A program made the translations under genes and the position numbers. The notes under the pieces were generated by a model. That model saw nothing but the letters and a program-made list of their open reading frames with translations, was not told where the DNA came from and ran no database searches. Shown piece by piece: positions 1 through 64,000 of a stretch of 64,000 bases of DNA. Every line of letters begins with the position of its first letter. Positions within the stretch are counted from its first letter, which is position 1. Origin of the DNA: Clostridia bacterium (GTDB lineage Bacteria; Bacillota; Clostridia; Christensenellales; UBA1242); assembly GCA_016283155.1 (NCBI GenBank), contig JAEEMI010000017.1:1-64000 (forward strand), read 5' to 3'.

Positions 1-664
1 AGGCTTGTACGATGTGTATGATACTAATAAGTTAGCGACGGTTCCGACTAGCTTTACAATGCAATCCAATGATAATGGTGGACACGACCCTTACAATATG
101 ATGGCACTTGGTTGGGCCAAACCTTATGTTTTTGATAGTAGTGATACAACGTTGGTTAATGAAATTAACGTTACCATTAACGATTTCCAAGCCAGCGGTG
201 ATGTGATTTTGTTAACATCAAATTGGAATGCAACAAAACAAATTTTTGATGAATACATCTTGTTGGAATTGTATACGCCTACGGGCTTAAATGCTTATGA
301 TGCAATTAAAACTGGTTACGCGGATTGCGTTGGAATTCGTGTTTGGCACGTTAATGCCACTATTAATTCTGCAACCAAAGAACACGCCTACTCCAATAAC
401 AGCGCGGAAACCAATTATGATTTATTGCATTTTATTCGTAATAATCCAGATTGTGCTTATCGCGCCACTGATACTTTAAGTCAGAATAATTTATTTGTGG
501 CAGGTGACACATTTGATATGAACACTTACCGTTCGCAATTTTACAATGCCGATGGTAAATTAGATAACGGTAATGACTTGGGTTGGAGCTTTGAAGTAGT
601 TAATATAACTCAAGATGCGAATGGTAATGCTACCGCACAAATCAAATTAGTGAAAGCCGCGTAA
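1..664 (+). CDS. C-terminal part of an M6-family (immune inhibitor A-like) metalloprotease, truncated by window start
   Basis: Frame open to the window edge; GGHDPYNMMALGWAKPYVF resembles the region following the catalytic site in M6-like peptidases. Confidence 0.55.
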   Translation, partial: GLYDVYDTNKLATVPTSFTMQSNDNGGHDPYNMMALGWAKPYVFDSSDTTLVNEINVTINDFQASGDVILLTSNWNATKQIFDEYILLELYTPTGLNAYDAIKTGYADCVGIRVWHVNATINSATKEHAYSNNSAETNYDLLHFIRNNPDCAYRATDTLSQNNLFVAGDTFDMNTYRSQFYNADGKLDNGNDLGWSFEVVNITQDANGNATAQIKLVKAA

Positions 665-697
665 TTAAAAAATCATTGGATAAGTTTTTGGCAGTGC

Positions 698-758
698 TTG
701 ACTTTTTGTATTTGCAACGCTTAAACTGTAAATAGTTTTTGGGGGTTGGTAAAAACTA
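698..758 (+). promoter_or_regulatory. Promoter plus leader inverted repeat upstream of BspA-like gene 1
   Basis: TTGACT (698-703), 18 nt, TAAACT (722-727), then TAGTTTTT (733-740), 10-nt loop, AAAAACTA (751-758). Confidence 0.65.
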
Positions 759-770
759 AAGGGGGCGTTG

Positions 771-3700
771 ATGAAAAAAGTCTTGCGATTATTAGGTTTA
801 ATTTTAGTTTTGGTTGTGGTGTCAATTTTGCCAACGGCTTGTGGTTTTAAAGCATCCGAATATACGGTTAAATTTGTTACGTCAGGTGGCAGTGAAATTG
901 AAGATCAAAAAGTTAGTTATTATAGCCGAGTTGAAGAACAGACGCCCATCTATGTTGGTTATGAATTTCAGGGATGGTATTTAGATCAAGCATTAACCAA
1001 AAAATTTGATTATAGTACACCTGTAACACGCAATTTAATTTTGTATGCAAAATGGCAGGAAAGAAATTGTTTGTTAAAATTTTTACCAAATGGCGGAACA
1101 ACAGTTGAAGCCAGAACAGTTCCTTACTATGACTTAACTAGTGAACCAGTGGTTAAACGTTTAAACTTTGGTTTTATTGGCTGGTATACCGAAGATGGTC
1201 AATTGTTTGATTTTTCGATGCCAATTACTGGTGATTATACTTTAAAAGCTGAGTGGAGTGATAAGTTCACTTATGACAATGTTATCACAGGACAGTCGTA
1301 TAAAATTACCAGTTACACTGGTGATGCTGAAACTGTGGTTTTGCCAAAATCATATAATGGGGTTCCAGTAGTTGCTATCGCAGATGAAGCTTTGAAAAAT
1401 TGTACAGCAACATCAATTACGATTCCAGACAGTATAATGGGAATTGGTAATTCGGCGTTTGAAAGTTGTGCAAATTTGACTTCAATTTCTGTGCCGCGCA
1501 GTATCAGCGAGATTGGCAGTTTGGCCTTGAAAAATTGTGCTAAATTAACGTCGATTAAAGTTGATGCACGTAACGGTAAATATACCAGTCGCGATCAAGA
1601 AGGTAACGAAGTTAATGCTATTATTAATGGTAATACGCTGTTGTATGGTTGCCAAACTACGACAATTCCCAATTATATTAAAAATATTGGTGATTATGCT
1701 TTCTATTATTGCGGTAGTTTAACTGCTATTACAATTCCTAGTAGCGTTACCAAAATAGGTTCTGGAGCGTTTGCTTTCACAGGATTAACTTCAATTGTTA
1801 TTCCGAGCAGTGTAACCGAAATGAATAATTATGTTTTCAATGGTTGTTCAAAATTGCAAGCTGTTAATTGTGAAGCGATGGAACAACCGAGCAATTGGAA
1901 AAGTAGTTGGAAGAGTGGTTGGAATAATGGTGGTACTAATTACACCGAATGGGGTTATGGTTTGTTTACGTTCCCAGAAAATACAGATAGTAATGGACAC
2001 TTTGGCATTACTGGTTATACAGGAAATTTGAAGGAAATTGTTTTACCTCAATCACACTTAGGTTATCCAGTTACTTACATTGGGACAGAAGCATTTAAAA
2101 ATTGCACTCAATTAACTGCGGTAACTATTCCAAGCAAAATTACCACGATTGGTCAAAAAGCTTTCTTGGGTTGTACCGGTTTAACTACAATGGAAATTCC
2201 CAGTTCAGTAACTGATATGGGTAAATATGTGTTTTATAGTTGTGCAAACTTGAAATTGGTTCACGGTTTAGCGACGTCTGAACCGTCCAATTGGACCGCT
2301 GGATGGTTAAGTGGTTGTCAAGCCAAGGTGGTATTTGGTACGGTAGAAATTGATGGTAATTTTGTCTATCAGTTAGATTCAAATCGATACAAGTTATTAG
2401 CTTACATCGGTAATGCAACTAGCGTAAGTATTCCACAAACGCGCAGTGGTAAAGCAATCACTGTCATTGCTGAAAAAGCATTTGAAAACTGTCAGTTAAC
2501 TTCAATTACGATTCCAAACAGTATTGCCTCAATTGGGCATTATGCATTTAAAAATAGTGGTTTAACCTCAGTAACCATTCCGGGTTCGGTATCCACTTTC
2601 TTTGGTGATCATTCCTTTGAGGATTGTACCGCTTTAAAAACTGTTACAATTGAAAGTGGTGTACTACATATTGGCAATTCGGCTTTTGATGGCTGTAAAG
2701 CATTAACCAGTGTTAGCATTCCGGCTAGTGTTACCAGTACGGGCAGTTTTGTTTTTAGTGGTTGCACCAGTCTGACTTCAATTACATTACCAAGTAGTTT
2801 TACATATTTAGTGAATGGTCTGTTTTATGGTTGTACACAATTAAAAACTGTTACCTGTCAGGGAACAATAACACAGATTTATGAGATGGCTTTTGGGGGT
2901 TGTACTGCGTTAACGGCATACACAATTCCAAGTACAGTTACCAGTATTGGTAGTTATAGCTTTACAGATTCAGGATTAACCGCAATTACAATTCCAAGTA
3001 GTGTTACTGCAATGGGTGAGGGTGTATTTACCGATTGTGCCGATTTGGCAACAATTTATTATACATCTAGCACAAAGAAGCCAAGTGGTTGGGATGATAA
3101 TTGGAAGAGTAGTTGTAATGCCGCAATTGCCGTTACTGTTCCCAGTGGTACCACTAGTATTGCTAATAATGCTTTTAAAGATTGTACAGATTTGAAATCA
3201 GTTGGTATTCCAACAACAGTGAAATCAATTGGTACCAGTGCATTTGAGGGTTGTACTAATTTGAATCAAATTACTAATTTAGGACGTGTTACTGTGATTA
3301 GTGCATCAGCATTTAAAAATTGTCAGGCTCTAACCAGTTTTACGATTCCGAGTGGGGTAACAAGTATTAGTCAAGAAACATTCAATGGTTGTTCTGTTTT
3401 GAAAACGGTTGTTATTCCAAACGGAGTTACTACCATTAGTGATTATGCTTTTAGTTATTGTTTTGCATTAACAGCGATTGAAATTCCTAACAGCGTTACG
3501 ACGATTGGACAAGGTGCTTTTATCCAAACCGGTTTACAAACGGTTACTATCCCGGCCAGTGTTACCGCGATGGGAATTAACGTGTTTGCTTATGCTTTGA
3601 ATTTAACCAAGATTAATTGTGAGGCAGCGGCAAAACCAAGTAATTGGCAAACTAATTGCTTGAACTATTGTGGAGCCAAAGTTGAATGGGCGTATGGTCA

Positions 3701-4970
3701 ATTTGAATATACAGATTTAGATGAGAATAATCATTATGGTATTAAGCGTTACAAAGGTGATTTAACTGAAGTTTCAATTCCGAGAGAATATTTAAATTCA
3801 CCGGTTACCTTTATTGATAATCGAGCCTTTGAAAATAAGAGCAGTATTACAGCGGTTACCATTCCGAATACGATTACGCACATTGGCGAATCAGCATTTA
3901 ATACTTGTTCAAGCTTAACTACCATTACCATTCCAAATTCAATTACCAGTATGGGCAGATGGGCATTCGCTTATTGTTCAAATTTGATTACGGTAAACAT
4001 TACCGAGGGAGTACAGGTAATTGGCGAAAGTGCATTTTTAAACTGTACGGCATTAAAATCAATTATTATTCCAGCCAGTGTTACCAGTATTGGTACTAAT
4101 GCTTTCGGTAACTGTACGGCATTGAATTCACTGTCAGTTAATTCGGGTAACACGAAATACACAAGTTATGATAGTGGTACCGGTAGTGTCTTTAAAGGTA
4201 TTATGGATGTTTCTGATAGTGAAAACTATACATTAATTGCGGGTTGTAAAGCAACAACTATCCCCAGTTCAGTCAAAACGATTGGCAGATATGCGTTCCT
4301 TGGTTGTTCTGGTTTAACATCAATTACCATTCCAAATGGTGTAACCAAAATTGAAATTTGTGCTTTCGCAAATTGTACAGGTTTGACTTCAATCACAATT
4401 CCTGGCAGTGTTAAAATGATTGATGTCCAGGCATTTGGTGATTGCACAGGAATAACAACTGTTACCTTGTCAGAGGGGCTTCAATCAATTGGTAGTTATG
4501 CTTTTGCTGGTTGTACGGGATTAACCGAGATGACAATTCCGTCGAGTGTAACTACGATGGGAGAAAACGTTTTCTATAATTGTTCTGATTTAACGATGAT
4601 AAATTATTATGCGGCAACAAAGAATAAATACGGTTGGAATGAAAGTTGGAAAGGAAATGGTTGTCCTGCGAAGTATTCAATTACAGTGCCAAGTGATTTC
4701 TGGGCAATTCCGTCAATCGCTTTTGAGAATTGTACAGATTTGGTTTCCATTACAATTGGTAATAATATTAGTTATATTGGTGATGCTGCATTTAGAGGTT
4801 GTACTAATTTAACGACAATTACGATTCCAGCTACTGTAACCACAATGGGCAGTAAGGTGTTTGAGAATTGTTCAAATTTGACTAGAATTATGATTCTAGG
4901 TGGTACAGCGGGTTGGAGTCCAGACTGGAAGGGTAATTGTACGGCCTCAATTGATGATGGTGCGCACTAA
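771..4970 (+). CDS. BspA-type LRR_5 surface lipoprotein with two Listeria-Bacteroides (Flg_new) repeats
   Basis: Lipobox-like LPTAC after MKKVLRLLGLILVLVVVSI; two GWY..D......P.T....L.A.W repeats; many ~23-aa LTSITIPSSVTSIGxxAFxxC repeats. Confidence 0.9.
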   Translation: MKKVLRLLGLILVLVVVSILPTACGFKASEYTVKFVTSGGSEIEDQKVSYYSRVEEQTPIYVGYEFQGWYLDQALTKKFDYSTPVTRNLILYAKWQERNCLLKFLPNGGTTVEARTVPYYDLTSEPVVKRLNFGFIGWYTEDGQLFDFSMPITGDYTLKAEWSDKFTYDNVITGQSYKITSYTGDAETVVLPKSYNGVPVVAIADEALKNCTATSITIPDSIMGIGNSAFESCANLTSISVPRSISEIGSLALKNCAKLTSIKVDARNGKYTSRDQEGNEVNAIINGNTLLYGCQTTTIPNYIKNIGDYAFYYCGSLTAITIPSSVTKIGSGAFAFTGLTSIVIPSSVTEMNNYVFNGCSKLQAVNCEAMEQPSNWKSSWKSGWNNGGTNYTEWGYGLFTFPENTDSNGHFGITGYTGNLKEIVLPQSHLGYPVTYIGTEAFKNCTQLTAVTIPSKITTIGQKAFLGCTGLTTMEIPSSVTDMGKYVFYSCANLKLVHGLATSEPSNWTAGWLSGCQAKVVFGTVEIDGNFVYQLDSNRYKLLAYIGNATSVSIPQTRSGKAITVIAEKAFENCQLTSITIPNSIASIGHYAFKNSGLTSVTIPGSVSTFFGDHSFEDCTALKTVTIESGVLHIGNSAFDGCKALTSVSIPASVTSTGSFVFSGCTSLTSITLPSSFTYLVNGLFYGCTQLKTVTCQGTITQIYEMAFGGCTALTAYTIPSTVTSIGSYSFTDSGLTAITIPSSVTAMGEGVFTDCADLATIYYTSSTKKPSGWDDNWKSSCNAAIAVTVPSGTTSIANNAFKDCTDLKSVGIPTTVKSIGTSAFEGCTNLNQITNLGRVTVISASAFKNCQALTSFTIPSGVTSISQETFNGCSVLKTVVIPNGVTTISDYAFSYCFALTAIEIPNSVTTIGQGAFIQTGLQTVTIPASVTAMGINVFAYALNLTKINCEAAAKPSNWQTNCLNYCGAKVEWAYGQFEYTDLDENNHYGIKRYKGDLTEVSIPREYLNSPVTFIDNRAFENKSSITAVTIPNTITHIGESAFNTCSSLTTITIPNSITSMGRWAFAYCSNLITVNITEGVQVIGESAFLNCTALKSIIIPASVTSIGTNAFGNCTALNSLSVNSGNTKYTSYDSGTGSVFKGIMDVSDSENYTLIAGCKATTIPSSVKTIGRYAFLGCSGLTSITIPNGVTKIEICAFANCTGLTSITIPGSVKMIDVQAFGDCTGITTVTLSEGLQSIGSYAFAGCTGLTEMTIPSSVTTMGENVFYNCSDLTMINYYAATKNKYGWNESWKGNGCPAKYSITVPSDFWAIPSIAFENCTDLVSITIGNNISYIGDAAFRGCTNLTTITIPATVTTMGSKVFENCSNLTRIMILGGTAGWSPDWKGNCTASIDDGAH

Positions 4971-5024
4971 AAAATATTGTTAATTATGTAATGTTGTGAA
5001 TTTGATTTGCCAAGGTGTGTGGGG

Positions 5025-6107
5025 ATGGTTAAAATATTGGTAATGAAAAATGCAAAAAATCAAGCGGCAAAAAATACACAAAAAAAATTAGGAACAGTAT
5101 TGGTAACGGGTGGAGCTGGTTACATCGGTAGTCATACTTGTGTTACATTGTTGGAACACGGCTATGACATTGTAGTGGTGGACAACTTTGTGAATAGTTC
5201 ACCAGTTAGTTTGGAACGGGTAACCCAAATTACGGGAAAAACTTTTCCGTGGTACCGGGCTGATTTACGCAACCGTTCACAATTAGCAGAAATTTTTGAT
5301 AAACATAAAATTGATTGGGTTATTCACTTTGCGGCTTTGAAGGCGGTTGGTGAAAGCGTGGCGCAACCATTGCGTTATTACGAAAATAATTTGAATGCCA
5401 CTTTATCATTGTTGGCGGTAATGGAAAAATACGGCTGTAAGAAAATTGTTTTTTCATCCAGCGCGACAGTGTATGGCGACCCTGAACGTTTACCTTTAAC
5501 GGAAGATTGTTCATTGCACACAACTAATCCGTACGGAGCAACTAAATTAATGATTGAAAATATTTTGCGTGATATTTGTGCTGCTGATAAAACTTGGACG
5601 GCGGTAATTTTACGTTACTTCAATCCAGTTGGCGCGCATCCATCTGGTTTGATTGGAGAAAATCCACAAGGAATTCCTAACAATTTAACTCCATACATTG
5701 CTCAAGTGTTGACAGGAAAATTGCCTTATTTACAAGTCTTTGGTAATGATTATGCGACACCAGATGGAACCGGTGTGCGTGATTACATTCACGTTTGCGA
5801 TTTAGCCGACGGACATTTACAAGCTATTGCAAAAATTAAAACTACTGGTGTACATACCTTTAACTTGGGTACGGGTCAAGGTTACAGTGTGTTAGATGTT
5901 TTGCACGCTTTTGAAAAGGCAGCCGGACGGGAAATCCCTTATCAAATCAAACCACGTCGTGCTGGAGATATTGCAGCTTGTTATGCCGATCCTAGTTTGG
6001 CTGAACGAGAATTGGGTTGGCACGCACAATATGGCTTAGACGCAATGGCACGTGATTTGTGGCAATTTTACAGCAAAAACCCTAATGGTTATGATGATAA
6101 AAAATAA
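5025..6107 (+). CDS. galE: UDP-glucose 4-epimerase
   Basis: VLVTGGAGYIGSHT, SSSATVYGDP, NPYGATKLMIE, LRYFNPVGAHPSGLIGE motifs. Start codon uncertain (ORF opens at 5007). Confidence 0.93.
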   Translation: MVKILVMKNAKNQAAKNTQKKLGTVLVTGGAGYIGSHTCVTLLEHGYDIVVVDNFVNSSPVSLERVTQITGKTFPWYRADLRNRSQLAEIFDKHKIDWVIHFAALKAVGESVAQPLRYYENNLNATLSLLAVMEKYGCKKIVFSSSATVYGDPERLPLTEDCSLHTTNPYGATKLMIENILRDICAADKTWTAVILRYFNPVGAHPSGLIGENPQGIPNNLTPYIAQVLTGKLPYLQVFGNDYATPDGTGVRDYIHVCDLADGHLQAIAKIKTTGVHTFNLGTGQGYSVLDVLHAFEKAAGREIPYQIKPRRAGDIAACYADPSLAERELGWHAQYGLDAMARDLWQFYSKNPNGYDDKK

Positions 6108-6134
6108 AATCTCAAAAATTAAATTTGAGTGGCG

Positions 6135-6171
6135 TTGACAAAAATTAAATGAAACGGCTATACTAAATTTG
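6135..6171 (+). promoter_or_regulatory. Promoter; predicted leaderless transcript
   Basis: TTGACA (6135-6140), 18 nt, TATACT (6159-6164), 7 nt to ATG 6172; no Shine-Dalgarno. Confidence 0.65.
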
Positions 6172-8301
6172 ATGAAAATCAATTTACACGATTCATTGCG
6201 TGTCCCATTTTATCAACGGATTAGTTACCTGTATATACCCGCATTGTTCGTGGTTACTTCGGTAATTTTGGAAGTAATGATGTTTGCTTTAATGCGTTTA
6301 AGCTTTCCTAGTGGTTATATTTTTAGTTTAGCAATTGTTTTAATTTTAGCAGCTGTCGTGGCTTTGTTACGTCAAAAATGGTTGCAAACGGTAATTTGTT
6401 CGTTATTGTTAGGTTGGCAATTAACTACCACAATTTCTAATGTGATTGCGAACGATACCTGTATGGAAATTTTTTCGTTGGAAACCCTAAAAACCTTAGG
6501 AATGGCATTTGGCAACGCTGGAGCAATTGAATTAGGTTATTGGTTTTTAGTGCCAATTATTGCTTTGATTATTATTTATATTGTTGCCGTGGTTTTAATT
6601 ATGTGGTTTTGTCGTATGCCAAAAATTAAACAGCAACATCGTTGGCAAATTATTTTGTGCGGTTTATTAGCGTTCGTAAGTTTCTTTAGTTATACAGTTG
6701 CGTATTCCAGTTTGCCAAATTATCAAAAAGGAACCGATGCTTATGTTGCTAATTTAAGTAATCCTAAATTTGTTTACGATACGTTTAATAATCGTGTTTC
6801 TAGTTTACGTACTTTTGGCAGTTACAGTTATTATTTGGATAACTTTTTGAAATTAATTGGGGCCAAAGCAAAAATGTCCGATGTAATGGATTTACAGATT
6901 AAAGACTTTCAGGCTAATGATTTTGCGTTGCCGACCAACGAAACCTTGGGTGAAGGGTATAACTTGATTATGGTGTTAATGGAAACTTTTGAAAGAGCGG
7001 CGATTAACCCAGTTACGATGCCAAACTTATATAATTTTATGAAAGAAAGTTGTTATGAGGTTGATGGTTATTACAGTATTGAAAGAACGTGTTTTACTGA
7101 TCACATTGGACAGACCGGAATGCACGTTTCTGGTAAAGAATTGTGGAACAATTATGGTAATGTAGAAGTCCCGCATTCGTTAGCTAATATTTTTAAACGT
7201 AGTGAGGGTTATACGGCCAATGCTTTCCACGATTTTGACGGTCGCAGTTATAACCGAGAAGAAATTTTTACGAAACGTTGGGGATTTGATAGTTTCACTG
7301 ATTTTAATGATTATGAAACAAAACGCCAAACCGCACATTGTGGCTTAAACTCGGATAAGGATTTGTTTGAACAAAATTTAGAAAAGATTGCTCCGGCTGA
7401 TCAAAATTTTTACAGTTACATTGTGAGTGTATCAACACACTCGCTGAATGCATCTTGGTTTAATTTACGTGACTATTATCCGGAAATTTTTGATTATTTG
7501 GAAGAACCAACTAATTGGGAGCAATTGACTCAATTGTATCCAATTTTAACGACAGGTACACCGCGACAAATTTTGACTGCAAAAAATTATTTGGCGGGGA
7601 CATACAACTTTGACCAAGGTTTTGGTGCTTTATTAGAACGTTTAAAAACGACGACCGGTAAAGATGGACGTTTGTTGATTGAGACAACGGCTTTTGTGAT
7701 GTTTGGTGACCATTATTATTATGTTAACCCATTTGCGTTAAAACCTGAAAATGACAATCCACGTGAGTTATTGGGTAATCGTTGTCCATTAATTGTTTAT
7801 AACCCAAAAGCAAAAATTGATGGAAGCACTATGACACAAGCTGAAAATGTGGTAAATAACATTGCGATTAGTGATCCAGCATCGCGTACACGTCACGGTG
7901 TGACTTTACGTCGTTTTACATCAACAATGGATTTATATCCAACGGTATGTAGTTTATTTGGAGTACAAACCGATCAACAACTAACTTATGGACATAGTAT
8001 CTTTGATAGTAACGCATCAATTGGTGTAGGATATTTAGGCGGTTTTACTTGGGGTGTGACTAACGAAAATCCTAAAAATGATATTGACCCAGTGACAGAT
8101 TGCGTGGATTGGCACATTTGGCGGACATTAGATTTTGTCAATTTTGCTGGGAAAACTTTAACTAAGGAACAAGTAGCCGCAGTGGCACCAACGGTTAACC
8201 GTACGTATGCATCAATTTATTTGGATACATCGTTATATGAAAAAAATGGTTTTAGGAATTTAGCTAAATCACAAACATATCATTTACGAACCATTATTTA
8301 G
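6172..8301 (+). CDS. LTA synthase-like membrane sulfatase/phosphoglycerol transferase
   Basis: N-terminal TM helices followed by an alkaline-phosphatase-superfamily ectodomain (LIMVLMETFE, TCFTDHIGQTGMHV, FVMFGDHYYY). Confidence 0.8.
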   Translation: MKINLHDSLRVPFYQRISYLYIPALFVVTSVILEVMMFALMRLSFPSGYIFSLAIVLILAAVVALLRQKWLQTVICSLLLGWQLTTTISNVIANDTCMEIFSLETLKTLGMAFGNAGAIELGYWFLVPIIALIIIYIVAVVLIMWFCRMPKIKQQHRWQIILCGLLAFVSFFSYTVAYSSLPNYQKGTDAYVANLSNPKFVYDTFNNRVSSLRTFGSYSYYLDNFLKLIGAKAKMSDVMDLQIKDFQANDFALPTNETLGEGYNLIMVLMETFERAAINPVTMPNLYNFMKESCYEVDGYYSIERTCFTDHIGQTGMHVSGKELWNNYGNVEVPHSLANIFKRSEGYTANAFHDFDGRSYNREEIFTKRWGFDSFTDFNDYETKRQTAHCGLNSDKDLFEQNLEKIAPADQNFYSYIVSVSTHSLNASWFNLRDYYPEIFDYLEEPTNWEQLTQLYPILTTGTPRQILTAKNYLAGTYNFDQGFGALLERLKTTTGKDGRLLIETTAFVMFGDHYYYVNPFALKPENDNPRELLGNRCPLIVYNPKAKIDGSTMTQAENVVNNIAISDPASRTRHGVTLRRFTSTMDLYPTVCSLFGVQTDQQLTYGHSIFDSNASIGVGYLGGFTWGVTNENPKNDIDPVTDCVDWHIWRTLDFVNFAGKTLTKEQVAAVAPTVNRTYASIYLDTSLYEKNGFRNLAKSQTYHLRTII

Positions 8302-10132
8302 CTAAATCCAAAATTACTTTATATTCATCCAGCCACATTGCAATTTGGTAAATAAATGCCAAATATTGTGGGCGTTGCATTAATTGGCCGAACCAAGGTC
8401 GTGTTTGTTCTGGTCGATGGTTTGCTAACACTTTGATGATAAAGTCACGTTCAACAATTTGCCAAACGGGGTGGTTAGTATCAGCAATTAACTTTTGTAT
8501 TTGTAGTTCAATTAAAGCTGTGTAGACCGGGTCAACAGTTTTAGGATATGGACATTTTTTGCGTGTTAGGATGGGAGCTGGTAAAATGTCTTTTAGTGCA
8601 GCCCGTAAAATGCCTTTTTCTTGGTTGCCGTAATTTTTCATTGTCCACGGAATGTTGTAAACGTATTGTACTAAATTTATGTCGGTAAATGGCACACGAA
8701 CTTCTAGACCGCAACGCATTGCCATTCGATCCGCGCGTTCTAATAAATTCAAACCAAACCAGCGTATGGTTAAATAACTGTAAATTTTCATTTGGCGATC
8801 TGCGGGACTGTCAGTGGGAGAAAGTGGCACTTCAGCAACGGCTTTATTGTAAGTTTTATTCACAAAATCTTGAATATTCAATTTAGTGCGTAAAGGTCGA
8901 GCAATGGTGTTTTCGCGCATTGATAAATCAATTGCCCACGGAAACGTGGTAGCGTTGGCGGTATCATTACGGTAAAACCAAGGATAGCCACAAAAGATTT
9001 CGTCGGCAAATTCACCACTGAGACAAACCGTAATATCTTGTTTTAAAGCCCGACAGAATAACAGTAGTGAACTATCAATGTCGGCCATTGCGGGATAATC
9101 GCGAGCAATTAAGGCTTCCCGTAAAGTGGCACAAAGGTCAGCCGATTGTAAAATTTTATAACTGTGGTCAGTTCGATATTGTTTGACCATTAAATCAATG
9201 TAGTAGTTATCACGACTGGGCGAAAAGTCAGTGGGTTGAAAATTGTCAGCATTACCGTCATAATCAACCGAAAAAGTTTTGAGTTTTTGACCGGTACGTG
9301 CTGCCAAAGCGGTAACAGCACTGGAATCCAGGCCACCGCTGAGCATTAAGCCAATTTGGACGTCACTAACTAATTGTTGTGGAACAATTCGTTGTAACAT
9401 TGTTTGAATGGTTTGAATGGTGGTGGCAGTATCATCAGTGTGGGGGCGACTGGTTAATTTAAAATAGGTTTTGGTAAATAGTTTACCATCTTGCCACCAA
9501 GCATATTCTCCAGGTTTAATTTCATTAATCTTAGTATAAACAGTTTTACCGGGGGTACGGGCAGGACCGATACCGAATAGTTCACGCAACCCACCAAGAT
9601 TAACGTGTGGCGTAATTCTAGGGTGACAAAAAAGGGCTTTAATTTCGGAAGCAAAAGCCAGGGCTTTATTTTGTTGGCTGTAAAATAATGGTTTAACTCC
9701 TAATGGGTCACGTGCCAAAAATAAACGGTTAGTGGGGGTTTCGTAAATGGCAAACGCAAAAATTCCGTTAAAAAGTCGTAGCGCTTCCGGACCTTCAACC
9801 GCAAATAGTTTCAAAATGATTTCGGTATCACAAGTGGTATGTAAACGAATGTGATGTTGTTTTAATCTTTGGCGTAATGTTGCACTGTTGTATAGTTCTC
9901 CGTTATACACAATGGTGTAAGTATGACCGTGATAAGTGTAACTCATTGGTTGGTGTCCATTTTTTAAGTCGATAATACTTAAACGTTGTTGACCAAGATA
10001 GCACTGACAGTGTGTATAAATACCATTGTCGTCTGAGCCGCGGTGGGCAAGCGTTTGGTTCATTTGGGCTAAAATAGTTTTAGCTTGTTTTTTAGGATAT
10101 TTAAAATTAATAAATCCATTGATTCCACACAT
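8294..10132 (-). CDS. asnB: Asparagine synthase (glutamine-hydrolysing)
   Basis: MCGINGF N-terminal glutaminase, LAHRGSDDNGIY, LMLSGGLDSSAV PP-loop. Confidence 0.93.
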   Translation of the reverse strand: MCGINGFINFKYPKKQAKTILAQMNQTLAHRGSDDNGIYTHCQCYLGQQRLSIIDLKNGHQPMSYTYHGHTYTIVYNGELYNSATLRQRLKQHHIRLHTTCDTEIILKLFAVEGPEALRLFNGIFAFAIYETPTNRLFLARDPLGVKPLFYSQQNKALAFASEIKALFCHPRITPHVNLGGLRELFGIGPARTPGKTVYTKINEIKPGEYAWWQDGKLFTKTYFKLTSRPHTDDTATTIQTIQTMLQRIVPQQLVSDVQIGLMLSGGLDSSAVTALAARTGQKLKTFSVDYDGNADNFQPTDFSPSRDNYYIDLMVKQYRTDHSYKILQSADLCATLREALIARDYPAMADIDSSLLLFCRALKQDITVCLSGEFADEIFCGYPWFYRNDTANATTFPWAIDLSMRENTIARPLRTKLNIQDFVNKTYNKAVAEVPLSPTDSPADRQMKIYSYLTIRWFGLNLLERADRMAMRCGLEVRVPFTDINLVQYVYNIPWTMKNYGNQEKGILRAALKDILPAPILTRKKCPYPKTVDPVYTALIELQIQKLIADTNHPVWQIVERDFIIKVLANHRPEQTRPWFGQLMQRPQYLAFIYQIAMWLDEYKVILDLAK

Positions 10133-10170
10133 ACGACATTGTATGCCGTGCGTGGTTAGTTTGTTAGTGT

Positions 10171-10205
10171 TTGACCGTCCGTCAGTGGTTTGTTATAATT
10201 GAGCG
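10171..10205 (+). promoter_or_regulatory. Promoter; predicted leaderless transcript for PHP gene
   Basis: TTGACC (10171-10176), 17 nt, TATAAT (10194-10199), 6 nt to ATG 10206. Confidence 0.65.
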
Positions 10206-11024
10206 ATGAAAGTTTATGGCGATTACCACACGCATACCATTGAAAGTGATGGCATTAATACAATTGATGAAAATATCGCAGCGGCGAAACAGCGTGGCCT
10301 ATCAGAAATTGGGATTACTGACCACGCACATTATCGTCCGCGTAGTAAGAAAAAACGTTTAGAAAATGCGTTAATGGCAAAAGCCCAAGTTTTACGTTCT
10401 GGTAAAAACCACGGTATTAAAACTTTTTATGGTATTGAATGCAATGTGGTTGGAGTTGATGGTGATATTGATGTCGCCAATGATGAACGTAAACTCTACG
10501 ATTATTTAGTATGCGGTATTCACGTTTCGGTACAACCGAAAAAATTCTGGCAATTCTTTACTTACTATTTACCTAATATGTTTTGGTTTGTAATGCGCAG
10601 AATCGGAATTAATTGGACACCAAAACGGTTGGTGCGCAAAAATACAAAAGCAGTAATTAATGTGATTGAAAAAAACAACATTGATATTTTGTCACATCCA
10701 AGTCGTTATTTCCGTGTTAATGTGATTGAAGTCGCCAAGGCGTGTGTTGCACGTGGTACGGCGATGGAATTAAACAATAAAAAAATTAGTTTTCGTCCGG
10801 TTGATTTTGAACGAATGGCGGCAATGGGAGTTAAATTTGTGATTAGCAGTGATGCACACAAAGCGGAAAATGTGGGTCGAATGGATCGTGTTGGTGATTT
10901 CTTAAAATTATGTGAATATGATCCCAGTTGTATTTTAAATTTAGACAAACCATTTGAACGTCCGAAAGCACGCTTGTTAGACCAAATTGTTAAGGTGGAA
11001 AATGGCAAATCCCAATCTAACTAA
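10206..11024 (+). CDS. PHP-domain phosphoesterase (histidinol-phosphatase-like)
   Basis: DYHTHTIESDG, ITDHAHYRPR, ILSHPSRY, VISSDAH motifs. Confidence 0.85.
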   Translation: MKVYGDYHTHTIESDGINTIDENIAAAKQRGLSEIGITDHAHYRPRSKKKRLENALMAKAQVLRSGKNHGIKTFYGIECNVVGVDGDIDVANDERKLYDYLVCGIHVSVQPKKFWQFFTYYLPNMFWFVMRRIGINWTPKRLVRKNTKAVINVIEKNNIDILSHPSRYFRVNVIEVAKACVARGTAMELNNKKISFRPVDFERMAAMGVKFVISSDAHKAENVGRMDRVGDFLKLCEYDPSCILNLDKPFERPKARLLDQIVKVENGKSQSN

Positions 11025-11319
11025 GTGCGATAAAATTATTATGGGAATTATTCGCAATAATGCTAACCGCGCGGCAAATTGTGATGCGGGAAACATTGCT
11101 AAGCAAGTTAAAGCCGCTAGTTATCAAATTGCCTTAATCCAAAAGATGACTGCTGATGGTTTGATTCGTAATCTCAGTCCTAAATTACAAGAAACCGCAG
11201 TGGCACGGGTGGAAAATCCTGATGCGACTTACGAAGAGTTGGCCCGTCTTTTACATATTACCAAGAGTGGTGTAGTAAACCGTTTGCGAAAAATTATTCA
11301 TTCGCATAATGTTCTTTGA
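11002..11319 (+). CDS. Stand-alone WhiA C-terminal HTH domain protein (no LAGLIDADG-like N-terminal domain)
   Basis: ANCDAGNIAKQVKAA..QI..IQKM....LIRNLSPKLQETAVARVENPDATYEELARLLHITKSGVVNRLRKI matches the WhiA C-terminal pattern. ATG 11002 follows AAGGTGG and overlaps the PHP stop. Confidence 0.75.
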   Translation: MANPNLTKCDKIIMGIIRNNANRAANCDAGNIAKQVKAASYQIALIQKMTADGLIRNLSPKLQETAVARVENPDATYEELARLLHITKSGVVNRLRKIIHSHNVL

Positions 11320-12325
11320 TGGCTTGACGGGCACGAGAAATGCCTAAGGCATCATTAGGAACTTCGTCGGTAATTACTGAACCGGCGGCGATGTAAGCAC
11401 GGTTGCCAATTTGTACGGGAGCAATTAAGCAAGTATTGCTGCCAATAAAGGTATTATCACCAACGAGACAGTTACTTTTAGTTTTACCATTGTAGTTACA
11501 GAAAATTACGCCACAGCCGATGTTACAATTTTTACCAATGGTACTGTCACCAACATAAGTCATATGGGCAACTTTAGTGTTGTCGCCAATCTGCGAACGT
11601 TTCACTTCGACATAATTACCAATTTTGCAGTTATTGCCAATACTACTGTGAGGACGAAGGTGAGCATATGGTCCGATTTGGCAATTTTGACCAATTACAG
11701 AATCAGTGATATGACTGCCGTCAAGAATAACTGTACCACTATGAATTGCGGTCTGTCCGCAAAGGTGAACGTTAGGTTCAATGGTAACGTCTTTGTCGAT
11801 TTTGACATCAGCATCAATGTAGGTGTGACTGGGATCAGTGAGAATTACACCATTTTTTAAGTGTTGTTGATTAATGCGTGCTTGCATTGCGGTACGAATT
11901 TTTGCGATTTGTACGTTGTTAAAAGCTACTTGGTAAGCGTTTTGGTCAGCTGCGGTAAATTCGGTTACGGGGAAGGTTTCACTTTGTGCGACTAATTCAG
12001 TATTAAAAACCCAACCGCGTGGTAGTTTTACTGCTGGAGCATTTTTATGAAAACAATAATCGACTGCATCAAGAATGTCTTGTGAAGTTAACAGTGGCAT
12101 ATCAACGTAAGTAATCACCGTAAAAGTAGCACTGGTAAGATTATTTTTAAAAATGGTAATGATGTCATCTTCTGGTGAAACCACAACCGTTTTAGTTTTA
12201 AACGGTGCGGTAGCGGTAGCTACCCATTCGGTAAGATTACGTCCGCAGATTGACTGCGACAACAGGGAAGAGTTTTGGTATTGCTCTAATGATAGTACCA
12301 AAACAAAAATGTTGTCATTTTGCAT
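11294..12325 (-). CDS. GlmU-like protein: degenerate N-terminal nucleotidyltransferase half and left-handed beta-helix acetyltransferase half
   Basis: Hexapeptide repeats with PYAHLRPHSSIGNNCKIGNYVEVKRSQIGDNTKVAHMTYVGDSTIGKNCNIGCGVIFCNYNGKTK, as in GlmU. ATG 12325 preceded by GGAGG. Confidence 0.82.
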   Translation of the reverse strand: MQNDNIFVLVLSLEQYQNSSLLSQSICGRNLTEWVATATAPFKTKTVVVSPEDDIITIFKNNLTSATFTVITYVDMPLLTSQDILDAVDYCFHKNAPAVKLPRGWVFNTELVAQSETFPVTEFTAADQNAYQVAFNNVQIAKIRTAMQARINQQHLKNGVILTDPSHTYIDADVKIDKDVTIEPNVHLCGQTAIHSGTVILDGSHITDSVIGQNCQIGPYAHLRPHSSIGNNCKIGNYVEVKRSQIGDNTKVAHMTYVGDSTIGKNCNIGCGVIFCNYNGKTKSNCLVGDNTFIGSNTCLIAPVQIGNRAYIAAGSVITDEVPNDALGISRARQAIKEHYANE

Positions 12326-12767
12326 TGATTTCCTCCACATTGACGGTGATTGTACCCGTTAATTGATGATTATATTTAACAGTTACATTATATGTTCCAG
12401 TGGTCTTGATTGGTTCGGCAATTACAATTAAGTGTTTGTCGATGGTAATGCCTTTTTCAGCTAAAGCGGAACTGATTTCGGTAGCAGTAATACTACCAAA
12501 GAGTTTTTGATTGGCTCCAACTTTACAGTGTAACGTAATTGGCGTTTGTTTTAATTGTGCAATTTGAGCTTTAATCGCCGCAATTTCGGTCTGTGATTTG
12601 AATGCTTGACTCTCAGCTTTAGCTTTCATTTCACTTAATACGGCATTATCGACGGGTTTGCCAATTTTGTTTTTCAAAACAAAATTTTTTGCATAACCAT
12701 CGTTTAAATTAACGATTTCTCCCGCCTTGCCGTGTCCCTTTAAATCTTTTAATAAATAAATTTGCAT
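12315..12767 (-). CDS. rplI: 50S ribosomal protein L9
   Basis: MQIYLLKDLKGHGKAGEIVNLNDGYAKNFVLKNKIG. Confidence 0.96.
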   Translation of the reverse strand: MQIYLLKDLKGHGKAGEIVNLNDGYAKNFVLKNKIGKPVDNAVLSEMKAKAESQAFKSQTEIAAIKAQIAQLKQTPITLHCKVGANQKLFGSITATEISSALAEKGITIDKHLIVIAEPIKTTGTYNVTVKYNHQLTGTITVNVEEINAK

Positions 12768-12801
12768 ACTTTATTTTAATATAAGAAATAATAAATGTAT
12801 A

Positions 12802-13098
12802 ATGAATATTCGCTGTCGAAAAATTAGTTGTAAATTTAATCACGCAGGCGCGTGTCACGCCCGTGAGGTAAAAGTCTGTCGTGGGGCGGTTTGCGAAACC
12901 TATCAAAAAGATAAAACTAAAATGGCGGTAGAACTGGCAACCGAATTAGCACCAACTAAACCTAACAATGTACCGTTAAGTTGTGTGGTAGGTTCGTGTT
13001 TATATAATCACGATTGTCGCTGTGCGGCCAATGGAATTGCAGTAGTTGATAATGAAGAAACTAACCAAGCCGATTGTGCCACATTTATTGAAAGGTAA
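12802..13098 (+). CDS. Cysteine-rich protein, DUF1540-like (two Cys modules)
   Basis: ISCKFNHAGACHAREVKVC...C and LSCVVGSCLYNHDCRCAANGIAVVD...ADCATF. Confidence 0.65.
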   Translation: MNIRCRKISCKFNHAGACHAREVKVCRGAVCETYQKDKTKMAVELATELAPTKPNNVPLSCVVGSCLYNHDCRCAANGIAVVDNEETNQADCATFIER

Positions 13099-13158
13099 AA
13101 GATTAATGTATAAAATCTAGGGCGGGTGTCAAAAATCTAGAGCAAGGAGGGAAAAGAG

Positions 13159-13791
13159 ATGGACATTCGCACTGCAACACAAATGGAAAAAGCACGCCGT
13201 AACGCTGTGGCAATTAGCACTTTGTTGGTTGTCTTGATGTTGGGTTTGACAACAACTTTTATTGCAATGAGTTTTGTGAAACACGATAACGGCGGGGCGG
13301 TACAACAAAATACTGGAAAAGTGGTTAATGGACCGAATAATCCGGTGATTACTGCGACTTGGGTAATGCCAGTTGAGGTAGCCACCGCAACTGTGTTAAA
13401 AGCCGCTGATTTTGAAATGCCACAATATAATAATACGACTAAGTGGTACGAGTTTGATTTAGGGTACACATTAGGGGCTAATGCTGGGACTAAAGTTGTC
13501 GCTTGCTATGATGGTGAAGTAACTTCAGTGGTCGAAAGTGGTGATGCCAGTACGGGAAAACTGGTACGTATTAAACACAAAGATGGTGTTGAAACGGTGT
13601 ATAGCAGTTTAGATGCGATTACGGTGGCAGTAGGTGATAAAGTTAAAAGTGGCGACCAAATTGGTACAGTTGGCAATACGGCAAACTATGAAGTGTTTGA
13701 AACACCACACGTGCGCTTGATGGCATACAAAAATGGTAAGCCAGTTAATCCAGAAAATTTTGTCGAATTTCCGGGCAGTGAAAATAAATAA
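13159..13791 (+). CDS. SpoIIQ/M23 (LytM)-fold membrane protein with apparently degenerate active site
   Basis: TM helix plus GEVTSVVES....LVRIKHKDGVETVYSSLDAITVAVGDKVKSGDQIGTVG and KNGKPVNPENF. HxxxD and HxH zinc motifs not seen. Confidence 0.7.
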   Translation: MDIRTATQMEKARRNAVAISTLLVVLMLGLTTTFIAMSFVKHDNGGAVQQNTGKVVNGPNNPVITATWVMPVEVATATVLKAADFEMPQYNNTTKWYEFDLGYTLGANAGTKVVACYDGEVTSVVESGDASTGKLVRIKHKDGVETVYSSLDAITVAVGDKVKSGDQIGTVGNTANYEVFETPHVRLMAYKNGKPVNPENFVEFPGSENK

Positions 13792-13910
13792 TTTCATCGT
13801 TAAAGGCATAAAAATGGTTATGGTAACAAATAGCAAATAATTGAAAAAGGGGTGGACATATCCCTTTTCTTTTTGCTATAATTTGTTATAAATAATAAAG
13901 GAGGAATCAA

Positions 13911-14138
13911 ATGGGAATTTTGCGTCGAATTATTTCAATCATTGTGTTAACCATTGGTTTAGCTGCTGTTGTTGGGGCTTGCCTTTGCTACGAATGGAAT
14001 GGTTTTGCTAATGTTTTCAAAAATTTTGATTTTGGTGATTTCGTGATTGAATTAATGGCATTCTTCTCGGCAATCAGTAATGCACTAATTTTGTTCACTG
14101 TTGGTTTGATTGGTGCAACAATGCCTACTCGTAAATAA
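13911..14138 (+). CDS. Small two-TM membrane protein, unknown function
   Basis: AAAGGAGG before ATG; two hydrophobic helices; terminator follows. Confidence 0.6.
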   Translation: MGILRRIISIIVLTIGLAAVVGACLCYEWNGFANVFKNFDFGDFVIELMAFFSAISNALILFTVGLIGATMPTRK

Positions 14139-14157
14139 TTGCAAAAATACAAAATTA

Positions 14158-14189
14158 AACACCGCGGCTTCAAACCACGGTGTTTTTTT
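14158..14189 (+). terminator. Rho-independent terminator
   Basis: AACACCGCGGCTTCAAACCACGGTGTTTTTTT. Confidence 0.75.
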
Positions 14190-14208
14190 GTGCGAATCAG
14201 AATTGAAC

Positions 14209-14271
14209 TTGATTTTTTATTGGGCAAAAGATATACTGCAAATAAGTTGTTTCGGCTTGGTAAAAACTAAT
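14209..14271 (+). promoter_or_regulatory. Promoter plus BspA-type leader motif, gene 2
   Basis: TTGATT, 17 nt, TATACT (14232-14237), then GCAAATAAGTTGTTTCGGCTTGGTAAAAACTAA (right arm conserved, left arm degenerate). Confidence 0.55.
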
Positions 14272-14290
14272 ATTACGGAGGGAAAACAAA

Positions 14291-15268
14291 ATGAAAAAAG
14301 TTTTACGAATTTTGGCATTAACGTTGGTTATAATGTTGGTCAGTATTTTGCCGGCGGCTTGTGATTTATCATCAAAAAGAGAAACAACCGATACAACCAC
14401 TAAATATACAGTTACTTTTAATACACAAGATGGTAATAACGCGACCTTGAAACGTGTCGTTAAAGGAAGTACCGTTGAAGAATATATTCCAACCAGAGTA
14501 GGTTACGGTTTTATCGGTTGGTATACTCAAGATGGTGAGATGTTTGATTTTAGTACACCGATTAATTATAAATTGACGTTATTGGCCGAATGGACCGATG
14601 AACCATACACTTATGAATTTACTGATGAAAGCGAAACACAATATGCAATTACAGAATATACCGGTAATGCAGAAGTGTTGGTTTTGCCAAAAGCATATAA
14701 TGGTTTACCGGTTACTAAAGTTAATGATGCTGCATTTTGTGATAACAATACATTAAAATCAATTACCATTTCAAGTAGTATTACTGAACTTGGTGCTTAC
14801 ATAACACGTAACTGTCAAGCTTTAACAACGATTAAAGTTGACCCCAAAAATATTATCTATACCAGTCGTAATCGGGCAGGTAAGGATTGCAATGGTATTG
14901 TTAATGCAATTAGTAATAGCTTAGTTTTGGGCTGTAAGAATACAGAAATTCCAGATGGTGTTGCAAGTATTGCAGCGGGTGCATTTGCAATGTGTAAAAA
15001 TTTGTCGCTTACGGTTCCAAGTAGTGTTACACGAATTGGTGGTTTGGCATTTTGGGATTGTTCAATTGCAACATCGTTGACCTTTTTGGCAAAAACGATT
15101 GATTATATTGACGCATATGCTTTTAACGGTTGCAGGGGAACAATAAGATTTGGTTGTCAACAATCACAAGCGCAAACAACACCTTGGGATACAAATTGGA
15201 ATGGTGGTACTGGTAATGTCACATTTGTTTGGAATTACACACCACCGATAGATGACGATGCTAAATAA
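14291..15268 (+). CDS. BspA-type LRR_5 surface lipoprotein with one Flg_new repeat
   Basis: Lipobox-like LPAAC; GYGFIGWYTQDGEMFDFSTPINYKLTLLAEW; LRR_5 repeats. Confidence 0.87.
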   Translation: MKKVLRILALTLVIMLVSILPAACDLSSKRETTDTTTKYTVTFNTQDGNNATLKRVVKGSTVEEYIPTRVGYGFIGWYTQDGEMFDFSTPINYKLTLLAEWTDEPYTYEFTDESETQYAITEYTGNAEVLVLPKAYNGLPVTKVNDAAFCDNNTLKSITISSSITELGAYITRNCQALTTIKVDPKNIIYTSRNRAGKDCNGIVNAISNSLVLGCKNTEIPDGVASIAAGAFAMCKNLSLTVPSSVTRIGGLAFWDCSIATSLTFLAKTIDYIDAYAFNGCRGTIRFGCQQSQAQTTPWDTNWNGGTGNVTFVWNYTPPIDDDAK

Positions 15269-15280
15269 TTAAAGAGTGAT

Positions 15281-15309
15281 AAAAAACACCGTTTCCGCGG
15301 TGTTTTTTT
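15281..15309. terminator. Bidirectional terminator between convergent genes
   Basis: AAAAAACACCGTTTCCGCGGTGTTTTTTT. Confidence 0.75.
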
Positions 15310-15323
15310 AGTATAGTAATTGA

Positions 15324-17585
15324 TTAAAAATTGTTGACCCAATCGGGATCGACGCCGTGTTCGATAATGTAAGCGCGGTGTTGTTGCAATTGAGTATCCA
15401 TTGCTGCGGTCAATGCTGGGTTTGGTGTGGTTGATGCAATGACAGACTTGACAATGTGACAGCGATCAATTTCGTTCAGAACGCGCATATCAAATGCCGT
15501 GGTAATGGCACCTTTTTCTTGGTAGCCGTGTACCGTATAGCTGTGGCTGTTGGGACGTTTGGCAATCAAGCCGTAAATTAAGTTACGGTAAGTGTGGGTA
15601 ACAAAAATGACCGGTTTATTGTTAGTAAAATAATGAGCGTAGGCGGTATCGTTTAAACTGTCGTCACGACCACCTAAAATCCCCGCGTCAATGACATTGA
15701 CCAGTCGGACTTTGAGGTTTGGCATTTGCGTGCGTAAAATCTTCCAAGCCGCCATACATTCTTTGGTCGGTGTATCTCCCATACACGCTAAAACGACATC
15801 TGGGTTAGCTTCGTCGTGCCAAATGCTGATACCGGCTTTGACATCAGCCAATGCTTGTGTGCCGGTACGCCAACCGCGGGTAGGATGTTTAGAAGCGGTA
15901 ATTAAATTAATTTTATTGGTGTCGTGTAAGCATTGATCAAAAACCGCCAACAAAGTATTCGCATCAGCGGGGAAATAACAACGGACTACATTGGGGTCTT
16001 TGTCAAGTAGGTGTGTCGCCATACCAGTATCTTGGTGACTATAACCATTATGGTCTTGTTGCCAGGTGTGGCTGGTAACAACAAAGTTTAAACAAGGTAA
16101 AGGTGTACGCCAAGGCATTAAACGCGTTTGCTTCAACCATTTAGCGTGTTGGTTTAACATACTGTCGACAACGCGACCAAAAGCCTCATAGGTGGCAAAA
16201 AATCCGTGGCGACCAGTTAAAGTGTAACCTTCTAACATTCCTTCGCAAACGTGTTCAGAAAGCATACCATCCATAATGCGGCCGTCAGGTGCCAGTCCTT
16301 CGTCGAAAGGGTAACGGGCAGCTTGCCAAGCACGGTTAGTTACTTGGAATGGTGCATATAAACGGTTTGATTTGGCTTCGTCGGGTGTAAAGAAACGGAA
16401 TGCTGTTTGATTAAGTTGCATAATCGCGGCGACGTAAGTTGATAATACATTAGTATCTTGTACGATTGCTGTTGGTTCGACAAAAAATTGTTCTAATTTT
16501 GGTAGGACCAAGGGAGTATATTTTTTATCGCCGCGTGTTAACGGGTTAGCAGATAAACGACGTTCGCCAGTTGGGCAAAAAGCTGCAATGTCGGCTTGTA
16601 AACTGCCATCGGGATTAAATAATTCATTAGGACGGTAAGATTGTAACCAATCATTAACTAGTTGAACGTGGTGTGGTTGACTCATATCAATGGGAACTTG
16701 GTGAGCATTAAAAGTACCGGCGACGGTTTTGCCATCAACAGTAGCAGGACCAGTCCAGCCCTTAGGAGAATTTAAAATAATTAAGGGATGTTTACCATTT
16801 TTTGTGCGGAAACATTGCAAACAATAGTCAACCGCGTTAGCCATTGCTTGGTGATCTTGCATAATGTCTGCAGGGTTGCGACCAACGACAACTTCAATTA
16901 CTTCATAACCTAAGCCAGCGAAAAACTGTTGCCGTTCGGCTGGCGAAATGCGGGCAAGTAAAGTTGGGTTAGCAATTTTGTAACCATTCAAATGTAGAAT
17001 GGGTAAGACGTTACCGTCTTTCTGTGGATTTAAAAATTTCGTACCCCACCAACTGGCTGATAGTGGACCGGTTTCGGCTTCGCCGTCGCCGATGATGACA
17101 GCGGTAACTAAATCGGGACGGTCAAGTACTGTCCCGAAACCGTGTGCCAAAGAATAACCTAGTTCGCCACCTTCGTGGATGCTGCCAGGAATTTGTGGTG
17201 CCACGTGTGATGATACACCGCCTGGGTAAGAAAACGCCTGACATAATTTTTGGATTCCGGCTTTGTCGCGGGTATAAGTTGGATAGACTTCACTGTAAGT
17301 ACCTTCCAAATAGGCATTTGCTATAAAGAAATTACCACCGTGTCCTGGTCCAGAAATTAAAATCATATTTTGGTCAAATTTTTTAATAGCGCGACTTAAG
17401 TGAGCGTAGATAAAATTTTGTCCAACTACTGTACCCCAATGTCCCAAAATGCGTGCTTTAATATCACTACGTACTAACGGGCGTTCTAAAAGTGGATTGT
17501 CGCGTAAGTAGAGTTGGGCAACAGATAAATAGTTAGCCGCACGAAAGTAGCGGTCTAAGGTGGTAAAATCTTCGGTTAATTTCAT
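15324..17585 (-). CDS. xfp: Xylulose-5-phosphate/fructose-6-phosphate phosphoketolase
   Basis: ILGHWGTVVGQNFIYAHLSR, ISGPGHGG, SYPGGVSSHVAPQIPGSIHEGGELGYSLAHGFG. Start at 17585 preferred (TTGCCG, 17 nt, AATAAT, 6 nt, ATG). Confidence 0.95.
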   Translation of the reverse strand: MKLTEDFTTLDRYFRAANYLSVAQLYLRDNPLLERPLVRSDIKARILGHWGTVVGQNFIYAHLSRAIKKFDQNMILISGPGHGGNFFIANAYLEGTYSEVYPTYTRDKAGIQKLCQAFSYPGGVSSHVAPQIPGSIHEGGELGYSLAHGFGTVLDRPDLVTAVIIGDGEAETGPLSASWWGTKFLNPQKDGNVLPILHLNGYKIANPTLLARISPAERQQFFAGLGYEVIEVVVGRNPADIMQDHQAMANAVDYCLQCFRTKNGKHPLIILNSPKGWTGPATVDGKTVAGTFNAHQVPIDMSQPHHVQLVNDWLQSYRPNELFNPDGSLQADIAAFCPTGERRLSANPLTRGDKKYTPLVLPKLEQFFVEPTAIVQDTNVLSTYVAAIMQLNQTAFRFFTPDEAKSNRLYAPFQVTNRAWQAARYPFDEGLAPDGRIMDGMLSEHVCEGMLEGYTLTGRHGFFATYEAFGRVVDSMLNQHAKWLKQTRLMPWRTPLPCLNFVVTSHTWQQDHNGYSHQDTGMATHLLDKDPNVVRCYFPADANTLLAVFDQCLHDTNKINLITASKHPTRGWRTGTQALADVKAGISIWHDEANPDVVLACMGDTPTKECMAAWKILRTQMPNLKVRLVNVIDAGILGGRDDSLNDTAYAHYFTNNKPVIFVTHTYRNLIYGLIAKRPNSHSYTVHGYQEKGAITTAFDMRVLNEIDRCHIVKSVIASTTPNPALTAAMDTQLQQHRAYIIEHGVDPDWVNNF

Positions 17586-17712
17586 ACTTTGATTATTCCA
17601 CATTCTTTGGTTTTCGGCAACTTTTTCGTCTCTGGTTAATTGGTTTAGTCATTAAAATATTATGTGCAAATTATCTTGTCATTTATGTTTGGTAGTGTTA
17701 TAATAACTATAC

Positions 17713-17799
17713 GCCCAGGTGGCGAAATCGGCAGACGCAAGGGACTTAAAATCCCTCGGGGGCAACTCCATATCGGTTCAAGTCCGATCCTGGGCACCA
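17713..17799 (+). tRNA. tRNA-Leu(TAA)
   Basis: GCCCAGG/CCTGGGC acceptor stem, long variable arm, CTTAAAA anticodon loop, GGTTCAAGTCC T-arm, encoded CCA. Confidence 0.96.
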
Positions 17800-17802
17800 A
17801 AG

Positions 17803-17829
17803 AAGACCAAGTTACGCTTGGTCTTTTTT
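17803..17829 (+). terminator. Terminator after tRNA-Leu
   Basis: AAGACCAAGTTACGCTTGGTCTTTTTT. Confidence 0.8.
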
Positions 17830-17852
17830 GTTGAATAAATTATTGGTCGTAT

Positions 17853-17887
17853 TTTACTAACTAAGTGGTTAGTGGTATAATTTAGTG
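17853..17887 (+). promoter_or_regulatory. Promoter; predicted leaderless transcript
   Basis: TTTACT (17853-17858), 17 nt, TATAAT (17876-17881), 6 nt to ATG 17888. Confidence 0.6.
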
Positions 17888-19177
17888 ATGTTGAGTGTTG
17901 AGCAAAAAATTGAGCACTTGAAAAAATTAGGTTTTGTTGGCGATTTTACGGAGGTCAGAAAATTTTATGCGGGACAAAAGTTTAATCAAAGTGATTCAAA
18001 TATCGAAAAACTAATTCGCTTTTCAGAAGAATTGTGGAATGAATATAGTTTTATTTTGAAAGAATTACCGTGTGTAAAATCAGCAGAAAAAGTAAAATTA
18101 TTAGCGCGGAAAGAAGAATTGGTTTCAATCGCGTTTCCGAATCACGGGGTTTTTGTTGATATTCGTGATGGCTTTTATTGTACAGTTTGTGCGATTGATT
18201 TTGAAAAAAATAGTCTTTCTTGTCTTAATAAAAATGTTAGATTTGGTAAATATACTTTGGCTAAATTAGGCGATTTTGCTTTGTTAGGCGAAGATGTAAG
18301 AATTGGAGCAATATTAGGCACCGATGTACAACCTAATGCTAAAGTTATTTTAGGTAATGATATTTGGCTTTGTGCTAGTACCGTGATTGGTGCCGGTGCA
18401 ATTATTAATCCAGGAACTGTAGTCGGTTTGGGTGCTTGTGTTTATCCTAATCAAATTACTGAGACCAACACTTTGGTGATAGGAAATCCAGCTAAAGTTA
18501 AATCAAAGATTGATGATCATTATCAATCAAAAAAAGATAATTTAACATATCGTAGTGCGGATGAAATTGATTTTATTGTGCGCCATTTACGTAATTTAGG
18601 ATTGGATGTTGATGAAGCGTATCTCAATGCTTTAAAGGGTGAAAAGTACAATTGTGCTTTACCAGGTATGGCTAGAATTACCGAATTTTCGCATCAACTA
18701 TCTTATGAGTATAATCATCCGCAAACTAGTGCCGGACGTCGACGCGAGATTCTTAAAATCTTATTTCCGATTTGTGGTAAAAACTTTCAAGTTGGACGTG
18801 GTTTATTTGTCGATGTTTTAGGTTTAGCGAGAATTGGTGATGACGTGCATATTGGCGATAATGCATTTTTTGCTGGTAATATTACGATTGGTAATAATGT
18901 AGAAATTGGTGCTGATTTAATTTTAGCGGGAATTGGACACGAAATGCCAGCGACGGGACGACGTTTTCATATGTTGCAAGATGTGGTGGGAGAACCTTGT
19001 GAGGTCGGTAAAATACAAATTGCTGACAATGTAAAAATTGGTAAATATTGTACAATGGCACCGGGCAGCATCTTAACACAAAATTTGTCTGATTACACTT
19101 ATGTTGTTGGAAACAATAGGATTTTTAAAAAGGTCAAACCAGAACAATTTGGCAATGATTTTACACCAACACATTGA
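17888..19177 (+). CDS. Tandem (duplicated) maltose O-acetyltransferase-like hexapeptide-repeat protein
   Basis: Two successive units of helical N-cap (LIRFSEELWNEYSF / ITEFSHQLSYEYNH) plus left-handed beta-helix repeats. Confidence 0.75.
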   Translation: MLSVEQKIEHLKKLGFVGDFTEVRKFYAGQKFNQSDSNIEKLIRFSEELWNEYSFILKELPCVKSAEKVKLLARKEELVSIAFPNHGVFVDIRDGFYCTVCAIDFEKNSLSCLNKNVRFGKYTLAKLGDFALLGEDVRIGAILGTDVQPNAKVILGNDIWLCASTVIGAGAIINPGTVVGLGACVYPNQITETNTLVIGNPAKVKSKIDDHYQSKKDNLTYRSADEIDFIVRHLRNLGLDVDEAYLNALKGEKYNCALPGMARITEFSHQLSYEYNHPQTSAGRRREILKILFPICGKNFQVGRGLFVDVLGLARIGDDVHIGDNAFFAGNITIGNNVEIGADLILAGIGHEMPATGRRFHMLQDVVGEPCEVGKIQIADNVKIGKYCTMAPGSILTQNLSDYTYVVGNNRIFKKVKPEQFGNDFTPTH

Positions 19178-19235
19178 TTAAGCTAAACTCTGTGTTTACT
19201 TGACAGCGGTAGGGGTTCGGACTAATATGGAAATT

Positions 19236-20153
19236 ATGAGCGAAAGTAGTCAAAATAATTATGTGGTGGAAACCGATAATTTGACCAAGACCTACGGTAG
19301 CAAAACTGTTTTGGATCACGTGTCGCTACACGTTGCCAAAGGGGATATCTATGGGTTCATTGGTAAAAATGGGGCAGGTAAAACAACTTTAATGAAGTTG
19401 TTGTTAGGAATGTCACATCCAACCTCTGGTGAAATGAAATTGTTTGGTGGCGAAAAATTAAGTGTGGCACGTCGTCGCATTGGGGCGTTAATTGAAGAAC
19501 CGGCTTTGTACAAAGGTTGTTCAGCAATGGAAAATATGAAACGCTTTGCGATTTTAGCAGGTGCAGATATCGTCGAAGTACAAGAAATATTAGAGTTTGT
19601 TGGCTTGGGTGATGTTGGTAAAAAGAAAGTCGGCAAATTTTCTTTGGGTATGAAACAACGTTTGGGCATTGCGATTGCAATGTTGGGTAATCCAGAATTG
19701 TTAGTTTTGGATGAACCAGTCAACGGACTTGACCCCGAAGGTATCAAAGAAATCCGTGACTTATTATTACGTTTAAATCACGAAAAAGGTGTGACCGTTT
19801 TAATTTCCAGTCACTTATTGGACGAATTAGCCAAAGTTACCACGCGTTATGGAATCATTAACAAAGGTCATTTGGTGGAAGAAATTTCTGCCGCAGATTT
19901 AAAGAAACAATGTCAACAAAAATTACACATTGTAACGGATAAACCAGCGGTAGCAGCTAAAATTATTAAGAAATTATCACCGAAAGCGGTGATTACTGCA
20001 CAGGATAACAGTATTGATGCAGTAGGCATTACAGTAGATAATGCAACAATTAATAAACAATTGGTTCAAGCCGATGTTAACGTGGAAAGTATTACTTTTG
20101 CAATGGATAGTATGGAAGATTACTTCATCCAACGAATGGGAGGTAACAAATAA
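19236..20153 (+). CDS. ABC transporter ATP-binding protein
   Basis: GFIGKNGAGKTTLMK Walker A, FSLGMKQRLGIA signature, LLVLDEPVNGLDP Walker B. Confidence 0.95.
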   Translation: MSESSQNNYVVETDNLTKTYGSKTVLDHVSLHVAKGDIYGFIGKNGAGKTTLMKLLLGMSHPTSGEMKLFGGEKLSVARRRIGALIEEPALYKGCSAMENMKRFAILAGADIVEVQEILEFVGLGDVGKKKVGKFSLGMKQRLGIAIAMLGNPELLVLDEPVNGLDPEGIKEIRDLLLRLNHEKGVTVLISSHLLDELAKVTTRYGIINKGHLVEEISAADLKKQCQQKLHIVTDKPAVAAKIIKKLSPKAVITAQDNSIDAVGITVDNATINKQLVQADVNVESITFAMDSMEDYFIQRMGGNK

Positions 20154-20929
20154 TGGGTAAGTTATTAAAATTTGAATGGCGCAAGTTATGGCGACAAAAG
20201 AGTTTATATATTATTTTTAGCATTGGTTTTATTAGTATTATTTTGTCAATGTTATTGGCAAAGCTCGTATCTGAAGTTGCTGCTATATTTAATCCGAGTG
20301 ATGATACGTTGAATGCAACTAAGGCGATGTTGTCGGTTTTAGTATCTAGTAGTAACTTTATTTCTTTATTAGGTATCTATATCGCGATTTTCGTTTGTTC
20401 GGATTATTCACAACACACCATAAAAAATATTTATGCTCGTGGTTATAATCGTAGTGCGGTTTATTTTAGCAAATATTTAATTTCTTTATTTGTATCGGTT
20501 GTGGTAGCAATTATATACATTGCCTTTGGTTTCCTGTTCGTGTTGATTTCTGGTGGCTATGCTGGTAGTATGCCGGCTGATATGTGGCGCGATTTAGTAT
20601 TGCAATTATGGACTGTAGTCGGTATACACGGATTGTTTTTTGGTATTAGTATGATGGTCGGTAATGTTGCGGGAAGTTTGGCTTTTAATTTGGTAGGTGT
20701 TTCAGTTGTATTTGCTTTATTGAATACATTTTTCCAAGTAATTAAAGTTGATTTCGATGTTATGCGTTATAGTTTGGAAATGATTTTAGGTGGTTTAGCA
20801 CGGATGCCAATTTCTTATAATGCAGTAATTGAGCATCCTGGCTTGGTTCGCGCTTTAATTGTACCACTTGCCTATGTAATTGTTTTTGTTGGTGGCGGTT
20901 GGTTAGTTAACCGTCGTCGTGACGTTTAA
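20153..20929 (+). CDS. ABC-2 type transporter permease
   Basis: Directly coupled to the ATPase; six hydrophobic segments; N-terminal LLKFEWRKLWRQKSLY. Confidence 0.85.
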   Translation: MGKLLKFEWRKLWRQKSLYIIFSIGFISIILSMLLAKLVSEVAAIFNPSDDTLNATKAMLSVLVSSSNFISLLGIYIAIFVCSDYSQHTIKNIYARGYNRSAVYFSKYLISLFVSVVVAIIYIAFGFLFVLISGGYAGSMPADMWRDLVLQLWTVVGIHGLFFGISMMVGNVAGSLAFNLVGVSVVFALLNTFFQVIKVDFDVMRYSLEMILGGLARMPISYNAVIEHPGLVRALIVPLAYVIVFVGGGWLVNRRRDV

Positions 20930-21318
20930 TATTGCAAAGTACAACTTTTGCCTTGATAAGTAACAACCATTGGTGCGCCAGTGGTTGTTTTTATTTGGCA
21001 GAAACCATAAGCGGTTAATTTAAAAATATCGTGGTCATAGGTGACTAACGTTGGGTCGTCTTGAATACTTTGATAAATTTCATTCCAGGTACGCATTACT
21101 TGGTTATGATAACATAATTCCAGTTGCCAAATTTTGTAATCATCAAGTTGGTTTTGATATTGTTTGCCCACGAAGGTACTGACTAATTCCCAATCGGCAA
21201 CGTACGTGTCGGCACTGGCTGGTTTTTGTAAATGGTTCACAATTATCGGTAAAGAAATCGCGATCGTACCACAGAAGAGAATTACCGCAAGATTAATGAA
21301 CAGTTTGCGCCGAAACAT
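20926..21318 (-). CDS. Membrane-anchored protein of unknown function
   Basis: N-terminal hydrophobic segment after MFRRK; ORF extends upstream to 21423 but the internal ATG is more plausible. Confidence 0.45.
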   Translation of the reverse strand: MFRRKLFINLAVILFCGTIAISLPIIVNHLQKPASADTYVADWELVSTFVGKQYQNQLDDYKIWQLELCYHNQVMRTWNEIYQSIQDDPTLVTYDHDIFKLTAYGFCQIKTTTGAPMVVTYQGKSCTLQY

Positions 21319-21461
21319 AAAACCAACATACAATGAGAGTAGGAATTTTACCAAACGAAATTTGTCGAAATTCGGTACAAATAAACTATAAGAAAAAAAT
21401 GGACTGGGGTATTGCATTCGCAAGTAGGGTATGATAAATTATGCATTATTAAATAGGAGCA

Positions 21462-22337
21462 ATGATGGAACAAAAATTAAGTACAATTTGGACACCATTG
21501 AAAGGAAAAAAGCAATTACAAGAACAAATGGTCGATGTTACTCGCTTCATTGAGCCATATGGTGAACATTTGGGACAACCTGGTTTAATTCGTTTTGAAC
21601 CAGTTAATGCAAAATATGCTGCAATGCACAATTTGAAGGCGACTGATTATGCTAATGATAGTAATCCAGCTATGTATGTATTGCGGATGCGTTTGAAACT
21701 TGATCAAATGATCATTGCCAGTTTGAAATCTGAAAATTTTGGCGAAATTCAAGAAGACCGTGACCGTTATCAAAACTTTTGTGGTTTGGTTGGTCACACA
21801 ATTAAATTTGGTGCTTGCCCGTGTCGGAAAGTTGATAGTGCAGAAATTGAAAAACAGAGTTTAATGCGCACAAATAAATCATTTCCTCAATTTAATCGTT
21901 TAGAGGAATATTTGGAAAATCCAGAATTTAAAACGCAAGATAATCAATATTATGTACGTACCAAAGCAATTGATTTAAGTGGAAAGGCACCTAAAACGTC
22001 TTGGCGTAAAACGTTTGGATTACCAGAAAAAGAACAATATAACTATTTCAAAAAGGAATTAATGCAATGGTACGTTGTGAATTATAATGCTGTATCGGCT
22101 GGATATGATCTGGAAAATAAAAATAGTACTCGTTATATTGAATTGGAAAGTAAGTACATTTATATTGGTGACCAAGTTTATGGTTTACAAGGTTCAGTAC
22201 CGGGGTATGTCAGTCCGCGTTTCCTAAAAGATATGTGTGTGATGTCGGTTGACTTCTTAAAAGCTAATGGTGTGAAAAATGTGGAACGATTAATTTCACA
22301 AACACAGAAGCAACAAGACAATGAAAAGACAATGTAA
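21462..22337 (+). CDS. Uncharacterised protein
   Basis: 291-aa ORF with upstream AGGAGC; host-like codon usage; no family recognised. Confidence 0.6.
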   Translation: MMEQKLSTIWTPLKGKKQLQEQMVDVTRFIEPYGEHLGQPGLIRFEPVNAKYAAMHNLKATDYANDSNPAMYVLRMRLKLDQMIIASLKSENFGEIQEDRDRYQNFCGLVGHTIKFGACPCRKVDSAEIEKQSLMRTNKSFPQFNRLEEYLENPEFKTQDNQYYVRTKAIDLSGKAPKTSWRKTFGLPEKEQYNYFKKELMQWYVVNYNAVSAGYDLENKNSTRYIELESKYIYIGDQVYGLQGSVPGYVSPRFLKDMCVMSVDFLKANGVKNVERLISQTQKQQDNEKTM

Positions 22338-22353
22338 TAAAGGAGCAAAAGAA

Positions 22354-22614
22354 ATGGAAGATCAAAAATTAAGTGAAGTTAATGGTAATATGATTAATGG
22401 ATACAGTCGACCAAAAGCAAAAATTCCGTTTGCTGGTTATACTGAAGTAATGGATGATTTTAAGACCATTTATGCGCTTCTTACCAAGTATTATGGTGAT
22501 GAAGCAACTTGGTCACAAGATATGAAAACGTTTTTAGATGGTTTAAAATACCGTGCGGCTTTACCACGACTAGAAGAAGATACAAAGGGAGTTGAAATTC
22601 CATACGCGGACTGA
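22354..22614 (+). CDS. Uncharacterised small protein, same operon
   Basis: AAAGGAGC before ATG 22354; hairpin and T-rich terminator at about 22627-22655. Confidence 0.55.
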   Translation: MEDQKLSEVNGNMINGYSRPKAKIPFAGYTEVMDDFKTIYALLTKYYGDEATWSQDMKTFLDGLKYRAALPRLEEDTKGVEIPYAD

Positions 22615-22648
22615 TTTCAAATTTTAAGTGACCTGGTAACAGGTCATT

Positions 22649-22837
22649 TTATTTTTGTATTGGTGTGTCAAAAACGGTAATATCAAGGTAATAGTGACCG
22701 CTATTGGGTAAGTTAATTGGTGTGGTTTCGCCATTATCATCTGTATTGTTAAGATATAAAATCTCATCGTGTGTTTCATCGTAAATTTTAACCAACGCAT
22801 CTGGATTCGTGCGTACGGTAATGGTCGTATGTTCCAT
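22649..22837 (-). CDS. Small putative beta-rich protein
   Basis: 62-aa ORF; TAAACT 5 nt upstream of ATG. Weak support. Confidence 0.35.
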   Translation of the reverse strand: MEHTTITVRTNPDALVKIYDETHDEILYLNNTDDNGETTPINLPNSGHYYLDITVFDTPIQK

Positions 22838-22875
22838 ACGTCAGTTTATTGAGAGTAAGCAGAAAAAGTGCATCA

Positions 22876-23228
22876 AAAAAACCCTTACGGGTTTTAATGA
22901 GTTAATCGTAAGCTGGGTTATGTCGAGGGCGCTCATCTATCTTGGTGTACCGTCACCGGCACGCTCGCGCGGTGTATGGATCGAGTTGACTGGCCGCCAT
23001 TAAATCCCGATCGCTAACCTTGCATCTCGTGGGGTTTACATTGCCACTACGGTCACCCGCAGTGCGGTGGGCTCTTACTCCGCCGTTTCACCCTTACCCG
23101 AAACCGGGCGGTTTGCTTTCTGTTGCACTGTCCTTCACGTCGCCGTGACAAGCCGTTAACTTGCACGATGCCATTTGATGCCCAGACTTTCCTCTGTTCA
23201 GTCACCCGAACAGCAAGCGCCTGATTAA
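22876..23228 (-). ncRNA. rnpB: RNase P RNA (type A-like)
   Basis: Minus strand reads CAGAGGAAAGTCTGGGC, ACAGAAAGCAAACCGCC, GGTAAGGGTGAAACGGCGGAGTAAGAGCCCACCG, AGATAGATGAGCGCCC, ACATAACCCAGCTTA. Promoter TTGTCA (23258-23263), 17 nt, TATGCT (23235-23240); terminator AAAACCCGTAAGGGTTTTTTT. Confidence 0.95.
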
Positions 23229-23318
23229 CGTTTCAGCATATCATATTGGTATTGAAATGACAAGTTAGTGCTTTTCCCTTTTACAAAAAAAGTATCTCGT
23301 GTTACAGTGATTTCTAGT

Positions 23319-23942
23319 ATGGTAATTGCAATGGATGGTCCTACGGCAAGTGGGAAAGGAACGATTTCAAAATTATTAGCAAAAAAATTAAATTATTTAT
23401 GTTTAGATACGGGGGCAATATATCGTGCGATTGCGGTTTGTGATTTACGTGGTAAAGATTTTCGCAAAAGCCAAATTGTAATTAAGTGTGGTACTGACAA
23501 ACGTACTTTGGTTGAGTTGGATGGAGAAGACATTACCACTGAAATTCGTTCGGTTGCGGTTTCGAAACACGTGCCAATCGTTGCTGCTAATCCAGCGGTG
23601 CAAGATCGCGTTCATCAAATTCAACATCAGACCGCACGTGATTTAGATTTAGTAGTGGAAGGGCGTGAAACGACTTCGGTGTCCTTTCCTGATGCTGATT
23701 TTAAGTTCTATGTAAATGCAACTTTGGAAGAACGTGCGCGTCGTCGTTATCGTGATTTTCAGCAACGCGGAGAAACTATTACTTTTGATGAGGTCTTACA
23801 AGCTACCGCTGAACGTGATCGAATGGATACTGAACGTGACGTATCACCATTAATTAAAGTACCAGATGCGATTGAAATTGATACGACTGGACGAATCGCC
23901 GATGAAGTGGTGGACGAAATGTTGGCAATTATATTAAAATAA
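23319..23942 (+). CDS. cmk: (d)CMP kinase
   Basis: IAMDGPTASGKGTISKLLAKKL, YLCLDTGAIYRA, LVVEGRETTSVSFPDADFKFYV. Confidence 0.93.
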   Translation: MVIAMDGPTASGKGTISKLLAKKLNYLCLDTGAIYRAIAVCDLRGKDFRKSQIVIKCGTDKRTLVELDGEDITTEIRSVAVSKHVPIVAANPAVQDRVHQIQHQTARDLDLVVEGRETTSVSFPDADFKFYVNATLEERARRRYRDFQQRGETITFDEVLQATAERDRMDTERDVSPLIKVPDAIEIDTTGRIADEVVDEMLAIILK

Positions 23943-23946
23943 AGCT

Positions 23947-25050
23947 ATGTTAAGATTTTTGTTAAAATTGATTTGTTACATACCTTTCAAATTGATGTTT
24001 TGGACGCGCTGGGTTAACAAAAAAGAATTACGCAAATATCGTGGTAAACCAGTCATTTTAGCAATGAATCATCGAAATGCATTAGATGGTCCAATGTTGG
24101 TCATTGATGTTTGGCGTAAAACTAATTTTTGGATTAAAGGTGAATTATTTAATAAAGGATTCGGTCGTTGGTTCTTTCGTAATTTAGGCGGTATTCCGGT
24201 AAGGAGTTCAGCCGAATTAGCTTTGATGCGTGACAGTCAAAAAATTCTGCAAAAGAATCGTGCTTTAGTAGTAATGCCAGAAGGACATCGTTCGTTTAAT
24301 GCTGATAATAACCTGAAAATTCAAAACGGGATTGCAATGGTAGCTTTACATACTGGAATTCCAGTAATTCCGGTGGTTACTGACCGACCATTTCGTTTAT
24401 TCCGTTTAACACGCATCAAAGTTGGAACTGCAATTGATCCAACACGTTTCTTGGTTGATGGTCGAATGACTAAAGATGGCATTGCTAAATTGGGTGATTT
24501 GGTGCAATATCAAATGCAACAATTATTGGTTGGTTTCAGTAAACCACCACGCCAAAAACGTTGGCAAACTGAACCTAGTATTATTGGACGTGGAATTGTC
24601 ATTCATAATGGTAAATTATTGGTAATCTTACGTCATCGTGACAATCAAGAATACTACGTTTTCCCTGGGGGACACGTGGACCCTGGCGAAACTTTATCAC
24701 AAACTTGTGCACGTGAAGTATTAGAAGAGACCAGTGTAGTGGCACGCCCGTTTCGGGAATTGTATAAGTTTTGGTATGAAGATCATAAACACCATCGGGG
24801 TGATGGCTGGCAAACTTTTATGGCTTGTGAATACCAAAAAGGTGAACCGCAACCGACCGATGCAGAAGAGTATACCGACCCATTGCGTCGTGGTGGAACT
24901 TACGAACCAGTATGGTTGGATATGGAAGCAGTTGAAAAAGTTGATTTACGTCCATCATTTGTAAAAAAACAACTGTTAAAAGATTATCGCAAAAAAGGCG
25001 AACGTTTACCATTCCCTTTACGTAAATTGGAGGATGTGAAAATTAAATGA
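23947..25050 (+). CDS. PlsC-type acyltransferase fused to a C-terminal Nudix hydrolase domain
   Basis: NHRNALD and PEGHRS acyltransferase motifs; Nudix box GGHVDPGETLSQTCAREVLEETSV in the same ORF. Confidence 0.88.
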   Translation: MLRFLLKLICYIPFKLMFWTRWVNKKELRKYRGKPVILAMNHRNALDGPMLVIDVWRKTNFWIKGELFNKGFGRWFFRNLGGIPVRSSAELALMRDSQKILQKNRALVVMPEGHRSFNADNNLKIQNGIAMVALHTGIPVIPVVTDRPFRLFRLTRIKVGTAIDPTRFLVDGRMTKDGIAKLGDLVQYQMQQLLVGFSKPPRQKRWQTEPSIIGRGIVIHNGKLLVILRHRDNQEYYVFPGGHVDPGETLSQTCAREVLEETSVVARPFRELYKFWYEDHKHHRGDGWQTFMACEYQKGEPQPTDAEEYTDPLRRGGTYEPVWLDMEAVEKVDLRPSFVKKQLLKDYRKKGERLPFPLRKLEDVKIK

Positions 25051-25460
25051 TTCCGGATAGTATCATTGTCGCGTTACAAAAAGAAATGCAAAAATCGGGG
25101 TACATTTCACGTGATGCAGTGAACCGGATTGCGGATGAATTTTGTGTTTCACCAACACAGGTATATTCGGTGGCTTCGTTTTATCAGCAGTTTTCGTTTA
25201 CGCCAAAGGGGAAAAATGTGATTGCGGTATGTATGGGAACGGCGTGTTTTATTGCGGGTGCTGAAAAAATCTTGGCAATGTTAAAAGATGAATTGGGAAT
25301 TGGTGAAGGGGAAATTACTCCGGATGGCAAGTTTTCAATCCAAAAAAACACACGTTGTTTAGGTAAATGTGCTGTGGCACCAGTGGTTACGATTAATGAC
25401 CGGGTTTATGAGAAGGCTACTGTAGCACAGATTAAGGAGGCCATTAATGAACTTCGGTAA
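25047..25460 (+). CDS. NuoE/HydC-like [2Fe-2S] subunit
   Basis: CMGTACFIAG and CLGKCAVAP cysteine motifs. Confidence 0.9.
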   Translation: MIPDSIIVALQKEMQKSGYISRDAVNRIADEFCVSPTQVYSVASFYQQFSFTPKGKNVIAVCMGTACFIAGAEKILAMLKDELGIGEGEITPDGKFSIQKNTRCLGKCAVAPVVTINDRVYEKATVAQIKEAINELR

Positions 25461-26808
25461 CGGCCAATATCAAGCGATTAAGAAAATTTATGCGGAAAAA
25501 ATTGCCCCAGCAACTATTATTGAGATGATTGAAGCTAGTGGTTTACGTGGTCGCGGTGGTGCAGGATTTCCGACGGGGAAAAAGTGGCGTTTGTTAGCCC
25601 AAGCTCCGGGTACTGAAAAATTTGTGGTGTGTAATGGTGATGAAGGTGATCCGGGAGCGTTTATGGATCGGGCAATTATGGAACAATTTCCGCACACAAT
25701 TTTGGAAGCAATGCGCATTGCGGGTTATGCAGTAGGAGCGCAAAAGGGTGTAATTTATGTACGTGCGGAATATCCTGAAGCTGTGGCTAATTTGCAGACA
25801 GCAATTGACCAAGCGCATCGTGATGGAAACTTAGGACAAGATTTTGATGTCGTGATTCGTCTTGGTGCAGGGGCGTATGTTTGTGGTGAAGAAACGGCTT
25901 TGTTAAATAGTGTAATGGGGGAACGTGGTGAACCTCATCCACGACCACCTTATCCAACCGAGTCTGGTTTATATGGTAAACCAACAATGATTAATAATGT
26001 AGAAACTTTGGCAAATATTCCTAACATTATTTTGAACGGACCAGAAAATTTCAAAAATACGAAAATTTTTGCGGTATCAGGTGCAGTACAAAAAAGTGGA
26101 TTAGTTGAGGTTCCATTGGGAACAACAATTGCTGAATTGGTTTATCAATATTGTGGTGGAGCAAAACCAGGGCATACAATTAAAGCGGTACAAATTGGTG
26201 GACCAAGTGGTGGTTGTATTCCTGCTAGTTTATTTGATACGCCGTTAGATTATGATAGTATAAAAGCGGTGGGGGCAATCTTGGGTTCTGGTGGGCTCAT
26301 CGTTCTGGATGAAACCACTTGTATGGTAGATTTTGCCAAATTCTTTGTAAAATTTTCGGCTGATGAAAGTTGTGGCAAATGTACACCTTGTCGTGTTGGA
26401 ACCAAAAAATTGGAAGCCGTTTTGGAAAAAATTACCAAAGGCAAAGGTACAACTGAAGACTTGATACAAATTCAAACTTTGGGACAACAAATTATGGATA
26501 CCAGTTTGTGTGGTTTGGGGCAAAGTAGTCCGACACCGGTTTTATCTGCGCTGAAGTATTTTGGTGATGAATTTGCGGCCCATTTACGTGGTGAATGTCC
26601 AGCTGGGGTATGTTTTCACGGTTATTACATTACAGATAAATGTGTGGGTTGTGATTTATGTGCACAAAAATGTCCAGTTGGTGCCATTGAAGGTGCGCCA
26701 AAAACTAAACATCATATTGATCCATTGGTTTGTGTAAAATGTGGTTTGTGCGCAAAAACTTGTCCGGTACACGCGATCACAGGGGGAAACGATGAAAATA
26801 ACGATTAA
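25447..26808 (+). CDS. NuoF/HydB-like NADH-binding subunit with C-terminal 2x[4Fe-4S] ferredoxin
   Basis: SGLRGRGGAGFPTGKKW, GAGAYVCGEETAL, ESCGKCTPCRVG; CVGCDLCAQKCP and CVKCGLCAKTCP. Confidence 0.93.
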   Translation: MNFGNGQYQAIKKIYAEKIAPATIIEMIEASGLRGRGGAGFPTGKKWRLLAQAPGTEKFVVCNGDEGDPGAFMDRAIMEQFPHTILEAMRIAGYAVGAQKGVIYVRAEYPEAVANLQTAIDQAHRDGNLGQDFDVVIRLGAGAYVCGEETALLNSVMGERGEPHPRPPYPTESGLYGKPTMINNVETLANIPNIILNGPENFKNTKIFAVSGAVQKSGLVEVPLGTTIAELVYQYCGGAKPGHTIKAVQIGGPSGGCIPASLFDTPLDYDSIKAVGAILGSGGLIVLDETTCMVDFAKFFVKFSADESCGKCTPCRVGTKKLEAVLEKITKGKGTTEDLIQIQTLGQQIMDTSLCGLGQSSPTPVLSALKYFGDEFAAHLRGECPAGVCFHGYYITDKCVGCDLCAQKCPVGAIEGAPKTKHHIDPLVCVKCGLCAKTCPVHAITGGNDENND

Positions 26809-28432
26809 TCAACAAGTTTACGAATTTAATGAACCACAAACAATTTTGCAGGCGTGTACTACGGTTGGAATTCAGATTCCAACTTTGTGTTATGAAAAAA
26901 GTATTGGGGCAATTGCATCTTGTCGAGTTTGCGTAGTGAAAGTTGTTGGTCGTCGTGGTTTGGTGACAGCTTGTAACACACCAATTACGGATGGAATGCA
27001 AATTATCACCAACGATGAACAAGTTAATGCAGCTCGAAAGACTGTGTCGGAATTGTTGTTATCGGACCATCGTTTGGATTGTATTAGTTGTGCCCGTTCT
27101 GAAGACTGTCGTTTGAAGCGTTTTGCAACGCAGTACGGTGCCGATAAAACTCAATACGCACCCAGTCGTCCATTATTGCCAATTGCTAAAAACCAAAAAC
27201 ACATTATCCGCGATAACAGTAAATGTATTCGTTGTGGTCGTTGTGTTAAAGTTTGTCGTGAAATGCAACAAGTTGGTGTTCTGGGTACATTGGGTCGTGG
27301 CTTTGATGGTACGATTGGTTGTGCCTTTGAACAAGGTTTGGATACAACTAAATGTATTTCCTGTGGACAATGTGTAGCCCATTGCCCAACTGGAGCTTTA
27401 GTTGAAAATAGTAATTTACCATTATTAATTAAAAAACTAAGTGATCCAAATGTGCATTGTATTATTGCTACCGCGCCTAGTGTGCGAGTGGCAATTGGCG
27501 AAGGCTTTGGTTTGCCCAGTGGTACTAATGTTCAAGGAAAAATGGTGGCGGCTTTACGCCGGGCTGGTTTTGATAAAGTTTTTGATTTGGATTTTGGGGC
27601 TGATTTGACAGTGATGCAAGAGGGAACAGAATTATTGGAACGTTTACGTAATGGAAAAAATTTACCACAGTTTACGTCGTGTTGTCCTGGTTGGGTGAAT
27701 TATGTAGAACAAATGCATCCGGAATTGATTCCTAATTTATCAACGGCAAAATCACCAATGGGAATGTTTGGTGCGGTGGCTAAAACTTATTACGCGCAAA
27801 AGATAGGTATTGATCCACAACAGATTTTTACAGTAATGTTAATGCCGTGTATTGCCAAGTGCGATGAAATTACCCGCGATGAAATTAAAGATGTGGATAT
27901 GGTGCTAACCACACGTGTTGCGATTCGTTTCTTAAAACAGCAAGGAATTAATTTGGCGGCGATGCCTGATGAACAATATGATAATCCTTTATCGTTATCG
28001 TCGGGAGCAGGTTTGATTTTTGGTACTTCAGGTGGAGTTTGTGAAGCAGCTATGCGAACGATTAAAGATCAATTGCCGCGTTCAATTAAAAGTATTGTTG
28101 TATCAGGAATTGCGAATGCCGAGAAATTAATTCAAAAAATTAAAGCTGGTGCGGTACATTATGATTTTATTGAAGTGATGGCTTGTCCGGGTGGTTGCGT
28201 AAATGGTGGTGGGCAACCAAGTGATACGGGTTTAATCCAAGATAACCGCGGTAATGCAAAAAAGCGTGCCGTAACAATAAAATCAATGGATCGTAATCAA
28301 GATTTACGTAAGTCCAGTGATAACCCAGCGATCAAACAGCTGTATGCTGAATTTTTGGGCAATCCTGAAAGTGAACTGGCGCAAAAATTATTACACACAA
28401 AATTTCACGACCGTTCAGGAAACAAGAGGTAA
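26792..28432 (+). CDS. hydA: [FeFe]-hydrogenase catalytic subunit (HydA/HndD-like)
   Basis: H-cluster motifs TSCCPGW, MPCIAKCDE, EVMACPGGCVNGGGQP; N-terminal 2Fe-2S and 4Fe-4S cysteines. Confidence 0.95.
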   Translation: MKITINQQVYEFNEPQTILQACTTVGIQIPTLCYEKSIGAIASCRVCVVKVVGRRGLVTACNTPITDGMQIITNDEQVNAARKTVSELLLSDHRLDCISCARSEDCRLKRFATQYGADKTQYAPSRPLLPIAKNQKHIIRDNSKCIRCGRCVKVCREMQQVGVLGTLGRGFDGTIGCAFEQGLDTTKCISCGQCVAHCPTGALVENSNLPLLIKKLSDPNVHCIIATAPSVRVAIGEGFGLPSGTNVQGKMVAALRRAGFDKVFDLDFGADLTVMQEGTELLERLRNGKNLPQFTSCCPGWVNYVEQMHPELIPNLSTAKSPMGMFGAVAKTYYAQKIGIDPQQIFTVMLMPCIAKCDEITRDEIKDVDMVLTTRVAIRFLKQQGINLAAMPDEQYDNPLSLSSGAGLIFGTSGGVCEAAMRTIKDQLPRSIKSIVVSGIANAEKLIQKIKAGAVHYDFIEVMACPGGCVNGGGQPSDTGLIQDNRGNAKKRAVTIKSMDRNQDLRKSSDNPAIKQLYAEFLGNPESELAQKLLHTKFHDRSGNKR

Positions 28433-28434
28433 AT

Positions 28435-29346
28435 ATGGAACTGATTAAAAAGTTTATTGCAAACGCCAAACTTAAACAAGTTGCTATAGATAGCATTGTG
28501 GTTGAAGAAAACGGCAAAATGGAAAAATGTGTTATTAATAAGATTAATCTTCACGAACTTCGTTCTTGCGGAAAGGTGTTAATTGCAATGGCTTACGGAA
28601 TTGCAATCGAAAATAAAATACAATGTAAAAATGGTGAAAATTTAACATTAGACACAAAAGTCTATACAACCCTAAAACAAGTTGCGAATAATATTCCAGA
28701 ACAAGCAAAAGAATGGACTATTCGCACTCTTTTAACTCATCAAACTGGCTATGATGAAATGTATTTAAACGAAAGTCACGTTGAAAATTTAGATAAATTT
28801 AAGTTGTTAGATGTCGTTTTTAATATTCCACTTAAATATGCTCCAAATGTTCATTATACATATAGTAATGTCGAACCATATTTGCTTTCAGTGTTTTTTA
28901 CAGAAAATTTTGGAATTCAGATTGATGATTATATAAATGAAAAAATACTAAAACCGATTGGTGTTAAAAATTACAAATGGGAAAAATTTGGGAATTATTG
29001 TGCAGGAGCGACTGCCTCTTATTTTAATTATAAAGATTTTCATAAAATCGGAGAATTACTTCTAAATTATGGAAAATACAATAGCAAACAAATTGTTCCA
29101 GAAAATTGGGTAAGGGAAATGGTTAAACCACAAGTTCATTGTCCAGATTATTATAAACCCGAGAGACTACTTCCAAAACTTGATGCTGGCTATTTTACTT
29201 TTATTTCAAGAGATGGAATTGTATTTCGTGATGGCAGTAACGGTCAATATATTATTTGTGATTACAAAAACAATCGATTGATAACAATAATGAGTTCACA
29301 AGAAAATATGAGTTTAGTTACAGAATGTTTAAGAAATTTAATATAG
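28435..29346 (+). CDS. Beta-lactamase/serine hydrolase family protein
   Basis: SCGKV (SxxK), TIRTLLTHQTGYDE, YTYSNVEPYLLS. Confidence 0.8.
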   Translation: MELIKKFIANAKLKQVAIDSIVVEENGKMEKCVINKINLHELRSCGKVLIAMAYGIAIENKIQCKNGENLTLDTKVYTTLKQVANNIPEQAKEWTIRTLLTHQTGYDEMYLNESHVENLDKFKLLDVVFNIPLKYAPNVHYTYSNVEPYLLSVFFTENFGIQIDDYINEKILKPIGVKNYKWEKFGNYCAGATASYFNYKDFHKIGELLLNYGKYNSKQIVPENWVREMVKPQVHCPDYYKPERLLPKLDAGYFTFISRDGIVFRDGSNGQYIICDYKNNRLITIMSSQENMSLVTECLRNLI

Positions 29347-29347
29347 T

Positions 29348-29375
29348 AAAAAACTGTCTTTAATGACAGTTTTTT
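29348..29375 (+). terminator. Rho-independent terminator
   Basis: AAAAAACTGTCTTTAATGACAGTTTTTT. Confidence 0.75.
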
Positions 29376-29406
29376 GTAGGTTCTAAAAATTGATATGATT
29401 TGTTAA

Positions 29407-29679
29407 TTAAAATGTTTTTTTATCGGGAATATCTGCAGTAATTAAGGAAACTTTATAGCCGGTCCATTTTTTGGTAACTTCTTCTAAGGTTGATGGGGTG
29501 GTAACTTCGGTATCATATTTGGTGGCAAGTTCAAAATAGTACTTAATTAATTCTTCGGCACAAGCATAAACCGCTTCCAAGGTTTCACCTTCGCAATACA
29601 GCGTCAGGTCGGGAATGTAACCATTGTAGATATTTTCTTCCTCATTAAAAATGAATACCATTGGATAGGTAAATTTCAT
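29407..29679 (-). CDS. HicB-like protein without adjacent HicA
   Basis: PMVFIFNEEENIYNGYIPDLTLYCEGETLEAVYACAEELIKYY follows the HicB fold pattern. Confidence 0.6.
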   Translation of the reverse strand: MKFTYPMVFIFNEEENIYNGYIPDLTLYCEGETLEAVYACAEELIKYYFELATKYDTEVTTPSTLEEVTKKWTGYKVSLITADIPDKKTF

Positions 29680-29741
29680 ATCTTAATTTTAGGCAATAAA
29701 TTCGTACTTGTCAAAGAAATATTTTGTGGTATAATATTGGT
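29680..29741. promoter_or_regulatory. Divergent overlapping promoters, both predicted leaderless
   Basis: Minus: TTGACA (29714-29709), 17 nt, TAAAAT (29691-29686), 6 nt, ATG. Plus: TTGTCA (29708-29713), 16 nt, TATAAT (29730-29735), 6 nt, ATG 29742. Confidence 0.65.
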
Positions 29742-30023
29742 ATGAAAATGACAGAGAATTTAGCGCAAGGTGTCGTTTATGTACCAGATGGCAAGGGTGG
29801 TTATGTTGCAAAAACTGTGGCAATGAACGCTAATCAAGAATTTGCTATGGATCAAAAGGTTACAATGCACGCACATCCAGCAATCTTGAAAGATTTGATC
29901 GCTAAAGGTATTAATTCCGTAAAAAGCAAGGTTGTTTCATTTAATCAAGCAATGGATCAAGATGCACAAGACTGGGTTAATGGAATTCGTAGAAATGTTG
30001 ATGATTTAACACGTGGATATTAA
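29742..30023 (+). CDS. Small uncharacterised protein
   Basis: 93-codon ORF behind the promoter above; host-like codons. Confidence 0.5.
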   Translation: MKMTENLAQGVVYVPDGKGGYVAKTVAMNANQEFAMDQKVTMHAHPAILKDLIAKGINSVKSKVVSFNQAMDQDAQDWVNGIRRNVDDLTRGY

Positions 30024-30127
30024 TTTTTGTGAGATTTGCTAAAATTTAAATATATAAAATTCTACATTGACAAGTTGATTAAAAAAAGTTAAAATGTCAT
30101 CTATAACAAATAGAGAAGGGAGAAACT

Positions 30128-30502
30128 ATGCCTACGATTAACCAGTTAATCAAGAACGGACGCAAAAAGTCTACCAGCAAAAGTAAAGCCCCGATTTTGG
30201 AACAAAACCCCCAAAAACGCGGTACTTGTTTGCAGGTAAAGACTACTACGCCAAAAAAACCAAACTCAGCTTTGCGTAAAGTGGCGCGTGTGCGTTTGTC
30301 AAACAAGCAAGAAGGTACTTGCTACATCGGTGGTGAAGGCCACAATTTACAGGAACACAGCGTTGTTTTAGTACGCGGCGGTAAAGTTAAAGATTTACCA
30401 GGTGTACGTTATCACATCGTGCGTGGTGCTTTGGACTGCGCTGGTGTTGCAAAACGTAACCAAGGTCGTTCAAAATACGGCGCTAAGAGGGGGAAGAAAT
30501 AA
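30128..30502 (+). CDS. rpsL: 30S ribosomal protein S12
   Basis: [33 protein letters not shown]; promoter TTGACA, 17 nt, TAAAAT and SD upstream. Confidence 0.98.
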
Positions 30503-30972
30503 TGCCAAGACGTAGTGGAATTACACCACGTGCGGTTTTGCCAGATCCAATCTACAAATCAACCGTGGTAACTAAATTAATTAACCAAGTTATGGTGGAC
30601 GGTAAAAAGGGTATTGCCCAAGAAATCGTTTACAATGCTTTAACTGGTTTACAAAAGAAAACTAACGTTGAACCAATGACAGCTTTCAATCAAGCATTGG
30701 AAAATGTGATGCCGGTTTTGGAAACTAAAGCACGTCGTGTTGGTGGTAGTAACTACCAAGTTCCTTGCGAAGTTCGTCCAGCACGTCGCCAAACTTTAGC
30801 TATTCGCTGGTTGGTTGATGCAGCTCGCAACCGTAGTGAACGTGGTATGGAAGCTTGTTTGACTGCTGAATTATTTGATGCATTTAACCAAACTGGTGGT
30901 GCTTTCAAAAAGAAAGAAGAAATGCATCGTATGGCAGAAGCTAATAAGGCTTTCGCTCATTATAAATGGTAA
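30502..30972 (+). CDS. rpsG: 30S ribosomal protein S7
   Basis: [36 protein letters not shown]. Confidence 0.98.
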
Positions 30973-31064
30973 GAGTAATCAACTAGGCGCGTCGGTAAAT
31001 TACTACCGGCGCGTTTGGCTGTTTTTTTATTAAAATCAAACAATTAAAGGGGAAAAATTTAATT

Positions 31065-33143
31065 ATGGCAAGAACAACAGACTTAAAGGATTACCGTAAT
31101 ATTGGTATTATGGCGCACATTGATGCGGGTAAAACTACGACAACGGAACGTATCCTATATTATACTGGTATGACTCACAAAATTGGTGAGGTGCACGATG
31201 GTGCAGCAACGACCGACTGGATGGTGCAAGAACAAGAACGTGGTATCACAATTACTTCGGCTTGCGTTACCGTTATGTGGAAAAATCACCGTATTAACAT
31301 TATTGATACGCCCGGTCACGTTGACTTTACGGTTGAAGTTGAACGTTCATTAAAAGTTTTGGATGGTAGTGTTGCGGTTTTCTGTGCTCGCGCGGGTGTT
31401 CAACCACAATCAGAAAAAGTTTGGAGTCAGGCTAATAAATATCACGTTCCAAGAATTGCTTATATTAATAAGATGGACCGTGATGATGCAAACTTCTTGC
31501 GCGCTGTACAAACAATGCGTGATCGTTTGAAAGCTAACCCGGTTCCAATTCAATTGCCAATCGGTGCAGAAAAAGATTTCCGCGGTATTATCGACTTAGT
31601 AACGATGAAAGCAACTATTTATACCAATGATTTGGGTACCGATATGAAGATTGAAGAAATTCCAGCTGATATGTTGGAAGAAGCAAAAAAATATCGTGCA
31701 CAAATGATTGAAGCTGTTGCTGAAACTGATGATGCTTTAATGGAAAAATTCTTCGCTGGTGAAGAATTTACTGAAGCTGAAATTCGTGCTGGTTTACGTA
31801 AAGGTACCGTAAGTTTGAAGTTCACACCAGTTTTGTGTGGTTCTTCATTTAAGAATAAAGGTGTTCAATTATTGTTGGATGCGATTGTTGATTACTTGCC
31901 AAGTCCAGTTGATGTTCCAGCAATTAAAGGTAATATCCCGGGCGAAGAAGAAATGATTGAACGTAAGAGCAGTGATGACGAACCTTTTGCAGGTTTGGCA
32001 TTTAAAGTTGCGACTGATCCATTCGTTGGTAGTTTATGCTTCTTCCGTGTTTACAGTGGTAAATTAACGGCAGGTAGTTACGTTTATAACAGTACTAAGG
32101 ATAAAAAAGAACGTGTTGGTCGTATCGTGCAAATGTATGCTAACCAACGCAAAGAAATTGATGAATTGGTAGCTGGTGATATTGGCGCTATTGTTGGTTT
32201 GAAAGATACTACAACTGGTGATACTTTGTGTGATGAAAAGAATCCAATTTTGTTGGAAAGTATGAATTTCGCTGAACCAGTTATCCAAAATGCAATTGAA
32301 CCAGCCAATAAACAAATGCAAGATAAAATGGTTGCGGCTTTGGTTAAATTGTCACAAGAAGACCCAACTTTCAAAACCTTTACTGATCCTGAAACAGCAC
32401 AAACCATTATCGCAGGTATGGGCGAATTGCACTTGGAAATTATGGTTGACCGTTTACGTCGTGAATTTAAAGTTGATGTTAATGTAGGTAAACCACAAGT
32501 TGCGTATCGTGAAACTATTCGTAAACGTGTAGAAGTTGAAGGTAAATACATTAAGCAATCGGGTGGTCACGGTCAATATGGTCATTGTAAAATCATTATG
32601 GAACCATTACCAACTGGAAAAGGTTATGTCTTTGAAGATAAAACTGTTGGTGGTTCAATTCCGAAAGAATACATTCCAGCGATTAACAAGGGTATTGAAG
32701 AAGCAAAACGCTCTGGTGTCTTAGCTGGTTACGAAACCGTGGACTTTAAAGTTACCGTTTATGATGGTTCTTACCACGAAGTTGATAGTTCGGAAATGGC
32801 GTTTAAGGCGGCAGGTTCAATCGCTTTCAAAGATGGTGCTCGTGCTGCCAACCCAGTATTGTTGGAACCAATTATGAAAATGGTTATTGAAACCCCAGAA
32901 GATTACTTGGGTGATGTTATGGGTAACATTTCTTCACGTCGTGGTCAATTGCAAGGTATGGATAGTCGTCAAGGTACACAAATTATTAACGCGACTGTTC
33001 CATTATCTGAATTGTTCGGTTATGCAACTGATTTGCGTTCATTGACTCAAGGTCGTGGTACTTTTGATATGGTCTTTGACCATTATGAAGAAGTTCCCAA
33101 GAATGTTGCAGAAAAAATTATTGGCGAACGTGCAAAAAAATAA
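31065..33143 (+). CDS. fusA: Elongation factor G
   Basis: [40 protein letters not shown]. Confidence 0.98.
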
Positions 33144-33159
33144 TTAATCGTCAAACCCC

Positions 33160-33193
33160 AAAAAAGACACTGACCGATGTGGTGTCTTTTTTT
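33160..33193 (+). terminator. Terminator after fusA
   Basis: AAAAAAGACACTGACCGATGTGGTGTCTTTTTTT. Confidence 0.75.
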
Positions 33194-33194
33194 G

Positions 33195-33256
33195 TTGACC
33201 TTTATTTGCTTAATATGTTAAACTTAAATAGTTTTATTAGTTTTGTGAAAAACTAA
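33195..33256 (+). promoter_or_regulatory. Promoter plus BspA-type leader motif, gene 3
   Basis: TTGACC (33195-33200), 18 nt, TAAACT (33219-33224), then TAAATAGTTTTATTAGTTTTGTGAAAAACTAA; hairpin TTAGTTTT/AAAACTAA (33237-33256). Confidence 0.65.
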
Positions 33257-33271
33257 CAAAGGAGGAAATAT

Positions 33272-34267
33272 ATGCAAAAAAAATCAATGTATGTGGTTTT
33301 AAGTTTAGTATTGGCTGCAGTTGTGGCATCCTTAACTTTGGTGTTTACCATCGGACCAAAGGTTGATGCGGCAAAGGTTAAGACTTTAATACTTGATGAT
33401 GCAGGAGACTATTATATTAGTTACGATGGTGGTTGGGATGATAACTTGGGAGATTATTATTACTATAATATTTGTGTGGACGGTTTCGCTGATGAAATAG
33501 GTAATTATTTAGGTAGTATGACTTGTAGTTGGGATGGTGGTTGTGGTGCTTATAACTATCGTGAATTAGAAGAAATTCACATTAGTATTCCTAGTTCTAC
33601 ATATATTGATGGTTATGGATTTGATATTACCAGAATGACTGGATATCTTGCACAAGAAGGTGATCCACATTCTGTGTTCTACGGATATGATTCAAATTAT
33701 GGAACTTATGGTGATTATGCATCATATGTAACCAAGGTTGAATTACCAGATACGTTGGAAGAAATTGGCGACGCAACATTCTATGGTTGTGATAATTTAA
33801 GCAGTATTGTGTTGCCGGAAAATTTAACCACAATTGGTGATTGCGCGTTTGCAAATTGCAGCAGTTTATCCAAAGTTTTCATTATGGGTAATTCATTATC
33901 ATCAATTGGTGAAAATGTGTTTGATGGCTGTGATGATGAATTGCTAATCGTTGTGGAAGATGATTCGTTATTAACTGAACCGGCTTTCGATGGATTTAAT
34001 GTCAAAACTTTGACAGAATATAATGCTGAACAAGCCGCTAACCAAAACAACAACAATAATAATAACAACAATAATAACAACAATAACAACAATGGTAACG
34101 ATAATGGCAATGCCAATACTACGACCGAAACCAATTCTGAAGTCAAAAACCAAAACAATACCGCAGTAGTGGCTGCTGTTGCTGGTACCGCTGGTGGTGC
34201 TGCTGGTTTGGGAACAATCGGAACCATCTTTGGTGTGGTTGTATCGAAGAAACGTAAAAAACTATAA
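33272..34267 (+). CDS. BspA-type surface protein with Asn-rich linker and Gly-rich C-terminal TM plus basic tail
   Basis: Signal peptide; LRR_5 repeats; N-rich run; AAVAGTAGGAAGLGTIGTIFGVVVSKKRKKL. Confidence 0.8.
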   Translation: MQKKSMYVVLSLVLAAVVASLTLVFTIGPKVDAAKVKTLILDDAGDYYISYDGGWDDNLGDYYYYNICVDGFADEIGNYLGSMTCSWDGGCGAYNYRELEEIHISIPSSTYIDGYGFDITRMTGYLAQEGDPHSVFYGYDSNYGTYGDYASYVTKVELPDTLEEIGDATFYGCDNLSSIVLPENLTTIGDCAFANCSSLSKVFIMGNSLSSIGENVFDGCDDELLIVVEDDSLLTEPAFDGFNVKTLTEYNAEQAANQNNNNNNNNNNNNNNNNGNDNGNANTTTETNSEVKNQNNTAVVAAVAGTAGGAAGLGTIGTIFGVVVSKKRKKL

Positions 34268-34357
34268 ATAGTGAAGAGTGAATAATGAAAAGTCCGACAA
34301 ATTGCGCGGACTTTTTTTTTTGCATATTGGGTAGTTGTGTTGCATATACATAAGGTT

Positions 34358-34570
34358 ATGAAATTAACAACTTGTGTGATTGAAAACAGTCGGGAAAAGG
34401 ACCGGTTGATTGAAACGATTTCGCGCGCCAGTGACCGCTATGGCGACAAATTGGTGGATTTTATGGATCAATACCATTTAATTAATTTGCAAAGTGCGAC
34501 TGTCGAGCAATTGAAAACTTACATTAAAACGCATTTGCAGGCGGTAAAAAGCACTACGACGGAACTGTAA
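34358..34570 (+). CDS. Small uncharacterised protein
   Basis: 70-codon ORF; promoter-like TATACA 7 nt upstream of ATG. Confidence 0.4.
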   Translation: MKLTTCVIENSREKDRLIETISRASDRYGDKLVDFMDQYHLINLQSATVEQLKTYIKTHLQAVKSTTTEL

Positions 34571-34594
34571 TGGAATAAAAGCGGATGAAAAATT

Positions 34595-34629
34595 TTTACA
34601 AGCGTGGAGTGGTGTGTTACAATGGTTAG
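34595..34629 (+). promoter_or_regulatory. Promoter; predicted leaderless trpS transcript
   Basis: TTTACA (34595-34600), 17 nt, TACAAT (34618-34623), 6 nt to ATG 34630. Confidence 0.6.
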
Positions 34630-35646
34630 ATGAAAACTGAAAAGAAAGTAATTTTAACCGCAGACCGACCCAGTGGTAATTTGCACATCGGACATTTCGC
34701 TGGCAGTTTACAAAACCGTGTGCGTTTGCAAGCTACGGGCGAATTTGAAATGTTTGTAATGATTGCTGATTTGCAGGCGTTGACTGACCACGCGAACGAC
34801 GTGCAAAAAGTAACGACTTCGGTGGAAGAATTGATGTTGGATTATTTGGCGGTCGGACTTGACCCCAAGAAAATTCATTTTGTATTGCAAAGTGCGCTAC
34901 CGGCTTTGTATGAGTTACCAATGTTTTATGCTAATTTGGTAACGCAAGCCCGTTTAGAACGTAACCCCACGGTTAAGAATGAAATTAAAACCAAAGGTTA
35001 TCGTCGTGAAGTGCCGGTTGGTTTTGTAAATTATCCCATTTCACAAGCGGCGGATATTACGGCATTCGGGGCTTCATTAGTACCGGTCGGTGCTGATCAG
35101 GCACCAATGTTAGAACAAACCCGTGAAATTGTGGCAACCTTTAATCGTTTGTATGGCGAAACTTTAGTGATGCCAGAAGCGTTAATTCCAGAACACGCGC
35201 GCGGACGTTTGGTGGGAATTGATGGTGCGGGTAAAATGAGTAAGAGTTTGGGCAACTGTATTTATCTGAAAGACAGTGAAGAAGAATTAAAACGTAAAAT
35301 TAATTCAATGTATACTGACCCGAATCACATTAAAGTTAGCGACCCAGGTAAAGTGGAAGGTAACGTAGTTTTTATGTATTTGGATGCTTTTTATGCGGAC
35401 AAAAAACATTTAATGGATTTGAAAGCACAATACCGCCAAGGTGGTTTGGGCGATGTGGTTTTGAAGAAAATCTTGTTTGAATGCTTGAACGGAATTTTGG
35501 CGCCGATGCGTGAACGTCGAGCTTATTACGAACAACATATGGACGAAGTGCGGGGCTATTTACGGGCGGGAACTAAACGTGCACGTGAAGTTACCGACAA
35601 GGTGTTGGCAAACGTAAAAAGCGCAATGGGTATTTATCAATTATGA
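34630..35646 (+). CDS. trpS: Tryptophanyl-tRNA synthetase
   Basis: TADRPSGNLHIGHFAGSL, PVGADQAPMLEQTREI, GKMSKSLGN. Confidence 0.96.
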   Translation: MKTEKKVILTADRPSGNLHIGHFAGSLQNRVRLQATGEFEMFVMIADLQALTDHANDVQKVTTSVEELMLDYLAVGLDPKKIHFVLQSALPALYELPMFYANLVTQARLERNPTVKNEIKTKGYRREVPVGFVNYPISQAADITAFGASLVPVGADQAPMLEQTREIVATFNRLYGETLVMPEALIPEHARGRLVGIDGAGKMSKSLGNCIYLKDSEEELKRKINSMYTDPNHIKVSDPGKVEGNVVFMYLDAFYADKKHLMDLKAQYRQGGLGDVVLKKILFECLNGILAPMRERRAYYEQHMDEVRGYLRAGTKRAREVTDKVLANVKSAMGIYQL

Positions 35647-36104
35647 AAGTAATTGCGGAAAATCGGCAAGCCCGCTTTAATTATTTTTTATCCGATACCT
35701 TTGAGGCTGGTTTATCCTTGCAAGGCTGGGAAGTAAAATCGGCACGTGCGGGCAATGTTTCGATTACCGAAAGTTTTATTCATTTGGAATTGGCAAACGG
35801 CAAAATTTGGCTGAAGAATGCGGATTTTGCACCGTACCAAAATGGGGTGGTGGCGGAACAGGAGCGGCGCCGTAACCGTCAGTTATTGTTACACAAAGCC
35901 GAAATCGCGAAGATTGCTAAGGCGTGTATGATTAAGGGAAATACTTGTGTGCCGTTGAAAATTTATTGGACGAACGGCGGATTATTGAAAATCAGTATTG
36001 CGATTGCCAGAGGAAAAAATGCAATTGATAAAAAACAAACGTTGAAAGAACGTGATTTGGCACGGGAAGCCGCGCGCACCTTGGCGGACCGAAAAGCGTA
36101 TTGA
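35643..36104 (+). CDS. smpB: SsrA-binding protein
   Basis: AENRQARFNYFLSDTFEAGLSLQGWEVKSARAGNVSI. Confidence 0.96.
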   Translation: MKVIAENRQARFNYFLSDTFEAGLSLQGWEVKSARAGNVSITESFIHLELANGKIWLKNADFAPYQNGVVAEQERRRNRQLLLHKAEIAKIAKACMIKGNTCVPLKIYWTNGGLLKISIAIARGKNAIDKKQTLKERDLAREAARTLADRKAY

Positions 36105-36196
36105 GCAGTAAAAAGTATCAATTAATGAAAAGATTTGCAGTTTTTTCTTTTTTTTGTGTTATAATTAACGTAGACCTATTTTTAAAGGAGGTAATT

Positions 36197-37546
36197 ATGC
36201 ATAAAAAAGGATTATTTGCGGCGTTGGGTGTGGTACTTGCCACGGTCGTTGCATCATTAACGTTGGTGTTTACGGTGGGACCCAAAGTTAGCGCGGATAG
36301 TTTTATTGTTTTAGCCGATGAAGAGTATTACGACATTGATGATTATGGCGTATTACACGGTCTTTCACAATATGGTTATGAATATGTCAACAATTATTGT
36401 TGGTATGTTAACCACATTTATTTAGAAATTCCGGAAGGCGTAGTCCAAATCGGAAGTTGTTACAATAATGGTGGAGGTAAAGATGCAGGTAATGGTAGAG
36501 ACAAAGTAGTTAATATGAGTGTCTCACCGAAATCATTGGAAGTAACTTGTGGCGGATGGTATGATGCTGTAGAAGAAGGTCCGAGTGATTATTGGAATGG
36601 TTGGAATATTAATGGTAATGGTGGTTATGGCAGAATTGCTGGGGTTACTTTGCCAGAAAGTTTGGAAATTATTGGTGATAATTCTATATTCTCAAGTTTC
36701 TATAATTTGACCAGTATTGAATTACCAGAAAATTTACAGTACATTGGTTCTAGTGCATTTCAAGATTGTTCGTATTTAACCAGTATTACGATACCAGATG
36801 CTGTTACCGAAATTGGTTCTTATGCTTTCAGTGGTTGTTATAATTTAACCAGTGTCAAAATGGGCAATGATTTGGAATATATCGATAATTATGCATTCCA
36901 ATATTGTAATAGTTTGACCAGTGTTAAATGGTCGGAAAATTTGATTGGAATTGGTGAATCTGCATTTGCTTATTGTTACAAATTAAAAGCAGCAAAATTG
37001 CCAGACACAATGCAAAACATTGGTAATAATGCCTTTTCTAATTGCTGGGCATTGAGCCAAGTGAAGTTGCCAAATAATGACCAAGATGAAGATGGTTGTG
37101 AAATTGGTAGTTATGCATTTGCGGGTTGTAGTAGTTTAGCGACCATTGCCATTCCTAACACGATTACGTATATTGGTAACAATGCATTTTATGCTTGCGG
37201 TGATAATTTCGAGATTAATTGCGAATGCTTAGAAGATGATGCTGCCGTGAGTAATTGGGACGGAGATTGGAATTATAATGAAACATATGTTGATAATGGT
37301 TGGAACGACGCATATTACGTTCCAAAGTGGGGCGTGCCATTTGTTGCACCACAAATTGTTGATGAAATTGAACAAAATCAAAATCAAAATAATGAAACCG
37401 CTACCGAAGTCGTTGCCGATGAAACCCCAGTGAATAATACCGGAGTGGTGGCTGCCGTAGCAGGAACCGCCGGTGGTGCCGCAGGTTTAGGAACAATGGG
37501 AACTATCTTTGGTATTGTGGTTGGTCGTAAACGTAAAAAATTATAA
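36197..37546 (+). CDS. BspA-type surface protein, paralog of 33272-34267
   Basis: AAAGGAGG before ATG 36197; LRR_5 repeats; VVAAVAGTAGGAAGLGTMGTIFGIVVGRKRKKL tail. Promoter TTGCAG...TATAAT without the hairpin motif. Confidence 0.85.
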   Translation: MHKKGLFAALGVVLATVVASLTLVFTVGPKVSADSFIVLADEEYYDIDDYGVLHGLSQYGYEYVNNYCWYVNHIYLEIPEGVVQIGSCYNNGGGKDAGNGRDKVVNMSVSPKSLEVTCGGWYDAVEEGPSDYWNGWNINGNGGYGRIAGVTLPESLEIIGDNSIFSSFYNLTSIELPENLQYIGSSAFQDCSYLTSITIPDAVTEIGSYAFSGCYNLTSVKMGNDLEYIDNYAFQYCNSLTSVKWSENLIGIGESAFAYCYKLKAAKLPDTMQNIGNNAFSNCWALSQVKLPNNDQDEDGCEIGSYAFAGCSSLATIAIPNTITYIGNNAFYACGDNFEINCECLEDDAAVSNWDGDWNYNETYVDNGWNDAYYVPKWGVPFVAPQIVDEIEQNQNQNNETATEVVADETPVNNTGVVAAVAGTAGGAAGLGTMGTIFGIVVGRKRKKL

Positions 37547-37565
37547 ACTGTAATAAAGTTAACAG

Positions 37566-37592
37566 AAAGTCCGGCAAGTGTCGGACTTTTTT
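37566..37592 (+). terminator. Rho-independent terminator
   Basis: AGAAAGTCCGGCAAGTGTCGGACTTTTTT. Confidence 0.75.
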
Positions 37593-37646
37593 GTTAAATT
37601 TGAAAAACCTTGCAAAAAGCGAGTGATTGTGTATATAATATCAGTA

Positions 37647-40235
37647 ATGAACGATATCATTAATTTTATTGCGCCTTATGCATCAATTGCAATGCTGGGC
37701 GTTTTGGCGGTTTTTATTCTTATCAATATGTTGATTGGAATGGGACGCGGGTTTAAACGGGCGACTTTGCATTTAATTATTTTTGTCGGTTTGTTGGCGG
37801 TGGCTTTCTTTGTTACGCCGTTCATTGTGAATTGGGTGTTGAGTATTAATTATGCGATTGGTGGTAAAACTCCACAACAATACGTCGATTATTACAGTGA
37901 CCAAATGGTAAAATTTTTACAACAACAAATGGGTGATTATATCGTGCCATTCCAAGATTACATTAAAGAATACGCTTTGGCTGTAGTAATCGCTTTGTTG
38001 AATTTGGTAATCTTCTTCGCGTTATACTTTGTTGTGAAAATTGTGGCTTGGATAATTTATGCGGTAGTGGCTCATTTCGCAGCACCGAAAAAAGACCGCA
38101 AGGGTAATAAATTGAAAAAATACGCGGGTTGGGGCCTATTGGTTGGTGCAGTACAAGGTTTAATGTTGTTTGTCATCTTCTTGGTACCAGTGAATGGGGC
38201 TTTGGGTATAATGAACAATGCAATGACCTATCAAGCTAATCAACAAGCAAACAATAGCATTACCACGCAAGGATTCATTGGTGGCGGTTACAACTATGAC
38301 ATTGATTATGATATTGATTTGAGTGCGTTGAAATTGGAAGATGTTAATTTATTTGATGCTTGCAAAAAGTTTAACAAAGGTTTGAGTTTATATAACAATG
38401 TAATGAAGTCAAGTGGTTTACAATTTGTTTCTGACCAGGCATTTGCTTACCAATTAACGGTACGGGTTAAAGACGGGGAAAACATTAACTTAGTGCACGA
38501 TGTTAACAGCGGAATTGAATTATATTTTGATACTAATTCGTTTTTGAAAGTTGTCAACAAATTAAAGAATTCAATTAAGAGCGGTAAATTGGATTTGAGC
38601 AGTTTAACCGAGGATGATTACACAGTTTTACGTAACTACATTAATAAAGCGTTCGATTTAGAAATGCTGCAAGTTGCGGACCATTTGTTGGCTGATTTGG
38701 ACGAAATCTTTAGTACTCCATTTAATAGCAACGAAACTAAACTGGCGGGTACTGACATTTATGAAAAGAGTCTTTATGGAATGTTAATTAAAGCTAATAC
38801 AACCAACCGTAGCATTCCTTATGTACCAGTTGCGGGTGAACCAACACCAACGAATTATGCGCAATACGCGAAAGGTTTACGTTCGGTTGTTGGTTATGTT
38901 ACCGACCAAAAATTAAATTTAATCCGTAATGATATCATTAATATTATCGATTTGGTTCAAGCGTTAAGTTCTTACAAGGTTAGCTATGAAGGTTTGGCAC
39001 AACCAAAAGCGGCAACCGAAATTTTGGCGCAAGATAATTTGAAAGTGCAAGATTATTTGGATTTAACAACCGCTAAATTAACCGAGAAATATGCGCAGTT
39101 CCCAGCAGGTACAAATCTAGTGAATGTATTGGGTAATCGCTTGATGCAATTCTCGTTAGTCAAAATCATTGGCTTGGATAATTTCAATAATTTAGTTACT
39201 TATAGCAAGTTGATGGATAACCAATTTAATAATAATCAAGATGTGAAAAAATTGGTCGATGGTTTAATCCCAATGTTCTTAGGTAAAAACGCGTTTACTC
39301 ATAATGATACTTTAGGCAATGAGGTGCAAGGTAATTGGGAAAAATTAAGTGTTACTGTGTTAGATGTGGCAAATGTTTTACGTAACTATGTATCAATTTT
39401 GGATGATATTAATGCTTACAAGGCGGATTTCTTACCAGGTGATGAATCAACGGCACAAGCTAAAGCATTATTGAAATACTTGTCAGAAAAATTAGTCATT
39501 AAAGAAAGTGATTATGATGCAAGTATTACGGGTGTACCATATAGTGATGATATTAAATATCAAAAAGTTAACGAAGCGGTCGATGCTCTTTATGAATTAA
39601 CTAATGGATTCCCACCAGTGAAAGATTTCTTAATCAGTCAATTACAAAAAATGCAAAGTGGTGATGCTAGTACCTATATGCAAACCTTGATTGATATGTT
39701 GAACGATAGCGATAAAGCACAATGGCAATCAACAATGAAGAGTATTGTAAATGTGGCAGACATTTTGAATAATTCGGCTTTGGGTAATTTGATGGACGTA
39801 ATCCAAAATGGTGGCGCAACCAATACAACAGAAGATTTGATGAACGCAATTAGCGAGATGGATGCTTCAACGGTTAGTGAAATGTTAACCGACATCTTGG
39901 ATATTCCAGAAGTAAGTAACGCGGTGCAAGATGCTTTGAGTGATGTTTTGAATCAAGTTAATGACCCAGCTCACCAAGATGAATCAAGATCAGCTTTGGA
40001 AAGTTATTTTGTCGCTAATTCAGAAATTGATGGCTTTGATGCTACTGATCCAGCAATCGCAGCTAAGATTGATGAGGTACAAACAGAAATCGGCGATTTG
40101 CAAACTTTGTTGGAACAATTTGACGATGAACACGCTGATAAAGATCAATTAAAAAATGATTTGCAATCAACTATTGAAGCATTGTGGAACAAAGTTGGTG
40201 ACTTGTTGGGTAAGGATCCAGCAATCGGTGCTTAA
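37647..40235 (+). CDS. CvpA-like membrane protein with long soluble C-terminal region
   Basis: N-terminal 4-TM region (NMLIGMGRGFKRATLHLIIFVGLLAVAFFV) followed by ~650 aa of mainly helical sequence. Confidence 0.6.
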   Translation: MNDIINFIAPYASIAMLGVLAVFILINMLIGMGRGFKRATLHLIIFVGLLAVAFFVTPFIVNWVLSINYAIGGKTPQQYVDYYSDQMVKFLQQQMGDYIVPFQDYIKEYALAVVIALLNLVIFFALYFVVKIVAWIIYAVVAHFAAPKKDRKGNKLKKYAGWGLLVGAVQGLMLFVIFLVPVNGALGIMNNAMTYQANQQANNSITTQGFIGGGYNYDIDYDIDLSALKLEDVNLFDACKKFNKGLSLYNNVMKSSGLQFVSDQAFAYQLTVRVKDGENINLVHDVNSGIELYFDTNSFLKVVNKLKNSIKSGKLDLSSLTEDDYTVLRNYINKAFDLEMLQVADHLLADLDEIFSTPFNSNETKLAGTDIYEKSLYGMLIKANTTNRSIPYVPVAGEPTPTNYAQYAKGLRSVVGYVTDQKLNLIRNDIINIIDLVQALSSYKVSYEGLAQPKAATEILAQDNLKVQDYLDLTTAKLTEKYAQFPAGTNLVNVLGNRLMQFSLVKIIGLDNFNNLVTYSKLMDNQFNNNQDVKKLVDGLIPMFLGKNAFTHNDTLGNEVQGNWEKLSVTVLDVANVLRNYVSILDDINAYKADFLPGDESTAQAKALLKYLSEKLVIKESDYDASITGVPYSDDIKYQKVNEAVDALYELTNGFPPVKDFLISQLQKMQSGDASTYMQTLIDMLNDSDKAQWQSTMKSIVNVADILNNSALGNLMDVIQNGGATNTTEDLMNAISEMDASTVSEMLTDILDIPEVSNAVQDALSDVLNQVNDPAHQDESRSALESYFVANSEIDGFDATDPAIAAKIDEVQTEIGDLQTLLEQFDDEHADKDQLKNDLQSTIEALWNKVGDLLGKDPAIGA

Positions 40236-40245
40236 TTAGCGGGGA

Positions 40246-40881
40246 ATGATGTTAGAATTATTTCGCACAGGCGATGACATTTATCAGACTTTAGCGTTAC
40301 TAGCGTTTTATGTGATTGCAATTTTGTCCGCGTTAATTTTGCACGAAATTGCTCACGGGGTAGTAGCGTTGTGGTGTGGTGACCCGTCAGCAAAATATGC
40401 CGGACGTTTGAGTTTAAATCCAGCCAAGCATTTGGATGGTTTGGGTACGTTGTGTTTCTTGTTGTTTGGTTTTGGTTGGGCTATTCCAGTACCAGTTAAT
40501 CCGAACAATTTTAAACGTCGCAAAACGGGTTGTGTTTTAGTTTCTTTAGCGGGAATTACAATGAACTTAATTCTGGCATTTGTGGCGTCATTCTTCTTTG
40601 TGTTGTTGGCAGGAAAATCGGTGTGGGAATACTTATTTATGTACATAATGTTGATTAACATTGTGTTTGCGTGTTTTAACCTTTTGCCAATTGCACCGTT
40701 GGATGGATTTAATTTGGTTGCATCTTTGGCTCCACAAAGTTCGTATGTACGTTTTATGCGTCAAAATCATTTAATTGCATTAATTATTTTAATGTGTGTG
40801 ATTTATTTTACGGATGTCTTAGGATACTTACAAAATTTGTTGTGTGGGTTATTTCTTGACTTTTGGCATTTGTTCTTATAA
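40246..40881 (+). CDS. Site-2 protease family (M50-like) membrane metalloprotease
   Basis: ALILHEIAHGVVALWCGD and LLPIAPLDGFNL. Confidence 0.85.
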   Translation: MMLELFRTGDDIYQTLALLAFYVIAILSALILHEIAHGVVALWCGDPSAKYAGRLSLNPAKHLDGLGTLCFLLFGFGWAIPVPVNPNNFKRRKTGCVLVSLAGITMNLILAFVASFFFVLLAGKSVWEYLFMYIMLINIVFACFNLLPIAPLDGFNLVASLAPQSSYVRFMRQNHLIALIILMCVIYFTDVLGYLQNLLCGLFLDFWHLFL

Positions 40882-40892
40882 GATGATTTTAG

Positions 40893-41672
40893 ATGGGGAT
40901 TATTCAACGCGTTAATCAAGACGTAAAAGTGCATCTTGCCGATTTTGATGGACCGATTGATTTGTTGTTGCAGTTAGTGCGTGAGCATAAACTTGATATT
41001 AAGACAGTAAGACTAGGCGATATGACTTCCCAATATTTGGCGTATTTAAATGAATTGGATACTTTAGACTTAGATTTAGCTAGCGAATTTATTGAGGTCG
41101 GGGCAATCTTAGTAGAAATTAAAAGTAAACAAATTTTACCGCGACCGGAAGAAGAAAAGCCTGAGGAAGAAGATGATGAGGAGTTGTTACGTCAACGTTT
41201 AGAAGAATATGCTTTGTTTAAAGATGCAAGTGAAAATCTAAAAACGATGGATGAGGTAGGACGTTATTACCGTGCACCTGCAGTAATGAAAGTAAATACT
41301 AGTTATAAATTAGAAGGTGTTAGTTTTGATGACTTGACCAATGCATTTACTGCGATTTTAGCACGTGTTGGTGAAAATGCAGCAAAAATTGAAAAGACCA
41401 CAATAAAACTTGACAGATTTACTGTAGCCGATAAAATTAAAGATGTAGTGAAACGATTGAAAACCAGTAATCAGATTCGGTTTAGTCAGTTGTTTGAAAT
41501 CGATATCACTCGCAGCGAAGTCATCAATACGTTTCTTGCAGTATTGGAATTGTTAAAACGTCAGTTGGTGATTTGTCGACAAACCCAAGCATTTGGGGAA
41601 ATCGAGATTGTGAAAGGAGGAGCTTTTGGCGACGGAAATTTTGACCTTACCGACAGCGAATTCGGCGCGTAA
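40893..41672 (+). CDS. scpA: Segregation and condensation protein A
   Basis: VHLADFDGPIDLLLQLVREHKLDI, YLAYLNELDTLDLDLASEFIEVGAILVEIKSKQILP. Confidence 0.93.
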   Translation: MGIIQRVNQDVKVHLADFDGPIDLLLQLVREHKLDIKTVRLGDMTSQYLAYLNELDTLDLDLASEFIEVGAILVEIKSKQILPRPEEEKPEEEDDEELLRQRLEEYALFKDASENLKTMDEVGRYYRAPAVMKVNTSYKLEGVSFDDLTNAFTAILARVGENAAKIEKTTIKLDRFTVADKIKDVVKRLKTSNQIRFSQLFEIDITRSEVINTFLAVLELLKRQLVICRQTQAFGEIEIVKGGAFGDGNFDLTDSEFGA

Positions 41673-42285
41673 AACCCAGAGTCGTAACGCTAGTACACCA
41701 AGTAATCGTGTGCAAGAATTAGCACATCAAATTACTGCGATTTTATTTGCTTGTGGTGATGGTTTGCCAGTTGAAATCTTTTGCCAAAAATTAGGTGTTT
41801 CAAAAACGGAAGCAGAAACTGCTTTGGAATTTGTTCGTGGTCAATTCAGTGGAGATAGCGGTATTCATTTGATTAAATATCGTAATAATTATCAATTTTG
41901 CACCAATCCAGCTTATGAAACCGAAGTTGGTTTAGTGTTAAATCCATTACGTGAACGTAACTTGACTCGTGCCGCATTAGAAACTTTAGCGGTTGTGGCT
42001 TACAAGCAACCCGTAACGCGTTTGGAAATTGACCAAATTCGTGGTGTGGGTAGTGATTATGCGTTACAAATTTTGACACAGAGTAATTTGGTTGAAATCG
42101 TTGGTCGTAAAGAAGTGTTGGGGCGCCCTCTGTTATATGGAACGACGGATAATTTCTTAAAACGTTTTGGATTAGATGATATTAAGAATTTACCAAGCTA
42201 TGATGAGTTATTAGAAAAGATTAAATTAATTCATTCACAAGAGAATAGCGAAATCGATTTATATAATAGTAATCGTCAGAACTAA
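41626..42285 (+). CDS. scpB: Segregation and condensation protein B
   Basis: LTRAALETLAVVAYKQPVTRLEIDQIRGV; TTG start preceded by GGAGGA. Confidence 0.93.
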   Translation: MATEILTLPTANSARKTQSRNASTPSNRVQELAHQITAILFACGDGLPVEIFCQKLGVSKTEAETALEFVRGQFSGDSGIHLIKYRNNYQFCTNPAYETEVGLVLNPLRERNLTRAALETLAVVAYKQPVTRLEIDQIRGVGSDYALQILTQSNLVEIVGRKEVLGRPLLYGTTDNFLKRFGLDDIKNLPSYDELLEKIKLIHSQENSEIDLYNSNRQN

Positions 42286-42357
42286 GTCGTTAAATTAATG
42301 ATTAGGTATTGTTTTTATCCTTTTTGTCCGCTATAATTGGGGACAAAGGGGAAAGTA

Positions 42358-43398
42358 ATGAAGGGAAATAAGAGTAAAGCGAATGTTGCCAAAGATTTAG
42401 CACTGGCAATCCAATATTTTCTCGGACTTGGTTTGAAGGAAAATGAAGCCAAAGAACTATTACAAAAGAGTGGTGTAAGAGATCTTGATATAATTCAAAT
42501 TAGACTTGATGATTATCAAAAGATTTTTCAGGTTGATTTGTCAACTATTTTGAGGTGGATGTTGAAAGATCCTAAATTATTAGGGCTTGAAACTGTTGGT
42601 AAGCAATCCACGACCGTACAAAGTAAACTTAAGCAATTACAAGAAGTTTTAAGAGTTGATGAAAAAACTGCATCAACAATGATTTTACAGGTCCCTAAAT
42701 TACTTGATCTTAGTTCTAACACAATTAAAAGTAAAATTGCCGATTATCAAAAACTTTTACATACCGATGCGGCAACAATTATTAAATGGGTGTGTTGTCA
42801 ACCGTATGTGCTGAATTATGATGTAACAGAAAATGTAGCGGCTACTGTTAATTTTTACCTTGATGAGTTAAAGATTAATACGGCAACATTGTTACAAATG
42901 TTGTTAAGTTTTCCGGCATTGATTACCTATGGTATTGATGACAGTGCGACTTCGATTAAAACTAAAATTCAAAAAATTAATGAAGTATTACCGCGAGAAC
43001 AGGCACGGGAATTAATGATTGAAAAACCGATGATTCTAACAGCGCCAGCACAGAGTTTTAAAATTCGTTATATGTTAGCGGCTGTAATAGGATTATTATC
43101 TAATTTTATTAACAATTTCATTTTCAGCGAGGGGAAGGTTTATGCACGATATTGTTATTTAACACAAAAACATCCAACTGCAATGAAACGAAGTTTAGTT
43201 TATGCCAGCGAAAAAAAGTTTAACCAATATGCAGGAGCAAAAACAGTAGACTTATTGGAAATGTTTCCTTTGGATTTGGCGGCAGTGAAGAAAATTGAAC
43301 ATCTATTTTTTAAACTAACGGGGCAACAAATTGAATTAGATAATCAAGAACTGCAAGCGCTTGGTTTACAAAAAATAGATCAATTGAAGACCCTTTAA
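42358..43398 (+). CDS. mTERF-like helical repeat protein
   Basis: At least five ~36-aa repeats, e.g. NTIKSKIADYQKLLHTDAATIIKWVCCQPYVLNYDVTE / NVAATVNFYLDELKINTATLLQMLLSFPALITYGIDD / TSIKTKIQKINEVLPREQARELMIEKPMILTA. Confidence 0.65.
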   Translation: MKGNKSKANVAKDLALAIQYFLGLGLKENEAKELLQKSGVRDLDIIQIRLDDYQKIFQVDLSTILRWMLKDPKLLGLETVGKQSTTVQSKLKQLQEVLRVDEKTASTMILQVPKLLDLSSNTIKSKIADYQKLLHTDAATIIKWVCCQPYVLNYDVTENVAATVNFYLDELKINTATLLQMLLSFPALITYGIDDSATSIKTKIQKINEVLPREQARELMIEKPMILTAPAQSFKIRYMLAAVIGLLSNFINNFIFSEGKVYARYCYLTQKHPTAMKRSLVYASEKKFNQYAGAKTVDLLEMFPLDLAAVKKIEHLFFKLTGQQIELDNQELQALGLQKIDQLKTL

Positions 43399-43500
43399 TG
43401 CGGGTCTTTTTTATGCGTTTTATGACAATGCTGTAGAATTTGTTTGGCGGGTGAGTGATTTTCGTGTATAATAATCTTTGCGATTAAAAGGAGATAAATA

Positions 43501-44784
43501 ATGAAAATTGAAAAAATTGTTGCCAGTGAAATTTTAGACAGTCGAGGTAATCCAACTGTTACAGTTTGGGTTAATGGACACCAAGCCAGTGTGCCAAGTG
43601 GTGCTTCTACTGGAGAATGGGAGGCCGTTGAATTACGTGACGGCGATAAAAAACGCTTTAATGGTAAAGGTGTTTTGAAAGCCGTTGAAAACGTTAATAA
43701 AGTAATTGCACCTGCTTTCATCGGAAAAGATGTGAGTGAACAAATTAAAATTGACCGTGAGATGTGCCATTTAGATGGTACTAACAACAAGGGTAAATTA
43801 GGTGCCAATGCCATTTTGGGCGTTTCTTGTGCTTGTGCTTATGCAGCAGCTGCTGATAAGGGTCAAGAACCATTTGAATACATTGCAGACCTTTATGAAC
43901 AAGTTGGCGGCAAACGTGCTCCATTACCGAATGGTAAAGCACCAGTTGTCAACACTGTTCCAAGTTTCAACATCATTAACGGTGGTGCACACGCGGATAG
44001 TGGTATTGATTGCCAAGAATTTATGATTCAACCAATCAGTGGTAAAACTTTTGCTGATAAAGTTCGTATGGCTTCGGAAATCACCCAAGCTTTGAAAAAG
44101 ATTTTGGCAGAAAAAGGTTTGGTTACAGCTGTTGGTGACGAAGGTGGTTTTGCTCCTCGTTTGGATACTGCTAGCCCAATTGCCGGTGCAATTGAATTGA
44201 TTAGCGCTGCGATTGAAAAAGCTGGTTATACTCCAATTAAAGATGTAGTTATTGCCTTGGATGTTGCGGCTTCCGAATTCTATGATAAAGAAACCGGACA
44301 CTATGTAATGAAAGGTGAAAAACAAGATTTGCCAAGTGGTGAATATGTTGAATACATTGCTAACCTGGTAGAAAAATATCCAATTTTGAAATCAATTGAA
44401 GATCCATTGGATCAAAACGATTGGGAAGGTTATGCTTCATTAACTAAGCGTATTGGTAATAAAATTACCATTGTTGGTGATGATTTCTTCGTTACTAATA
44501 AAGAACGTTTGGCAAAAGGTATTAACATCGGTGCTTGTAACGCAATTTTGATTAAATTGAATCAAATTGGAACATTGACCGAAACTTTGGAAACCATTGC
44601 TTTGGCAAAGAATAATAACTATAAAGTTATGATTTCACACCGCAGTGGTGAAACCAGTGATACGATTATTGCGGATTTGGCAGTAGCAACTGATGCTGAA
44701 TTCATTAAATCTGGTGCTCCAGTGCGTGGTGAACGCGTTTGCAAATACAACCGTATTATGAATATTGAACGCGGTATTCGTTAA
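43501..44784 (+). CDS. eno: Enolase
   Basis: SGASTGEWEAVELRDGD, GDEGGFAPRL, MISHRSGETSDT. Confidence 0.97.
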   Translation: MKIEKIVASEILDSRGNPTVTVWVNGHQASVPSGASTGEWEAVELRDGDKKRFNGKGVLKAVENVNKVIAPAFIGKDVSEQIKIDREMCHLDGTNNKGKLGANAILGVSCACAYAAAADKGQEPFEYIADLYEQVGGKRAPLPNGKAPVVNTVPSFNIINGGAHADSGIDCQEFMIQPISGKTFADKVRMASEITQALKKILAEKGLVTAVGDEGGFAPRLDTASPIAGAIELISAAIEKAGYTPIKDVVIALDVAASEFYDKETGHYVMKGEKQDLPSGEYVEYIANLVEKYPILKSIEDPLDQNDWEGYASLTKRIGNKITIVGDDFFVTNKERLAKGINIGACNAILIKLNQIGTLTETLETIALAKNNNYKVMISHRSGETSDTIIADLAVATDAEFIKSGAPVRGERVCKYNRIMNIERGIR

Positions 44785-44810
44785 TTCGCATAATAATTAA
44801 CTGCATCACT

Positions 44811-44840
44811 AAAACACCGTCAATTTGGCGGTGTTTTTTT
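44811..44840 (+). terminator. Terminator after eno
   Basis: AAAACACCGTCAATTTGGCGGTGTTTTTTT. Confidence 0.75.
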
Positions 44841-44922
44841 GTGGTGGGTATTGACTTTGGGGTGAGAAAAGGTATATGTTAGTGATAATTAAATTAGTGA
44901 TAATTAAAAAGGAGAAAAAATT

Positions 44923-45258
44923 ATGCCAAATTTATTAGGAGAAAAAACTTTTCAAGAAGTTGTGAGTGAATTACAACAATTAAATCCAAAATTCACGATT
45001 ACGGTTAATGCTAACGGTGATGGAATTATTTGCAATTGTCCGGTGACAAAGTTACATTTGCCACGCGATTTTTATGTGACAAAAAATAATTGTCTTTCTA
45101 ACCGTGGGCACACCGCCAGTGGCAGTTTCGTTTATATCAATGTTGAAGTTAAGGATGCCGATTTAAGTTTTCACCCGAAAAAAATCGGCCACTTAAAGAT
45201 GTTGGGCAGTTTGAAACAAATTATGATGGGCAATAATCAACCAGAACGTAACTTATAA
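44923..45258 (+). CDS. Uncharacterised small protein
   Basis: 111-aa ORF with AAGGAG upstream and terminator downstream. Confidence 0.6.
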   Translation: MPNLLGEKTFQEVVSELQQLNPKFTITVNANGDGIICNCPVTKLHLPRDFYVTKNNCLSNRGHTASGSFVYINVEVKDADLSFHPKKIGHLKMLGSLKQIMMGNNQPERNL

Positions 45259-45274
45259 GTATTAATTCACATCG

Positions 45275-45306
45275 TAAAACACTGTCAAAGCGACGGTGTT
45301 TTTTTA
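45275..45306. terminator. Bidirectional terminator
   Basis: AAAACACTGTCAAAGCGACGGTGTTTTTTT. Confidence 0.75.
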
Positions 45307-45930
45307 ACGGACAAAATTGGTCATTGCGGTTTTGGGTTGGTCAGGTGGCGTGATGCCTTGTTGTTTGCCGGCTGCAATGCATTTTAAGAGCCAAGCCAAA
45401 TTGTTGGCGAGATGCTGTAGAGTTTGGATTCCTTCGGCATCGGTGTTTGGTGAACCATTCGCATCGCGGTAGATTTGATTCCAATAGCTTGAAGCTACGA
45501 CTGGCATTTGGTTAATGGTGAAATGTTTATTTAAAACATCAAGACTGGCGGTGGTGCCTGCACGTCGCGCGGTTAAAACGGCGGCTACCGGTTTATGGCG
45601 TAAGTATTGACCACCAGCATAAAATAAGCGATCCATTGCTGATAATAAAGCGCCTGTCGGGTGGGCATAGTAAACTGGGCTGCCGAAAACAAAGCCATCT
45701 GCAGTTTTAATTTTTTCTAACCAGTTATTTACACAGTCGTCTTGGAAAACGCAACGTCCGGTGCTTTTGCGACAAGTACCACACGCAATGCAATCGTGCA
45801 CTCCCGTTGTTCCAATTGATAATATTTCGGTTTCAATGTTCTGTTGGTTGAGTGTTTGAGCCACAATTTCCAAAGCCTGTGCGGTGCAACCATTGGCGTG
45901 TGTACTGCCATTAAATAAAATTACTTTCAT
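45304..45930 (-). CDS. NADPH-dependent FMN reductase / iron-sulfur flavoprotein-like
   Basis: ILFNGSTHANGCTAQAL; CIACGTCRKSTGRCVFQDDC; GFVFGSPVYYAHPTGALLSAMDR. Confidence 0.88.
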   Translation of the reverse strand: MKVILFNGSTHANGCTAQALEIVAQTLNQQNIETEILSIGTTGVHDCIACGTCRKSTGRCVFQDDCVNNWLEKIKTADGFVFGSPVYYAHPTGALLSAMDRLFYAGGQYLRHKPVAAVLTARRAGTTASLDVLNKHFTINQMPVVASSYWNQIYRDANGSPNTDAEGIQTLQHLANNLAWLLKCIAAGKQQGITPPDQPKTAMTNFVR

Positions 45931-46031
45931 ACCTATTCATATTAGGAAAGTGTCAAGAAATTGTCAAAGGTGTAAATCGGTAATGATGTTTTATCTCTTG
46001 TAAAATTTTGTCGAAGTATTATAATAGAATT

Positions 46032-46991
46032 ATGAATTGGCAAGCAGTTTGGAACAATATTGTGGATTTTTTTAGCGGAAATGTTTGGAACATTGTAACT
46101 TTTATTGTGGTATTGGTGTTTGGAATTATCGCCGTAAAATTATCAATTAACATTTTACGTCGGATGTTGCGCCGTACACGTATGGAACCAATCGCGGTTG
46201 GTTTCATTATGGCGATTGTGAAATTTCTACTGTATTTAATTTTAGTGTTAGTACTGTTGGAAATTTTAGGAATTGGTATCACTTGGATTGTGACTGCGTT
46301 TAGTGCCGCGTTCTTAGCAATCGGCTTGGCTTTACAAAATAACATTGCGAACATTGCGAACGGTATCATTATTGTCTCTAGTGGAATGTTTAAAAAAGGT
46401 GACTATATTGCGGTCGATGGCGTGGAAGGTTCTGTTTCACAAATTAATTTCTTGTATATCACTTTGATAACACCAGATAATAAACGCATTACCATCCCGA
46501 ATAATAAAATTTTGAACGATATCGTTACTAATTACGATAGTAATAATACACGTCGTGTGAACTTGGAATTTGAAGTTGGTTATGATAATGACGTCGAAAA
46601 AGTTAAACAAACTGTTTTAGAATGTATGAAAAGTAATGGTTTAGTTCGTTTAGATCCAGAACCTTTTTGTCGTTTGAAATCAATGGGTGATAATAACTTG
46701 TTGTTTGTGGCGCGCTGTTGGTGTGATCGTGAAGATTATTGGACAGTTTATTTTGATATTACAGAAACAGTTTTCAATGAATTCAAACGTCGTGGCATTT
46801 CAATCGATTATAACCAAGTTGAAATTCGACAGCGTACGGATAGTCCAGTCAGTCCTGTAGTAGGGGAAGGCTTGCCACCGCGCGTAGAAAAGAAACGTAA
46901 CAAAAAACATCACTTTGATTTGGAAAATGGGGATTTAAAAGAACTATTTCCCATTAGGCGTAAAGAAAAACGGGAAGCAAAAAAACAATAA
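46032..46991 (+). CDS. MscS-family mechanosensitive channel
   Basis: AAFLAIGLALQNNIANIANGIIIVSSGMFKKGDYIAVDGVEGSV. Confidence 0.92.
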   Translation: MNWQAVWNNIVDFFSGNVWNIVTFIVVLVFGIIAVKLSINILRRMLRRTRMEPIAVGFIMAIVKFLLYLILVLVLLEILGIGITWIVTAFSAAFLAIGLALQNNIANIANGIIIVSSGMFKKGDYIAVDGVEGSVSQINFLYITLITPDNKRITIPNNKILNDIVTNYDSNNTRRVNLEFEVGYDNDVEKVKQTVLECMKSNGLVRLDPEPFCRLKSMGDNNLLFVARCWCDREDYWTVYFDITETVFNEFKRRGISIDYNQVEIRQRTDSPVSPVVGEGLPPRVEKKRNKKHHFDLENGDLKELFPIRRKEKREAKKQ

Positions 46992-47065
46992 TTAATCGTG
47001 CAATCTTGGTGAGAATAAAAGAAAAATACTTGTTTTTTTTTTGATCGATGTGCTACCATTTTAAT

Positions 47066-47971
47066 ATGGAAGAAATAAAACAAGAAGAAAGATTTAAAAA
47101 CAATCATTTAAATGCATTGGCAAAAATTAAAAAGGCAATTTCTGCGGCAATGATGGCGGGAATGTTGGTCCCTTTGGCAGCCAAGGAAATGAAAAATAAT
47201 ACTACTTACCGCGAACCAACCCGTGTGGAACGTAGCGCGGAGCAATTTTCACCAGAAATGCAAGCCGTATGTGATGATGCAAGGAATTTATTTGAAGATA
47301 TTATCGCTAGTGATTTAAGCCAAAATTTTGACAGTTTAAATGAAGAAAATAATTTAAATGCAGTTATAGTAAAAGCTGAAGTTAAAGATTACATTAATCG
47401 TTTGGATAATTTGTTACAAGAGTTAAGCAAAATTAAGTGTAATTATAGTTACAATATGCAACAAGTGTCTGACATCCTGAAAAGCTCGGTTGAGTGTGGT
47501 GCGATTGGTCGTATTGGTAATGGTAACCTGCTTAGGATGATTCAGGCAGCTGTCAGTGATGATAAGTCTGTTGTTAGTGCAGAGGATCATATAAATGCAC
47601 GAAAGCAATATGAATATTACTATATTGGCGATATGAGTAAAACGTGTGTTGAGTATGATAGTAAGAATGATGAGTGGCCGGGACTTGGTGTATATGCCTA
47701 CAAGGACATAATCCGTAACAATCCTGTCAAATTGGATTCGGGTATGAAATATATCAGTAAAGATGTTGGACATTTGCGTGATATGATGCCTGATACTTGT
47801 GGACCGGCACCAGTTAAGGAAGCGTGGATTTGGGCTATTTTGTCAACTGATACGATTAATGAAATTGTATGTGAATTGAAAAAAAATGGTTTCTTTATAG
47901 TTAATTATGTTAGCCTTCAACCAGATAGAATCATCAATCAACGACAAACCGACCAAGAAAAGGGTCTTTAA
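47066..47971 (+). CDS. Uncharacterised protein with N-terminal hydrophobic segment
   Basis: 302-aa ORF; AAMMAGMLVPLAA segment; TACCAT 6 nt upstream of ATG. Confidence 0.55.
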   Translation: MEEIKQEERFKNNHLNALAKIKKAISAAMMAGMLVPLAAKEMKNNTTYREPTRVERSAEQFSPEMQAVCDDARNLFEDIIASDLSQNFDSLNEENNLNAVIVKAEVKDYINRLDNLLQELSKIKCNYSYNMQQVSDILKSSVECGAIGRIGNGNLLRMIQAAVSDDKSVVSAEDHINARKQYEYYYIGDMSKTCVEYDSKNDEWPGLGVYAYKDIIRNNPVKLDSGMKYISKDVGHLRDMMPDTCGPAPVKEAWIWAILSTDTINEIVCELKKNGFFIVNYVSLQPDRIINQRQTDQEKGL

Positions 47972-47995
47972 TTGAAAGAGATATTTTAAAGCAGT

Positions 47996-48026
47996 AGCGC
48001 GTTTCATTAGACGAGACGCGCTTTTT
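47996..48026 (+). terminator. Rho-independent terminator
   Basis: GCGCGTTTCATTAGACGAGACGCGCTTTTTC. Confidence 0.7.
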
Positions 48027-48046
48027 CGTCTATAATTAAACTGCTG

Positions 48047-48775
48047 ATGAAATTTACAACAAAACAAATTGTGGGAGCGGGGGCTTGTGACCCAAGTGGA
48101 CGGTTGTCGTTGGTGGGCGCTTTGACTTTGATTGAAGATGCCATTACAGCCACTTTAGCTAAAATGGAATTAGATGGTTTTACCGTACATCGTAAATACG
48201 GGGCGTTGATGGTGTTTTCTAAAAATCATTTACGTTATTTGCAAGCAATTAATTGGCAAGATAAAATTACGGTATCTTGTTTCGTGTCAATGAAATCACC
48301 AGTGCGAATGAATCTTGATGTGTGTGTAAAAAATAATGCAGGCGAAATTGCTTTGTATGCGCGTACCGAAGTTTGTGCGGTTGATGCACAAACTGGCAGG
48401 TTACGTCGGATGGATAGTGTTGGTGTTAGTGAACAAGTAAAAGTTGTGCGGGCACCATATGATTTACCGTTTGAACCAATGGAAGGAGAGGGTGAATTAA
48501 TTGATACGGTAACGGTACGTACGGGCAATATTGATTATGCAGGACACACGAATAATGTCGAATATATCCGTTTGTTATTGAATACGTTGACTTTAGATGA
48601 ATGGCGGGGAATGGCTCCACTTGAATTACAGGTAGCATATTTAAACCAATCTTTTTTAGGTGATAACTTATCAATTTATCGTTTCGAAAAACAAAATGAT
48701 ATTGCATCACACGAACGCATCTATACCATTAAGAAAGTTGACCAAGCAGTGTTACGTTGTCTGATTCGTTGGTAA
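48047..48775 (+). CDS. Acyl-ACP thioesterase family (double hotdog)
   Basis: VRTGNIDYAGHTNNVEYIRLLLNTL and N-terminal hotdog layout. Confidence 0.85.
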   Translation: MKFTTKQIVGAGACDPSGRLSLVGALTLIEDAITATLAKMELDGFTVHRKYGALMVFSKNHLRYLQAINWQDKITVSCFVSMKSPVRMNLDVCVKNNAGEIALYARTEVCAVDAQTGRLRRMDSVGVSEQVKVVRAPYDLPFEPMEGEGELIDTVTVRTGNIDYAGHTNNVEYIRLLLNTLTLDEWRGMAPLELQVAYLNQSFLGDNLSIYRFEKQNDIASHERIYTIKKVDQAVLRCLIRW

Positions 48776-48789
48776 TGGGAGTTTGACAG

Positions 48790-49863
48790 ATGAAAATCAT
48801 TCATTGTGCTGATTTACATTTAGACAGTAAAATGGAGACTAATTTATCTGCCGCCAAAGCTAAAGAACGTAAGAAGGAAATTCTTAATACGTTTGAGCGA
48901 ATGGTTGATTATGCTGCTACTAATCAAGTTAATGCGATTATCATTGCGGGGGATATGTTTGATACGTCACGTATTACAAATTCAACCAAAAATCGAGTGT
49001 TAAACACCATTAGAAAAAATGCACAAATTGATTTTTTGTATTTAAGCGGTAATCACGATGAAAGCAATTTCATTAGTATAATGGAAGATGTACCAACAAA
49101 TTTAAAAGTGTTTGGATCATCGTGGACGACATTTCATTATCCAACAGCTAACATTACTGGTTTGGTGTTGAACGAAAGTAATCGAAAAACGTTTTATGAT
49201 ACATTGCAATTACCAGCTGAGCAATTAAATATTGTGGTTTTACACGGACAAATTGGGCAAACTAACAGCAAAGATAAAACGGAAATCATTAATTTGAACA
49301 AGTTGAAAAATAAAAACATTGACTATTTAGCGTTAGGACACATTCATTCTTACATTAAAGAAACCTTGGATCAACGTGGGGTTTATTGTTACTCTGGTTG
49401 TTTGGAGGGACGTGGTTTTGATGAGTGCGGCGAAAAGGGCTTTGTTTTGTTGGAAATTGAAAATGGAAAAGTTGAATCACAATTTGTTAGTTTTGCGCAA
49501 AGGCAGTTAATTGAATTGGTGTTTGATATTACACCTTATGCGGATTGGTTTGTGATTGAAGATAAAATCTTAGAATTGGTCAAAGCATATGACCAAACAA
49601 ACCTACTAAAAATTACTTTACGCGGGAAGTATCCAATACAATTAGAAAAACACATCGGAATGTTAGAACAAAAATTAGATCAATTTTACTTCGCGAAGAT
49701 TAAAGACGAAACTACTTTAGTAGTGACTAATCAAGATGTCGCAAAAGATATTTCTTTGCGTGGTGAATTTATCCGGCAGGTTTTGGCGAGCGATTTGACA
49801 GCAGCAGAAAAAGAACAGACAATTTTAATTGGGTTAAAGGCTTTGGCTGGGGAGGATCTTTAA
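48790..49863 (+). CDS. SbcD/Mre11-like (YhaO-type) DNA repair exonuclease
   Basis: IIHCADLHLDS, IIIAGDMFD, LSGNHDE, VVLHGQIG, LALGHIHS. Confidence 0.92.
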   Translation: MKIIHCADLHLDSKMETNLSAAKAKERKKEILNTFERMVDYAATNQVNAIIIAGDMFDTSRITNSTKNRVLNTIRKNAQIDFLYLSGNHDESNFISIMEDVPTNLKVFGSSWTTFHYPTANITGLVLNESNRKTFYDTLQLPAEQLNIVVLHGQIGQTNSKDKTEIINLNKLKNKNIDYLALGHIHSYIKETLDQRGVYCYSGCLEGRGFDECGEKGFVLLEIENGKVESQFVSFAQRQLIELVFDITPYADWFVIEDKILELVKAYDQTNLLKITLRGKYPIQLEKHIGMLEQKLDQFYFAKIKDETTLVVTNQDVAKDISLRGEFIRQVLASDLTAAEKEQTILIGLKALAGEDL

Positions 49864-49865
49864 CA

Positions 49866-52160
49866 ATGAAACTAGTTAAATGTCATATTGAAAACTTTGG
49901 TAAATTAACCAATTTTGATTTTAATTTTACAGCTGGATTGAATTGTATTAAGGAATCTAATGGTTGGGGTAAAAGTACCTTGGCAACTTTTATTAAAGCA
50001 ATGTTTTATGGTTTACCAACCACGACTAAAAAAGACCTAGCCGCCAATGAACGTAAAAAATATTCACCTTGGCAAGGTGGTAATTATGGCGGAAATTTAG
50101 TCTTTGCTATCAATCAAAAACAATACAAAATTGAAAGGTTCTTCGGTAAAAATAAAGCGGAAGATACTTTTGTGTTGATTGATTTAAGTACGGGAAAACA
50201 AACAAAAGCATTTACTGAAGATATTGGTCTGGAAATTTTTGGACTTGATGCCGATGCTTTTGAGCGTAGTTCGTATATTCCGCAGAAATTATTAGATTCT
50301 AATTTAAATGAAAGTTTAGCGCAAAAGTTAAACCAAATAATTCAAGGAACGACTGATAATTATCATTATGAAGATGCTTATAATGCTTTAGATCAAAAAA
50401 GAGCGAGTTTATCGAATAATAAAAAAACTGGACAAATCCAAAATTTAGCAAGCGACATTGAAGATGTTGTGACCAAAATTCGTGATTTAGAAACCAGTGG
50501 ACAGTCGGTGGAAATATTGCAGCAACAAGTTATTGCAAAAGATCTGGAAATTAATGCCTTATTGCAAGAGCAAAACCAAGTTAAGCAACAGATTAATACT
50601 TACGCACAGTTGCAACAAAAACAAGCAAATCAGGAGTTATTTGCTGAATTAAATGCTAAAGTTATCGCAACAAAAAATGAAATTCAAGTTAAGCAAGCGG
50701 TTTTTGAGCGTTACCAAACCACGGCGGCAGAAATTGGAACTTATGTAACATTAGAGAAAACGATAGCGGCTACAGTAAATGCAATGAACATCAAGGCAGA
50801 TCGTGATTATGTTGCGCAACGTTATCAAACATTAAGCCATTATTTTGGTGATAAAGTGCTAACTACAGAAACAACTGATGCAGTTTATCACGATATCCTA
50901 CGATATAATGCTTTAAAAACACAAAGTGATAATGTTGTAAAACAATGTACAGTAAGTGGTAATCATCGACAACGTTGGTTGAGTTTTGTTTTGGCATTGT
51001 TTGCTTTGTTAAGTATTTTGGGCGGAGTGTTATTGTTACCAGTACAATTAGTCGGTGCTGTATTTTTATTGGTGTTGGGTGGTGTCGCACTTTTGGGAGC
51101 GGGATTTGTTTATCTAATTAATTTGATTAATGTTAAGACCAGTATGCCACAACATTTTGATTTGGAACAATTATCAGAACGTCAAACGGAAATGAAGCAA
51201 CTGAAAGAACGTATTAACACTTTTTTAGAACAGTACGAAAGTGGAGTAACTGATTATTTAACTGCTTATCAAAATTTAATGGCGAATATACGTGAATATG
51301 CACAAATTAAGGTGCAAATGGCACATCAAAATGATGAACTTAATGAGTTATCGCAAAAGTTAACCATTGAACAAAAACAATTGGAAAAGTATTTAGCACG
51401 GTTTAATTTTACTAATTTAACATTGAATAATGCTGAGAAATTAACATTTTTAAAACAAACTTTATTGGATTTAGAACAATTAAGCGTGCGTTTAGCGACT
51501 GAAACACAGACATTAGAACAATTTAAAACCAAAAAACATTTTGACGTAAATGAATCAGTTGTGACTAGGGTTGATATTAATGAATTACAACAAAATGAAA
51601 AAAAGATACAAGACCGTATTGACCAAAAGCGCGACGAAAAGTCGCAATTAATTGCGCAAATTAATAAAATTCAAGATGATTTAGCTGCTTTAAATGATTT
51701 AGAATATGAAAAAGTTAATTTACAAAACAATTTAAATAATTTAACGGATACTTTGCAGGCAGTCAAAGCGGCAATGAAATATTTAAAAGCGGCGAATGAA
51801 AGTTTGGCGACCAAGTTCTTAGCTCCGATGAAAAATGGTTTGGACAAGTATTTAACACTAATCACAGAATGTGAATTTGCCAATTTAAATCTTGATACTG
51901 ATTTTAACATTACGTTTGAAGAGTATGGTAAGTTAAGAGAAGTTGATTATTACAGTAAAGGCTACCAAAATCTGATTAATTTATGTCTGCGGTTTGCTTT
52001 GATTGACGTACTTTATGGTCAAGAAAAACCATTCATCGTTTTAGATGATCCGTTTGTTAATCTAGACGATGATAAGATTGCTAAGGCTAAAGAATTTTTA
52101 CAGAAGTTATCCGAAAATTATCAGTTGATTTATTTTTCTTGCCACGAATCTAGGTGTTAA
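49866..52160 (+). CDS. SbcC/Rad50-like (YhaN-type) AAA ATPase
   Basis: KLVKCHIENFGKLTNFDFNF...NGWGKSTLATFIKAMFYG; coiled coils; PFIVLDDPFVNLDDDKI. Confidence 0.9.
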   Translation: MKLVKCHIENFGKLTNFDFNFTAGLNCIKESNGWGKSTLATFIKAMFYGLPTTTKKDLAANERKKYSPWQGGNYGGNLVFAINQKQYKIERFFGKNKAEDTFVLIDLSTGKQTKAFTEDIGLEIFGLDADAFERSSYIPQKLLDSNLNESLAQKLNQIIQGTTDNYHYEDAYNALDQKRASLSNNKKTGQIQNLASDIEDVVTKIRDLETSGQSVEILQQQVIAKDLEINALLQEQNQVKQQINTYAQLQQKQANQELFAELNAKVIATKNEIQVKQAVFERYQTTAAEIGTYVTLEKTIAATVNAMNIKADRDYVAQRYQTLSHYFGDKVLTTETTDAVYHDILRYNALKTQSDNVVKQCTVSGNHRQRWLSFVLALFALLSILGGVLLLPVQLVGAVFLLVLGGVALLGAGFVYLINLINVKTSMPQHFDLEQLSERQTEMKQLKERINTFLEQYESGVTDYLTAYQNLMANIREYAQIKVQMAHQNDELNELSQKLTIEQKQLEKYLARFNFTNLTLNNAEKLTFLKQTLLDLEQLSVRLATETQTLEQFKTKKHFDVNESVVTRVDINELQQNEKKIQDRIDQKRDEKSQLIAQINKIQDDLAALNDLEYEKVNLQNNLNNLTDTLQAVKAAMKYLKAANESLATKFLAPMKNGLDKYLTLITECEFANLNLDTDFNITFEEYGKLREVDYYSKGYQNLINLCLRFALIDVLYGQEKPFIVLDDPFVNLDDDKIAKAKEFLQKLSENYQLIYFSCHESRC

Positions 52161-52180
52161 ACGTGCTATGTGTAATTTAT

Positions 52181-52241
52181 TTTACAAATTTAGGATTTTC
52201 CGCTAAACTGTAAATAGTTTTGTTACTTTTTGACAAAACTA
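52181..52241 (+). promoter_or_regulatory. Promoter plus BspA-type leader hairpin, gene 5
   Basis: TTTACA (52181-52186), 17 nt, TAAACT (52204-52209), then TAGTTTTG (52215-52222), 11-nt loop, CAAAACTA (52234-52241). Confidence 0.65.
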
Positions 52242-52276
52242 AAGCAGGAAAATTTTGCTGTAATGGGGAACAGAAG

Positions 52277-55200
52277 ATGAAAAAAAGGTTAAAGGTATTG
52301 ATATCGCTACTGATTATTGTAGTGATAGGTTCTTTAGCAGTTGTTGGTGCAATGTTCTTCTTACCTAATGAATTTAATTTCCTTAACTTTAATAAAAAAT
52401 CAGAGCAGACAGTAGAAAAACAATATACAATCAACTTTGATCCTTGTGGTGGCGATGTAATGACATCCACTCAAGTTGCCGAAGGTGCACAACTAGCGGA
52501 AGTAGTACCAACTTGGGAAAGCTATGAATTTAAAGGTTGGTATTTGGATGAAAGTTATAAACAGAAATATGATTTTTCGACGCCTGTAACAAGTGACTTG
52601 ACTTTGTATGCTAAATGGCCGGTTAATATTACAAAATTATATAAATTTGAAGCTGCGGCCGATAATCAATCGTATGTTTTGGCCCAATATAAAGTAAATA
52701 CACAAACAGACTTGATTTTACCAAAATCTTATAATAATTTGCCGGTTACAGTGATTAAAGCTAATGCTTTTAATAATCGTAATAATTTAAATACAATAAC
52801 AATTCCAAATAGTTATGTTGAAATTAAAAATGACGTATTTAACAATTGTTACAATCTTAATTCGGTTAAAATTTCAAGTAGTGTTACAAAAATTGGACGT
52901 AACGCTTTCAGTGGGGTTAATTATGACTGTAAATTCTATTGTGAAGCATTGAAAAAGCCAAGTGGTTGGAATGTGTATTGGAATTCAAATACAAATGCTT
53001 CAAATTATGGTAACCAAAGTAATGAGTATTTAAATTGGGGTTGTAAGGTAGATGCTTCGTTTGTGTTTGCTTTGGCTAGTGATGCAACTTCATATGAAGT
53101 GATTTCTTATATGGATTCGTCCAAAGTGGTTGAAATTCCTGCGGAATATAATGAAAAACCAGTTATTGCAATCGGTGATAGTGCTTTTCAAAGTAGCAAT
53201 ATTACTAGAGTAACTCTACCCAATACAATTCAAAGTATTGGTAGTTATGCATTCTCTGATTGCCGAAATTTAACAACTATTAATTTCTCCGATAATATGA
53301 TTAATATTGGTAACTCTGCTTTCTATGGGTGTGTAGGATTATCAAACATTGATATACCAGATAGTATCGAGTATATTGGTAACAGTGCTTTTAATTCTTG
53401 TTCTAATTTGGAAACTGTTAAACTTCCAGCCAATATAACCAGTATTGAAAATTATACTTTTAGTTATTGTAATAGTTTGTATTCTGTGATTATTCCTGAT
53501 GGGGTAACCAGTATTGGTGAATATGCTTTTAATCATTGTACCAATTTAGAGTCAATTGAATTGCCAAGTAGTGTTGAATGGATTGGTTCGGATGCTTTTT
53601 GTGACTGCAATCAATTAACTATGGTTGTCATCCCCGAAAATGTAACGGAAATTAATTATCAGACATTTTATAGTTGTGATAATTTAAGCACGGTAACTTT
53701 GCCAAGTAATTTAACCAGTATTGGTCGTTACGCATTTCAAAATTGTTCTAGTTTAACTGAAATTGAAATTCCCACCGCAGTTAATAATGTGGATTATTAT
53801 GCTTTTGGTGATTGTAATAACTTGATCACAGTAAAAATATTAAGCCCTAATGTAAATTTGGATAGTTATGCGTTTAGTAATTGTAATGCGATTACAAATC
53901 TAACCATCCCGGGTAATTTGTCTTTTGGCTATCGTAGTAGTATAACATCAGTAACCATTGCCGATGATTCAATCAGCATTCGCGATGGTGCTTTTCGATC
54001 TTGGAGTAGTCTATCAACGGTGGTGATTCCTGATAGTGTTACGACAATTGGTAACAATGCATTCTATAATTGTTACAATCTAACCGAAATTACGATTCCA
54101 AGCGGTGTTACCACTGTTGGTGAAGGTGCATTTTCAGGTTGTACTGGTTTAAATTCAATTAGTATGCCCACTGGTGTAAATGGTATTGGTGCAAATTCAT
54201 TCTATGGGTGTACCAGTATAACCTCGATGAATTATTTAGGGACCTTAGATCAATATGCGCAAATTAATTTTGCTAATGCTTTCTCAAACCCGATTTATTA
54301 CACTCATAAATTAATTATCAATGGTGAAGAAATCACTAATGCTGTAATTTCTACTGGTACGACCAGTATTGGTTCATATGTATTCTATGGATGTGCTGAC
54401 ATAGCCTCAATTACAATTCCAAGTAGTGTGACCAGTATTGGAGAAAATGCATTTAGCAAATGTACAAGTTTAACCTCAATTACAATTCCAGAAAACGTTA
54501 CTAGTATTGGGGGTTATGCATTTAGCGAATGTACTAAAATCAAGTCAATTATTATTCCGGTTAGTGTAAACAGTATGGGCGCATATGTGTTTATGAATTG
54601 GACGGCTGATCAAAGAATTTATTGTGGCTGCTCTTCAAAACCAAGCAATTGGAATGATGCTTGGAGTTATATTTCTAGTAATAGTAGTACTTGTTATTCT
54701 AAAATAATATGGAATTGTGCTGATATCAGTTTTGATATGCAATATGCATACCGCTCAATTAAGAATAAATCGGAATATGAAATTGCGGATTATTTTGGTA
54801 ATGAATGCGATGTTACCATTCCACAAATATATGATAATAAATCAGTTACAAGTGTTGGTTCATATGTGTTCAAAGGTTGTGATAAGATGACATCAGTTGT
54901 GTTGCCTAATACAATTACTAAAATTGATGAATATGCCTTTTATCAATGTGATGGTTTATTGATTGTTGTAATCCCAAATAGTGTCACTAGTATTGGAAAA
55001 GCTGCATTCTCTGGTTGTAGTAGTTTGGAATCAGTAACGTTACCAGGTAATCTTGATTTTAGTAGTGAACATAGTATATTTAGTTATTGTAGTAATTTGT
55101 CAACAATAACAGTTTCCAAAGAATCGACGAAAATTGGTAATTATTTATTTTATGGTTGCAGCCAATTAACTAATATTGTAATTCCAAATAGTGTAACAAA

Positions 55201-58200
55201 TATCGGTCAATACGCATTTGGTAATTGTACTGGATTAATCTCAATCAATATACCGTATGGTGTTACAAATATTGATACGTATGCATTCAGTGGTTGTTCT
55301 AATTTGTCTTTAGTTGAAATTCCAGATAGTGTGATTAGTATTGGTAACTATGCATTTAGTAGTTGTACAGGTTTAAATTCAATTGTAATTCCGGAAAATG
55401 TTTTGATAATGGGACAATGTGTGTTTGCTAATTGGACTAGTACGCAATATGTTCATTTTGAAGCAAATTCGAAACCGAGTACTTGGAATTCGAGTTGGCA
55501 AAGCAATTGTAATGCGAGTGTTTATTGGGGAGTATTAACAACAGATAATTTCGTTTATAAAGTAGATGGTCAATCATTATCAATTATAGGTTACAACGGT
55601 AATGAAATTGACGTTATTATTCCAGCAACATATAACAATTTACCAGTTACGTCTATTGTTAATAATTTATTTAAGAATTGCACCAATTTAATTTCAGTTG
55701 TAATTCCAGACAGTGTCACTAGTATTGGGCAATATGCATTTAGTGGTTGTACCGGATTAACTTCAGTGACAATTTCCAGTAGTGTAACCAGTATTGGGGA
55801 TTATGCATTTTCAGGTTGTACTGGTTTGGTTTCACTTGTAATTCCGAATAGTGTAACGAGTGTTGGTTCGCGTGCATTTAATGGATGGACACAACGACAA
55901 CATCTTTGCTGTGAAGTAGATTCAAAACCAAGTAATTGGGTTTCGTCGTGGAATTCAGGTAGTAATAATCAAATTATTTGGGGTTATGTAGGCTCTGATG
56001 CTTTTGATAGTCAATATAGATATCAATTGATTGATGATGGGGCTAATTATGAAATTGTTGAATATTTCGGTAATGATGGTGCGGTTGTAATTCCTCAAGA
56101 GTATAATAACAAACCAGTTACGAGTATTGGAGGAAGTGTATTTTATAATCGTAAAGGTTTAACATCAATCACAATTCCAGATAGTGTCACTAATATAGGT
56201 TCGTATGCGTTCTATCAATGCACTGGATTAACGTCGATTACAATTCCAGACAGTGTCACCAGTATTGGCGAATATGCATTCGATGGATGTACCGGATTAA
56301 CCTCAATCACGATTCCGAGTAGTGTAACCAGTATTGGTGGTTATGCATTCAATGGTTGCACTGGATTAACCTCAATCACGATTCCAAGTAGTGTTACCAG
56401 CGTCGGACAATATGCATTCGGAAATTGTACAGGATTAACCTCAATCACGATTCCAAGTAGTGTTACCAGCGTTGGACAATATGCATTCTATCGTTGTACT
56501 GGGTTAACCTCAGTTACAATTGCGGGCAGCTTTGGTTCGTATATGTTCCAGTATTGTAGAAATTTAACTTCCGTTGAAATATTAAATGGTGTAACCAGTA
56601 TTGGAGAATATGCATTCTATGAATGTACCGGATTAACCTCAATTAACATTCCAAGTAGTGTTACCAGCGTCGGACAACATGCATTCTATGATTGTACTGG
56701 ATTTACCTCAATTAATATTCCAAGTAGTGTAACCAGTATTGGACAAGGTGCATTCAGTGGTTGTACTGGATTAACCTCAATTAACATTCCAAGTAGTGTT
56801 ACCAGTATTGGAAGCGGTGTATTCTATTTTTGTACAGGATTAACTTCAATAAATTACTTAGGAACGTTAGAACAATGGTTACAGATTCAGTTTGGTGGTC
56901 ATATAATAAGTAATTCAAATGAAACATCGTTGATAATTGATGATGAAGAGGTTATCAACGTGGTAGTTCCCAATGGTGTCACCGGTATTGGACAATATGC
57001 TTTCGCTTGTTGTAAGAGTTTAACGTCAATTGTAATTCCTGACGGTGTCACCAGTATTGGACAATATGCATTTAATGGTTGTACTGGATTAACCTCAATT
57101 AACATTCCAAGTAGTGTAACCAGTATTGGACAATATGCATTCAGTAATTGTACAAGATTAACGTCGATTACCATTCCTGAAAGTGTTACTAGTGTTGGTT
57201 ACTATGCGTTTTATAATTGGACCAATAGTCAACGTGTTTACTGTGAGGCAAGTTCAAAACCAAGTGGTTGGAGTGATACATTATCTGGATTGCAGAATTT
57301 TTTCATTTGGGGTTGTACTAACATTAGTATTGAAAACCAATTTATATATAAATTAATTAATGATGAAACATCTTATGAAATTGTTGCCTATGTTGGTAAT
57401 GATACAGAAATTATCATTCCAGAATTATATAATAATAAATCGATTACAAGTATTGGTGTAAATGTATTTAGAGGTAATAATAATTTAATTTCAATTACCA
57501 TTTCTGACCGTGTCACCAGTATTGGTGGTTATGCATTCAGTGGTTGCACTGGATTAACCTCAATTACAATTCCAGGTAGTGTCACCAGTATTGGTGGTTA
57601 TGCATTCAGTGGTTGCACTGGATTAACCTCAATTACAATTCCAGGTAGTGTCACCAGTATTGGTTATGATGCATTTTATGGTTGCACAAATTTAACTTCT
57701 GTTGAGATATTGAATGGTGTTACCAGCATCGGACAATATGCATTCAGTAGTTGCACTGGATTAACCTCAATCACAATTCCAGGCAGTGTCACCAGTATTG
57801 ATTATGGTGCATTTAATGGTTGTACAAATTTAACTTCAATGAATTACTTAGGAACGTTAGAACAGTGGGTTCAAATTGTATTTAATGGTTATTATGCAAA
57901 TCCGTTATATTTCACACATAAATTGGTAATTAACGGTGAAGAAGTTACAAATGCGGTAGTTTCCAATGGTCAAACCGAAATTAAACCATATGCTTTTTAT
58001 ACCTGTCGTAACTTAACCTCAATCACAATTGATAGTGTCACTAATATAGGTTCGTATGCGTTCTATGAATGTACCGGATTAACGTCGATTACAATTCCAA
58101 GTAGTGTAACCAGTATTGGGCAAGATGCATTCAGAAATTGTACAGGATTAACCTCAATCACGATTCCAAGTAGTGTTACCAGCGTTGGTTCGTATGCATT

Positions 58201-61200
58201 CTATGGATGTACCGGATTAACCTCAATTACAATTGCGGGCAGCTTTGGTTCGTATATGTTCCAGTATTGTAGAAATTTAACTTCCGTTGAAATATTAAAT
58301 GGTGTAACCAGTATTGGAGAATATGCATTCTATGAATGTACCGGATTAACGTCGATTACAATTCCAAGTAGTGTAACCAGTATTGGACAAGATGCATTCA
58401 GAAATTGTACAGGATTAACCTCAATCATGATTCCAAGTAGTGTAACCAGTATTGGACAAGGTGCATTCGATGGATGTACCGGATTAACCTCAATTAACAT
58501 TCCAAGTAGTGTTACCAGTATTGAAGACAATGTATTCTATGGTTGTACCGGATTAACCTCAATTACAATTCCAGACAGTGTCACTAGTATTGGATCGAGT
58601 ACATTCAGTAATTGTACAGGATTAACCTCAATTAATATTCCAAGTACTGTTACCAGCATTGGATATGATGCATTCGGTGGTTGTACTAAGTTAATTGTAA
58701 TTAAGATTCCGTATAGTGTAACCAATATGGGGAGTTCTGTATTTAGTGGTTGGACAAATCGACAAACGATTTATTTAGTAAGAAATTCTAGTCCAAGTGG
58801 GTGGACGTCAAATTGGAACGGCAGTTGTTCCGCCACAATCGGGTGGAACTCAAATATAGCAGATGATGGTCAATTCTATTATCGCTATGAAAGCCGTATT
58901 ATACGTTATATTGGTAATGATACTGTGGTTACAATTCCAGAAAAATATAATGATTATACAATTACTGTGATTGAAAAGAGTGCATTCTCTGGCTACACCG
59001 GATTGACCGCAATTACCATTCCAGATGGAGTTACCAGTATTGGAGAATATGCATTCGATGGATGTACTGGATTAACCTCAATTAACATTCCAAGTAGTGT
59101 TACCAGTATTGGACAATATGCATTTAGAGGTTGTACCAATTTAAAATCAATTATAATTCCAAATAGTGTTAAGTATATTAGCGATTACGCATTTTCTGGT
59201 TGGACAAATAATCAAAGAATTTATTGCGAAGCTAGTACACAACCAAATACTTGGGGATCTGATTGGAAAAAATCTTGTAGTGCTATTGCGATTTGGGGTT
59301 GTAGCAATTTAAGCAATGATGGGCGATTTATTTATCGCTTGGTTACTGGCGTAACTAATAAATATGAAATTTATGGATATATTGGTGATGATACCGCAGT
59401 TACAATTCCAGAAAAATATAATAATATTTCAGTTACTACTATTGGTGCATATGTATTCTATTGTTGCACAGGATTAACTTCAGTTATAATTCCAGACACT
59501 GTTACCAGTATTGGAGAATATGCATTCTATGGATGTACTGGATTAACCTCAATTAACATTCCAAGTAGTGTTAATAGTATTGATCAATACGCGTTTTCAA
59601 ACTGTATTGGTTTACATAGAATAACGATACCTAGTACAGTGTTAATTGTTAATGCTTATGCGTTTAACGACTGGACCGCCAGTCAGAAAATTATGTGTGA
59701 AGCAACTTCACAACCAAGTTATTGGAGTTCAAATTGGTTATCTTATTGTAACGCAAAAGTAATTTGGGATTATTTGAATATGCCTGTTGATGACCAATTT
59801 GGATATAAATTAGTTAATGATGGAACTGAATATCAAATTATTACATACATTGGTGATGCAACTGAAATTACTATTCCACAAAGTTACAATAACAAGCCAA
59901 TTACTAGTATTGGTGAATATGCATTTAACGGTTGTAAGAATATAACATCAATTAGTATTACAGATAATATTACCGGCATTGGTTCGTATGCGTTCTATCA
60001 ATGCACTGGATTAACCTCAATTAACATTCCAAGTAGTGTCACCAGTATTGGACAATATGCATTCGGAAATTGTACAGGATTAACCTCAATCACGATTCCA
60101 AGTAGTGTTACCAGCGTTGGACAATATGCATTCTATCGTTGTACTGGGTTAACCTCAGTTACAGTTGCGGGCAGCTTTGGTTCGTATATGTTCCAGTATT
60201 GTAGAAATTTAACTTCCGTTGAAATATTAAATGGTGTAACCAGTATTGGATATTATGCATTCTATGGATGTACCGGATTAACCTCGATTACCATTCCGGA
60301 TGGTGTTACCAGTATTGGAGGATATGCATTCGATGGATGTACTGGATTAACCTCAATTAATATTCCAAGTAGTGTTACCGGCATTGGTACGTATGCATTC
60401 AGTGGTTGTACTGGATTAACCTCAATCACGATTCCAAGTAGTGTCACCAGTATTGGAGAACGTGCAATTAATAGTTGGACAAAAGATCAAAAAATTTATA
60501 TTGAGGCAAGTTCAATGCCAAGTAATTGGAGTTCATATTGGGCAGCAAATTGCAATGCAAAAATAATTTGGAACTACCGAAATGTAATTTGTGATGATCA
60601 ATTTGTTTATCGACTAATTAATAATGGAACAGAGTATGAAATAGTTGAATACATTGGTAATGATACGGCTATTACGATACCAGAATCGTATAATAGTAAA
60701 CCGGTTACAAGTATTAGTTCAAATGCATTCAAATATAATAATAATTTAATTTCAGTCATTATGCCAAATACAATAACAAATCTTGGAGGATCTGCATTTT
60801 ATGGTTGTACAGAATTAACCTCAATTAATATTTCAAGTAGTGTCACCAGTATTGGAAATTATACATTCTATGAATGTAATAGATTAACCTCGGTTATAAT
60901 TCCTGACAGTGTTACCAGCATTGGTAATTATGCATTCTATAATTGTGCAAAGTTGACCTCAATTAATATTCCAAATGATATTACTTGCATCAATAATTAT
61001 GTATTCTATGGATGTACAAAATTAACGTCAATTATTCTTCCAAAAGGTGTCACTAGTATTGGAGAATATGCATTCTATAATTGTACTAGCTTATACTCAA
61101 TTAAAATTCCAGTTAGCGTGACTAGTATTGGAAATTATGCATTTTATAAACTAGGAACATACATCATTAATATTCCTGGCGTTGTTACTAGTATGGGATC

Positions 61201-62578
61201 AAACGTATTCTCCGGTTGGACTTCTACTAAACGTATTTATTTTGCTGGGGTTAGTGCACAACAAAGTGGTTGGAATACAAATTGGCAATATTCGTGCAGT
61301 GCAAATGTGTTTTGGAAACAATATTATTCGAATAATTTAATTTATCGTATCAATAGTTATAAGAATGGAGATATTGCGTCACTATCAGTTAGCGGCTATT
61401 ACTCTTATAGTGGAACAAATCTTGTTATTCCAGAAACTTGCGATAGTATACCCGTTACTTCTATTTATGAAAATGCTTTTAAAGATTCTTCATTTGTATC
61501 TGTTTCAATTTCTAGTAGTGTCACCAGCATTGGTGCGTATGCATTCTGTGGATGTACAAGGTTAACCTCAATTGATATTTCAAGTAGTGTTACCAGTATT
61601 GGACAATATGCATTTAGAGATTGTACTGGATTAATCTCAATTAATATTCCAAGTAGTGTCAACAGTATTGGTATGTATGCATTCTATGGTTGTACAAATT
61701 TGAAATCAATTATAATTCCAAGTAGTGTTATGTCTATTAATAATTATGCATTTTATAATTGGACAAAAGATCAAAAAATTTATTTTGAGGCAAGTTCAAA
61801 ACCAAATAATTGGTGGGCAGTAAATTGCAATGCAAAAATAATTTGGAACTACCGAAATGTAATTTGTGATGATCAATTTGCCTATCGACCAATTAATAAT
61901 GGAACAGAGTATGAAATAGCTGAATACATTGGTAATGATACAGCTATTACGATACCAGAAACCTATAATAATAAATTAATTACAGGTATAGGTAATTATG
62001 CGTTCTATCGCGATACTGGTTTGACGTCAGTTAGTATGCCAAATACAATAACAAGGATTGACGAGTATGCGTTCTATGGCTGTACGAATTTGAGTTCAAT
62101 TATCATACCAGGTAATGTCACAAGTATTGGAACAAATGTATTTGGTTTATGGAAACCAACTCAAATAATTTATTTTGAAGCAAGTTCGCAACCTAATAAC
62201 TGGAATATTGATAGTCACGCACGACTTATCTGGAATTATACAGATGTGATAATTATAGATGGTTTTGTATTGCAATTAATTAATAATGGTACTGAGTACC
62301 AAGTTATTGTTTATATTGGTAACGCTACAGTGATTACCGTTCCACAAGAATATAATAACAAACCAATTATAAGTATTTGTGAACGTGCATTCTATAATTG
62401 CACTGGTATCACCTCTATTATAATTCCTGAAAGTGTTACCAATATTTGCAGTTATGCATTTGCTAATTGGTCGGCTAACCAAACGATTAATTGTGTTGCG
62501 GCTACTGCGCCAAGCAATTGGCTATTAGGTTGGAATTATGCCTGCGATGCCACTATCGTTTGGAATTATACAGAGTAA
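52277..62578 (+). CDS. Giant BspA-type LRR_5 surface protein (~3433 aa)
   Basis: N-terminal TM/signal anchor, one Flg_new repeat, then LRR_5 blocks (GLTSITIPSSVTSIGQYAFSGCT) separated by PSNWxxxW linkers. Confidence 0.93.
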   Translation: MKKRLKVLISLLIIVVIGSLAVVGAMFFLPNEFNFLNFNKKSEQTVEKQYTINFDPCGGDVMTSTQVAEGAQLAEVVPTWESYEFKGWYLDESYKQKYDFSTPVTSDLTLYAKWPVNITKLYKFEAAADNQSYVLAQYKVNTQTDLILPKSYNNLPVTVIKANAFNNRNNLNTITIPNSYVEIKNDVFNNCYNLNSVKISSSVTKIGRNAFSGVNYDCKFYCEALKKPSGWNVYWNSNTNASNYGNQSNEYLNWGCKVDASFVFALASDATSYEVISYMDSSKVVEIPAEYNEKPVIAIGDSAFQSSNITRVTLPNTIQSIGSYAFSDCRNLTTINFSDNMINIGNSAFYGCVGLSNIDIPDSIEYIGNSAFNSCSNLETVKLPANITSIENYTFSYCNSLYSVIIPDGVTSIGEYAFNHCTNLESIELPSSVEWIGSDAFCDCNQLTMVVIPENVTEINYQTFYSCDNLSTVTLPSNLTSIGRYAFQNCSSLTEIEIPTAVNNVDYYAFGDCNNLITVKILSPNVNLDSYAFSNCNAITNLTIPGNLSFGYRSSITSVTIADDSISIRDGAFRSWSSLSTVVIPDSVTTIGNNAFYNCYNLTEITIPSGVTTVGEGAFSGCTGLNSISMPTGVNGIGANSFYGCTSITSMNYLGTLDQYAQINFANAFSNPIYYTHKLIINGEEITNAVISTGTTSIGSYVFYGCADIASITIPSSVTSIGENAFSKCTSLTSITIPENVTSIGGYAFSECTKIKSIIIPVSVNSMGAYVFMNWTADQRIYCGCSSKPSNWNDAWSYISSNSSTCYSKIIWNCADISFDMQYAYRSIKNKSEYEIADYFGNECDVTIPQIYDNKSVTSVGSYVFKGCDKMTSVVLPNTITKIDEYAFYQCDGLLIVVIPNSVTSIGKAAFSGCSSLESVTLPGNLDFSSEHSIFSYCSNLSTITVSKESTKIGNYLFYGCSQLTNIVIPNSVTNIGQYAFGNCTGLISINIPYGVTNIDTYAFSGCSNLSLVEIPDSVISIGNYAFSSCTGLNSIVIPENVLIMGQCVFANWTSTQYVHFEANSKPSTWNSSWQSNCNASVYWGVLTTDNFVYKVDGQSLSIIGYNGNEIDVIIPATYNNLPVTSIVNNLFKNCTNLISVVIPDSVTSIGQYAFSGCTGLTSVTISSSVTSIGDYAFSGCTGLVSLVIPNSVTSVGSRAFNGWTQRQHLCCEVDSKPSNWVSSWNSGSNNQIIWGYVGSDAFDSQYRYQLIDDGANYEIVEYFGNDGAVVIPQEYNNKPVTSIGGSVFYNRKGLTSITIPDSVTNIGSYAFYQCTGLTSITIPDSVTSIGEYAFDGCTGLTSITIPSSVTSIGGYAFNGCTGLTSITIPSSVTSVGQYAFGNCTGLTSITIPSSVTSVGQYAFYRCTGLTSVTIAGSFGSYMFQYCRNLTSVEILNGVTSIGEYAFYECTGLTSINIPSSVTSVGQHAFYDCTGFTSINIPSSVTSIGQGAFSGCTGLTSINIPSSVTSIGSGVFYFCTGLTSINYLGTLEQWLQIQFGGHIISNSNETSLIIDDEEVINVVVPNGVTGIGQYAFACCKSLTSIVIPDGVTSIGQYAFNGCTGLTSINIPSSVTSIGQYAFSNCTRLTSITIPESVTSVGYYAFYNWTNSQRVYCEASSKPSGWSDTLSGLQNFFIWGCTNISIENQFIYKLINDETSYEIVAYVGNDTEIIIPELYNNKSITSIGVNVFRGNNNLISITISDRVTSIGGYAFSGCTGLTSITIPGSVTSIGGYAFSGCTGLTSITIPGSVTSIGYDAFYGCTNLTSVEILNGVTSIGQYAFSSCTGLTSITIPGSVTSIDYGAFNGCTNLTSMNYLGTLEQWVQIVFNGYYANPLYFTHKLVINGEEVTNAVVSNGQTEIKPYAFYTCRNLTSITIDSVTNIGSYAFYECTGLTSITIPSSVTSIGQDAFRNCTGLTSITIPSSVTSVGSYAFYGCTGLTSITIAGSFGSYMFQYCRNLTSVEILNGVTSIGEYAFYECTGLTSITIPSSVTSIGQDAFRNCTGLTSIMIPSSVTSIGQGAFDGCTGLTSINIPSSVTSIEDNVFYGCTGLTSITIPDSVTSIGSSTFSNCTGLTSINIPSTVTSIGYDAFGGCTKLIVIKIPYSVTNMGSSVFSGWTNRQTIYLVRNSSPSGWTSNWNGSCSATIGWNSNIADDGQFYYRYESRIIRYIGNDTVVTIPEKYNDYTITVIEKSAFSGYTGLTAITIPDGVTSIGEYAFDGCTGLTSINIPSSVTSIGQYAFRGCTNLKSIIIPNSVKYISDYAFSGWTNNQRIYCEASTQPNTWGSDWKKSCSAIAIWGCSNLSNDGRFIYRLVTGVTNKYEIYGYIGDDTAVTIPEKYNNISVTTIGAYVFYCCTGLTSVIIPDTVTSIGEYAFYGCTGLTSINIPSSVNSIDQYAFSNCIGLHRITIPSTVLIVNAYAFNDWTASQKIMCEATSQPSYWSSNWLSYCNAKVIWDYLNMPVDDQFGYKLVNDGTEYQIITYIGDATEITIPQSYNNKPITSIGEYAFNGCKNITSISITDNITGIGSYAFYQCTGLTSINIPSSVTSIGQYAFGNCTGLTSITIPSSVTSVGQYAFYRCTGLTSVTVAGSFGSYMFQYCRNLTSVEILNGVTSIGYYAFYGCTGLTSITIPDGVTSIGGYAFDGCTGLTSINIPSSVTGIGTYAFSGCTGLTSITIPSSVTSIGERAINSWTKDQKIYIEASSMPSNWSSYWAANCNAKIIWNYRNVICDDQFVYRLINNGTEYEIVEYIGNDTAITIPESYNSKPVTSISSNAFKYNNNLISVIMPNTITNLGGSAFYGCTELTSINISSSVTSIGNYTFYECNRLTSVIIPDSVTSIGNYAFYNCAKLTSINIPNDITCINNYVFYGCTKLTSIILPKGVTSIGEYAFYNCTSLYSIKIPVSVTSIGNYAFYKLGTYIINIPGVVTSMGSNVFSGWTSTKRIYFAGVSAQQSGWNTNWQYSCSANVFWKQYYSNNLIYRINSYKNGDIASLSVSGYYSYSGTNLVIPETCDSIPVTSIYENAFKDSSFVSVSISSSVTSIGAYAFCGCTRLTSIDISSSVTSIGQYAFRDCTGLISINIPSSVNSIGMYAFYGCTNLKSIIIPSSVMSINNYAFYNWTKDQKIYFEASSKPNNWWAVNCNAKIIWNYRNVICDDQFAYRPINNGTEYEIAEYIGNDTAITIPETYNNKLITGIGNYAFYRDTGLTSVSMPNTITRIDEYAFYGCTNLSSIIIPGNVTSIGTNVFGLWKPTQIIYFEASSQPNNWNIDSHARLIWNYTDVIIIDGFVLQLINNGTEYQVIVYIGNATVITVPQEYNNKPIISICERAFYNCTGITSIIIPESVTNICSYAFANWSANQTINCVAATAPSNWLLGWNYACDATIVWNYTE
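56404..60250 (+). repeat. Dispersed near-identical cassettes encoding AGSFGSYMFQYCRNLTSVEILNGVTSIG
   Basis: Copies at about 56522-56605, 58234-58317, 60166-60249; first and third share ~200 nt with very few differences. Confidence 0.85.
57511..57664 (+). repeat. Exact tandem duplication of a 69-nt LRR_5 unit
   Basis: TGTCACCAGTATTGGTGGTTATGCATTCAGTGGTTGCACTGGATTAACCTCAATTACAATTCCAGGTAG repeated at 57511 and 57580. Confidence 0.9.
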
Positions 62579-62604
62579 AATCGTCCAACTGGACGATTTT
62601 TATT
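62578..62604 (+). terminator. Terminator after giant gene
   Basis: AAAATCGTCCAACTGGACGATTTTTATTT. Confidence 0.7.
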
Positions 62605-62689
62605 TAATAAGGTAAGTAAAAATTGACATAAAGAAAAATAAGTGCCAAAAATGTAGTCAATATTAAATTGTTGGGGTTGAAATTGTTTA

Positions 62690-62764
62690 TGGTAGTCCCG
62701 ATGGGAATCGAACCCATGATACCACCGTGAAAGGGTGGTGTCTTAACCGCTTGACCACGGGACC
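62690..62764 (-). tRNA. tRNA-Glu(TTC)
   Basis: Minus strand GGTCCCGTGGTCAAGCGGTTAAGACACCACCCTTTCACGGTGGTATCATGGGTTCGAATCCCATCGGGACTACCA. Confidence 0.95.
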
Positions 62765-62811
62765 ATTACTACTTTGGTAGTGTAGCATATGGCGGCGAAA
62801 TTTGCAAGCAT

Positions 62812-62840
62812 AAAAAAGCCGCGGAATGGGTGCGGCTTTG
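62812..62840 (-). terminator. Terminator of minus-strand operon
   Basis: Minus strand AAAGCCGCACCCATTCCGCGGCTTTTTT. Confidence 0.7.
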
Positions 62841-62866
62841 GAATAAATTCAAATTGTGTGATTTGA

Positions 62867-63169
62867 TTAATACAAAGGACATTGATATTGTGTGGTTCGG
62901 AATGGATTTACATTAAACGGGAAAGCAAAACTGCCGTTGTTGTTAGGCATTCCAAAAGTTTGTTGTGTACAGTTTTCGTGGTTTTGGGAAAAAAGTCGTG
63001 GTGTGCGCGAATATGTTTGATAGACTTGTTCGCTATTGAGATATCCTCGGGTTAGAAGTGCATAAAGAATTAACAAGATGGATGTATTATTGGCGAGATT
63101 AATGTTGCAATTACGGGTATAGCACCATAAAGCAATTAAAGCGACGATTAAATTACGATTTGAATTCAT
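62867..63169 (-). CDS. Uncharacterised small protein
   Basis: 100-aa ORF with AAAGGAG upstream of ATG. Confidence 0.5.
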   Translation of the reverse strand: MNSNRNLIVALIALWCYTRNCNINLANNTSILLILYALLTRGYLNSEQVYQTYSRTPRLFSQNHENCTQQTFGMPNNNGSFAFPFNVNPFRTTQYQCPLY

Positions 63170-63187
63170 ATTTACTCCTTTTTATTT

Positions 63188-63757
63188 TTAATAAATTTTC
63201 CCGCGTGGAAACAAAGGTTGGTTTAAGAAATTTTGGCTGTTACTGAATTGGTTATTTTCGACATTAGATACTGGTGCGTAACCGTAACAAGGTATGAGTA
63301 AATCGGTAACTGCAGTAACACGAATTAAAATTTTGGTGATTGCACCAGTAGCAGTAATGGTGTCTGTGGTGGCTGTACAATTGTTACAAGCAAATGCACC
63401 TTCTGCTGTTATTGTATAAGGAAAAGCGGTATCTTCGGGAATATACAAGACTGTATCAATGTTTTTCGTTAAATTAGTATGTGTTTCAAAGGAAGTTTGG
63501 TTAGCATCAGTTATTGATACGTTTAACGGAATGGTAATGGTTGCAGTTACACGTGCACAACGGGTATTGTCGCCCAATGGAGTGATTGTAATGTTGGTCA
63601 TTTGTGTTTCTGTGGCTACGGATTGAATATGGTTAATGGTCAACGGTGCAGTAGCTGTCGCTGGAATCGTTCCAGCGGGAATTTGTAGCTGAACATCTTG
63701 TGTGACGACCATTGCACTGTCCAGGACACGTGGTACGGAAACCACAACACGATTCAT
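63188..63757 (-). CDS. Uncharacterised protein, possible structural/coat-like beta-rich protein
   Basis: AGGAG before ATG; CARVTATITIPLNVSITDANQTSFETHTNLTKNIDTVLYIPEDTAFPYTITAEGAFAC reminiscent of conserved clostridial proteins of unknown function. Confidence 0.5.
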   Translation of the reverse strand: MNRVVVSVPRVLDSAMVVTQDVQLQIPAGTIPATATAPLTINHIQSVATETQMTNITITPLGDNTRCARVTATITIPLNVSITDANQTSFETHTNLTKNIDTVLYIPEDTAFPYTITAEGAFACNNCTATTDTITATGAITKILIRVTAVTDLLIPCYGYAPVSNVENNQFSNSQNFLNQPLFPRGKIY

Positions 63758-63828
63758 ATTTTGTTCTCCTTTTATGTGCTTTATTTATGCAATAAATAAT
63801 TTTTGTGTGAATGCTAAATAATAAGTTG

Positions 63829-64000
63829 ATGAAAAAATTTTGGTGGCGTTTGGGTGCAGTGTTTTTAGCCGTAATTTTATTAGTGGGCTTTTTTGCGGGT
63901 GTGGTTTGGCTAGCAGGAACACGGGTAACAGCGTATGTAAATGCAGCATCAATGGGCGAAACATCCGCGCGGGCGATGTGTACAATGGACGTGACAACTG
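63829..64000 (+). CDS. N-terminus of a membrane-anchored protein, truncated by window end
   Basis: MKKFWWRLGAVFLAVILLVGFFAGVVWLAGTRVTAYVNAASMGETSARAMCTMDVTT, open to the edge. Confidence 0.5.
   Translation, partial: MKKFWWRLGAVFLAVILLVGFFAGVVWLAGTRVTAYVNAASMGETSARAMCTMDVTT

Follow-up and report, generated by a model that had tools for sequence, protein, structure and literature searches.

A promoter-linked leader element with inverted-repeat arms recurs before BspA-family surface-protein genes in uncultured gut Clostridia

Results and discussion

Leader elements of the BspA genes

The window, that is, the whole stretch of 64,000 nucleotides that was analyzed, lies on contig C26 of a 0.96-Mb draft genome (G000) from the small-genome gut Clostridia, and it carries five BspA genes, in all of which Pfam detects LRR_5. 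Four of these genes, starting at 771, 14291, 33272 and 52277 of the forward strand, have a promoter-plus-hairpin leader in common (Table 1). In this leader, TAGTTTT-N12/13-AAAACTA begins 4-5 nt past a -10 hexamer of sequence TAWACT (TAAACT or TATACT), with the left arm degraded to TAAGTTG before gene 14291; then come a short spacer, a Shine-Dalgarno (SD) sequence and a secreted BspA/Flg_new gene. The element has a nearly constant length of 26-28 nt, and its start 4-5 nt 3′ of the -10 is also found in the covariance-model matches described below. A preliminary description of this DNA had reported the shared -10 and arm sequences before these four genes, and all of them were found where it had placed them. 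Promoters were predicted from sequence, and the genome-wide statements on G000 rest on searches.

Table 1. Features of the window, with G-tract promoters of related genomes; covariance-model E-values are rough.
Feature	Position	Strand	Description
Promoter of gene 771	698-727	+	-35 TTGACT (698-703), 18-nt spacer, -10 TAAACT (722-727); sequence and promoter scoring
Hairpin of gene 771	733-758	+	TAGTTTTT / AAAAACTA, loop GGGGGTTGGT; begins 5 nt past the -10; model E 2.3e-4
BspA gene	771-4970	+	Lipoprotein-type signal; Pfam LRR_5 8e-240, Flg_new 1.1e-20
Promoter of gene 14291	14209-14237	+	-35 TTGATT, 17-nt spacer, -10 TATACT (14232-14237); promoter scoring
Degenerate element of gene 14291	14243-14269	+	Left arm TAAGTTG, right arm AAAAACTA; model E 0.0106
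BspA gene	14291-15268	+	Lipoprotein-type signal; Flg_new, LRR_5 (Pfam)
RNase P RNA, bacterial class A	22894-23232	-	251 bits
Promoter of gene 33272	33195-33224	+	-35 TTGACC, 18-nt spacer, -10 TAAACT (33219-33224); promoter scoring
Element of gene 33272	33229-33256	+	Left arms TAGTTTT (33229-33235) and TTAGTTTT (33237-33244), single right arm AAAACTAA; model E 0.0212
BspA gene	33272-34267	+	MxKK...VVASLTLVFTxGPK signal peptide; LRR_5
BspA gene without the element	36197-37546	+	Plain TATAAT promoter, short leader
Promoter of gene 52277	52181-52209	+	-35 TTTACA, 17-nt spacer, -10 TAAACT (52204-52209); promoter scoring
Hairpin of gene 52277	52215-52241	+	TAGTTTTGT / ACAAAACTA; RNA stem of about 11 bp, -9.7 kcal/mol; model E 1.3e-4
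Second small hairpin, leader of gene 52277	52243-52259	+	Between the element and the SD; predicted fold
Giant BspA gene	52277-62578	+	About 3430 aa; Flg_new, LRR_5
G runs between -35 and -10 (relatives)	G002:C14:77, G002:C20:34256, G007:C13:20380, G007:C7:7147-7167
G runs between -35 and -10 (relatives)	G001:C8:19954, G001:C33:70576, G005:C19:15261, G006:C52:1066

Three of the copies had been described as clean hairpins, and the arms are indeed present at 771, 33272 and 52277; nevertheless, the hairpin drawn for gene 33272 (33237-33256) uses the second left arm, which is also the one chosen by RNAfold, whereas it is the first left arm that lines up with those of the other copies, giving a 27-nt element. 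The copy of gene 14291 retains its right arm, as had been noted, and the predicted fold at 14232-14270 differs from the TAGT/ACTA hairpin. The reported lack of the element before gene 36197 was likewise borne out.

A search of the window for TAGTTTT-N{3,14}-AAAACTA returned four overlapping matches against 0.03 expected (0/100 shuffles), which sit only before genes 771, 33272 and 52277. In the whole of G000, the pattern AGTTTT-N{2,20}-AAAACTAA was found at only two places besides the leaders, C3:108505 and C3:124642, both within coding sequence. The -10-like half-motif by itself was no more frequent than expected by chance, and the arm pattern searched with a fixed gap and two mismatches did no better than its reversed control. 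A fifth copy lies past the window on the same contig (G000:C26:83474-83510), before the BspA gene at C26:83551, and Pfam identifies LRR_5 genes downstream of all five G000 copies.

Besides gene 36197, several other BspA genes of G000 are not preceded by the element: the gene at C26:79728, two on contig C18, and those on C6 and C25. On C10 (L070), a BspA lipoprotein gene has a shorter hairpin in its leader, TAGTAT-TTGTATG-ATACTA, about 16 nt past the -10, which is possibly a diverged sixth relative of the element in this genome. In the C25 leader (L075, BspA gene at L075:2751, reverse strand), outer arms TAGTGG/CCACTA directly follow the -10, and a direct repeat, GAAACCGACTACT / GAAACCGACCACT, lies inside them.

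Distribution among related genomes

The leaders of LRR_5 genes were read in nine members of the genus, and the layout recurs, with other arm sequences, in two further uncultured Clostridia assemblies of the same genus as G000: G007, matched to CAMOZC01, and G002, matched to JAFZSF01 (water-buffalo rumen). The arms read TAGTATTTG-N8-CAAATACTA in G007 and TAGTAT...ATATTA in G002. When the exact-arm pattern was searched in 60 relatives, matches were obtained in 12 genomes including G000, and those outside G000 lay in coding sequence or without a matching promoter; thus, the exact arms do not travel. A covariance model of the five G000 copies (R2) found two or three true G007 copies together with chance matches. 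A second model (R3), built from 21 copies and run over 120 relatives at E ≤ 0.1 with the stricter filters that apply at that genome count, identified 28 copies in three draft genomes (G000 with five, G002 with eight and G007 with 15), while the remaining 117 had none; these are counts that overstate independence because the copies within one genome are paralogues.

All 28 copies are followed by an SD sequence and a signal-peptide gene. The downstream gene encodes LRR_5 in 23 cases and Flg_new only in two (G007 L142:6186-7085 and G002 L190:485-1486), and it is cut by a contig end in the remaining three. A weaker G007 copy (L244) precedes a lipoprotein gene with no Pfam match; together with the Flg_new-only genes, it indicates that the target class is not restricted to LRR_5 proteins but comprises secreted surface proteins, most of them BspA. 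The specificity for BspA-type genes raised in the preliminary description holds across three species. In several of these proteins the C-terminal end is a hydrophobic stretch followed by KRRRK or RRRR, likely a membrane anchor.

RNA hairpin or DNA site

The element had been proposed to be either a co-regulating operator or a 5′-terminal RNA hairpin controlling stability or translation. The RNA alternative is favored by changes that keep G.U pairs, by strand asymmetry, by covariation of the arms and by 5′ hairpins of unrelated sequence in relatives, and we consider it fairly likely that the element acts as an RNA hairpin in the mRNA. Control of translation by hiding the SD is unlikely, since the SD is not part of the hairpin and its distance from it varies.

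The outer TAGT/ACTA arms are strongly conserved, but both partners of the adjoining pair differ from species to species. Column pair 16/35 reads A-U in the G007 and G002 copies, U-A in G000 and G.U in two copies. The third pair (column pair 14/37) is G-C, G.U or A-U. The covariation score was 0.219, against 0.138 ± 0.023 in shuffled alignments (0 of 500 shuffles as high), and the signal was lost on sliding the partners; on a 25-sequence alignment with two inner pairs added it was weaker, 36 of 500 shuffles being as high. One-sided changes comprise seven distinct G.U states and one A.C state (binomial P ~0.035 if they are independent). Sense folding beats antisense folding in 27 of 35 elements, and for 16 representatives the summed sense-antisense difference was -51.8 kcal/mol, compared with -11.1 ± 6.9 in same-composition shuffles; as this control does not preserve palindromes, the strand difference is supportive rather than conclusive.

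The predicted RNA stem is strong in G007, at 771 and at 52277; at 14291 and in the main group of G002 copies it is weak or missing. The G007 hairpins have 10-12 bp and reach -12 kcal/mol, with shuffle z-scores of -4.5 to -6.6 in seven leaders, and the G007:C6 copy keeps its stem through several U.G pairs. The main G002 group has about -3.3 kcal/mol and a competing fold, and in the copy of gene 33272 it is the antisense strand that folds better. The two divergent G002 leaders, on C30 and C20, still have a hairpin, though its distance or length differs, and two other relatives, G001 and G005, have leaders with 5′ hairpins of unrelated sequence, which in G001 are GGGCA/TGCCC and, in another copy, GGGGC/GCCCC.

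As a DNA operator, the arms would be TAGTNTTT half-sites about two helical turns apart, at about +1 to +27, for a hypothetical dimeric regulator that co-controls the surface genes. We regard this explanation as unlikely, even though it would account for the nearly constant arm spacing and the constant distance to the -10 in three species, for the conserved outer TAGT/ACTA, and for the retention of the motif both at 14291, where one half-site is good, and in the weakly folding G002 copies. Matched arm changes between species would also result from a change in regulator specificity. Inverted-repeat repressor operators located 3′ of a promoter resemble the element in their two-fold symmetric arms and their fixed position relative to the -10; they differ in that the changes of the element follow RNA pairing on one strand. 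A DNA site predicts neither the seven-to-one excess of G.U-keeping one-sided changes nor the better folding of the sense strand, and the divergent leaders retain hairpins with other lengths or sequences.

That the element is part of a promoter cassette duplicated together with paralogous surface genes, by descent and gene conversion and with no function beyond that of a working promoter and leader, seems to us distinctly improbable. Leaders and signal peptides are near-identical among the G007 copies and among the G002 copies, and contigs often break at element-bearing genes, both of which speak for such copying. Nevertheless, the element-bearing genes of G000 differ in their signal peptides and genes with a G007-type signal peptide can be without the element, so that simple hitch-hiking with one gene type is insufficient; in addition, arms and spacing are retained despite the divergence of loops and flanks, and the arms change together between species. 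A hairpin serving as the site of a hypothetical trans-acting protein or small RNA that would coordinate translation or decay, instead of shielding passively, is very doubtful, for although the conserved outer UAGU...ACUA and the constant length point to something beyond a simple stem, the loops are not conserved between species and the G001 and G005 leaders use other sequences.

Other candidates were rejected: an intrinsic terminator or attenuator (the stem is AU-rich, with no U tract, and an SD follows), an SD-hiding thermometer (the SD is outside the hairpin, at a variable distance), an invertible promoter (the arms are only 12-13 nt apart), and a riboswitch or other Rfam family, none of which matched the element at gathering score in the window or in four related loci.

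Proposed role of the hairpin

Our preferred reading, to which we assign a probability of about 0.5, is that these leaders form a family of promoter-leader units whose 5′-terminal mRNA hairpin shields the transcript against decay by RNase J. The arm starts at a constant position with respect to the -10, whereas the SD, which in all copies lies 3′ of the right arm, is at a distance that varies from about 0 to 40 nt. With the arm 4-5 nt past a good -10, the base of the stem coincides with the predicted +1. The position of the arm is tied to the -10, and through it to the expected +1, rather than to the SD, a layout that fits a hairpin closing the 5′ end of the transcript. G000 has an RNase J gene (C6:9859-11487, 550 bits).

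We propose that a sigma-A-type promoter with a TAWACT -10 would transcribe the element into a hairpin that lies at the predicted mRNA 5′ end or no more than a few bases from it. Folded in this way, it may hide the 5′ end and block 5′-end-dependent decay by RNase J, with the SD staying free throughout, and the surface-protein mRNAs could thereby become long-lived and be expressed in step. Three observations count against a stabilizer: the 14291 copy lacks the hairpin fold, the 33272 copy folds better as antisense, and the main G002 group is weak. The nearly constant length of the element also counts against a plain stabilizing hairpin, which would not need it. AU-rich stems are modest stabilizers.

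To our knowledge, leader families that are conserved and tied to one class of surface genes have seldom been described in the open-access literature, and the stabilizing 5′ hairpins known to us have been described gene by gene. The element thus offers a sequence handle on the possible co-expression of many BspA surface proteins in uncultivated small-genome gut Clostridia and, as a defined RNA element, is testable in Bacillus.

In Bacilli, long mRNAs are stabilized by a hairpin located at the 5′ end or close to it (PMC3997798), and the aprE work on such stabilization is cited in PMC7509114. Like the aprE leader of Bacillus subtilis and the ompA leader of Escherichia coli (reviewed in PMC3997798 and PMC7509114), the leaders described here would have their hairpin at the 5′ end or directly beside it, with an unpaired SD further 3′; further likenesses are that the host encodes RNase J and that the genes are for exported proteins. 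Unlike those stabilizers, the element occurs in multiple copies, each before a different gene of a single functional class; its outer sequence and its length are maintained between species, it is linked to a TAWACT -10, and here we infer the stabilization.

G-tract promoters in relatives

Several surface-protein promoters of the relatives contain runs of 8 to 18 G between -35 and -10 (Table 1), lengths to be read with the caveat that homopolymers can be wrong in draft assemblies. The spacing between -35 and -10 at these loci is about 13 to 21. The only two runs of at least nine G in G002 are both in BspA promoters. The pattern TTGAC-N{0,12}-G8-TA had nine matches, distributed over four relatives, whereas its reversed version had none; the pattern is absent from G000, where there is no G run of nine or more. 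The sequence of these promoters suggests slipped-strand phase variation of promoter strength in the relatives, and with it cell-to-cell variation of the BspA repertoire.

For Candidatus Mycoplasma girerdii, intragenic repeats have been reported to cause phase variation of BspA proteins (PMC5476646). The resemblance lies in an expanded BspA family in a small-genome Firmicute and in putative switching by simple repeats. The dinucleotide repeats of M. girerdii shift the reading frame, whereas the G tracts sit within the promoter, between -35 and -10, and the genome of the window has none of nine or more G. It is conceivable, if doubtful, that both features belong to one genus-wide module, in which an optional slippage-prone G-tract promoter would switch single BspA genes and the 5′-terminal RNA hairpin would set the stability or shared control of those mRNAs that are on.

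In G001 (L236, L238 and L240), a repeated promoter, TTGACAAAC-G(n)-TACCCTATCTTGGGGCAGTTTATGCCC, was observed before secreted proteins, and its -10 is directly followed by a hairpin whose sequence is a different one; one copy starts at a contig end, within the G run.
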